In this document: one piece after another, positions 1-39,821 of the stretch
Position numbering within the stretch: the first letter of the stretch is position 1
Layout of the letters: every line of letters begins with the position of its first letter
NCBI GenBank assembly: GCA_028690555.1
Contig: JAQVBA010000004.1
Span: 1-39,821, forward strand
DNA length: 39,821 nt
From: Acholeplasmataceae bacterium
Lineage (GTDB): Bacteria; Bacillota_I; Bacilli_A; Acholeplasmatales; Acholeplasmataceae
Direction of reading: 5' to 3'
The notes under the pieces: generated by a model
Database searches by the model: none
What the model was told of the DNA's origin: nothing
What the model saw: the letters and a program-made list of their open reading frames with translations, nothing else
Position numbers and translations under genes: made by a program

Positions 1-602
1 CAAAAACAAAAGCCTTATTCCATGAATGTGAGTTTTGTGAGTTTATCTTCAAAGATGAATCTTTATATGTTTCCCTAGATGAAGAGAAAAAGACATATGA
101 TAAACATGAAAATGATGAAGATAATATCGGTTACGTGAATTATCTTTTTAATTTTTATGAATCGGCGATTAAACCCTATGTAAAATCAGGTTCGATTCTT
201 GATTTTGGGAGTGGTCCAAATCCAGTTTTCCAATCGATTCTTAAAAATGAAGGATACGACGTCACCATCTATGATTATTTTTATGCTCCTAATATAAACT
301 ATCGAGAAAAACAATATGATTTAATATCTTCGATAGAAGTCATCGAACACTTGCAAGATCCATTAAAAATATGTCATGAATTTAAATCTTTATTAAAACC
401 AGGGGGGTATTTATCCCTCATGACTTTATTTCATCCTCGCAATTTTAATGATTTCAGAGATTGGTTTTACATTCGTGATGTAACACACGTCTCATTTTAT
501 ACACCAAAAACGATTAAAATCATCGCGAATATGCTTGATATGGAATTTATTGATACCAATGATTATCGATATGCAGTGCTAAGAAAAAAAGAGATTTCAT
601 GA
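1..602 (+). CDS. Class I SAM-dependent methyltransferase, 5'-truncated by window edge (N-terminal CxxC Zn-ribbon-like segment)
   Basis: ORF track starts at GTG 135, but the same frame is open back to base 3 (..KALFHECEFCEFIFKDESLYVSLDEEKKTYDKHENDEDNIGYVNYLFNFYESAIKPYVKSGSILDFGSGPNP..). SAM motif I 'ILDFGSGPNP'; 'YDLISSIEVIEHL'. Confidence 0.8.
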   Translation, partial: KTKALFHECEFCEFIFKDESLYVSLDEEKKTYDKHENDEDNIGYVNYLFNFYESAIKPYVKSGSILDFGSGPNPVFQSILKNEGYDVTIYDYFYAPNINYREKQYDLISSIEVIEHLQDPLKICHEFKSLLKPGGYLSLMTLFHPRNFNDFRDWFYIRDVTHVSFYTPKTIKIIANMLDMEFIDTNDYRYAVLRKKEIS

Positions 603-612
603 AATCTCTTTT
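587..612. terminator. Bidirectional terminator-like perfect palindrome between convergent genes
   Basis: AAAAGAGATTTCATGAAATCTCTTTT, overlapping the stop codons of both convergent genes. Confidence 0.75.
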
Positions 613-1825
613 ATAGTTCTATATCGTCTCTAACTAATGGCATCGTCATACAACGTGGGCCTCCTCGACCTCTAGATAATTCCGAAGAAGGAATGGCAAT
701 CGTTTGTATGCCTTGTTCTTTTAATAACTGATTGGTGATGATGTTTCTTTCATAAACAATGACAACTCCTGGAGCAATCGCTAGAGCATTTGCCCCATCA
801 TTCCATTGTTCACGATCTGAGGCTATCTCTGAATCACCTCCACATGGGATTAAAGTGATTTTGCGTCTTAAATGATAAGAGAAGAGGCGCTTGATGGAAT
901 ATTGTTTTTCATACATCCGTAAAGTTCCTTTTTTAGAACCTGGGTATATTTCATAACAATTCATTTTTCCTAAGAAATCTCCATGAATCAAAAACTTATC
1001 ATGATCAACTTGAGTTAATACGGTATCTAAGTGCATAAAACTACGTCTTTTAGGTAAATCAATGGCGAGGATTACTTCTAAATCCGTGTTTTTAAATAAT
1101 GTTTTCGCAATATTTTCAATCGCATCAGGATCTGTACGTTCACTGATGCCAATGGCAATCACGCGTTCATTTAAAACAAGGATGTCTCCACCTTCAATCG
1201 ATTGAGAATCTGTTCGTTCATAAAAATGCTCTTGATCTTTATAGATTGGATGGTAAGTATAAATATATTCACCATAAATCGTTTCTCTACGGCGTGTACG
1301 TTTATACATGCGATTTAAAGTGACACCATTAAATATATGAGAAAAAGGATCTCTTGTAAAATATAGATTTGGCATTGGGTCTGTGATAAATGGATAATCA
1401 CGAATGTGATCTCTTAAGCTTCTTTTTTTATAGCTTGGGAGATCATCTTTTGTAATCCCAGCCATCGTTTTTAAAATCATTTCTTTGGGTTCTAGTGTCA
1501 TCAAATAATCATAGACTTTCTTTCTCGTAGATGGGTGAGATACGTTTGATTCTTGGATGAATTGTTCAAGAAATTTTTTCTTGACATCTTTATTGATGAT
1601 ACTTTCAGCAACCAAGTCTTCTAGCATCACAACTTCAACCTGATGAGATCTTAAAATATTACAAAAATGATCATGTTCCTCTTGGGCTTTTTCAAGCCAT
1701 GGAATATCATCAAAGAGTAATTCTTTCAGCCATTTTGGCGTTAAGTTTTCAAGTTCTTTTCCAGGACGATGGACTAAAACTTTTCTTAATTTTCCTACTT
1801 CTGAATATACATGAATGGGCTGCAT
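611..1825 (-). CDS. arcA: Arginine deiminase
   Basis: 404 aa; 'GKLRKVLVHRPGKELENLTP', 'FTRDPFSHI', 'MHLDTVLT', 'SRGRGGPRCMTMPLVRD' (catalytic Cys); RBS AGGAGG upstream. Confidence 0.95.
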   Translation of the reverse strand: MQPIHVYSEVGKLRKVLVHRPGKELENLTPKWLKELLFDDIPWLEKAQEEHDHFCNILRSHQVEVVMLEDLVAESIINKDVKKKFLEQFIQESNVSHPSTRKKVYDYLMTLEPKEMILKTMAGITKDDLPSYKKRSLRDHIRDYPFITDPMPNLYFTRDPFSHIFNGVTLNRMYKRTRRRETIYGEYIYTYHPIYKDQEHFYERTDSQSIEGGDILVLNERVIAIGISERTDPDAIENIAKTLFKNTDLEVILAIDLPKRRSFMHLDTVLTQVDHDKFLIHGDFLGKMNCYEIYPGSKKGTLRMYEKQYSIKRLFSYHLRRKITLIPCGGDSEIASDREQWNDGANALAIAPGVVIVYERNIITNQLLKEQGIQTIAIPSSELSRGRGGPRCMTMPLVRDDIEL

Positions 1826-1851
1826 GAGATTCCTCCTATCTGTCTAAATTA

Positions 1852-1860
1852 ATTATAACA
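1852..1860 (-). promoter_or_regulatory. Extended -10 promoter of arcA (TGTTATAAT on minus strand)
   Basis: Plus strand ATTATAACA; about 27 nt upstream of the arcA ATG. Confidence 0.55.
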
Positions 1861-1876
1861 CATGGACTTTAAATCG

Positions 1877-1885
1877 TGGTATGAT
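1877..1885 (+). promoter_or_regulatory. Extended -10 promoter (TGGTATGAT) of SDR gene
   Basis: TG-N-TATGAT 21 nt before ATG 1907. Confidence 0.45.
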
Positions 1886-1906
1886 GATGAGTAGGAAGGT
1901 GAAGTT

Positions 1907-2785
1907 ATGAAGCGCTTAAGTGTTGTTACTGGGGCAACTTCTGGAATTGGTTATGAAGTGATGGTTGAGCTTTTAAACCATGATGTCGATGTGATTGCAG
2001 TTGGAAGAAACATTAATAAACTGAATGAAATCGAAAAGCGATTTGAGGATAAAATCAAATCGAAAGAATTAATTTTAGTGCGTGGTGATTTATCCGATAA
2101 TCAAGGATCGATGGATGTATCAAAAAACATCATTGATTTGATTCAAGCCCGAGATGGCAAACTCGATTTGTTAATCAATGTCGCAGGAATTGTCAAATCT
2201 GGTTACGAAGAGAATAAGGACCACAATGAATTAACATTTGCGACTAATCATTTGTCGGTATATATTTTAACAGGATTACTATATCCTTTTTTGAAGAAGT
2301 CAAAAGATCCACGTGTTTTGGTTGTGAGTTCTTTATCGCATTATCGTGCGTGTTTTGATAAAACAAATCTTCAATCGAAACGATTTTATAATGTTTTAAG
2401 AGGATATCAAAGATCTAAACTTTATAATGTCATGTTTGTTTATCGGTTTAGTCGTTTTGAAAAAGATATTAAAATATATGCGATCGATCCAGGACTTGTT
2501 AAAACCGATATTGGTGATAAACATACAAATACTATTGCAAATTTTGTATGGCGCATGCGAAGAAAAAGTGGTGTCGATGTAGATATCCCTGCGAAACATA
2601 TGGTTGATATAGCTATCTTAGATCGTTATTTGATGGACCATGGTAGCTATATGAAACTTGGTAAAAAAACGAAATCATCACGCATTACATATCATACGGA
2701 TAAACAAGATTTTTTATGGAAAGAGTCAGAAAAAATAACCCACGTAACATATCCTTTTGATGAGGTGTCTATTGAAGAAAGTTGA
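1907..2785 (+). CDS. Short-chain dehydrogenase/reductase (SDR) family oxidoreductase
   Basis: N-terminal 'VVTGATSGIGYEV' Rossmann motif, 'NVAG', 'VVSSLSHYRA', YxxxK-like 'YQRSK', 'YAIDPGLVKTDI'. Confidence 0.88.
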   Translation: MKRLSVVTGATSGIGYEVMVELLNHDVDVIAVGRNINKLNEIEKRFEDKIKSKELILVRGDLSDNQGSMDVSKNIIDLIQARDGKLDLLINVAGIVKSGYEENKDHNELTFATNHLSVYILTGLLYPFLKKSKDPRVLVVSSLSHYRACFDKTNLQSKRFYNVLRGYQRSKLYNVMFVYRFSRFEKDIKIYAIDPGLVKTDIGDKHTNTIANFVWRMRRKSGVDVDIPAKHMVDIAILDRYLMDHGSYMKLGKKTKSSRITYHTDKQDFLWKESEKITHVTYPFDEVSIEES

Positions 2786-5087
2786 ATTACTCGCACCAGC
2801 GGGGCATAAAGATGCTTTAATCGGTGCAATCAATGCAGGTGCAAATGCTGTTTATTTAGCTGGAAAAAGGTTTGGAGCAAGAGCATATGCAAATAATTTT
2901 AGTGATGAAGAATTAATCGAAACGATCGAATATGCACATATTCGTGGTGTTCGAGTTTTTGTTGCTATCAATACACTTGTCTTTGATGATGAGGTTCGTG
3001 AATTAATTGATTATGCTGATTTTTTAGTGAAGCATCATGTCGATGCACTTATCATTCAAGATTTAGGCATGATTGATTTATTTGTTAAAAGATATCCGGA
3101 TACAGAAATCCATGTATCTACCCAGTTTAACACGCATAATTTGTACCAAGTGAAAATGCTGAAAGCATTAGGTGTTAAGCGCATTGTTTTGGCAAGAGAA
3201 ACATCGATTGAAACGATAAAAGCAATCAAGAAAGAAGTGGATATCGAATTAGAAGTCTTCATCCATGGCGCTTTATGTGTCTCCTATTCTGGGAATTGTT
3301 TAATGAGTAGTATGATCGGTGGAAGATCAGGTAATCGCGGAGAATGTGCTCAACCATGTCGATTACCCTATCAACTTTATAAAGATAACCAAAAAATTCA
3401 AGATACTTCGTATTTGCTTTCAACGAAAGATTTGATGACGATTGATCATATCGGTGAACTGATTGACATCGGGATTGATTCTTTTAAAATTGAAGGAAGA
3501 ATGCGAAAAAGGGAATACGTGATTGAAACTGTGAAGGCATATAGACATGCAATCGATCATCATTTGGAACAAAAATCTTATAATTCACATGACGATATTG
3601 ATCGCTTGAAACGTGTTTTTAATCGTGAATTCACGAAAGGTTTTGTCCTAGATGAACTCCCAAGATTGATCAATAATAGTGAGTTTCAAAGCCATATGGG
3701 TGTTCCCCTTGGCAAAGTGGTCAGTTATCAAAAAAATCGCGTAAAAATATTACTTGAAGAACCCATTCGAATTGGTGATGGATATCGTATTTTATCAAAA
3801 GAACCTTATGGGGATATTGTATCCAGAATTCATTATAAAAATGATTTAGTTAATGAAGCTTTACCACATATGACGATTGAACTCGATGTGAAAGAAGCAG
3901 TTGAAATTAATTCTTTAGTTGTTAAAACAACAGATGTCACGATTGAAAATGATGATCTTATGTATTTATCAGAAAACTTTAAGTGTGTATTTATTAAAGG
4001 TAAAGTGGTCGCTAGATTCAATGAAAAATTGATGCTTGAAATTTCTGATGGGACAAATGTTATTCATAAAGTATCAGAAGATGTCATTGAAAAAGCACTT
4101 CAAAATCCAACATTAGTTGATGAAATTGATTTAAGATTTCGTAAACTAGGAAATACACCTTATGCATTTCTTACTCTAGATATTGAGTCTGATGAAAATA
4201 TTTTTATCCCGGTAAAAATGATTAACCAGTTGAGAAGAGATGCCATCGATGAACTGACTAATCTTAGAACATTTAAACATGTTGAAAAAAGGATTTTAGA
4301 TGTAACTTTTGAACCATTAATATTGGATGAAACCCCTCAAAAATTTATGGTAAAAGTCAAAACTCAAGAACAATATGACATCGCGATTTCGTTAGCAATC
4401 GAAGATATATTGATTGAAGAACCATTGAAAGTTCCATTCTTTAGAGAAACGGATAGGATGAGTCAAAGACGAATTCAAACCAATCAGAAAAAGACAATTG
4501 ATAAACCAACCTATATCCATGATATTGGCTCAATTTTGTTAAATAGTCATAATCAAGACCTCTTTGGTGATCAATTTTTAAATGTGACCAATATTTATAG
4601 TGCGTATACGTTGTTTCGATTAGGACTCAAAAGAATCACATTAGCTTATGAGGTTTCAAAAGATAGAATGTATCAATTTATGGAACTCTTCGAACAAAAA
4701 TTTCAAGTTATTCCACCAGTGGATTTAATCGTTTATGGGCGTCCCGATTTAATGCTTACAAAATATTGCCCAATCGCAAAAACATTTAAAACCAATCCTC
4801 ATTGTCATTTATGTGAAAAAAATCAGTATGCATTAGAAGACAGGTTACATCAAAAATATCCACTGCTTCATGATGGAAATTGTCATTTGAGGATATTACA
4901 TTCAAAGCCGATTCATTTATTTCAGTATTTACAAGAATTAAAAGCTTCAAAGATTAGTGGACTTCGGATTGATTTGACGATTGAGGATGGCAATCAAGCA
5001 AAAGATATCATCAAGTTTTACCAATCTTATGGAAAAGAAAAAAATAATCCCGTGAAGGATTATACGTATGGTAGATTTATGAAATAA
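2772..5087 (+). CDS. U32 family peptidase with DUF3656-type C-terminal region (RlhA/YdcP-like)
   Basis: 'VELLAPAGHKDALIGAINAGANAVYLAGKRFGARAYANNF', 'FIHGALCVSYSGNCLMSSMIGGRSGNRGECAQPCRLPY' are U32 signatures. ORF track start 2757; TTG 2772 with GAGGTG RBS is more likely, overlapping the SDR stop. Confidence 0.9.
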   Translation: MKKVELLAPAGHKDALIGAINAGANAVYLAGKRFGARAYANNFSDEELIETIEYAHIRGVRVFVAINTLVFDDEVRELIDYADFLVKHHVDALIIQDLGMIDLFVKRYPDTEIHVSTQFNTHNLYQVKMLKALGVKRIVLARETSIETIKAIKKEVDIELEVFIHGALCVSYSGNCLMSSMIGGRSGNRGECAQPCRLPYQLYKDNQKIQDTSYLLSTKDLMTIDHIGELIDIGIDSFKIEGRMRKREYVIETVKAYRHAIDHHLEQKSYNSHDDIDRLKRVFNREFTKGFVLDELPRLINNSEFQSHMGVPLGKVVSYQKNRVKILLEEPIRIGDGYRILSKEPYGDIVSRIHYKNDLVNEALPHMTIELDVKEAVEINSLVVKTTDVTIENDDLMYLSENFKCVFIKGKVVARFNEKLMLEISDGTNVIHKVSEDVIEKALQNPTLVDEIDLRFRKLGNTPYAFLTLDIESDENIFIPVKMINQLRRDAIDELTNLRTFKHVEKRILDVTFEPLILDETPQKFMVKVKTQEQYDIAISLAIEDILIEEPLKVPFFRETDRMSQRRIQTNQKKTIDKPTYIHDIGSILLNSHNQDLFGDQFLNVTNIYSAYTLFRLGLKRITLAYEVSKDRMYQFMELFEQKFQVIPPVDLIVYGRPDLMLTKYCPIAKTFKTNPHCHLCEKNQYALEDRLHQKYPLLHDGNCHLRILHSKPIHLFQYLQELKASKISGLRIDLTIEDGNQAKDIIKFYQSYGKEKNNPVKDYTYGRFMK

Positions 5088-5118
5088 GGACTAGCCAATG
5101 GCTAATCCTTGATTTTTT
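5086..5118 (+). terminator. Rho-independent terminator
   Basis: AAGGACTAGCCAATGGCTAATCCTT hairpin then GATTTTTT. Confidence 0.7.
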
Positions 5119-5359
5119 ATAATTCTTTATGTGTACCGTCACAGAAAGGCTGATTTTTTGAATGTTTGCATCCACAAAGGTGATATGTACCATCCTTTTC
5201 TACACTAAAATGTTTAGGTGCAAAACCACTTCCTTTATGTGAATTTAAATCACAAAATGGTTGATTCTTACTTTTTCCACATGTACAAAATAAATACTTT
5301 TCTCCTGCTTTTAATTCAACAGCATAAGGTTTCTTTTGAGCAATTACTGGTTTATCCAT
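5117..5359 (-). CDS. CDGSH iron-sulfur domain-containing protein (two motifs)
   Basis: 'CTCGKSKNQPFCDLNSH' and 'CGCKHSKNQPFCDGTH'. Confidence 0.88.
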   Translation of the reverse strand: MDKPVIAQKKPYAVELKAGEKYLFCTCGKSKNQPFCDLNSHKGSGFAPKHFSVEKDGTYHLCGCKHSKNQPFCDGTHKEL

Positions 5360-5438
5360 TGTTTCACCAATCCTTTCTTATGTTCATTATAGTTTTATTT
5401 ATAAAATTATGCAATATCAAACTAAAACGGATTCTCTG

Positions 5439-5447
5439 TGTTATAAT
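5439..5447 (+). promoter_or_regulatory. Extended -10 promoter (TGTTATAAT)
   Basis: 41 nt before ATG 5489. Confidence 0.5.
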
Positions 5448-5488
5448 GATGGTTACCCACGCATATGAAAGAAAGGAAGTGAGAATTA

Positions 5489-6007
5489 ATGAATCAACAA
5501 AAGATTGAAGAAAATCGTCTAAATGATTTAAAAAAATATGATGTCGTTGTTAAACGTCTACAAGAAAGAGGCGTTGAATTAAAAGACATCGCAGAATTAA
5601 CCCTTGGTTTACAACGTCAATATTTACCAGATTTAGCTTTTGATGATGCCTTAGAACACGTTAAAAAAGTGATTATGAAAAGAGAAGTTCAGAATGCAGC
5701 ATTAACAGGTATCGAATTAGACGTTTTAGCAGAAAAAGGATTATTATCTGAACCATTAGCAAGTATGTTATTAAATGATTACGGTTTATATGGTGTCGAT
5801 GAGGTTTTAGCGTTAGCTATTGTGAATGTCTATGGATCGATTGGGTTTACCAATTTTGGTTATATTGACAAACTAAAACCTGGAATTATTGGACTAATCG
5901 ATAAAAAAGGTAAAGAAGAAGGTAAGTGTCATACATTTTTAGATGATATTATTGGTGCGATTGCAGCTGCTGCAGCAAGTTCGATAGCACATCGTTTTGC
6001 TGAGTAA
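5489..6007 (+). CDS. Phosphatidylglycerophosphatase A family protein (PgpA/YutG-like)
   Basis: 'YGLYGVDEVLALAIVNVYGSIGFTNFGYIDKLKPGIIGLIDKKGKEEGKCHTFLDDIIGAIAAAAASSIAHR', typical of the soluble Firmicutes PgpA-like family. Confidence 0.82.
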   Translation: MNQQKIEENRLNDLKKYDVVVKRLQERGVELKDIAELTLGLQRQYLPDLAFDDALEHVKKVIMKREVQNAALTGIELDVLAEKGLLSEPLASMLLNDYGLYGVDEVLALAIVNVYGSIGFTNFGYIDKLKPGIIGLIDKKGKEEGKCHTFLDDIIGAIAAAAASSIAHRFAE

Positions 6008-6027
6008 GGGATTTATCCCTTTTTTTA
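6006..6027 (+). terminator. Rho-independent terminator
   Basis: AAGGGAT-TT-ATCCCTT followed by T-run. Confidence 0.8.
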
Positions 6028-6061
6028 TTATGAGATGAATGTTTCTCGTATTTAGGCTATA

Positions 6062-7078
6062 ATGAGATTAGAGGTGATGCGTTTGAAAGCACAAATTATG
6101 TGTCAACACAAAGAAGATACAGAAATCATCCAAACTTATTTGAAAGAACTCAATATTGAATATTATATAGCAAGTAAAGACCAAGGGTTTCACATGTGGA
6201 ATATGCATCAACCTGATTTTTTAATCATAGATGAACATATGAATATTGATCACAATCAAGAACTGATTCGAAGAATTCGTAAATCTGAATTTAATACACA
6301 TACCTATGTATTATGGATTGAAGAAAACGACCATTTAATGTCAAATACATGCACAAATTGTGATGTCGATGACTTTATTGGAAGACCTTTTTCGAAAGAA
6401 GAGTTTAAAAGAAGAATGTATAGTGCGATGAAGACCATTTCACTCGTTGAACAAAACTTTATTGTTTATGCTTTATCTCGTGTTTTTGAAGCGAGAGATA
6501 AAGGATCTTTTGGTCATTTATCTAGAGTGAGTGCACTATCAAAGATACTTCTTGAGGGATTAGAAGAAGATGAAAAATATCAAGGGATTATAAATCAAAG
6601 ATTCAAAGAGGATTTAATGATTTCTTGTCAACTCCATGATATTGGAAAAATAGGCATTGAAGATATCATCTTAAAAAAACCAGGACAATATACAAAAGAT
6701 GAATTTGCAAAAATGAAAGAACATGTCATCATTGGTTACGAAATTATAAAGTCAATGAAAGAAAAATATCCACGGGCAAGATTTTTAAATATGGCACTAG
6801 AAATCACAAGACATCATCATGAAAAGTTTGATGGGACAGGTTATCCGGATGGGTTAAAGGGAGAAGACATCCCTTTAGCAGCAAGAATCGTCGGTTTAGC
6901 GGATTTTTATGATGCATTAACATCGAAAAGAGTTTACAAAAGAAAGTATACGCATGATGAAGCTAAAAAATTGATACTTGATCATCAAGGTACGCATTTT
7001 GATCCAGTGTTAGTGCATATCTTTTTAGAAAACGAAATTAATTTTAAAATAATTTCAGAAGAACATGGAGAAATTTGA
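6062..7078 (+). CDS. HD-GYP domain protein with degenerate N-terminal receiver domain
   Basis: '[24 protein letters not shown]', '[37 protein letters not shown]'; receiver-like 'DFLIIDEHM'. TTG 6083 after GAGGTG is a plausible true start. Confidence 0.88.
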
Positions 7079-7521
7079 AGATGAAAAATAAAGAAGAGCT
7101 TAAAAAAAAGTTAACCCCACTTCAATATCATGTCACCCAAGAAAATGGGACAGAAAGACCTTTTCAAAATCCTTATTGGGATCATCATGAGCATGGACTA
7201 TATGTAGATATTGTCTCAAATGAACCATTATTTTTAAGTCTTGATAAGTTTGATAGTTCATGTGGTTGGCCATCATTTGCAAAACCCATCAGCTCACTAC
7301 AAACCAAAATGGATAAAACATTTGGAATGATACGAACAGAAGTTAGAAGTAAGGAAGCGGATAGCCATTTAGGTCATTTATTTACGGATGGCCCTATCGA
7401 ACTTGGTGGTTATCGCTATTGTATTAATTCGGCAGCATTAAGATTTATTCCTTATAAGGATTTAGATAAAGAAGGTTTTGGTGAATACAAAAAATATTTT
7501 GAGGGAGTGATTAATCGTTGA
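7075..7521 (+). CDS. msrB: Peptide-methionine (R)-S-oxide reductase
   Basis: '[14 protein letters not shown]', '[21 protein letters not shown]', '[14 protein letters not shown]'. TTG 7075 or ATG 7081 start. Confidence 0.95.
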
Positions 7522-8450
7522 CAAAATATGAGGTTATTCCAGAATTAGCACTTCTTAAACCGATACGGTTTTTAAAATATTCAAATATTAGACGGCTCAT
7601 GCAAAATTTTGTATTTGAATTGACCATGTTTTTTACGCGTCCAAAACGTGGTATTCGAATGCGTCGATTTTGGATTCGTGGTTATCATTATGAAAAAATT
7701 AAAATCATTTTTTATGATTTCAAAAAAAGCACAGAAAAACTTCCAGTGATTTTATATTTTCATGGAGGTGCTTTTCAGATTGAAGGTACACCAGTTCACA
7801 TAAAAATGATTACCAACATGATGGTTGGAGCAAACCATAAAGCCGTATATGTCAAGTACCGATTAGCTCCAAAACATCCGTTTCCTACAGCGCTCATGGA
7901 TGGTTATCATGCGTTGCAGTGGATTAAGGAACACGAAGACTTTTTAAATATTGATACCGATAAAATTACAATTGCTGGTGATAGTGCGGGTGGTAATTTA
8001 GCCACAGCGATCGCATTGTTATCGAGAGATTTAAATGGACCTAAAATATATAAGCAGATGATGATTTATCCCGTGATTGATATTAAACAAGAAACAGAAA
8101 GTCAAAAAAATTATTTCGACACACCAATGTGGAATAGTAATTTGAATCGTGTGATGTGGCAACTTTATTTAAAAAATGGCGATCAAGGGATGTTACCTTA
8201 TGCATCACCATCATTGGCTAAACTTGAAGGTTCACCTAAAACATATATTGAAACTGCAGAGTTTGATCCACTTCGTGATGAGGGTGTACTGTATGCCAAA
8301 AGGTTGAAAGAAGCTGGTGTCGATGTAGAAGAACATCACACCTATAAAACGGTTCATGGTTATGATGCGGTATTTTTTAGCAATTTCATCAAAGAAATGA
8401 CAGAGCATCGCATTCAGTTTTTGAAGGAGGATTTAGATGAAAAAGATTGA
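7518..8450 (+). CDS. Alpha/beta hydrolase (hormone-sensitive-lipase-like esterase)
   Basis: 'YFHGGAF' oxyanion motif, 'GDSAGGNLA' nucleophile, 'FDPLRDEG', 'VHGYD'. TTG start overlapping msrB stop. Confidence 0.9.
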
Positions 8451-9063
8451 TTTAAAATCTTGGGACCGGTTTGAAACCTTTGATTATTATCGAAAATTTG
8501 ACCATCCCAGATATTTAATGACTTTTGATTTAGATGTCACAAAATTCTATCATCAAGTCAAAGAAAACAAAGAATCTTTCTACTTGTCGTTTATTCATTT
8601 TATTCTATCCGTAATGAATGAACACAAAGCCTTTCACTATCGTATCTTAGGTGACGATGTGATCTATTATGAGATGATTCATCCATCCTATACCGATTTA
8701 ATCGAAAATACAGACCGATTTAAAATTGTTACGATCAATTATGAACCTGATCGAACCTTATTTATTAATCACGCCAAAGAAAAAAGTATACGTCAAGGCA
8801 ATCAATTTATCGATTTATCTGAAGAAATGAGAAAAGATCTTGTTTATATTACGACATTTCCTTGGGCAACTTACACACAAGTAACGCATGCAGAAAATCA
8901 TGACCCTCATGATGCAATTCCAAGACTTGTGTGGGGTAAATTTAGAGAAGTTCAAGGGAAACTCATGATGCCATTTTCGATTGAGGTTCATCATAGTTTT
9001 GTCGATGGCTATCATGTAGGTTTATTTATTCAAGATTTAGAAAAAAGACTCCAAAATCAATAA
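8437..9063 (+). CDS. Chloramphenicol acetyltransferase (CatA)-like acyltransferase
   Basis: 'WDRFETFDYYRKFDHPRYLMTFDLDVTKF' N-terminus and HHxxxDG active-site motif 'VHHSFVDGYHVGLFIQDLE'. Confidence 0.82.
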   Translation: MKKIDLKSWDRFETFDYYRKFDHPRYLMTFDLDVTKFYHQVKENKESFYLSFIHFILSVMNEHKAFHYRILGDDVIYYEMIHPSYTDLIENTDRFKIVTINYEPDRTLFINHAKEKSIRQGNQFIDLSEEMRKDLVYITTFPWATYTQVTHAENHDPHDAIPRLVWGKFREVQGKLMMPFSIEVHHSFVDGYHVGLFIQDLEKRLQNQ

Positions 9064-9083
9064 GGCAAACGCCTTATTTTTTT
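9060..9083 (+). terminator. Rho-independent terminator
   Basis: ATAAGGC-AAAC-GCCTTAT then TTTTTTT. Confidence 0.8.
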
Positions 9084-9151
9084 GTTTCAAAAACGATAAA
9101 AAATCAAATATGAAAAATTATATGATTTATCATATATCTTCAAGTGTCTTG

Positions 9152-9160
9152 TGCTATAAT
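9152..9160 (+). promoter_or_regulatory. Extended -10 promoter (TGCTATAAT) of the LeuDH/VOR operon
   Basis: Perfect TATAAT with TG extension, 37 nt before ATG 9198. Confidence 0.6.
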
Positions 9161-9165
9161 GTTTA

Positions 9166-9179
9166 TGTAAGCGCTTTTA
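9166..9179 (+). promoter_or_regulatory. cre / LacI-CcpA-type operator
   Basis: TGTAAGCGCTTTTA matches TGWNANCGNTNWCA at 13/14, positioned at the predicted transcription start. Confidence 0.6.
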
Positions 9180-9197
9180 GAAAATTGAAAGGAGATT

Positions 9198-10280
9198 ATG
9201 ATGAGCGATTTCAAAGTTTTCGACTATATGGCGAAACATCAGTACGAGCAAGTCGTATATTTTTATGACAGAACGACAGGATTGAAAGGTATTACATGTA
9301 TTCATAACACCACGTTAGGACCAGCCCTTGGTGGTACTAGACTGTGGAACTATGCAAGTGAAGAAGAGGCAGTGATTGACTGTTTAAGACTTGCAAGAGG
9401 CATGAGTTATAAAGCTGCAGCTGCTGGATTAAACTTAGGCGGAGGTAAAACCGTTCTGATTGGTGATCCAGATAAAGTGAAGAGCGAAGGATATTTCCGT
9501 GCTTTAGGACGTTATGTACAAAGCTTAAATGGCAGATACATTACCGCTGAAGACGTGAATACTGGAACTAAAGACATGGATTTTGTCAGCATGGAAACAG
9601 ATTATGTGGTTGGGTTAGAAGGTAAATCTGGTAACCCATCACCAAAAACAGCACTTGGTGCATTCCATGGCATTCGTTCAGCACTCATGCATAAGCATGG
9701 TGATGATACAATCAGTAAATACACATATGCAATTCAAGGCACAGGACAAACTGGTTATTATTTAACGAAGTTATTATTAGAACATGGCGCTAAGAAGGTT
9801 TATTTCTCAGAAATTAACCAAAAATATATTGACAGAATGCATAAAGAACATCCACAAGTTGAATTTGTAGCACCTAAAGATTATTGGGGATTAGATGTTG
9901 ATGTCTTATCACCTTGTGCATTAGGTGGGATGTTAAATGATGAAACAATTCCTCAAATTAAGGCAAGTATTATTGCAGGTACTACAAATAACGTGCTTTT
10001 AGATGAAGATATTCATGGCAATATGTTAAAAGACAAAGGCATTTTATATGCACCAGACTTTGTCATTAATGCTGGCGGTTTAATTAACGTGTATCATGAA
10101 TTAAAAGAATATAATGAAGGTAGAGCAATTCGTGATATTGAAAAGATCTATGATCGTTTATTAGAAATTTATAAGATTGCTGAAAAAGAAAACATCAATA
10201 CGAACCAAGCGGCGAAAGTGTTTGCTAAAAACCGTATTGAATGTATGAAAAATATCCACGATAACTACATTAAAAGATAG
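9198..10280 (+). CDS. Leucine/valine/phenylalanine (branched-chain amino acid) dehydrogenase
   Basis: 'TTLGPALGGTRLWNYASEEEAVIDCLRLARGMSYKAAAAGLNLGGGKTV' and 'GTGQTGYYLTKLL' NAD-binding; 'CALGGMLNDETIPQIKASIIAGTTNNVL'. Confidence 0.93.
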   Translation: MMSDFKVFDYMAKHQYEQVVYFYDRTTGLKGITCIHNTTLGPALGGTRLWNYASEEEAVIDCLRLARGMSYKAAAAGLNLGGGKTVLIGDPDKVKSEGYFRALGRYVQSLNGRYITAEDVNTGTKDMDFVSMETDYVVGLEGKSGNPSPKTALGAFHGIRSALMHKHGDDTISKYTYAIQGTGQTGYYLTKLLLEHGAKKVYFSEINQKYIDRMHKEHPQVEFVAPKDYWGLDVDVLSPCALGGMLNDETIPQIKASIIAGTTNNVLLDEDIHGNMLKDKGILYAPDFVINAGGLINVYHELKEYNEGRAIRDIEKIYDRLLEIYKIAEKENINTNQAAKVFAKNRIECMKNIHDNYIKR

Positions 10281-10291
10281 GGAGTGATTTA

Positions 10292-10510
10292 GTGAAAAAG
10301 GGCAAATTAACATTTACTGATGAAGCGTGCAAGGGCTGTGAGCTCTGTACATCTTTCTGCCCAGTCGACATTTTGTATCTTGACAAAGATCGAATGAACT
10401 CAAATGGTTACCACTTAATCTCAGTCACCGATATGGACAAATGTATTGCGTGTGCACAATGTGCTATCGTATGTCCAGACTCAGTGATTAAAGTGGAGGC
10501 GATTGACTGA
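10292..10510 (+). CDS. 2-oxoacid:ferredoxin oxidoreductase delta subunit (2x[4Fe-4S] ferredoxin)
   Basis: GTG start; two CxxCxxCxxxC clusters 'CKGCELCTSFCP' and 'CIACAQCAIVCP'; operon context. Confidence 0.9.
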   Translation: MKKGKLTFTDEACKGCELCTSFCPVDILYLDKDRMNSNGYHLISVTDMDKCIACAQCAIVCPDSVIKVEAID

Positions 10511-11580
10511 TGGCAAAAGTATTAATGAAAGGAAATCAAGCAATTGCATTAGCAGCAGTAAATGCTGGATTAGATGCATTCTTTGGTTATCCGATTACAC
10601 CACAAAATGAAGTACCTGAATATTTATCGAAATATTTAAATGAACGTGGAAAAATATTCGTTCAAGCAGAATCTGAAGTTGCAGCAATCAACATGGTTTA
10701 TGGTGCAGCTGGTGCAGGCGCAAGAGTGATGACGTCATCCTCATCTGTAGGAATTGCTTTAAAACAAGAAGGCATTAGTTATATTGCGGGTGCTGAATTA
10801 CCAGCACTGATTGTATCGGTGATGAGAGCTGGCCCCGGTTTAGGTGGTATTTCACCTTCACAAGCCGATTATTTCCAAGCGACTCGTGGTGGTGGAAATG
10901 GCGATTATCATGTCGTTGTTTTAGCACCAGAATCGATTCAAGAAACCGTTGATTTAATTAAACAGGGATTTGATATTGCAGATCAATATAGAAATCCAGT
11001 CATGGTTTTAGTGGACGGTTTAATTGGTCAAATGATGGAATCTGTCGATATGGATAAACCTGTGAAAAAACGGCATATTGAACCTAAAACATATGCAACG
11101 ACAGGAACTAAAAATCATGAAGGCAGAAATATTATTAACTCTTTAGGTTTAGATCCATATTACTTAGAACAACATAATTATCATTTACGTGATAAATATA
11201 ATGAAATTATTAAACATGAAACGCAAGTTGAACTCATCAACATGGAAAAAGCGGATTATGTCATTGTCGCATATGGGACCATGGCACGCATTAGTCGTTC
11301 AGCGATTGAAACATTAAAAGAAAAAGGCATTAATGTCGGAATGATTCGTCCGATTACATTATGGCCATATCCTAAGAAAGCTTTCGATTTGATTCCGAAA
11401 GATTGTAAAGGAATTTTAGTGACTGAAATGAGTATGGGTCAAATGGTTGATGATGTCATGATTTCAAATAAAGGCAGACATAAGATTGCATTCTATGGTC
11501 GTCCAGGTGGTATCGTTCCTGAACCAGAAGAAATCGTGGATGCAATATTAAATTATGAAAAGTGGGTGGTGGAAGAATGA
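10510..11580 (+). CDS. 2-oxoacid:ferredoxin oxidoreductase alpha subunit (VorB-type)
   Basis: 'MKGNQAIALAAVNAGLDAFFGYPITPQNEVPEYLSKYL', 'AESEVAAINMVYGAAGAGARVMTSSSSVGIAL'. Confidence 0.93.
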   Translation: MAKVLMKGNQAIALAAVNAGLDAFFGYPITPQNEVPEYLSKYLNERGKIFVQAESEVAAINMVYGAAGAGARVMTSSSSVGIALKQEGISYIAGAELPALIVSVMRAGPGLGGISPSQADYFQATRGGGNGDYHVVVLAPESIQETVDLIKQGFDIADQYRNPVMVLVDGLIGQMMESVDMDKPVKKRHIEPKTYATTGTKNHEGRNIINSLGLDPYYLEQHNYHLRDKYNEIIKHETQVELINMEKADYVIVAYGTMARISRSAIETLKEKGINVGMIRPITLWPYPKKAFDLIPKDCKGILVTEMSMGQMVDDVMISNKGRHKIAFYGRPGGIVPEPEEIVDAILNYEKWVVEE

Positions 11581-12320
11581 TTAAGTATGAGAGATCAAAA
11601 GGCTTAACCGATGTCAATACCCACTATTGCCCAGGTTGTACCCATGGAATTTTACATAAACTTGTCGCAGAAGTATTAGAAGAACTTAACGTATTAGATC
11701 ATACGGTTGGGATTGCATCTGTAGGATGTTCAGTCTTTAGTTATGAATATTTTAATTGTGATTTTCAACAAGCACCACATGGTCGTGCATGCGCACTTGC
11801 AACTGGTGTGAAAAGAGTTTTACCAGATAACGTCGTTTTCACCTATCAAGGTGATGGTGACTTAGCATCGATAGGGATTGCTGAAACTATTCATGCTGCA
11901 AACCGTGGCGAAAACATTACAGTCATTATGGCGAATAATGCAACTTATGGTATGACTGGTGGTCAAATGGCACCAACAACGCTGTTAGGACAAAAAGCAA
12001 CCACTGCACAAGAAGGACGTAATACCCTTCAACATGGTAATCCGATGCATGTTTCAGAAATGTTTGCAACCATTGATCGTGCAGCTTATGTTGAACGTGT
12101 TGCATTAACTGATATTGGTAATATTCGTAAAGCGAAGAAAGCCATTAAAAAAGCATTTACTTATCAAATCGAGAAAAAAGGTTTCACTTTAATTGAAGTC
12201 GTTTCCACATGTCCGGTAAACTGGGGAATGAAGCCAAGAGAAGCTTTGGATTGGGCAAAAGAACACATGATCCCGATTTATCCACTCGGTGTTTATAAGG
12301 ATATTGAAAAAAATGATTAG
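11577..12320 (+). CDS. 2-oxoacid:ferredoxin oxidoreductase beta subunit (TPP-binding)
   Basis: 'HYCPGCTHGILHKL', 'GDGDLASIGIAETIHAANRGENITVIMANNATYGMTGGQMAPTT'. ORF track start 11562; ATG 11577 overlaps the alpha stop as ATGA. Confidence 0.93.
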   Translation: MIKYERSKGLTDVNTHYCPGCTHGILHKLVAEVLEELNVLDHTVGIASVGCSVFSYEYFNCDFQQAPHGRACALATGVKRVLPDNVVFTYQGDGDLASIGIAETIHAANRGENITVIMANNATYGMTGGQMAPTTLLGQKATTAQEGRNTLQHGNPMHVSEMFATIDRAAYVERVALTDIGNIRKAKKAIKKAFTYQIEKKGFTLIEVVSTCPVNWGMKPREALDWAKEHMIPIYPLGVYKDIEKND

Positions 12321-12846
12321 AACGATTCGTATTGCAGGATTTGGTGGACAAGGTGTCATGTTAACCGGACAACTCATGGCACATGCTGCAAACAAGCAAG
12401 GACTCTATAGTCTTTGGGTTCCAACGTATGGACCTGAAACGAGAGGTGGAACTGCAAACTGTTCCATCGTCGTTAGTGATAAACCAATCTACTCACCTGT
12501 ATTTAGTAAATCTGATGATTTATTAGTATTCAATGAACCATCACTTACCAAGTTTGGTGATAAAGTTAAACCAGGCGGGAACTTATTTTATAACAAGAGT
12601 TTAATAAAAGGCGATGTTGAAGGAAATGACCATCACATTTATGGCATTCCAATGAATGACATTGCAAAAGAACTTGATGTTCCTCAAGTTGCGAATATGG
12701 TGATGCTCGGTGCATATTTGAAAAAGGTAGATATTTTTAAAGAAGAAGTCATTATGGAATCTTTAAAGTATTTCCTAGGAGAAAAAAAGGTAGGTTTATT
12801 ACCAGTTAATCAAAAAGCCTTAGCCAGAGGATTTGAATCCATTTAA
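12313..12846 (+). CDS. 2-oxoacid:ferredoxin oxidoreductase gamma subunit
   Basis: 'IRIAGFGGQGVMLTGQLMAHAA', 'YGPETRGGTANCSIVVSD'. ORF track start 12289; ATG 12313 more likely. Confidence 0.92.
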   Translation: MIRTIRIAGFGGQGVMLTGQLMAHAANKQGLYSLWVPTYGPETRGGTANCSIVVSDKPIYSPVFSKSDDLLVFNEPSLTKFGDKVKPGGNLFYNKSLIKGDVEGNDHHIYGIPMNDIAKELDVPQVANMVMLGAYLKKVDIFKEEVIMESLKYFLGEKKVGLLPVNQKALARGFESI

Positions 12847-12851
12847 TCTTT

Positions 12852-12884
12852 AAGGCGATGTTTCGATTGAGACATCGCCTTTTT
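12852..12884 (+). terminator. Rho-independent terminator
   Basis: AAGGCGATGTTTC-GATT-GAGACATCGCCTT followed by TTT. Confidence 0.8.
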
Positions 12885-12909
12885 GTCATGGATGAATTTG
12901 GCTTTTTCA

Positions 12910-12918
12910 TGCTATAAT
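12910..12918 (+). promoter_or_regulatory. Extended -10 promoter (TGCTATAAT)
   Basis: 40 nt before ATG 12959. Confidence 0.5.
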
Positions 12919-12958
12919 AACAAGTAAGAAATTTATAGAAAGATGATGAGGTAACGCT

Positions 12959-14557
12959 ATGAAACTCGACTATAAAAAAGTGTTTTATGTAGGACTTGCA
13001 TTCTTTATTATTACGATTTTTTGGCAAACATATGATTCAATCATCACGAAAATATTGATTGATAAATTTGGGTTAAATCAAACATGGTCTGGTGTTGTGA
13101 TGGCATTAGATAACGTTCTAGCATTATTCATGTTACCGCTATTTGGGGCGCTTTCCGATAAAACAAATCATAAATTAGGAAGACGTACTCCATATGTGAT
13201 TGTTGGAACGATTGTTGCAGCATTTGCATTTATTGCTCTTTCATTTTCTGATAATGTTCAGACCAATCGCATCAATGAAACGGCAATCGTTGATAAATAT
13301 GAGATTATTGTCGATACGGAAGATGATATTAAACAAACACCGCTATTTTGGCAACTTATGATGACAGAAATGACACTTGAAAGACGTGCTAAACGACTTT
13401 CTGGTGATATTACTCAAGAAAGATTTGATGCATGGCAAGATAACACATTAGAGCCGATGCAAGATTTACTTCAAGGAAAAACTGAATTATCTGTCATTGA
13501 TGTTTCCTATTTAGATGGGTATTATCATACGTATTTAAGTAATTTAGCGTGGGAAGAAACGATTCAAAGTCCAACAAATTTTGTTGTGTTCATCGTGATT
13601 TTATTCATTGCATTAGTTGCGATGTCAACCTTTAGATCTCCTGCAGTTTCTTTAATGCCGGATGTTACACCAAAACCACTTCGAAGTAAAGCAAATGCCA
13701 TCATTAATTTGATGGGATCCGCTGCTGGTGTTACCGCACTCATCATGATGACGCTCTATGGTTTAGGTGGTAAATCTTATGTGAGTTATCAAATGGCATT
13801 TATCACAGTGGGTATCATTATGCTATTTGTGCTTGCATTCTTCTTATGGAAAGTCAAGGAACCAAAACTTGTCAAAGAAAGAGAAGAACTTGACATCAAG
13901 TATAATCTTGTTGAAGATGAATCTGAAGTTCACGACATGGCTGAACTTCCAAGAGATAAAAAGATTTCACTTTTCTTAATCTTAGGCTCTGTGTTCTTAT
14001 GGTTTATGGGTTATAACGCAGTCATGACAAAAGTTTCAGATTATGCACCTAAGATTTTACAACTTTCATCATTTACTGTTCCACTTTTAGTCGCAAACGT
14101 TACAGCGATTGCAACTTTCATTCCAATTGGGATATTATCAACTAAATTTGGTCGTAAAAAGATGATTTTAGCAGGAATTATTTTACTCACATTATGCTTT
14201 GGCTCTGTGTTCTTCTTATCAAAAGATACCGGATGGGTGATGTATATCGTGTTTGGATTAACGGGTATTGGGTGGGCAACAATTAATGTCAACTCATATC
14301 CGATGGTCGTAGAACTTGCGAAAGGATCAAACGTTGGGAAATATACAGGATATTATTATACCTTCTCGATGGCAGCACAAATTTTAACGCCAATTCTTTC
14401 AGGTATTTTAATGGATACGATTCACCAAAAGGTGTTATTCCCTTATGCAACATTCTTTGTAGCCGTCGCATTCATCACGATGTTTTTCACGAAACACGGT
14501 GATGCCAAAATTGAAAAGAAAGATATCTTAGAAAATTTTGATGTCGATATGGACTAA
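12959..14557 (+). CDS. MFS transporter (SLC45/GPH-like putative sugar symporter) with large extracytoplasmic insertion
   Basis: 'NQTWSGVVMALDNVLALFMLPLFGALSDKTNHKLGRRTPYV', multiple TM helices; ~110 aa hydrophilic insert after TM3. Confidence 0.82.
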   Translation: MKLDYKKVFYVGLAFFIITIFWQTYDSIITKILIDKFGLNQTWSGVVMALDNVLALFMLPLFGALSDKTNHKLGRRTPYVIVGTIVAAFAFIALSFSDNVQTNRINETAIVDKYEIIVDTEDDIKQTPLFWQLMMTEMTLERRAKRLSGDITQERFDAWQDNTLEPMQDLLQGKTELSVIDVSYLDGYYHTYLSNLAWEETIQSPTNFVVFIVILFIALVAMSTFRSPAVSLMPDVTPKPLRSKANAIINLMGSAAGVTALIMMTLYGLGGKSYVSYQMAFITVGIIMLFVLAFFLWKVKEPKLVKEREELDIKYNLVEDESEVHDMAELPRDKKISLFLILGSVFLWFMGYNAVMTKVSDYAPKILQLSSFTVPLLVANVTAIATFIPIGILSTKFGRKKMILAGIILLTLCFGSVFFLSKDTGWVMYIVFGLTGIGWATINVNSYPMVVELAKGSNVGKYTGYYYTFSMAAQILTPILSGILMDTIHQKVLFPYATFFVAVAFITMFFTKHGDAKIEKKDILENFDVDMD

Positions 14558-14560
14558 AAA

Positions 14561-14592
14561 GTAAAAGCGACTCCATTAGGAATCGCTTTTTT
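14561..14592. terminator. Bidirectional terminator between convergent genes
   Basis: AAAAGCGA ... TCGCTTTT with flanking A-run and T-run. Confidence 0.7.
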
Positions 14593-15325
14593 CTTTAGGT
14601 ATGAAGTGTTCAAAAACAACATTATGATAGCGAGATTTAACAAAATCTAATTGTTCTTGAGTTCTTGCGGCATAGCTAATCACGGTTATGCCTTTTTCCT
14701 TTGCTTTATCAACCCACTTATTGGGTAGGTTATGAATGCCATAACTGATGAAATCAGGCTTTGTGAAGTGATTAAAAAACATGGTTTTCATCAAATATTT
14801 CATATAGGGTTTCATGTGATTATCTGATTTAAAATATTCTGTGATTTGACCTCTTATGATTTCTGGATGATTATTTTTAAACCATTTTACAATACCGGGA
14901 TGAAATGAGAATATGGCATAATTGCCTTTGTATGTTTCGATGATTTCCATGAAATTTTTAGCGAGTAATTCGTTATCGCCATGGGGTTTAAGCTCAATTA
15001 ATAAGTTCACTTTTCCATCAACTAATTCTAAGACTTCTTTAAGTGTTGGAATATGATCATTGGTATCTTTGAGTCTAAAATTCTTTATGTCATCATAAGT
15101 CACATCGGATAGTTTCAAGTCTTTTTGACAAATTCTTTTAAAGTCTTTGTCATGGAAAACAATCACCGTTCCATCTTTTAAGACATTAATATCAAATTCT
15201 ATTGAATAATGGTGATTGATGGCTTCTTTAAAAGCAGTGATAGAGTTTTCAACGATACTAAAATCTTTTGAATGTAATCCACGATGAGCAATTAAATCAT
15301 TTTTTAACCAAGTTAAATCTTTCAT
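14576..15325 (-). CDS. Glycerophosphodiester phosphodiesterase
   Basis: 'LIAHRGLHSKDFSIVENSITAFKEAINHHYSIEFDINVLKDGTVIVFHD'. Confidence 0.92.
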   Translation of the reverse strand: MKDLTWLKNDLIAHRGLHSKDFSIVENSITAFKEAINHHYSIEFDINVLKDGTVIVFHDKDFKRICQKDLKLSDVTYDDIKNFRLKDTNDHIPTLKEVLELVDGKVNLLIELKPHGDNELLAKNFMEIIETYKGNYAIFSFHPGIVKWFKNNHPEIIRGQITEYFKSDNHMKPYMKYLMKTMFFNHFTKPDFISYGIHNLPNKWVDKAKEKGITVISYAARTQEQLDFVKSRYHNVVFEHFIPKEKSDS

Positions 15326-15352
15326 ATGTGCACCTCTTATTCATGTATTACT

Positions 15353-15361
15353 ATTATAGCA
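15353..15361 (-). promoter_or_regulatory. Extended -10 promoter (TGCTATAAT on minus strand)
   Basis: 27 nt upstream of GDPD ATG. Confidence 0.5.
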
Positions 15362-15411
15362 TATGAAAATGGGAGTTTTATGATACAACATCATGTGAAA
15401 AGAGTGATGAA

Positions 15412-15729
15412 ATGAAACGAGTCATAGTGATAATGGTATTTACCTTTAGTTTATTGTCATTGATAGCTTGTCAAAAAGAACCAGATATAGTCCCACCTCA
15501 TATCACGGGTGCTAAAGATATCACTTATTATATGGGTAGAGGTGAGCCTGATTATTTAAATGGTGTATCTGCAAATGATAATATTGATGGTGATATAACG
15601 AGTCAAATTGAAGTCGATTTATCTGAAGTCGATCTTGAAACGCCCGGAATATAACCAATTATTTATAAGGCTACAGATAAAGCAGGTAATACAGGTGCAT
15701 CATCTTGTATGTTGATTGTCATCGAGTAA
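15412..15729 (+). pseudogene. Small lipoprotein with DUF5011/Ig-like domain, interrupted by in-frame TAA at 15652-15654
   Basis: Lipobox 'LLSLIAC'; 'DITYYMGRGEPDYLNGVSANDNIDGDITSQIEVDLSEVDLETPGI*PIIYKATDKAGNTGASSCMLIVIE*' continues in the same frame after TAA. Confidence 0.75.
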
Positions 15730-15731
15730 AC

Positions 15732-15758
15732 TGAAGGCCTATGGTCTTTCTTTTTTTC
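15732..15758 (+). terminator. Rho-independent terminator (weak stem)
   Basis: GAAGGCC-TAT-GGTCTTTC followed by TTTTTTTC. Confidence 0.55.
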
Positions 15759-15772
15759 TGACAATTGAACTA

Positions 15773-15781
15773 TGCTATAAT
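15773..15781 (+). promoter_or_regulatory. Extended -10 promoter (TGCTATAAT)
   Basis: 28 nt before ATG 15810. Confidence 0.5.
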
Positions 15782-15809
15782 AATTTTAGACGAAGAAGAG
15801 GTGTATACG

Positions 15810-16262
15810 ATGGTTCCTTCATTTGAAAAACGAGTCAGAGCGTTTGCGATTGACACATCAGGTGTCATGATTTTTGTTATATTATCATTATTCACAGGCA
15901 CACAAATCCGTGCTTTACCTTATATTATTTCTGTAACAGCAGCATTTGTTTTTTATGTTTTACCTCATTTTTTCTCAAGAGGTCAAACCTTTGGGAAACG
16001 TATTCAAAAAATTAAAACTGTAGACCTAGAAGGCAACGATTTGAAGTTATGGCGTATTATTCTTCGTGATGTCTTTCGGTTGGCACTTAGTTTTGCAACA
16101 TTTGGACTTTACTTAGTCATTGCATTCTTCTTTATTAATGAAAAAACATCAAGAACGATTCATGATTATATCTTTAAAACAAAAGTGATTGATTTAGAAA
16201 AACCTGTGGGTAAAATGAATTTTATGAACCGTACAGAATCCATGCGAAAGAAGGGTTTATAA
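15810..16262 (+). CDS. RDD family membrane protein
   Basis: 'SFEKRVRAFAIDTSGVMIFVIL', 'GQTFGKRIQKIKTVDLEGNDLKLWRIILRDVFRLAL', 'RTIHDYIFKTKVI'. ORF track start 15765 lies upstream of the -10; ATG 15810 follows GAGGTG. Confidence 0.8.
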   Translation: MVPSFEKRVRAFAIDTSGVMIFVILSLFTGTQIRALPYIISVTAAFVFYVLPHFFSRGQTFGKRIQKIKTVDLEGNDLKLWRIILRDVFRLALSFATFGLYLVIAFFFINEKTSRTIHDYIFKTKVIDLEKPVGKMNFMNRTESMRKKGL

Positions 16263-17774
16263 TTGAAAAAGATATTATATGGTTTTCTACTGATTGGATT
16301 TGCTATATTGCTTGTTGGATGCAAACCTAATGCATACGATTCATTAAAAGAGACCAATCCACAACATGATATTTATTATCAAATCTTTGTGAGATCATTT
16401 GCAGATAGCAATAATGATGGCATTGGCGATTTAAATGGGATTAAAGAAAATCTCGATTACTTAAGTGATTTGGGAGTCACCGCTTTATGGCTTTTACCCA
16501 TTCATCCTTCCCCTTCTTATCACGGCTATGATGTCAAAGATTATTTAGATATCAATCCCGAATATGGAACGATGGATGATTTTGAATCGCTCATTGAGGC
16601 AGCAAAAGATGAAGGGATTAAAATCGTCATCGATTTAGTCATTAACCATACATCAGATCAACACCCATGGTTTATAGATGCTAACTCTTCAACGAGTTCG
16701 GCGTATCGAGACTATTATATTTGGCAAAATGGGAATGCTTTTGAATCTTTTGTTGGTGGAATGAAAGATTTGAATTTCCAAAATCAAGAAGTCATCGATG
16801 AAGTAAAATCAATCATGGATTTTTATTTGGAAAAAGGAGTTCATGGATTTAGAATTGATGCGGCTAAGCATTTGATTGAAAGTTCAAATCCAACCTTTGA
16901 TAATACCTTTTTACTTTTAGAATTGAATCAACATATGAAAGAAAATTATCCGGATAGTTTTATCGTGTCAGAAGTATTTGAATATTTCTACCCGATGGTT
17001 GCGGATTATTATATTGGCTCTGACTCAGCATTTAATTTCTATGCCGCCCAACAAATTTGGGAGAAGGTTGGGAGATTAAATAGCCGTTATTTATTGGCAT
17101 CAAATCTTCATAAAGTATATGAAGACTATCGTGATGTTGATCCTGATTTTATTGATTCACCATTTTTAACCAATCATGATCTAGACCGTTTAGCATCTAC
17201 TGAAGGTTTTATCAATCAACCTGATAAATTGGCTTTAGCAGCTAGAATTTTATTGACACTCCCAGGTAGCCCCTTTATTTACTATGGGGAAGAGTTAGGA
17301 ATGAAGGGATATAGAGATTATAGTCAAGATGGGAAAATTGTTCCAGGTTATGGCATTGCTTATGATGAATTTAGAAGAACCCCATTTTTATGGGGTGATG
17401 AAAATAAAAACACCACGTGGTTTCCCGATTCTGCAAATAGCGAAACACCTTCATTAGAAGAACAAAAACTTGATGAGACATCACTATTTATGGTTTATAA
17501 AACAATGATTTCATTTAGAAAAGACCATCCTGCCTTAATGTTTGGTAATGAGTATCTTCCTTATGGTGGAAATGATGGTCAAATACAAGGTTATATTAGA
17601 AGTTATCAAGATGAAAATGTAAAACAAGCCCTTATCGTTATTCATAATTTATCATCTGATGCTTATACACTGACTTTTGAAGGCGGTACTGTGGTTTATG
17701 GTTCAAAAGATATGGCACCTTTTGGCACTGTGATTATCGAAATTGATTATGAAGATATTGAGGTGTATGCCTAA
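16263..17774 (+). CDS. Lipoprotein GH13 alpha-amylase family enzyme
   Basis: TTG start, lipobox 'AILLVGC'; 'IYYQIFVRSFADSNNDGIGDLNGI', 'VIDLVINHTS', 'HGFRIDAAKHL', 'IVSEVFEY', 'FLTNHDLDR'. Confidence 0.92.
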   Translation: MKKILYGFLLIGFAILLVGCKPNAYDSLKETNPQHDIYYQIFVRSFADSNNDGIGDLNGIKENLDYLSDLGVTALWLLPIHPSPSYHGYDVKDYLDINPEYGTMDDFESLIEAAKDEGIKIVIDLVINHTSDQHPWFIDANSSTSSAYRDYYIWQNGNAFESFVGGMKDLNFQNQEVIDEVKSIMDFYLEKGVHGFRIDAAKHLIESSNPTFDNTFLLLELNQHMKENYPDSFIVSEVFEYFYPMVADYYIGSDSAFNFYAAQQIWEKVGRLNSRYLLASNLHKVYEDYRDVDPDFIDSPFLTNHDLDRLASTEGFINQPDKLALAARILLTLPGSPFIYYGEELGMKGYRDYSQDGKIVPGYGIAYDEFRRTPFLWGDENKNTTWFPDSANSETPSLEEQKLDETSLFMVYKTMISFRKDHPALMFGNEYLPYGGNDGQIQGYIRSYQDENVKQALIVIHNLSSDAYTLTFEGGTVVYGSKDMAPFGTVIIEIDYEDIEVYA

Positions 17775-18583
17775 TGTTTCTAGTCAAATATTTAAGGTAT
17801 TCGTTTGATTTTAAAAATATTTTCAACTATGTTAATGAAAAAACATGGAAAGTCATCCTGTATTTTGTGATTCTAAGCTTCATTGCTATATTTCCATCAA
17901 ACTATAAAATTATATCTGAACAAGGATGGCGCTTAGATTTCATTGAAGAAAGTTTTATGGCAGAAACACCCACATGGGATTTACCTGATCAGTGCACCAT
18001 TATAGGTGGAACTTTTGAGTGTAATACAAATACTGAAACGATATTAACTCATCTAGATATTACATTTGTATTTAACGCACAAGAAGGAAGAGAAGCACTG
18101 GATCAAAAAACAATCTTGTTTTACAAAGATAAAATCGTCTATCAAAATGCTGAAGGCGATTACATGATTGGAAGTAACTATCAAGGATTTACCGATGTTT
18201 TATCTTTTCGAGAACTTGATTTGATGCAAGGTGAAGAAAAAGCACTTGCTTACAAAGAATTTGGTGCACAAATTGAAGCAAGTTTCGGCAGTTACATCGT
18301 GTTATATTCTGTTTTGGTTAACACAGTCACAACTCTAGGTACTTATATCTTATATTTAGTGTTACTTGGGTTAATTTTACAGCTTTTTAGATTTGGCTAT
18401 TCCAACTTTATGAATTATTTGCAATCCATAAAGTTTTTAGTTTTTCTCATGGGAGTCCCCACATTAATTGGCTTTGTGGTTGGTATGATAGAACCTGCAT
18501 TTGGTGCGGTTTTGTTCCAATTCTCAATGGGGATTATCGCCATGCTTGTGATGTTATTTTATGGAAAGAAGTATTTTGCATAA
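17774..18583 (+). CDS. DUF1189-like membrane protein (MalA-like, maltodextrin-associated)
   Basis: N-terminal 'SFDFKNIFNYVNEKTWKVILYFVILSF', central extracytoplasmic region, C-terminal TM cluster; context next to amylase. Overlaps amylase stop. Confidence 0.65.
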   Translation: MFLVKYLRYSFDFKNIFNYVNEKTWKVILYFVILSFIAIFPSNYKIISEQGWRLDFIEESFMAETPTWDLPDQCTIIGGTFECNTNTETILTHLDITFVFNAQEGREALDQKTILFYKDKIVYQNAEGDYMIGSNYQGFTDVLSFRELDLMQGEEKALAYKEFGAQIEASFGSYIVLYSVLVNTVTTLGTYILYLVLLGLILQLFRFGYSNFMNYLQSIKFLVFLMGVPTLIGFVVGMIEPAFGAVLFQFSMGIIAMLVMLFYGKKYFA

Positions 18584-18613
18584 AAAAAGGAATCCCTAAA
18601 TGGAATTCCCTAG

Positions 18614-18636
18614 AAGGTGCTTTGGCACCTTTTTTA
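18614..18636 (+). terminator. Rho-independent terminator
   Basis: AAGGTGC-TTTG-GCACCTT then TTTTT. Confidence 0.8.
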
Positions 18637-19032
18637 TTTATCAAATATTAAATTATTTTCTTGGAGCTTTAATCCAAAATTATCTTCATTTAAATTAACG
18701 TCATAAGTAAGATAACCATAGTCATTTTGTTCATTTCCAAAGGCTTCTTCACTTGAATAGAAATAGATGGTTAAAACCCTATGGGATTGTCCAATGGTAT
18801 TAAAGTTTTGTTCATAGATTAGACTTGCAGAAGAATAAGCAATTTCTGTAAGTTCATCTTTAATGGTTAATTCAAATGGAATGACAATATAAGCCTCAAT
18901 TGAGCCATCTTCAATGACTTCATCCATCAATAATACATCAACGTCAATAGGCTCTCCTTCATAAATACTGTTACACCCAAAAAGAAGGATAGAAATCATG
19001 AAAAGTAGTGGAACTAATACAATTTTTCTCAT
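18634..19032 (-). CDS. Hypothetical lipoprotein
   Basis: Signal 'MRKIVLVPLLFMISILLFGC' lipobox; no recognised domain. Confidence 0.65.
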   Translation of the reverse strand: MRKIVLVPLLFMISILLFGCNSIYEGEPIDVDVLLMDEVIEDGSIEAYIVIPFELTIKDELTEIAYSSASLIYEQNFNTIGQSHRVLTIYFYSSEEAFGNEQNDYGYLTYDVNLNEDNFGLKLQENNLIFDK

Positions 19033-19034
19033 GA

Positions 19035-21965
19035 TTAGTATCCTCCCTTTCTATTGACAAGATTGACATTGAATCGACGTCCCTCTACAATGACTGTAAA
19101 GAAGTCAATGGAAGCTTTACCATCTTTTGTCGTTCTGACGGTGACGGTATAACGTGCTGGGATTTTTGTGTTAATGAGGCTTTGATATTCAATTTCAGCA
19201 TCTTCAATGAGTGTTGTCAAGTTACTGTTGATATCATAAGATTTTTTAGCAGGAACGATGACTTCTTTTTGATTAAATCCAACGGCAAGCTGTTGTTCAA
19301 CCAAAATAGTGGTTGTGTGACTTAATGCAAAAGCAATGCCAGAAATAATTTCACCGTGATCTAAGGTTGGACCTTCTGCAGTGGTTAAGATTCGATAGAA
19401 CTTTTCTGGATCAAGATCAACTAAAGTTAATCCTGATTTTGGATTTGCACTATGGATGACAATCAGATCAGGAGTTCCATTTTCACCAGCAATCTTAAAA
19501 GCAACCGCTTGATCACCACTATCTGTTTCTAAGAATGAAAGACGTGTATTGATGCTTGATGCATCGGTCATTCTAAAGTGATCATAGGTTTTTCTAATTT
19601 GAATAAGTGCTTTATAGTATTCAAAAACATCGACATAATCGGCTTTTCGATCCCATCTTAGTTGATTGACATCATCAGGTGATTCATAGGAATTATGATC
19701 AAACCCACCGGTAGGTAGAGGTTTTGAACGCATCATTTCAGCACCTGCATGAATAAATGGGATTCCTTGAGCCGTTAAAATGATGGCATTTGCTTGAATT
19801 TGCATATCGCGAATATATGTATTAGATACACCGGTAAGTTTTAATTTGTCGTATAAGGTATTATTATCATGAGCAGTGACATAATTGATGGTTTGATCTG
19901 GTGTTTCTGCAAATGTTGAGACTTCAGTAATCCCAGGATATGAAATTCCACCTACTATCCCATATTTCACTTTTTGGATGATGCCATCATTGACTTTACC
20001 TTGAACAAATCCACCTTCGTTTGCTGTCCACACAGAACCTTTGACTGCATCTCTTGTGTGGTCATTAAATGCGCCGACATGATTTAGATTAGATAAGTTT
20101 TGTTGGTTGGCTGAGATGGATGAATCCATTTGAGAAGTACCACCCATCCAAGGTTCACCATAAACAACTATCGTTGGATCAATTTCATATAACTTTTCTT
20201 TAATTAAATTCATGGTTTCAACATCATGAAGCGCCATAAGATCAAATCTAAAACCAGAAAGATTATATTCATTGGCTAAGAATAAGACTGAGTCCACCAT
20301 AAATTTTTGCATCATCGATCGTTCTGAAGCTGTTTCATTACCCGTACCAGAACCGTTAGAGAATCCTCCATCATTTGTCAGTCTATGATAATAACCAGGA
20401 ACGATTTTATGGAAATTCGAGGTTTGAGATTCACCGGTATGATTATAGACAACATCCATAATGACTCTAATATCCTCATTGTGAAATGCTTGAATGACTT
20501 GTTTAAATTCATTAATTCTGGTGCCACCATCAAATGGATTTGTTGCATATGAACCTTCTAGTGTATTAAAGTGATAAGGCATATAACCCCAGTTAAATAT
20601 TTTCGTATAGTTTGGGTTCTCATAAGCTTCAATTTCATCCACATAACCAAAATCAAAAATAGGGAGAAGTTGAACGGCATTGACGCCTAGTTCAACAATG
20701 TGATCAAGACCCGTAGTTACAGTTTTTCCATCTTTTGAAAAAGTGGTACCTTTTTCAGTAAGACCTAAAAATCTTCCTCTATAGGATTCATGACCATTCC
20801 ATGAACTGTGCGTCGTTAAATCTCTGACGTGAAGTTCATAGACTATATAATCTGTTAAATTTGTAATCGTATCCGGACGGCTGTTATATGTCCAGTTTTC
20901 AGGATTTAATTGACTAAAATCAACAATCATGCCACGAAGTCCATTTGCACCTGTGGAATAGGTATAAGGATCTGTGACTTCATAAGTATTGCCATCATTG
21001 GTGACACTAAATGTATAGTATTTGCCATGAAGATGACCATCTAGTTTGATTTCCCATGCACCATTTTCAATTTGGTTTAACTCATGGGTTTCATAAGGTG
21101 TTTCTTCTAAATGCTCACTTCCAGAATTATCATAATTTGGATGTCCTTGGTTGTATAAATTTAAGGTTACACTTTCACTAAGGGGTGCCCATAATCTAAA
21201 GATGGTTTGATTATTATCAAATGAGACTCCAAGCGTACCAGTATACGTATAAGCTTGTTCAAACATTGGTGTATCATAAAGATTTTCTAAGGATACAACT
21301 TTTTCTAAGACACGATTATCTGGATAGGTTGCAACAACTTTATACGTTTTTTGAATATCCAAGTTTTCAACTTCGATGGCAAAACTTCGTGTTGTAGGAA
21401 TACCATTGTAAATTTCTACATCGCTTTCAAATATTTGGAAAGCTTCAGGAATTTCAGAAACAACGGTGATAATACGTCCATCTTCATCAAAATAACTTCT
21501 AAGGATCTTTGCTCGATAATCAGGAATATGATTTGCTAAATCAGAAGTAGAAGTACCGATTCTTAAATCTCCTTCAACAAAATAAGCATGAGCCTTTCCA
21601 TCGATGATTTCGATATTTGTTAGATCAATAAAGCGATCGCCACCCACTTCACGATATCCCTCCCATCCACCTTGCTTAATAATGATACCTACTTGGGTCG
21701 TTTCTGGGAAATTGGGATAGCTTTCAGTTAAATTGACTTCATAAAATACACCGTGTTCATCTTTGTTTTCTATGGAGAAATCAAATTGAACACCACCTCC
21801 ATCTTTTGGAGCTTTTGGCCATAGCCAGAAATTAAAGTTTTCATAGTTGTCATCATAACGGTAATAATGAACAACCAAATGGGTAGGGAGCGTACTTGCT
21901 AACGTTGTGATGCCAAATCCAAGCGTTATAAACAGTAAAAGCACCCATGCGACTAGTTTTTTCAT
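19035..21965 (-). CDS. Secreted type I pullulanase (N-terminal CBM41/PUD-like, GH13_14-like)
   Basis: Signal peptide 'MKKLVAWVLLLFITLGFGITTLAS'; 'LVVHYYRYDDNYENFNFWLWP' CBM41; 'NWGYMPYHFNTLEGSYATNP', 'VIMDVVYNHTGES', 'SGFRFDLMAL', 'VVYGEPW', 'TAHDN'. ORF track start 21980; ATG 21965 follows GAGGAGG. Confidence 0.92.
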   Translation of the reverse strand: MKKLVAWVLLLFITLGFGITTLASTLPTHLVVHYYRYDDNYENFNFWLWPKAPKDGGGVQFDFSIENKDEHGVFYEVNLTESYPNFPETTQVGIIIKQGGWEGYREVGGDRFIDLTNIEIIDGKAHAYFVEGDLRIGTSTSDLANHIPDYRAKILRSYFDEDGRIITVVSEIPEAFQIFESDVEIYNGIPTTRSFAIEVENLDIQKTYKVVATYPDNRVLEKVVSLENLYDTPMFEQAYTYTGTLGVSFDNNQTIFRLWAPLSESVTLNLYNQGHPNYDNSGSEHLEETPYETHELNQIENGAWEIKLDGHLHGKYYTFSVTNDGNTYEVTDPYTYSTGANGLRGMIVDFSQLNPENWTYNSRPDTITNLTDYIVYELHVRDLTTHSSWNGHESYRGRFLGLTEKGTTFSKDGKTVTTGLDHIVELGVNAVQLLPIFDFGYVDEIEAYENPNYTKIFNWGYMPYHFNTLEGSYATNPFDGGTRINEFKQVIQAFHNEDIRVIMDVVYNHTGESQTSNFHKIVPGYYHRLTNDGGFSNGSGTGNETASERSMMQKFMVDSVLFLANEYNLSGFRFDLMALHDVETMNLIKEKLYEIDPTIVVYGEPWMGGTSQMDSSISANQQNLSNLNHVGAFNDHTRDAVKGSVWTANEGGFVQGKVNDGIIQKVKYGIVGGISYPGITEVSTFAETPDQTINYVTAHDNNTLYDKLKLTGVSNTYIRDMQIQANAIILTAQGIPFIHAGAEMMRSKPLPTGGFDHNSYESPDDVNQLRWDRKADYVDVFEYYKALIQIRKTYDHFRMTDASSINTRLSFLETDSGDQAVAFKIAGENGTPDLIVIHSANPKSGLTLVDLDPEKFYRILTTAEGPTLDHGEIISGIAFALSHTTTILVEQQLAVGFNQKEVIVPAKKSYDINSNLTTLIEDAEIEYQSLINTKIPARYTVTVRTTKDGKASIDFFTVIVEGRRFNVNLVNRKGGY

Positions 21966-21984
21966 AATGAACCTCCTCAAGTTT

Positions 21985-21993
21985 AATATACCA
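21985..21993 (-). promoter_or_regulatory. Possible extended -10 for pullulanase (TGGTATATT on minus strand)
   Basis: Plus strand AATATACCA, about 20 nt upstream of minus-strand ATG 21965. Confidence 0.4.
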
Positions 21994-22019
21994 TGTTGAC
22001 ACGGGAATTCTTATTTTAA

Positions 22020-22033
22020 TGATAGCGATTTCA
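22020..22033 (+). promoter_or_regulatory. LacI/CcpA-type operator 1
   Basis: TGATAGCGATTTCA, 14/14 match to TGWNANCGNTNWCA. Confidence 0.6.
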
Positions 22034-22036
22034 AAA

Positions 22037-22050
22037 AGAAAACGGTATCA
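22037..22050 (+). promoter_or_regulatory. LacI/CcpA-type operator 2
   Basis: AGAAAACGGTATCA, 13/14 match. Confidence 0.55.
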
Positions 22051-22063
22051 CACTGATAGAATT

Positions 22064-22077
22064 CTAAAGCGTTTACA
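22064..22077 (-). promoter_or_regulatory. LacI/CcpA-type operator 3
   Basis: Plus CTAAAGCGTTTACA (minus TGTAAACGCTTTAG), 12/14 match; contains TTTACA, a possible -35. Confidence 0.5.
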
Positions 22078-22148
22078 TTTTTGCTTTATCTATGATAAGA
22101 TGAAATTGTCAAGATGATTACCATCTTTAACTATTAAGGAGGAAAACA

Positions 22149-23963
22149 ATGAAGAAAGTATTATTAGTTCTTCTACTTGTTGCAGCATTCGGTCTCTTCG
22201 GAGTTCGTGCATTTGCAGAAGGAGAAGGTACAGGAAACGTAGTTATTCATTTCAAAGCTTGGGATGAAGACTATACTGAACTCGGTTCATGGGCTTGGGG
22301 CGGACCTGCCGCAGGTAAAGTTTATGATGGACTCGATGATTTCGGTGCATACTGGGAATACAACGATATTCCAATTGATGTTGAAATAGGATTTATTGCC
22401 GTCCTATGGCCAGGTGGTGCAGGCCCAAATTGGGATGCTAAACTAACTGGTGATGTGAAGATTGCTCCGAATTCAATTGTAGAAGGTGAAACAACGCACA
22501 TTTATGTATTTGAAGGTGCAGTCACTAGTGATGATCATCCAGGGTATTATATTGCTCAACCAGATAAATTAAATATGCTTGTGATTTATTATGACTCAAC
22601 AGGAGCATATGAAGAAAAACTTGGTGTCCATGCATGGGGTTGGGTTGATATCGCACCAAGTTGGGGCGATCCATATCCAATGACAAATGCTGGTAAAACA
22701 GCTGCTGGATTAGATGTTAAAGCATTAATGCTATCTGCGGATGCAGCAGGTGCCGGTTTATTAGTTTATGCTGGCGATGATGCAACAAAGAAAACTGGCG
22801 ATGTGAAGCTTGATGATTCAGGCGCAGCTGTTGCTGGTGATGTTGGTATTGCATATGTCGTTGGTAAAGGTGATGCTTACACTGCAGGTGATAACGTATT
22901 CTATAATGATTACGCAGCATTTGCTGAAGAAGCATTCTCATTTAAGTTAATGGCATTTGATGCTGCTGAAATGAGTGGTACTTATGCAGTTGATCCACAA
23001 ACTATTATTGTGAAGACAAGTGCTCCAATTGCTTCTCCATATCCAACAGCAGATGATAAAGATGCAGCAAGAGCTATTATTGAAAGCTGGTTCAAAGTGT
23101 ATGAAACAGGTTCAACTACGCCACTTGCAATTGAAAGAGTTGACTTTGCATCATCTAATACAACATTGAATCAATTCGTTGTCATTTTAGAAGATGAAAT
23201 GGATAACACTAAGAATTACGAATTATTCTTCAACTTGAATCAACCAGATGAAACATTAGAAGTTGCAAAAGAAATTTCAGTGACTATTAATGTTACAGTT
23301 CCTGAAAATACACCTGAAGGTGCAGCAATTAGTCTTGCTGGTAATATTACAGGTAACGGATGGACTCCTGGTCTTGAAGCGTTTACTGCAACTCAAGTTG
23401 GCGATACACTTGTTTACTCAGTGACATTCAATGTTTCAGTGACGGATCCATTTACTAATTTTGAATACAAATGGACAAGAGGTTCATGGGATAATGATGA
23501 ATTCATTGCTACAAACCGTCCATTAGTAATTCCAAATAACGTGGATTCAATCGTATTTGAAGATGAAGTAGAAGCTTGGAAAGACATTGATGCTCCTGCT
23601 GAACAATATGATGCTCCAGTACGTGTAGCAACATTAAATGTTAAAGCATCCATTATGCTTGCCATGGATACTGAAGCTCCAGAAATTCAATTCATTTCAC
23701 CAACAAATATCGTAGGTAAAGATGCATCTGAAAGAATTATTGAAGTTGCTTGGGGTGTTCCATTCAATCAAAACTCATTCCCAAGATTTAGAGCAACTGA
23801 TGATCGTGATGGCGATTTAACTTCATTCGTATTCGTACCAAAAGGTGATTTCTCGGTATTGAATACAGCAAAAGAAGGCGACTACACAATTATGTTACAA
23901 GTCAGCGACAAGTGGGGTAATGTCACTCAAGAGACATTCATCTTCCGTGTCGTTAAGGAATAG
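22149..23963 (+). CDS. Secreted non-catalytic multidomain starch-binding protein (CBM41-like, starch-binding-like and DUF5011-like domains)
   Basis: Signal peptide 'MKKVLLVLLLVAAFGLFGVRAFA'; 'NVVIHFKAWDEDYTELGSWAWGG'; 'ISVTINVTVPENTPEGAAISLAGNITGNGW...FEYKWTRGSWDNDEFIATNRPL'; C-terminal 'RATDDRDGDLTS...EGDYTIMLQVSDKWGNVT'. No GH13 catalytic motifs, lipobox or C-terminal TM. Confidence 0.7.
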   Translation: MKKVLLVLLLVAAFGLFGVRAFAEGEGTGNVVIHFKAWDEDYTELGSWAWGGPAAGKVYDGLDDFGAYWEYNDIPIDVEIGFIAVLWPGGAGPNWDAKLTGDVKIAPNSIVEGETTHIYVFEGAVTSDDHPGYYIAQPDKLNMLVIYYDSTGAYEEKLGVHAWGWVDIAPSWGDPYPMTNAGKTAAGLDVKALMLSADAAGAGLLVYAGDDATKKTGDVKLDDSGAAVAGDVGIAYVVGKGDAYTAGDNVFYNDYAAFAEEAFSFKLMAFDAAEMSGTYAVDPQTIIVKTSAPIASPYPTADDKDAARAIIESWFKVYETGSTTPLAIERVDFASSNTTLNQFVVILEDEMDNTKNYELFFNLNQPDETLEVAKEISVTINVTVPENTPEGAAISLAGNITGNGWTPGLEAFTATQVGDTLVYSVTFNVSVTDPFTNFEYKWTRGSWDNDEFIATNRPLVIPNNVDSIVFEDEVEAWKDIDAPAEQYDAPVRVATLNVKASIMLAMDTEAPEIQFISPTNIVGKDASERIIEVAWGVPFNQNSFPRFRATDDRDGDLTSFVFVPKGDFSVLNTAKEGDYTIMLQVSDKWGNVTQETFIFRVVKE

Positions 23964-23974
23964 GAGGTCCAATC

Positions 23975-25309
23975 ATGAAAAAATTATTAACAGTACTAGT
24001 TGTATTACTAGCTGCATTTGCACTTGTTGCATGTGGACCTAAAAATGAAGGCGAACTTATTGACTTCGGTGACACATTCGTTCAAAAATCAAAAATCCGT
24101 GTTTGGATTGATGATGAAAATGGCGAATATATGGAAGCAGTCATTGCTGAATTTAACAAATTATATCCAAATATCGTTGTTGAACATCAACACATGGGTT
24201 CAGTTGATTCACGTGAATTATTAAAGACTTTCGGTCCTTCTGGTAATGGTGCTGACGTCTTCCAATTCCCACATGACCATATGGCTCAAGCGGTTTTAGA
24301 AGATTTAGTTTATCCACTTCCAGCTGCGACTCAAACATTATTAAACGAACGTGCACATGAACTTGGTATGAGCATTGCAACGTTAACTTATGACGAAATT
24401 GCTAAATCTTTCGATCCAGCATCTCCAAATGCTGTTGAAAGAGTTTATGGTGTTCCAATGAGTGTTGAATCCGTTGGCTTATATTACAACACTGATTTAG
24501 TGACTTCTGTTCCTACAACTTACGAAGCTTTATTAGCTGAAGTTGCTGCATGGAATGCTGAAGCTGCAGCAGATGGTTCTGGCCGTACGAATGCTGAAGC
24601 AGGTTTATTCGGTCTTGCAATATCAAGCCATTGGGCAGATAGTTATTTCAATCAACACATTTATTCAGCATTTGGATTCTATCCATTTGGTGATGAATTA
24701 AATGATCCTTCTGCCGTTGGTTATGTCAATGCAGCAGACGCACTAACTTGGATGATTACTGAACTTAAACCATTAACAACTGGTACAGGTAACCATAACT
24801 CAGTGACTGGTGGAACAAACTTTGAAGAAGGTAAAATTCCTTATATCATTGCTGGTCCATGGAACATGGAAGCTTATGATGCAGCAGGTGTAAATTACGC
24901 AGTTGCTCAAATGCCAACGATTAATGGCGAAGCTACACAAACATTTGCTGGTGCAATTATTGCAGCTGTTTACAAGTATTCAGAAAATAAAGAAGATGCC
25001 ATTAAGTTTGTTGAATTCTTAAATTCTGATATCGCAATGGAACTTCAATATCAATTCAAGAAGAAATTACCAGCACTTAAATCAGATCTACTTGCAAATA
25101 TCGAAGGTGTTAGTGATAATGCGAAGTTATTAGCAATGTCACAACAATTAGAAACATCCGTTCCAATGCCAGTCATTCCTCAAGTTACATATTATTGGGG
25201 ACCAGGCGAAACAATGGTTATTGATGTTTGGAATAATGGTAAGGCAGTTGCAGACGCAGTTGCTGATGCAGAAAAATCTTATCGTACATTAGCTGGTTTA
25301 GCTAGTTAA
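23975..25309 (+). CDS. Maltodextrin-type ABC transporter substrate-binding lipoprotein
   Basis: Lipobox 'AAFALVACGPK'; 'IRVWIDDENGEYMEAVIAEFNKLYPNIVVEHQHMG', 'ADVFQFPHDHMAQ', 'EGKIPYIIAGPWNMEAY'. Confidence 0.9.
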   Translation: MKKLLTVLVVLLAAFALVACGPKNEGELIDFGDTFVQKSKIRVWIDDENGEYMEAVIAEFNKLYPNIVVEHQHMGSVDSRELLKTFGPSGNGADVFQFPHDHMAQAVLEDLVYPLPAATQTLLNERAHELGMSIATLTYDEIAKSFDPASPNAVERVYGVPMSVESVGLYYNTDLVTSVPTTYEALLAEVAAWNAEAAADGSGRTNAEAGLFGLAISSHWADSYFNQHIYSAFGFYPFGDELNDPSAVGYVNAADALTWMITELKPLTTGTGNHNSVTGGTNFEEGKIPYIIAGPWNMEAYDAAGVNYAVAQMPTINGEATQTFAGAIIAAVYKYSENKEDAIKFVEFLNSDIAMELQYQFKKKLPALKSDLLANIEGVSDNAKLLAMSQQLETSVPMPVIPQVTYYWGPGETMVIDVWNNGKAVADAVADAEKSYRTLAGLAS

Positions 25310-25340
25310 TCATTCGTTGATTTAAATTCAAACTAAAGAT

Positions 25341-25385
25341 GAGGCGGCTTGTTAAAAACAATGCCGCCCTCGTTTATAGTTTTTT
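25341..25385 (+). terminator. Strong intercistronic hairpin (attenuator / mRNA stabiliser) between binding protein and permease
   Basis: GA-GGCGGC-TTGTT-AAA-AACAA-T-GCCGCC-C-TC followed by GTTTATAG TTTTTT. Confidence 0.6.
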
Positions 25386-25397
25386 ATGGAGGGCAAC

Positions 25398-27743
25398 ATG
25401 AAGTTTATGAGTGTGTTAAAAGCAATTTTGTCAGGCTTAGTATGGGGACTAGGTCAACTTTTCAATAGGCAATATTTCAAAGCCTTATTCTTTTTTATTT
25501 TTTTCGTGGGGTTTATCTTAATTGAATTATTAACAGGTAGTTATTTCATAGAGAAAGATGCATATGATAAATTACCTGGTAAAAATTTTGGTGATAATTG
25601 GGTTCAAGAAGGATTTTTACCAGAATATTTTGAAAACTCATTAAGTGATGGTGGCTATCAGCCATTTGAAGATTACTTGCTTGAAATTGGCGGTGCTGAT
25701 CAACTAGATGAAACTGCATTTGTTGCATTTTTAGCTCGTGATTTACAAGAAAATAATCCAATTACCTATACGAATCTATTAACCAATCAGATCACTTTGC
25801 AAGATGATTTTGATGAAACTGGGATCGTTCATATCAACCGAAAACAAAATCTTTTTAAAGATAGTCAAGGATTGTACTATGTTGAACGAAATATTACATT
25901 AGAAGACGGAAGCAATAAAAAAGAATACATTGAAACAACACCACTCTCAGGGGTTTTAAATGAAAGTAATGTGTTATTAAGTACTGATGGACTCACGCCA
26001 TTTAACAAGAGTGGTGAGGTGTTCAAAAGCGGTTCTAGTTTGTATGTTAGAGCTGCTGATGGTGGTATTAATGTTTACATCAATATTTCGACTGAACAAC
26101 TTGAATCTGTCACTTCCCCAACAAAAGTGAATGTTCAAGGACCGATTTATGTAAAAAATAATGAGATTTTCGAATACTATGAAGCTGGGCTCATGTATAA
26201 TTCAGTTCGCTTGCAATATTTGGAAACACCATTTTTTGTTAACTTTAGACAAGCCATGTTCTATACTTATTCTTATGCATGGAACGAATATAATAATAAT
26301 GATTATACGCGCTTAATGCTTAGGGTCTATTTAGATTTAAATCCAGAATTAAGAGATCAATTTAGAACAGACTATAATAATTTCTTCTATGATAATGCGG
26401 GTCTTTTTGTAAGAGGCTATTGGGCTGTTGGAACACTTGGTGTTGCACACAAAGTCAATTTCACGGGTCATGCTGCTTTAAATGATGCGATGATTGGAAC
26501 GCAAAGCTCTCCATTTAACTTGATTGGTAAAGTGACGATTTTAGAACCCATTCCAATTCAAGGACACGTTTCAACGATGCTACTCTTAGAAGGTTTAATT
26601 GGAGTCATCTTGTCATTATTCTTCTTTATCTTTGGTTTCTGGAGCATTCGTGATGCGTATAAGATTAGTGAGAAGAAGCGTTTAAACCAAGAAGTTGTTA
26701 ATGATAAAGAGTATTTTAAAGATGTTTATGAATCCGGATTTGAATATATCGTTTTATCTCCTGCTATCTTTGTTTTAGCATTTATTTCGATTATGCCGAT
26801 TGCATTTGGTTTTGTCATTGCATTTACTAGTATTTCAGGGAATGAATCGATGATGAACACCTTTGATTGGGTAGGATTTAAAAACTTTCTAGCGCTTTTT
26901 AATTTTACATCAGGACTTGGAGCTTCCTTTGGACAAGCCTTTTGGCGTGTCTTATTATGGACAGTTTTATGGGCAATCTTGTCAACCTTTACAGTATTCT
27001 TCGGTGGATTTATCCAAGCACTTATTTTAAATAGTGAACGTGTTGTGTTTAGAAAATTATGGCGAACTATATTGATTTTGCCTTGGGCAATTCCTGCCTT
27101 ATTATCACAAATGGTATTTTCAGTTATTTTTAATGAAAATGGCTTTATTAATACATTCCTACAGGATATAGGCGTTTATACAATCTTAAACAACTTAGGT
27201 ATGCTTGGAGTTGATTTCTCTTCACTCTCAGGTATCGATAGGCTCTTTTATTTAGGTGCAGATAACATTCAATGGTTTAGTAATTCCTTTAACTCAACCT
27301 TTGTTAGAACAACCCTAGTTGTCGTTAATATTTGGCTAGGGTTCCCATACTTTATGGCACTTATGACTGGTATTATGACTGCCATTGACTCAACACTTTA
27401 TGAAGCTGCTGATATTGATGGAGCAACGGGTATGCAAAAGATTACAAAGATTACCATGCCACTTGTATTATATTCAACAGCACCCATTTTAATTATGACA
27501 TTTTCGGGGAACTTTAATAACTTCGGGGTCATCTACTTTATTACAGGTGGTGGACCGAATGCCGGACATGCCGGCAGGGGGTTTGCTGGAGATACAGATA
27601 TCTTGATTTCATGGATGTATAAGTTGACAGTTGATTATTCAATTTTCAACATGGCATCCGTCTTCTCAGTTCTAATATTCCTATTTGTGGGATCACTTAC
27701 AGCATGGAATTTATCACGAACTAGAGCATTCCAGGAGGACTAA
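25398..27743 (+). CDS. Maltodextrin ABC transporter permease (MalF-like) with ~345-aa extracytoplasmic insertion
   Basis: C-terminal permease EAA loop 'EAADIDGATGMQKITKITMPLVLYSTAPILI'; 'ALILNSERVVFRKLWRTILILPWAIPALLSQMVFSVIFNENG'. ORF track start 25386; ATG 25398 follows GGAGG. Confidence 0.92.
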   Translation: MKFMSVLKAILSGLVWGLGQLFNRQYFKALFFFIFFVGFILIELLTGSYFIEKDAYDKLPGKNFGDNWVQEGFLPEYFENSLSDGGYQPFEDYLLEIGGADQLDETAFVAFLARDLQENNPITYTNLLTNQITLQDDFDETGIVHINRKQNLFKDSQGLYYVERNITLEDGSNKKEYIETTPLSGVLNESNVLLSTDGLTPFNKSGEVFKSGSSLYVRAADGGINVYINISTEQLESVTSPTKVNVQGPIYVKNNEIFEYYEAGLMYNSVRLQYLETPFFVNFRQAMFYTYSYAWNEYNNNDYTRLMLRVYLDLNPELRDQFRTDYNNFFYDNAGLFVRGYWAVGTLGVAHKVNFTGHAALNDAMIGTQSSPFNLIGKVTILEPIPIQGHVSTMLLLEGLIGVILSLFFFIFGFWSIRDAYKISEKKRLNQEVVNDKEYFKDVYESGFEYIVLSPAIFVLAFISIMPIAFGFVIAFTSISGNESMMNTFDWVGFKNFLALFNFTSGLGASFGQAFWRVLLWTVLWAILSTFTVFFGGFIQALILNSERVVFRKLWRTILILPWAIPALLSQMVFSVIFNENGFINTFLQDIGVYTILNNLGMLGVDFSSLSGIDRLFYLGADNIQWFSNSFNSTFVRTTLVVVNIWLGFPYFMALMTGIMTAIDSTLYEAADIDGATGMQKITKITMPLVLYSTAPILIMTFSGNFNNFGVIYFITGGGPNAGHAGRGFAGDTDILISWMYKLTVDYSIFNMASVFSVLIFLFVGSLTAWNLSRTRAFQED

Positions 27744-27746
27744 GCC

Positions 27747-29132
27747 ATGACAACATTCCAATATATATTAATTTCTTATGTTATCGTTTTAGCCCTTGTT
27801 GTGCACCAAGGTATTGCTTATGACATTGCAAAGAAAAAAGGAATTGAAGGGACAAAAGCGAGATTGATCGCGCTCATCCCAATTTATGGCATCATACATT
27901 TCATGAAAATGGATAATGCACCAGGTGTTGTAGATGAAGAAGTGAGAAATCTTTTTAGCTTTGAAGTGGTTAGTAAACGTATCTTGTTTGATTCACTGAT
28001 TGTTTTACTTGCTTATTTAGTCTTTATACCTATAGCGGTATTACTATATATTTCTTTATCTAATAACTTACTTCAGACTTTACTCATATCTTTTGGTGTC
28101 ATTCTATTATGGCTCGTTCATCAAGGAACTGTTGTAGACTATGCAAGTAAAAAAGGATATGAAGGTATTATCGTTGGACTCATTGGATTAATCCCAATTT
28201 ATGGTTTTATTCATTACATGCGTAAAGAAAAACGCCGTAATGTGTCTAAACAGGCGTTAAGAAATGTGTTTAGTCCCAAAAATTTCTTAGGTCGTGCCCT
28301 CATTTATGGTGAAATAACATTAGTTGCGATTATTGTTATTGTTCCTGTGATCTACATTTTCGGTATGGCGTTTGCGAATTTGAGAAGTAACATTCCAAAC
28401 CAATTATGGCCAGATAATCCATCATTTGAAGCATTCAAATACTTATTTAATGAAACCAATTACTTAAAATGGTATTGGAACACATTAAAGATTGCACTGA
28501 TCAATATGTTTGTCGGTACCATTTTAATTACGGGTGCAGCTTATGTATTTGCGAGATTCCAATTTAAAGGCAAAAAAGCTGGCTTATTAACCATCTTAGT
28601 TTTACAAGCTTTCCCTTCATTTATGGGTCTTATCGCGATGTATGTCTTATTTTGGAAGTTTGGTCTTCTAGGTAAACCAACTGCATTATCGATTCTCTAT
28701 ATTGGGGGTAGTATTCCCGGTAACTTATGGCTTATTAAGGGATTCTTAACGCAAATTCCTAAGGATCTTGATGAATCAGCAATGATAGATGGTGCAAATA
28801 AACTACAAATTTTCTTTAGAATCATTTTGCCACTAGCTGTTCCTATTTTAACATTCGTTGCTGTCTCCATGTTTATGGGTCCTTGGATGGATTATATGCT
28901 TCCAGGTTACTTATTACAATTCTATCCAGAAGGGGCTCCAGCGGATTACGATGTCACCAATCAATGGACCTTGGCTGTTGGATTATTCAAGTTTATTAAT
29001 GACTTGAACTATCAACATTATTCTGCATTTGCTGCTGGGGCACTCTTTGTAGGTATCCCAATTGCAACACTTTATATGGTCTTCCAACGTTACTTAATCG
29101 AAGGTATCATGGCTGGAGCAACCAAAGGTTAA
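27747..29132 (+). CDS. Maltodextrin ABC transporter permease (MalG-like) with duplicated N-terminal membrane module
   Basis: EAA loop 'LDESAMIDGANKLQIFFRIILPLAVPILT'; N-terminal ~180 aa extra region with two copies of 'HQGxxxDxAxKKGxEG...LIPIYGxIHxM'. Confidence 0.92.
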   Translation: MTTFQYILISYVIVLALVVHQGIAYDIAKKKGIEGTKARLIALIPIYGIIHFMKMDNAPGVVDEEVRNLFSFEVVSKRILFDSLIVLLAYLVFIPIAVLLYISLSNNLLQTLLISFGVILLWLVHQGTVVDYASKKGYEGIIVGLIGLIPIYGFIHYMRKEKRRNVSKQALRNVFSPKNFLGRALIYGEITLVAIIVIVPVIYIFGMAFANLRSNIPNQLWPDNPSFEAFKYLFNETNYLKWYWNTLKIALINMFVGTILITGAAYVFARFQFKGKKAGLLTILVLQAFPSFMGLIAMYVLFWKFGLLGKPTALSILYIGGSIPGNLWLIKGFLTQIPKDLDESAMIDGANKLQIFFRIILPLAVPILTFVAVSMFMGPWMDYMLPGYLLQFYPEGAPADYDVTNQWTLAVGLFKFINDLNYQHYSAFAAGALFVGIPIATLYMVFQRYLIEGIMAGATKG

Positions 29133-29142
29133 TCGAATCATT

Positions 29143-29176
29143 AAGACTAAGAAGAAAATTCTTAGTCTTTTTTTTG
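29143..29176 (+). terminator. Rho-independent terminator
   Basis: AAGACTAAGAA-GAAAA-TTCTTAGTCTT followed by TTTTTT. Confidence 0.85.
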
Positions 29177-29202
29177 TTGAAAAAAGTAAGTTAATCGAGT
29201 CA

Positions 29203-29211
29203 TGATATAAT
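29203..29211 (+). promoter_or_regulatory. Extended -10 promoter (TGATATAAT)
   Basis: 22 nt before ATG 29234. Confidence 0.5.
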
Positions 29212-29233
29212 GGGGGTACGAGGAGATTTATTC

Positions 29234-29533
29234 ATGAAAACATATCTTTATAAACTCACATTAACTAAACGATTATGGGATGAAAAAAATTGGACTAAAA
29301 AGGATGAAGAGATTATAGAAAAGCATTTTTTGAGAATTAAAAATGATTTTGAGCTTGGTAAAATCATTCACGTTGGAAAAACGATGAAAGAGGATATGCA
29401 TGGGTTTGGCATTGTTGTATTTAAATGTGAAGATGAAGAAGAAGCAAACGCATATATGCAAGATGATATCGCAATCAAAGAAGGTTTAATGACTGGAATT
29501 TGTCTCGAATATAAAGTGATATTTCAAAAATAG
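29234..29533 (+). CDS. YciI-like small protein
   Basis: 'YLYKLTLTKRLWDEKNWTKKDEEIIEKHFLRIKNDFELGKIIHVGKTM...GFGIVVFKCEDEEEANAYMQDDIAIKEGLMTGICLEYKVIF'; ATG 29234 with AGGAG RBS. Confidence 0.7.
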   Translation: MKTYLYKLTLTKRLWDEKNWTKKDEEIIEKHFLRIKNDFELGKIIHVGKTMKEDMHGFGIVVFKCEDEEEANAYMQDDIAIKEGLMTGICLEYKVIFQK

Positions 29534-29542
29534 AGGAACGAA

Positions 29543-30943
29543 ATGCAAATTGGCAAAAGAAAAAAGCATCAATGGCTAGATGATTTTAGATCAATTAAAA
29601 ATATAGATGATTTTTTTCAATTTTTCTCTAAAGAAAGATTGAGCAAAATCGCATTATACTTACTTATTATATGGAGTGTTATCCCACTTTTTTTAATGAT
29701 CTTAAGTATATTTTTAGATAGAAGTTCGGCATTTTCATTCATGTTCAATAGTGGGAGATTAACCATTATTTGGTATATGCTGATGCAACAAATCGGCTAT
29801 TTAGGTATAATCATGACAGTAATCATTATCCTAAGTAGTTTAAGGAATAAATCAAAAAATAAAATACCAACAAAAATTTATGTTTTTGAACATAAAGTAG
29901 AACTATTCCTTCTTTTGTTTTTATTATGGAGTTTGATTTCTTCGCTATTTTCTAGCGATCAAGCATTATCATTTTTAGGTACGGATTATCGTAAAGATGG
30001 ATGGTTAAGTTATCTTTCTTATAGTGGATTTTTTGGATTAGGATACTTGTTATTTAAAGAAAAAGATATCATTCGATTGTTGAGAGTTTTAGGCACTGTC
30101 GCCTCCATACTTGGGGTGTTATTGATTGTTAATATGGAATCCATTAATGAAATATTCACCTTTTATCATAAGAGCACAGTTTTTTATAATCCCAATCATA
30201 TGGGTTATTATTTAGTAATTTCGATTTTATCTTTAACCTATTTATCGATCAGAAAACCAAAGATTGATATTGATAAGGTCATATGCTATATACTCTTTTC
30301 AATCCTCGTGGTAGCTTTGATTGAAAACGGTTCATTTGGGCCATATATTGCAGTTAGCATGGGATTATTATTTTTAATGATTATGACGTTTGTTTTAAAG
30401 AAAAATAAGATGATTCATTCCATAAGTATCACTATTTTATTTATCGGTATTTCAGTGATTATGAATTTCGAGTCCAGCTTTTTATCTAATGAGACAAATC
30501 ATTTATCGGAAGGTATTGATGATATTATTGAAGACAAAGAAGATGCTGATCGTGCTGGTTCAGGAAGATGGGGTTTATGGACTAATGGTATTGAATTTAT
30601 GTTAGATAAACCGGTTACTGGATACGGGATTGAAAATTTAGAAAATGCGTATCTTGAAGTAGACATTATTCAAGATCGGCCACATAACGAATTCATACAG
30701 ATTGCAGCAACCACCGGTATCGTTGGTTTCATTATATATAGTTGTGCCATCGGTTTTCATTTTCTTGATTTTTTGAATCTGAGAAAGAATATAACCTACG
30801 AACAGATTGGAATCTTTATGATTGTTTTTGGATATTTGGTGTCCTCATTTTTTGGAAATTCGATGTTTTATACCACCCCATTTTTTATGATGATTTTAGG
30901 TTTATCAAAGTCGATGATTTCTAATCAAAAAGTGTTGATGTAA
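29543..30943 (+). CDS. O-antigen ligase (Wzy_C) family polytopic membrane protein
   Basis: Many TM helices; 'NPNHMGYYLVISILSL', 'GSGRWGLWTNGIEFMLDKPVTGYGIENLENAYLE...RPHNEFIQIAATTGIVGFIIY'. Confidence 0.85.
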   Translation: MQIGKRKKHQWLDDFRSIKNIDDFFQFFSKERLSKIALYLLIIWSVIPLFLMILSIFLDRSSAFSFMFNSGRLTIIWYMLMQQIGYLGIIMTVIIILSSLRNKSKNKIPTKIYVFEHKVELFLLLFLLWSLISSLFSSDQALSFLGTDYRKDGWLSYLSYSGFFGLGYLLFKEKDIIRLLRVLGTVASILGVLLIVNMESINEIFTFYHKSTVFYNPNHMGYYLVISILSLTYLSIRKPKIDIDKVICYILFSILVVALIENGSFGPYIAVSMGLLFLMIMTFVLKKNKMIHSISITILFIGISVIMNFESSFLSNETNHLSEGIDDIIEDKEDADRAGSGRWGLWTNGIEFMLDKPVTGYGIENLENAYLEVDIIQDRPHNEFIQIAATTGIVGFIIYSCAIGFHFLDFLNLRKNITYEQIGIFMIVFGYLVSSFFGNSMFYTTPFFMMILGLSKSMISNQKVLM

Positions 30944-30952
30944 ACGGTAACA
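30939..30952 (+). promoter_or_regulatory. LacI/CcpA-type operator (perfect consensus), overlapping a stop codon
   Basis: TGTAAACGGTAACA, 14/14 match to TGWNANCGNTNWCA. Confidence 0.45.
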
Positions 30953-30977
30953 TTTAGAATTGATATCTGACATACTC

Positions 30978-31002
30978 AAGAACACGTTCTGTGTTCTTTT
31001 TT
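30978..31002 (+). terminator. Rho-independent terminator
   Basis: AAGAACAC-GTTCT-GTGTTCTT then TTTT. Confidence 0.75.
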
Positions 31003-31092
31003 GTTATTTTAATGTATTTAAATTCGAAAAGATGGGAAAATATGATAAATTTTGTTGTTCGAATGAACATTATAACGTCTCTTTTGACAATA

Positions 31093-31106
31093 TAAAAGCG
31101 GTTTCA
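31093..31106 (+). promoter_or_regulatory. LacI/CcpA-type operator upstream of glgP
   Basis: TAAAAGCGGTTTCA, 13/14 match; adjacent to TTGACA 31084-31089. Confidence 0.5.
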
Positions 31107-31154
31107 CTTTTTTATGTCAATGATTCAAAGTGAGATTGAATGTTATATGATAAA

Positions 31155-31174
31155 ATAATAATGTACATTATTAT
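31155..31174. repeat. Perfect 20-bp inverted repeat (palindrome) at glgP 5' leader
   Basis: ATAATAATGTACATTATTAT, directly before AAGGAG RBS at 31175. Confidence 0.8.
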
Positions 31175-31187
31175 AAGGAGTAAACAC

Positions 31188-33566
31188 ATGACACAATCAT
31201 TTCAAAATAAAGAAACATTTAAACAATCGTTTCTTGATCATCTTAAACATGAATTTCATGTTGAATTAAACGATTCAACAGTTTATCAAAGATATACTGT
31301 ATTAGCAAAATTATTAGATGAAACACTGAAAGAAAATTTTATCAAAACAGACAAACATATTCGTGAGCATCATATGAAAAAAGCGATTTATTTCTCGATG
31401 GAATTTTTAATGGGTCGCTTGATTACCAATAATCTTCAAAATAGTGGTCATTACGATGTCGTAAAAGATGCTTTTAATGACTTAGGCATTGATTTAAATG
31501 AAGTTGAAGAAGCTGAAGTAGACGCTGGATTAGGTAATGGAGGGTTAGGAAGGCTTGCTGCTTGTTTCTTAGATTCTGCGGCTTCAACAAATCTTCCACT
31601 TTATGGGAATAGTTTACGTTATCAACATGGTTTCTTTATTCAAGATATCAAAGACTATAAACAAGTCGAATCACCAGATCCTTGGTTAGAACAACCTTTC
31701 ATTTGGGAAGAAAAAAGAGAAGATTTAGCAATCGATATCCCATTATTTGGCTATGTTGAACATACGAGACTGATTAATCCACAATGGATTAAAGCAATCC
31801 CTTATGATGTAAAAATCGTAGGTGACCAAAATGGCGTTGTCACTGGCTTAAGATTATGGAAGACTGTCCCATCTGAACGTCAACATGTACAATCTGATTA
31901 TTATTTAGAGTATTCAAAACGAATTTCTGATGTCTTATATCCAGATGATTCGACAGAAGATGGGAAAACATTACGTTTAATGCAATCCTATGTGTTTAGT
32001 GCTGCAGGGATTAAATCCATTATTCGTGAACATAAAGATCAAGGAAGACATGTTAGAACATTACCTGAATATTATGTATTCCAAATTAATGATACACATC
32101 CAACCTTAGTCATTCCAGAAATGATGCGTATTTTGATGGATGAAGAGCATTTGGGTTATGATGAAGCGTGGGATATTACGACGCGTTCTTGTGCATTTAC
32201 GAACCATACAATTTTAGCTGAAGCTTTAGAAAAGTGGAACAAACAAATCTTTAGAAATCTACTCCCAAGAATTTATGAAATCATTTATGAAATGAATCGT
32301 CGTTTCATTCTTGAATTAAAACAAAATGGAAATTTCAATGATGAACAAATCTATATGATGCAGCTGATTGGAACGAACCATGTGAGAATGGCACACATTT
32401 GTATTTATGGTTCATTTAGTGTCAACGGGGTTGCTGCATTACACACAGAAATTTTAAAGCATATCGAAATGAAAAATTTCTATAAGCTTTATCCGCATAA
32501 GTTTAATAATAAAACAAACGGTATTACCCATCGTCGTTGGCTCATCCATACGAATCATGAACTCACAAATCTTTTGGATCAGACAATCGGATCTTCATGG
32601 CGTAATGATTTGATGGAATTAAAGGCATTTGAAGATTTTAAAAATGATCACATGGTTTTAGATCAAGTTGACAAGATGAAGTTATCTAAAAAACAAGCAC
32701 TTGCAGATAAGATTTTTAAAGAAGAAGGCATCAAGCTTGATGTGCATAGCATCTTTGATATCCAAGTGAAGAGATTACATGAATATAAACGCCAACTGAT
32801 GAATATTTTACATATCATCTATGTTTATCAACGTTTAAAATATGATGAAGCATTTAAAAAGAACTACGTCCCCCATAGCTTTATATTTGGGGCGAAAGCA
32901 GCACCTTCATATTTTATGGCAAAACAAGTGATTGAAATTATCAATCGCGTGTCTGACATTGTCAATCACGATGAAGAAACGAATAATCAGTTAAAAGTTG
33001 TTTTTGTTAAAAATTACAACGTCACTTATGCGGAATATTTAATGCCAGCCGCTGACTTATCTGAACAAATCTCAACAGCAACCAAAGAAGCAAGCGGAAC
33101 TGGTAATATGAAGTTTATGATGAATGGCGCGATTACGATTGGTACATTAGATGGAGCTAACGTTGAAATCGTTGATTTTGCTGGTAAAGAAAATGCCTTC
33201 ATTTTTGGATTAACATCTGAAGAAGTGACACAACATTATCAAAATAATGGCTATATGCCACGAGAAATTTATGACCGCGATGTTAGACTTCAAAAGGCAT
33301 TCCAATTTATTCGCAATCTTCATCCAGATCCACAACACTTTGATTATGTCTTAAATAATTTATTAAATAGTGATTACTTCTTAGTGATGAAGGATTTTAA
33401 TAGTTATGTTGAAGCACATGAAAAAGCGAATGAGGCTTATAAAGATCGAGAACACTGGCTACAAATGAGCGTCATGAATATCGCAAATTCTGGTTATTTC
33501 ACATCGGATCGTACGATCAGACAATATAATGATGATATTTGGAAGTTAAGAAAAATAGAATTTTAA
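31188..33566 (+). CDS. glgP: Glycogen/starch/maltodextrin phosphorylase
   Basis: 'YFSMEFLMGRLITNNL', 'GLGNGGLGRLAACFLDS', 'KEASGTGNMKFMMNGAITIGTLDGANVEI'. ORF track start 31140; ATG 31188 follows AAGGAG. Confidence 0.95.
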   Translation: MTQSFQNKETFKQSFLDHLKHEFHVELNDSTVYQRYTVLAKLLDETLKENFIKTDKHIREHHMKKAIYFSMEFLMGRLITNNLQNSGHYDVVKDAFNDLGIDLNEVEEAEVDAGLGNGGLGRLAACFLDSAASTNLPLYGNSLRYQHGFFIQDIKDYKQVESPDPWLEQPFIWEEKREDLAIDIPLFGYVEHTRLINPQWIKAIPYDVKIVGDQNGVVTGLRLWKTVPSERQHVQSDYYLEYSKRISDVLYPDDSTEDGKTLRLMQSYVFSAAGIKSIIREHKDQGRHVRTLPEYYVFQINDTHPTLVIPEMMRILMDEEHLGYDEAWDITTRSCAFTNHTILAEALEKWNKQIFRNLLPRIYEIIYEMNRRFILELKQNGNFNDEQIYMMQLIGTNHVRMAHICIYGSFSVNGVAALHTEILKHIEMKNFYKLYPHKFNNKTNGITHRRWLIHTNHELTNLLDQTIGSSWRNDLMELKAFEDFKNDHMVLDQVDKMKLSKKQALADKIFKEEGIKLDVHSIFDIQVKRLHEYKRQLMNILHIIYVYQRLKYDEAFKKNYVPHSFIFGAKAAPSYFMAKQVIEIINRVSDIVNHDEETNNQLKVVFVKNYNVTYAEYLMPAADLSEQISTATKEASGTGNMKFMMNGAITIGTLDGANVEIVDFAGKENAFIFGLTSEEVTQHYQNNGYMPREIYDRDVRLQKAFQFIRNLHPDPQHFDYVLNNLLNSDYFLVMKDFNSYVEAHEKANEAYKDREHWLQMSVMNIANSGYFTSDRTIRQYNDDIWKLRKIEF

Positions 33567-33581
33567 AAGTGAGGGATTTAT

Positions 33582-34874
33582 ATGGCTAAACAAACCGATT
33601 TAGGCATTCGTTCTTATACCTTTTATCAGGTATTTCCAAGACAACATAGTAAAACTCAAGATTTCAAAGGTGTAATCAAGGATTTAGATCGCATTAAAAA
33701 AATGGGTGTGGATGTCTTATATTTATTACCCATTCATCCAATTGGAGCATTGGCTCGAAAAGGTTCTAAAGGCAGTCCTTATTCCATCGTTGATTATTAT
33801 GCCATTCATGAGGATTTAGGAACTCTTGAAGATTTCCAAAACTTAATTTTTGAAGCGCATCAACGTGGGATGAAAGTGATGATTGATATTGTTTTCAATC
33901 ATACATCGAGAGATTCCGTTTTAGTGAAAGATCATCCCGATTGGTTTTATAAAAACGCGAGTGGTGAATTTGCAAATCGCGTGGGTGATTGGAGCGATAT
34001 TACCGATCTCGATTTTAGAAAACATGAAGTATGGGATTATTTAACGAATGTTTTAGTCTATTGGGCAAAAATGGTGGATGGTTTCAGATGTGATGTTGCC
34101 CCACTATTACCGATCGATTTTTGGATTGAAGCCAGAAAAGCAGTGGATAAGGTTAATCCAAGTTTGATTTGGCTCACAGAATCTGTTCATTTTTCCTTTA
34201 TCAAATATATTCGCGACATGGGTTATGAATGCATGAGTGACTCTGAAATGTATCAAGCATTTGATATGTGCTATGATTATGATATTTTTGACTACATGGG
34301 GGATTACTTAAAAGATCCACAAAAACTATCCAGATGGCTCGAAGAAATTTTTAGACAAGAAGTCGTATATCCGAAAAATTATATTAAACTCCGCAGTTTT
34401 GAAAACCATGACCAAGTGCGTTTGAGAAGTATGGTGAGAGATCATCACCATTTTATGCAAATGCTCGCCTTAAATTTCTTCATTAAAGGTCCTGCAATGA
34501 TTTATGCAGGCATGGAACATGAGATTAGTCATCGTCCAGATCTATTTGAAGATGATTTAGTGCCATGGAACAAAGAGCATTCCGTTGAAAGATATATTGA
34601 AAGACTTGCAAAACTTAAAAAACAACCACTCTTCATCGATGGAAACTATCATATGCACCACAATGTGGGAGTTGCTGTGCTCTCATATACCTATCAAAAT
34701 CAATTTATGGTTGGCATTTTCAATTTAGAAAATGAAATTGATGTTAAAGTACCATTAATTGATGGAGAATATACCAATTTCATCGATGAATCAAGTGTGA
34801 TCGTCAAAGATGGAAAGATCAAGCTTTCTAACCAACCCATCATCATTGATACAACAAAGGAGCATATTAAATGA
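33582..34874 (+). CDS. Cytoplasmic GH13 alpha-amylase/alpha-glucosidase family enzyme
   Basis: 'TFYQVFPRQHSKTQDFKGVIKDLDRI', 'MIDIVFNHTSRDS', 'VDGFRCDVAPLLP', 'IWLTESVH', 'FENHDQVR'. No signal peptide. Confidence 0.88.
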   Translation: MAKQTDLGIRSYTFYQVFPRQHSKTQDFKGVIKDLDRIKKMGVDVLYLLPIHPIGALARKGSKGSPYSIVDYYAIHEDLGTLEDFQNLIFEAHQRGMKVMIDIVFNHTSRDSVLVKDHPDWFYKNASGEFANRVGDWSDITDLDFRKHEVWDYLTNVLVYWAKMVDGFRCDVAPLLPIDFWIEARKAVDKVNPSLIWLTESVHFSFIKYIRDMGYECMSDSEMYQAFDMCYDYDIFDYMGDYLKDPQKLSRWLEEIFRQEVVYPKNYIKLRSFENHDQVRLRSMVRDHHHFMQMLALNFFIKGPAMIYAGMEHEISHRPDLFEDDLVPWNKEHSVERYIERLAKLKKQPLFIDGNYHMHHNVGVAVLSYTYQNQFMVGIFNLENEIDVKVPLIDGEYTNFIDESSVIVKDGKIKLSNQPIIIDTTKEHIK

Positions 34875-36829
34875 GAGCATTTATCGATGATTTTCAATTG
34901 ATTCGTGTTGAAAGTTATGACTATATATACCAAATCTCGATTTTAGATCATCAAGTAAACTGGGTAAAAAACGATGGTTTTAACCAGTTTTTTGCCTTAG
35001 ATAAACCGATTAATTTTCAAATGAATGATAAGATTTGGATTAATGACCAACCATATCCACTTGAAATTGGTGTCGTGACATTAACGAAAGCATTTGAACA
35101 TAAATATCGTTATGATGGCAAACTCGGTGTGATTTATCATCCAGATCACACGATTTTTAGAATATTTTCACCTGTGGCATCTGAAATAATTTTAGTGCTT
35201 GGTGATGATGAATATGTGATGAATTATTTTGAGCCCATTTGGGAAATTGATGTGTATGGGGATCAAAAAAATAAACCTTATTTTTACAAAGTACGTTTAA
35301 CTGACACATATAAAGAAGTAAAAGATCCTTATACTTTAGCATCTACAAGTAATCATAGTGTTGTCATTGATTTTATGGATACATTCGATTTAGCACCAAC
35401 ACCGATAAAGTTAAAAAATTATGTGGATGCTGTCATCTATGAAGGTCATGTGAGAGATATGACCATTGGTTTAGATGTTTTATCCAAAGGGACTTTCTTA
35501 GGTTTAACCGAGTATAGTAAGACATTAAAATCAAGTGTATTAGGCTACATTAAGAAATTAGGCATGACACACTTGCAGTTATTACCAGTTTTTGATTTTG
35601 GTGGCGTTGATGACTTACATAAAGATAAAAAATATAATTGGGGATACAATCCCGAACAATATTTCGCGATTGACGGTTTTTATAGTGCCGATCCTGATGA
35701 TCCTTATGAACGTATTAATAGCTTTAAAAAAGTCATTCATGAAGCTCATCAGCTTGGATTAGGAATTAACATGGATGTGGTTTATAACCATGTGTATGAA
35801 TACTTAAATTATCCTTATGATGATTTAGTTCCTGGTTATTTTTATCGTCATGATAGTAAACATAAAATGACGAATGCTTCTTATTGTGGAAATGATGTTG
35901 AAACTAGAAACTATATGGTTAGAAAACTGATTGTTGATAGTTTGGTTCATTTTGCCAAAAACTTTTCGATTGATGGTTTTAGATTTGATTTGATGGGCTT
36001 ACTGGATGTTGAAACTATGCTTGAAATTGAAAAAGCATTAAAGAAAATTAATCCATCCATCATGCTTTATGGTGAAGGTTGGAATATGATTACAGAAGTC
36101 CCACCAAGACTAAGATCAAATATGCAAAATCATCAAGCCTTCATGGGTTATGCGCATTTTAATGATTTTTATCGTAATACATTCAAAGGAGAACTACACG
36201 GCCCAGGATGTGGTTATGCAACTGGCAATCTAGCGTTAACACAAAAAGCGATGGATGGACTCATTGGTTCACCTCATCTGTTTTTATCACCGAATCAATC
36301 GATCAATTACGTGGAATGTCACGATAACTTAACATTCTATGATAAGATGTTATTGAGTTGTGGATTCGAAAAACCTGAATTTAAGATTGCGCAAGATTTT
36401 ATCAACCATGTGATTGCAATCAGCCAAGGGATTCCATTCTATCATGCTGGTCAAGAGTTTTATCGCTCTAAAAAGGGTGTTGAAAATTCGTATAATAGTC
36501 CTGATGAAATTAATCAAATTCATTGGAATACACACATAGAAGGTGTCAAAAAATTAAGAAGATTGCTTTCTATTCGTAAGAAGTATCGTGCATATCGCCA
36601 AACCGAATATGTCGATCAAGTGACGGTTGAAAGAGAACAAAACATTATCATTTATACGATTGAAACCAATCGTTATAAATTGATTCATTATATTAAACCC
36701 TATGCATCCATTGAACGTTTTCCACTTCATGAAGGGAAATTGTTATTTCCTTCCCAACATGTTTTAAGTGAAGAACAACATATTTACGTGGACCATCCGG
36801 GAATATATATTGTCTATATCAAAAAATAA
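34871..36829 (+). CDS. pulA: Cytoplasmic type I pullulanase
   Basis: 'IYEGHVRDMTIG', 'KYNWGYNPEQYFAIDGFYS', 'MDVVYNHVYE', 'IDGFRFDLMGLLDVETM', 'LYGEGW', 'VECHDNLTFYDKM'. ATGA overlap with upstream gene. Confidence 0.93.
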   Translation: MRAFIDDFQLIRVESYDYIYQISILDHQVNWVKNDGFNQFFALDKPINFQMNDKIWINDQPYPLEIGVVTLTKAFEHKYRYDGKLGVIYHPDHTIFRIFSPVASEIILVLGDDEYVMNYFEPIWEIDVYGDQKNKPYFYKVRLTDTYKEVKDPYTLASTSNHSVVIDFMDTFDLAPTPIKLKNYVDAVIYEGHVRDMTIGLDVLSKGTFLGLTEYSKTLKSSVLGYIKKLGMTHLQLLPVFDFGGVDDLHKDKKYNWGYNPEQYFAIDGFYSADPDDPYERINSFKKVIHEAHQLGLGINMDVVYNHVYEYLNYPYDDLVPGYFYRHDSKHKMTNASYCGNDVETRNYMVRKLIVDSLVHFAKNFSIDGFRFDLMGLLDVETMLEIEKALKKINPSIMLYGEGWNMITEVPPRLRSNMQNHQAFMGYAHFNDFYRNTFKGELHGPGCGYATGNLALTQKAMDGLIGSPHLFLSPNQSINYVECHDNLTFYDKMLLSCGFEKPEFKIAQDFINHVIAISQGIPFYHAGQEFYRSKKGVENSYNSPDEINQIHWNTHIEGVKKLRRLLSIRKKYRAYRQTEYVDQVTVEREQNIIIYTIETNRYKLIHYIKPYASIERFPLHEGKLLFPSQHVLSEEQHIYVDHPGIYIVYIKK

Positions 36830-36842
36830 AGGAGAGTAGAAT

Positions 36843-38687
36843 ATGCGACCCATTAGTGATCATGATGTCAATGAATTTTTACTCGGTCGTTCGAGTAACA
36901 GTTATGAATTTTTTGGTGCGCACTTATTAAGAGAACACGGTGAAATTTATGCTACCGAATTTACGGTATATGCCCCGAATGCAAAAGAAGTCCGTTTGGT
37001 TGCAGAATTCAATCAATATGAAGGATGGAAACATGTGCTCACGAGAATTCATCATGCTGGAATATATCGTATAGAGATTCCCGGAAATTATGAATGGGCA
37101 ACCTATAAATATGAAATTCATACCCATTCAGGTCGTATTTTGTATAAGGCTGATCCTTATGGATATTATGCGGAAGTGAGACCTGGGAATGCATCAAAGG
37201 TTTATGATATTAAAGGTTATGAATGGCATGATCAAGAATGGTTTTACACGAAGAAGAAAAGTTATCAAGAACCTCTTTTAATTTATGAAGTGCATTTAGG
37301 ATCTTGGCGTCGTAAATTTGGAGGATTTAAGCCTTATAATGAAGTCGTTGATGAACTGATTCAATATGTCAAAGACCAAGGATTTACGCATGTTGAATTG
37401 ATGCCAGTCTATGAACATCCACTTGATGACTCTTGGGGTTACCAAGGCACTGGATTTTTTGCAGCTACATCTCGTTATGGTGTTCCTAAAGATTTTATGT
37501 ATTTTGTTGAACGGATGCATCAAGCGGGGATTGGAGTTATTCAAGATTGGGTTTTAGGTCATATATGCCGAGATGCCCATGGCTTATCCTTTTTTGATGG
37601 GACACCACTCTATGAATTTAATGATAAAGACAGAAGAGAAAATGTCACCTGGGGAACCGATAACTTAGATTTCTCTAAAGGGATTACCCGTAGTTTTATG
37701 TTATCTGCTTTAAATTTTTGGGTCGATTATTTCCATGTCGATGGATTTAGAATCGATGCTGTCTCGAATTTAATTTATTATTTAGGCAATCGTGAAAAAG
37801 GCACTAATACGGATGCCATTAATTTCTTACGTCAAATTTCTTATCATCTATTTGGAAAAGATGACCGGATTCTATTTATGGCTGAAGATTCCACAGATTT
37901 TCCACATGTGACTCACCCTGTGGATATGGGCGGAATTGGATTTAACTATAAATGGAATATGGGATTTATGAATGATGTGCTAAGATATTTTAAAGAAGAT
38001 CCAATCCATCGGAAATATCATCATCATAAAATCACATTTGGTCTAGTTTATGCCTTTAATGAGCAATTTGTGTTACCTTTCTCTCATGATGAAGTTGTTC
38101 ACATGAAGGGAAGCTTAATTAATAAAATGCCTGGTGATTATTTCCAAAAATTTGCAAATTGGCGCTTATTACTAACACTTTGGATGACACACCCTGGTAA
38201 GAAATTGTTATTTATGGGTCAAGAGTTTGCATCGTTTTCTGAATGGGCATTCCAAAAAGAGTTAGATTGGAATTTATTTGATTTTCCAGCGCATCAAATG
38301 GCTAATCGATATTTTAGAGATTTAGCACAAGTTTATCGTCACCATGATGCACTTTATCAATACGATCACGATCCGAAAGGATTTGAATGGTCAATCGTAG
38401 ATGACGAAGCACAAAGTGTATATGCATTTATTAGAAGAAGTGATACGGAAACATTGGTTGTAATTTTGAATATGACACCAAATGTCCATGAATTTTATGA
38501 AATTGGTGTTCCTAAATATGGAAGATATGAAGAAATATTAAATAGTGATAAAGACATTTACTTTGGAAGTAATCAATATAATGGCGTTCAACTCCATACC
38601 GTAAAAAGACAAACAAATCAATTTCCATATTATATTAAACCAAAGCTTGGACCTTTATCTGCGATGATTTTAAGACATAAAAAATAA
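36843..38687 (+). CDS. glgB: 1,4-alpha-glucan branching enzyme
   Basis: 'YEVHLGSWRRKFGGFKPYNEVVDELIQYVKDQGFTHVELMPVYEHPLDDSWGYQGTGFFAATSRYG', 'DGFRIDAVSNLIYY', 'FMAEDST', 'FSHDEVVHMKGSL'. Confidence 0.95.
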   Translation: MRPISDHDVNEFLLGRSSNSYEFFGAHLLREHGEIYATEFTVYAPNAKEVRLVAEFNQYEGWKHVLTRIHHAGIYRIEIPGNYEWATYKYEIHTHSGRILYKADPYGYYAEVRPGNASKVYDIKGYEWHDQEWFYTKKKSYQEPLLIYEVHLGSWRRKFGGFKPYNEVVDELIQYVKDQGFTHVELMPVYEHPLDDSWGYQGTGFFAATSRYGVPKDFMYFVERMHQAGIGVIQDWVLGHICRDAHGLSFFDGTPLYEFNDKDRRENVTWGTDNLDFSKGITRSFMLSALNFWVDYFHVDGFRIDAVSNLIYYLGNREKGTNTDAINFLRQISYHLFGKDDRILFMAEDSTDFPHVTHPVDMGGIGFNYKWNMGFMNDVLRYFKEDPIHRKYHHHKITFGLVYAFNEQFVLPFSHDEVVHMKGSLINKMPGDYFQKFANWRLLLTLWMTHPGKKLLFMGQEFASFSEWAFQKELDWNLFDFPAHQMANRYFRDLAQVYRHHDALYQYDHDPKGFEWSIVDDEAQSVYAFIRRSDTETLVVILNMTPNVHEFYEIGVPKYGRYEEILNSDKDIYFGSNQYNGVQLHTVKRQTNQFPYYIKPKLGPLSAMILRHKK

Positions 38688-38714
38688 GAGTAGAAAAATT
38701 TTCTACTCTTTTTT
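38686..38714. terminator. Bidirectional terminator between convergent glgB and LacI-family gene
   Basis: AAGAGTAGAAAAATTTTCTACTCTT with flanking A- and T-runs. Confidence 0.8.
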
Positions 38715-39683
38715 CTTTGTCGTTTCTCTTTCTACAAAACTCACATCAATAATATCATGTAAGCTTTCTAATTCAACCCCACGAATGAGTTTCGTTAAAT
38801 TGATGAATGCTTGTTTTCCCATGAGATTCACCGATTGATGTATGGTTGATATCGATGGGATAACCCAATTTGAATAAGGAATATCATCAAATCCGATGAG
38901 CGCGACATCTTCAGGTATTTTTTTACCCATCCGTTGCAAGATATTCATTGCAGCAAACGCTAACGTATCCGAGAATGTAAAAATGCCATCAACATCTTGA
39001 TTCTTAAGAAGGATTTCTTCCATAAGTTTTACATCAGGATTTACTAAATCAAAGTCATAAATATCAACAAACAAATTCTTTTTCTTTGTTTCGTTTAAAA
39101 ATCCCATCGTACGTTCCATCGTTGTTATTAAGAAGGATGGACCTCGTAACAAAATAATATTTTTTCGATTGCAGTCTAAGAGTCTCTTCGCAGCAAGTGA
39201 ACCACCTTTGACATTGTCAGAAGTGATCGAAGGGATATTTTCATTTAAAATGTGATCCACTGTGATCATTGGAATATTGATTTCTGATAATTTGTCAATG
39301 CTTGAAAAGTTTGAGGCGATGATTAAGCCTTCAACATTGTAGGATTCAAAAAATCGAAGATATTCAATTTCACGATCTGGATCGTCTTGTGTATGGCAAA
39401 ACATAATCTTATAACCATAAGCAGAGGCTTGTGATTCAATACCTTCTAAGAGTTCACCATAAAATGATGGTCCAATATGTGGAACAATCACGCCAATGAT
39501 TTTCGAACTTCTAGAGGTTAAGCTTCGTGCGAGTTGGTTGGGAGAAAACCCTAATTCTTCGATTATTTTATTGACAATGATTTTTGTATCTTCGTGGACA
39601 TATCCTTTTTGATTCACCACGCGTGAGACAGTCGATACGCTGACATTCGCTTTTTTTGCAACATCACGAATCGTTGGTTTCAT
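38703..39683 (-). CDS. LacI-family transcriptional regulator (MalR/CcpA-like)
   Basis: 'TIRDVAKKANVSVSTVSRVVNQKGYVHEDTKIIVNKIIEELGFSPNQLARSLTSRSSKIIGVIVPHIG' HTH and hinge; periplasmic-binding-like effector domain. Confidence 0.93.
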   Translation of the reverse strand: MKPTIRDVAKKANVSVSTVSRVVNQKGYVHEDTKIIVNKIIEELGFSPNQLARSLTSRSSKIIGVIVPHIGPSFYGELLEGIESQASAYGYKIMFCHTQDDPDREIEYLRFFESYNVEGLIIASNFSSIDKLSEINIPMITVDHILNENIPSITSDNVKGGSLAAKRLLDCNRKNIILLRGPSFLITTMERTMGFLNETKKKNLFVDIYDFDLVNPDVKLMEEILLKNQDVDGIFTFSDTLAFAAMNILQRMGKKIPEDVALIGFDDIPYSNWVIPSISTIHQSVNLMGKQAFINLTKLIRGVELESLHDIIDVSFVERETTKKKE

Positions 39684-39685
39684 GA

Positions 39686-39821
39686 CTAATCCTCCTTTTT
39701 TAAGAGTAAAAATCCATCAGTTTCTATTTCCATTGTATCATGGATTTCTAAAGATTGATTCGTCATCAAATTGAGATATCTTCCTCTGATAGAAGATGTA
39801 TTTATTGATTTTTTTAATCCT
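39686..39821 (-). CDS. C-terminal end of a gene truncated at the window edge, possibly GH13 alpha-glucosidase C-domain
   Basis: Open frame on minus strand to TAG at 39686-39688: ..GLKKSINTSSIRGRYLNLMTNQSLEIHDTMEIETDGFLLLKKED*; resembles GH13 C-terminal beta-domain; stop lies next to the LacI RBS/ATG. Confidence 0.5.
   Translation of the reverse strand, partial: GLKKSINTSSIRGRYLNLMTNQSLEIHDTMEIETDGFLLLKKED

Follow-up and report, generated by a model that had tools for sequence, protein, structure and literature searches.

A predicted secreted, non-catalytic multi-CBM protein from the maltodextrin-importer operon of Acholeplasmataceae, a candidate for starch capture in a wall-less lineage

The protein described here, X, is encoded within a stretch of 39,821 nucleotides from an Acholeplasmataceae bacterium (the window), and is composed of several starch-binding-type modules. 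X probably catches starch for uptake, because it has such modules, has no enzyme domain, and is encoded next to an importer. Our preferred reading, to which we give a probability of about 0.7, is that X would serve to capture alpha-glucans within a surface system for the use of starch and glycogen, probably docked, at least in part, by its C-terminal domain (D5) following the loss of a transmembrane (TM) segment. We regard the architecture and the link to the operon as firm, and the proposed function as a well-supported inference. The features are listed in Table 1.

Table 1. Features of X and of its neighbourhood in the window.
Feature	Coordinates	Strand	Basis or remark
X, non-catalytic multi-CBM secreted protein, 604 aa	22149..23963	+	ORF, Pfam/NCBIfam
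X signal peptide, residues 1-26, SPase I type, no lipobox	22149..22226	+	KD19 2.53
D1, CBM41, residues 27-137	22227..22559	+	Pfam PUD; Thermotoga CBM41 2j71; Foldseek 2j72/2j43
D2, second CBM41-type, residues 138-262	22560..22934	+	second PUD stretch; hhalign; tandem 2j43/2j44
D3, Ig-like linker, residues 263-374	22935..23270	+	AlphaFold2 model; Sap/SbsC whole-chain Foldseek
D4, CBM20-type module, residues 375-496	23271..23636	+	Foldseek glucoamylase/CGTases; CBM_20 on homologous modules
D5, C-terminal Ig-like, residues 497-604	23637..23960	+	best conserved; homologous to pullulanase C-terminal domain
malE, maltodextrin-binding lipoprotein	23975..25309	+	11 bp downstream of X
malF, enlarged extracytoplasmic region, 785 aa	25386..27743	+	Pfam/NCBIfam
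malG, N-terminal extension, 461 aa	27747..29132	+	Pfam/NCBIfam
GH13 alpha-amylase, lipobox-like N-terminus (LVGC)	16263..17774	+	
pulA, type I pullulanase: CBM41, CBM48, GH13, C-terminal Ig-like, no TM	19035..21980	-	
small lipoprotein, directly 3' of pulA	18634..19032	-	candidate membrane partner of pullulanase

X was searched against Pfam and NCBIfam, profiles were compared with each other using hhalign, and an AlphaFold2 model was searched using Foldseek. Pfam identified the PUD/CBM41 domain (PF03714) in two stretches, the better of which covers residues 31-123 (E 8.4e-11), with a PUD score of 43 bits against a curated cut-off of 25. It also gave a sub-threshold Ig-like match at 545-596, no glycosidase family and no Alpha-amylase domain; there were no NCBIfam families, and the GH13 catalytic domain of type I pullulanases (TIGR02104) is missing. 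The AlphaFold2 model has a mean pLDDT of 85.7 and a pTM of 0.61. Its best Foldseek match is to the tandem CBM41 of streptococcal pullulanases (2j43, E 3.5e-7), with further matches to Klebsiella pullulanase, S-layer Ig-type proteins, glucoamylase, CGTases and Thermotoga CBM41. In glucoamylase and the CGTases the starch-binding domain is CBM20.

From the Pfam, model and Foldseek results we read X as five domains, the bounds of which are predictions. An earlier note on this DNA, made from the letters alone, had proposed a CBM41-like N-terminal segment, a second domain, a starch-binding-like domain, a DUF5011-like C-terminal domain and no GH13 motifs, and had suggested domain parsing as a check. 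The parsing found carbohydrate-binding modules and no catalytic domain, and most of that description stands. The second domain is present and can now be named as a second CBM41, on the basis of its profile-profile match to D1 (88%, E 3e-6). The S-layer matches (Sap/SbsC) probably belong to D3. D4 has no Pfam match in X itself; homologous modules match CBM_20, at E 2.8e-7 in the L051 locus, where the CBM_20 match overlaps the D4 HMM match, and Foldseek matches D4 to 2vn4 and to CGTases with probabilities of 0.85-1.00, so that the starch-binding-like domain is probably of CBM20 type. Short forms of the family, which are about 490 aa long, lack D4, and the copy of Acholeplasma granularum (L058/L093) has a similar module elsewhere in the chain; D4 therefore behaves as a movable module. 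The C-terminal domain is Ig-like, as the sub-threshold match had indicated, and it also resembles the C-terminus of pullulanase.

Residue conservation was counted in 30 homologues. The CBM41 ligand positions, which we take to be aromatic, Lys and Asp residues, were mapped onto X by alignment to 2j71. In D1, W50 and W95 are invariant, K98 is kept in 29/30 and D102 in 27/30; in D2, W163, W172 and K214 are invariant, and K215 and D218 are each conserved in at least 90%. W405 and W447 of D4 are kept in all 18 of the homologues that carry this domain. The conserved ligand positions support the modules being of the alpha-glucan-binding type, and the most likely role of X is to capture alpha-glucans for import by MalEFG.

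The X reading frame has an ATG start with AGGAGG upstream, and is no chance ORF, because homologues are found in 45 of the 161 genomes of the order. Its signal peptide, predicted also by the earlier note, ends in an AxA-type site (cleavage between AFA and EG), and a signal peptidase I gene is present in the genome, which supports X being a secreted protein. The same note had seen no lipobox, LPXTG or C-terminal TM, and this is confirmed: X and all homologues checked lack Cys within their first 35 residues, which speaks against a lipoprotein anchor of the SusE/SusF type, and the last 60 residues reach a maximum KD19 of only 0.58. Sortase was absent from the 11 genomes tested. Neither a PBP transpeptidase nor a sortase was found in the window's genome, which is 87.6% complete; an LPXTG motif on X is therefore not expected, and the wall-less lineage that had been suggested is indeed Acholeplasmataceae, described as wall-less (PMC11122141).

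The position of X, which had been noted as directly upstream of the ABC binding protein, is highly conserved. Within the clade (Acholeplasmataceae) X directly precedes malE in all 33 readable loci, and outside it in 13/16, the exceptions being L119 and L124, both from one other family, and L123, where a D4-like module is all that is present. The gap between X and malE has a median of 11.5 bp, and X stays with malE where pulA is not adjacent. X is therefore part of the maltodextrin-importer operon. Other genes of the locus are those for glycogen phosphorylase, GH13 enzymes and a branching enzyme. A co-occurrence of X with the expanded MalF, proposed as a further check, holds throughout the order: nearly all carriers of X have the enlarged MalF, and in G013 and G150, two carriers of a full-length MalF that lack X, malF is near the start of a contig. 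MalF itself is closest to E. coli MalF.

The earlier note compared X to the N-terminal half of the pullulanase encoded next door. This is right for D1, which matches the pullulanase CBM41 (96%, E 2.6e-9), and incomplete, because D5 is homologous to the C-terminal Ig-like domain of pullulanase (88%, E 3e-6): X resembles the enzyme at both ends. A further parallel drawn between ARAIIESWFK... in X and RAKILRSYF... in pullulanase, compared as D3 against pullulanase segment 143-245, is not supported (2.5%, E 0.019 in the profile-profile comparison) and was rejected. X and pulA form a divergent pair in most loci. In the interval between them there are candidate operator-like sites with 1-2 mismatches to LacI-type consensus strings, while promoter-like sites are no commoner than in shuffled sequences.

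How X is retained had been called unclear, and the homologues now give part of the answer. Outside the clade, each of the 16 homologues (L104-L110, L117-L121, L124-L127) has a C-terminus that is hydrophobic and TM-like, with KD19 of 1.68-2.88 and in most cases followed by K/R; within the clade it occurs in 0/31 copies, with KD19 at most 0.95. Since it is homologues in related families that carry this segment, the lack of an anchor in the clade is derived, by loss, and since all 16 have it the ancestral role of X would be at the surface. Mapped onto a MalF tree, the trait shows one change, which points to a single loss at the base of the clade. LPXTG/MYXO-CTERM sorting was considered for the outgroup copies and rejected: L106 and L110 score 20.7 and 23.1 bits against the LPXTG_anchor cut-off of 15.9. 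The others score below it and a search of those genomes for sortase found none, and we therefore read the segments as plain TM anchors. D5 is the most conserved domain, at 65% mean identity against 50-53%. It exceeds D1-D2 by 0.14 in homologues without the TM segment and by 0.04 in those with it, in pairs that are non-independent; because the excess is larger where the TM segment was lost, it suggests that D5 may have taken over attachment.

There may be a parallel in pullulanase. In 25/25 genomes a TM-less pulA is directly followed by the gene for the small lipoprotein (gap -40 to +13 bp), and in 9/9 cases in which pulA has a C-terminal TM this gene is absent, with a gap to the next gene of 44-59 bp where measured. 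The association has a Fisher p of 2.6e-8 with kinship ignored. On the tree the lipoprotein and pulA TM traits each undergo three changes, and the two go in opposite directions; this leaves 2-3 independent contrasts, which are too few for the pattern to reach significance. Pullulanase may nevertheless have exchanged its C-terminal TM for a small-lipoprotein anchor, parallel to the change in X. The window's copy of the lipoprotein has no Pfam match; its model is confident (pLDDT 89.4), and a search of the PDB gave no match at E <= 0.001. As an anchor for X too, the small lipoprotein was rejected, as it does not fit L082 and L088.

In the model that we propose, X would be exported by Sec and processed by signal peptidase I. 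Its two CBM41 modules, together with the CBM20-type module in long forms, would bind chains of starch, glycogen or pullulan and keep them near the surface pullulanase, the lipoprotein amylase and MalE, and MalE would pass maltodextrins to MalFG. In relatives X would be held by the C-terminal TM segment; in Acholeplasmataceae, where this was lost, it is probably held, at least in part, by docking of D5 onto a membrane partner, which could be MalE, MalF or another lipoprotein. A bolder extension is that docking to lipoproteins or to MalF has replaced the C-terminal anchors of both X and pullulanase, giving a complex for starch capture, debranching and import around MalEFG on the naked membrane, with the small lipoprotein as a new adaptor family. 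We offer this only tentatively, as something that may well prove wrong.

Because no anchor is visible, X could also be freely secreted and coat or loosen starch away from the cell, which we consider rather unlikely. It would agree with the SPase I signal, with the absence of a lipobox or TM from every clade copy and of sortase, and with the example of Cgt from Actinoplanes, a secreted starch binder that has only a CBM20 domain and is not thought to be membrane-anchored (PMC7275007). However, it does not account for X being fixed beside malE, for the TM-like anchor of all the homologues outside the clade, or for D5 rather than the carbohydrate-binding modules being the best conserved part. The homology of D5 to the pullulanase C-terminal domain, the divergent gene pair and the pattern of the small lipoprotein would suit a role of X mainly as a scaffold for pullulanase, the two Ig-like domains docking onto the same lipoprotein in a small starch-degrading complex. 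This is unlikely, and a little more so than free secretion: in L082 and L088 X is TM-less even though the small lipoprotein is missing, and in L102 it stays with malE when pulA is not adjacent. Finally, X might serve for adhesion to glycogen, from the environment or from a host, and not for feeding, given that the tandem CBM41 of streptococcal pullulanase binds alpha-glucan, including host lung glycogen, according to PDB titles and a reference title in PMC2582482. We regard this as very improbable, in view of the catabolic operon and of free-living carriers such as Peloplasma aerotolerans, which came from a mud volcano (PMC11122141).

Starch-binding proteins without catalytic activity are already known. 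SusE and SusF are outer-membrane lipoproteins that work with SusC and SusD. In Bacteroides thetaiotaomicron they are non-enzymatic starch binders of the uptake system (PMC10826348). Like X, they are non-catalytic, have several starch-binding domains and are encoded with an importer; unlike them, X has no lipobox, and belongs to a cell with one membrane, no wall and MalEFG in place of SusCD. The functional analogy made by the earlier note is therefore fair as a possible mode of working and not as descent. The tandem CBM41 of streptococcal PulA/SpuA (2j43, 2j44) has the fold and tandem order seen in X, but is part of a pullulanase anchored to the cell wall by LPXTG (PMC2582482), whereas X has neither a catalytic domain nor a wall anchor. 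Sas20 of Ruminococcus bromii is a surface starch binder with two discrete binding domains, with no enzyme activity described (PMC9112005); it differs from X in being part of an amylosome and in having other kinds of binding domain, and the abstract mentions no importer operon. Cgt of Actinoplanes sp. SE50/110, which is secreted, unanchored and non-catalytic (PMC7275007), has a single CBM20 domain, compared to two CBM41 and a CBM20-type module, within an importer operon, in X. In the open-access literature we found no description of the importer-linked X family, of a link between CBM41 and ABC importers, or of the anchor loss. X is thus a plausible wall-less counterpart of the surface glycan binders of Bacteroides and gut Firmicutes, linked to an importer in several families of the class. 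It raises the question of how bacteria with no wall and no sortase keep polysaccharide-handling proteins at the surface after loss of a TM segment, for which the pattern of pullulanase and its lipoprotein is a concrete lead.

X is carried by A. laidlawii, A. oculi, A. granularum, A. equifetale, Haploplasma modicum and P. aerotolerans, as well as by related Tenericutes/Bacilli MAGs. Haploplasma axanthum, from the same genus as H. modicum, uses starch, glycogen and dextrin; for the carriers A. laidlawii and Peloplasma, starch is not among the listed substrates (PMC11122141). PulA and glycogen genes were already known in environmental Tenericutes (PMC7301438).

Some further observations concern the loci themselves. 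The enlarged extracytoplasmic region of MalF (25386-27743) is poorly conserved. Between malG and glgP, at 29210-30943, lie a YCII-like ORF and a gene resembling O-antigen ligase (Wzy_C); among the loci compared, homologues at this place are confined to the genus of the window (L031, L032). At L086:8471-9384 malE is broken into two ORFs, and a frameshift or an error of assembly is the apparent cause. The MalG homologue at L100:5814-8663 is 949 aa long; its N-terminus is lipobox-like, and an aBig_2 domain precedes the permease domain. In L051 (3854-8656, minus strand) and L128 there is a 1600-aa protein, also with a lipobox-like N-terminus, that combines about six modules of the D4/CBM20 type with aBig_2 domains and an esterase domain.

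Follow-up and report, generated by a model that had tools for sequence, protein, structure and literature searches.

The maltose transporter MalFGK2 serves textbooks as the example of a type I ABC importer, with a subunit architecture that is usually taken as fixed. MalG is expected to have six helices and a short N-terminus in the cytoplasm, in a total of ~280-300 aa; its first helix (TM1) packs on the partner subunit. In E. coli MalF, the P2 loop comes after TM3. Here we describe a MalG of 461 aa encoded at 27747..29132 of a 39,821-nucleotide stretch of DNA (the window) from a member of the Acholeplasmataceae. Acholeplasma-type bacteria have no cell wall. Features are on the forward strand of the window unless stated otherwise.

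The NCBIfam MalG model matches residues 196-461 (E 2.8e-42) with a score of 145 of 261 bits, which is under the equivalog cut-off. The canonical core at residues 212-461 (28380..29129) was delimited using Pfam BPD_transp_1 (PF00528; residues 264-451, E 9.2e-15), alignment A1 and Foldseek, which matches it to E. coli MalG (2r6g_G) with a TMt of 0.80. The EAA-loop signature DESAMIDGANKLQIFFRIILPL (residues 342-363) is intact in alignment A1, and L341, D342, E343, A345, I347-A350, I360, P362 and L363 are invariant in its 36 sequences, as expected for coupling to the ATPase. The malG open reading frame begins 3 bases past the malF stop codon, with AGGAGG immediately 5' of its ATG, and is accompanied by MalF and binding-protein genes. 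This MalG shares its core fold with E. coli MalG (2r6g_G, 9bcr_I), at ~30% identity across ~290 columns, and likewise the intact EAA loop and the operon partners (MalF, binding protein), whereas ~180 aa are added here before TM1 as two repeated units, bringing three additional membrane helices and two LIPIYG hairpins. The fold is not strictly defined by the length of the N-terminus, and the core is otherwise complete; core, EAA loop and operon mark the protein as a MalG, of which the N-terminus makes it a variant.

The operon comprises a secreted surface protein with pullulanase-associated (PUD) domains (22149..23963), a MalE/GanS-type substrate-binding protein (23975..25309), MalF (785 aa, 25386..27743), MalG, a glycogen/maltodextrin phosphorylase (31140..33566) and amylase-family genes. 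The PUD protein, phosphorylase and amylases point to maltodextrin or alpha-glucan as the imported substrate. MalF contains an enlarged extracellular region of ~330 aa (residues 59-391, 25560..26558), which lies between its first two membrane helices, in contrast to the P2 loop of E. coli MalF. The region was modelled with confidence (mostly pLDDT 80-94) and has no match in the PDB, where Foldseek of the MalF model returned the permease core only. An O-antigen-ligase/Wzy-type membrane protein is encoded at 29543-30943, between the importer genes and the phosphorylase, and a 981-aa pullulanase-like protein with PUD and CBM48 domains is encoded divergently from the operon at 19035-21980 on the reverse strand.

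The tandem repeat includes the first transmembrane helix

A preliminary description of this DNA had reported that residues 8-71 and 113-176 of the MalG align without gaps at an offset of 105. The repeat is present at this position with 31 identities in 64 residues, and the interval given for it, 27768-28274, corresponds exactly to residues 8-176. When the protein is compared with itself, offset 105 yields a diagonal score of 188, and no other diagonal exceeds 34. Shuffles that preserved hydrophobic and polar positions gave a mean of 0, an SD of 17 and a maximum of 73 in 20,000 trials, compared with a repeat score of 155. BLASTP of residues 1-106 against 107-211 returned an E value of 1e-20, and the family profiles of the two copies align with an E value of 8.9e-28 (99.8%). 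Self-comparison, BLASTP and profiles thus bear out the claim of an internally duplicated N-terminal extra of ~180 aa.

The extent of the repeat is larger than first noted. The best ungapped self-segment pairs residues 5-106 with 110-211, and residues 72-106 alone give a family-averaged score that peaks solely at offset 105 (37.6, against a mean of -26.5, an SD of 11.2 and a maximum of 4.9 over the remaining offsets). Unit 2 (residues 107-211, 28065..28379) therefore consists of the extra module and the native TM1 of MalG, and unit 1 (residues 1-106, 27747..28064) of the extra module and a diverged copy of TM1. The duplicated unit is thus the module plus TM1, ~105 aa in length. The preliminary description was right about the duplication; its view of the unit as one transmembrane helix plus a hydrophobic segment, outside the permease, does not stand, since the repeat takes in TM1.

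Fold, topology and placement of the module

The MalG was modelled with AlphaFold2 from a 36-row alignment (mean pLDDT 84, pTM 0.63); at this pTM it is uncertain how the modules are positioned relative to the core. Both units show an identical order of helices. The module spans ~75 aa: after one helix comes a LIPIYG hairpin, broken at its proline and set between loops of positive charge. In unit 1 the extra transmembrane helix (residues 3-30, 27753..27836) precedes the hairpin (residues 36-53, 27852..27905), which is modelled as two short helices (36-42 and 47-53) with a break at P45-Y-G and K/R-rich loops on either side; a short helix (63-70) and the paralogue of TM1 (72-105, 27960..28061) follow. 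Unit 2 repeats this order with the extra helix at residues 107-135 (28065..28151), the hairpin at 141-159 (28167..28223; helices 141-146 and 152-159), a short helix at 168-173 and native TM1 at 177-208 (28275..28370). Foldseek of the whole model matched MalG structures over ~290 columns, corresponding to the core alone, which identifies the core as MalG and leaves the extension unmatched.

The distribution of charge provides a well-supported topology for the extension. Loops flanking each LIPIYG segment contain 1.9-2.9 K+R per 10 aa; the value falls to 0.06-0.7 past TM1, where the two units join and at the N-terminus. According to the positive-inside rule, this places the N-terminus outside and both loops inside, with a LIPIYG segment that does not cross the membrane. 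The unit 1 hairpin is probably re-entrant or positioned at the membrane surface, with its flanking loops predicted to be cytoplasmic. Two genomes of one genus (L033 and L034) provide a natural fusion that points independently to this assignment. In their MalG proteins (949 and 948 aa; L033: 4315-7164, forward strand; L034: 4250-7096, reverse strand), a lipoprotein of ~590 aa with an LSGC lipobox and an aBig_2 domain takes the place of unit 1 and is joined directly to module 2. As this head is of a surface-lipoprotein type widespread in the group, the N-terminal side of module 2 should be extracellular.

Each unit would thus pass from outside to inside with its first helix, continue through a K/R-containing cytoplasmic loop, a non-crossing LIPIYG hairpin and an amphipathic stretch, and return to the outside with a TM1-type helix. 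Since TM1 of MalG packs on the partner subunit, the helices that precede it are expected on the side of the complex that faces MalF. There the modules most likely act as a collar of helices at the periphery, which would stabilise both the MalFG dimer and the large ectodomain of MalF. Of the two copies, copy 2 would then matter most, with copy 1 added under weaker constraint. We give about an even chance to this collar role for the two-unit extension of what we take to be a maltodextrin importer.

Distribution, duplication history and selection

The module is not confined to this genome. The two-module MalG is the usual form in the Acholeplasmataceae, with the cultured strains Acholeplasma equifetale ATCC 29724 and Haploplasma modicum ATCC 29102 among its carriers. 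Among 101 relatives, it is found in most orthologues of the host family and of a second family of the order (f5); Paracholeplasma vituli is another named carrier of the module. A minority of these orthologues has one module and a length of ~356 aa, or of 412 aa where an insertion is present, and the lipoprotein fusion occurs in two. In the class as a whole, a match was obtained in 47 of 395 genomes (two of the 47 only at E ~0.003), with one-module proteins of ~355 aa in families f16, f19 and f24, and a few two-module forms. The one-module proteins of these families (e.g., Candidatus Izimaplasma and Mollicutes MAGs) have the same module, the same core and the same large MalF partner, but a single module without a second copy of TM1. 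Among 392 genomes of the phylum, all 27 matches fall in the same class. The module was not seen in the nearest module-less MalG proteins, those of Peribacillus, Gottfriedia, Paenibacillus, Treponema, Clostridia and Vibrio, whose cores are ~35-55% identical and whose N-termini are mostly ordinary and short. The survey of homologues thus shows that the module is not a standard extension of most Firmicutes MalG, in line with the view first taken of it. A Vallitaleaceae MalG of 379 aa (L197, position 5728 onward, forward strand) has an unrelated-looking N-terminal extension with one additional hydrophobic segment.

In a tree of the core only, MalG proteins with the module cluster together, separate from paralogues that lack it (with the exception of L046, a very long branch), and forms with one module are nested among those with two. 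In the module tree of families f1 and f5, every first copy falls on one side of a branch with SH-aLRT 99. Together with the core tree, this describes one duplication in f1 and f5, followed by at least one and probably two losses of copy 1, in one clade and separately in the fusion lineage. When the module trees are widened, L095 (f16) and L104 and L237 (f24) have first copies that group with the modules of their own families. Constraining the L095 first copy with those of f1 and f5 was rejected (AU p 0.022), while a single clade of all first copies was not formally rejected (AU p 0.060); two or more independent duplications are therefore likely. The simplest reading is that the ancestor was a one-module MalG, from which an in-frame tandem duplication of module plus TM1 would have produced the two-module form.

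Both copies are maintained as protein under purifying selection, with copy 1 less constrained and faster evolving. In ten close pairs, dN/dS was 0.06-0.24 for unit 1, 0.02-0.09 for module 2 and 0.007-0.07 for the core, ratios that are rough, several pairs being close to saturation at synonymous sites. The module is real, old and under selection. In a rival reading, unit 1 is a near-neutral product of duplication: as soon as a MalG has the module, copies are added and removed by recombination between repeats, and only module 2 has a job. Consistent with this, unit 1 outpaces module 2 at the protein level in almost every close pair, with a dN that is mostly 2-4 fold higher; unit 1 was lost in the Acholeplasmataceae, as described above; the stretch that replaces it in L105 and L096 is decayed or unrecognisable; and duplications appear to recur in other families. 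Against it, dN/dS of unit 1 is far under 1 in every pair tested, and the unit persists in most of the family. We regard near-neutrality as a real alternative, albeit somewhat less likely than the collar.

The comparisons speak both for and against the proposed collar role. In its favour, at the loci seen, module-bearing MalG with a complete partner is always accompanied by a MalF of 661-885 aa, compared with ~400-690 aa for the partners of module-less MalG. Against it, spirochaete MalF proteins of 633-686 aa occur without the module; as the module-bearing MalG proteins form one clade, the association with a large MalF is single rather than repeated; and as one-module relatives retain a large MalF, copy 1 does not track the size of MalF.

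Other roles and origins considered for the module

The conserved parts of the module, KKGYEG, LIPxYG and KRRN, are on the predicted cytoplasmic side, and phosphorylase and amylase genes are found in the operon. Both would suit a reading in which the cytoplasmic loops and LIPIYG hairpins regulate the importer or dock a partner from the cytoplasm, be it the ATPase, a regulatory protein or an enzyme that belongs to the linked glucan pathway. The EAA loop that contacts the ATPase is intact and canonical, though, and we found neither a known interaction motif nor a module fused to a cytoplasmic domain, which makes a docking site improbable. Roles as a scaffold for the binding protein or as a partner for an unlinked ATPase, both raised in the preliminary description, are guesses. 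The genome encodes a single MalK-type ATPase domain on another contig; an ATPase encoded away from the importer is therefore the usual situation, for which no special module is required.

No significant match to the module was obtained in searches of Pfam, NCBIfam, PHROGs or the PDB, in agreement with the earlier claim that the extra part lies outside the known ABC permease fold. Below the curated cut-offs, residues 1-178 gave matches to VanZ (E 0.0026) and RseC (E 0.013), which were taken as chance. DUF6903 matched 1 of 25 module sequences (E 0.00037). The suggested kinship with DUF5684 (PF18936) was not borne out by its profile. DUF805 (PF05656) was not supported either, as it has only a short motif in common with the module at sub-significant level. 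At the sensitivity used, it is very improbable that the module is a divergent small membrane protein of DUF5684 or DUF805 type fused to MalG: such proteins share a short G...(L)IP..G motif past a basic stretch, which hhalign aligns with the module in the case of DUF805 (1% probability), but they are free-standing, neither family was matched at E<1 by any member of alignments A2 or A4, no DUF5684 match over cut-off occurs in 61 genomes, and free-standing copies of the module are absent at E<1e-5 from the 395 class and 392 phylum genomes, with weaker matches in short or unrelated frames. A search of the literature found no paper describing the MalG extension and no experiment on any member.

Next to the collar reading, we offer a broader and decidedly more tentative suggestion: that this is an undescribed membrane module of ABC importers which, by duplicating repeatedly together with the first helix of the permease, adds outward-facing anchor positions, one of which was taken by a surface lipoprotein in the fusion lineage. 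If so, the fused lipoprotein would tie the capture of surface polymers directly to the import channel. A whole lineage, with cultured Acholeplasma-type strains among its members, possesses a MalG with a repeated, unannotated membrane module and a second copy of TM1, and the annotation of this subunit can be corrected accordingly, ~40% of the 461-aa protein being without a family model. The series of none, one and two modules and lipoprotein fusion is a natural one in which to test how a functional importer copes with additional helices or benefits from them. A further, partly hydrophobic insertion of ~30-45 aa is located in or after the LIPxxG of the second (or only) module in L037, L038, L039, L043, L036 and L111.
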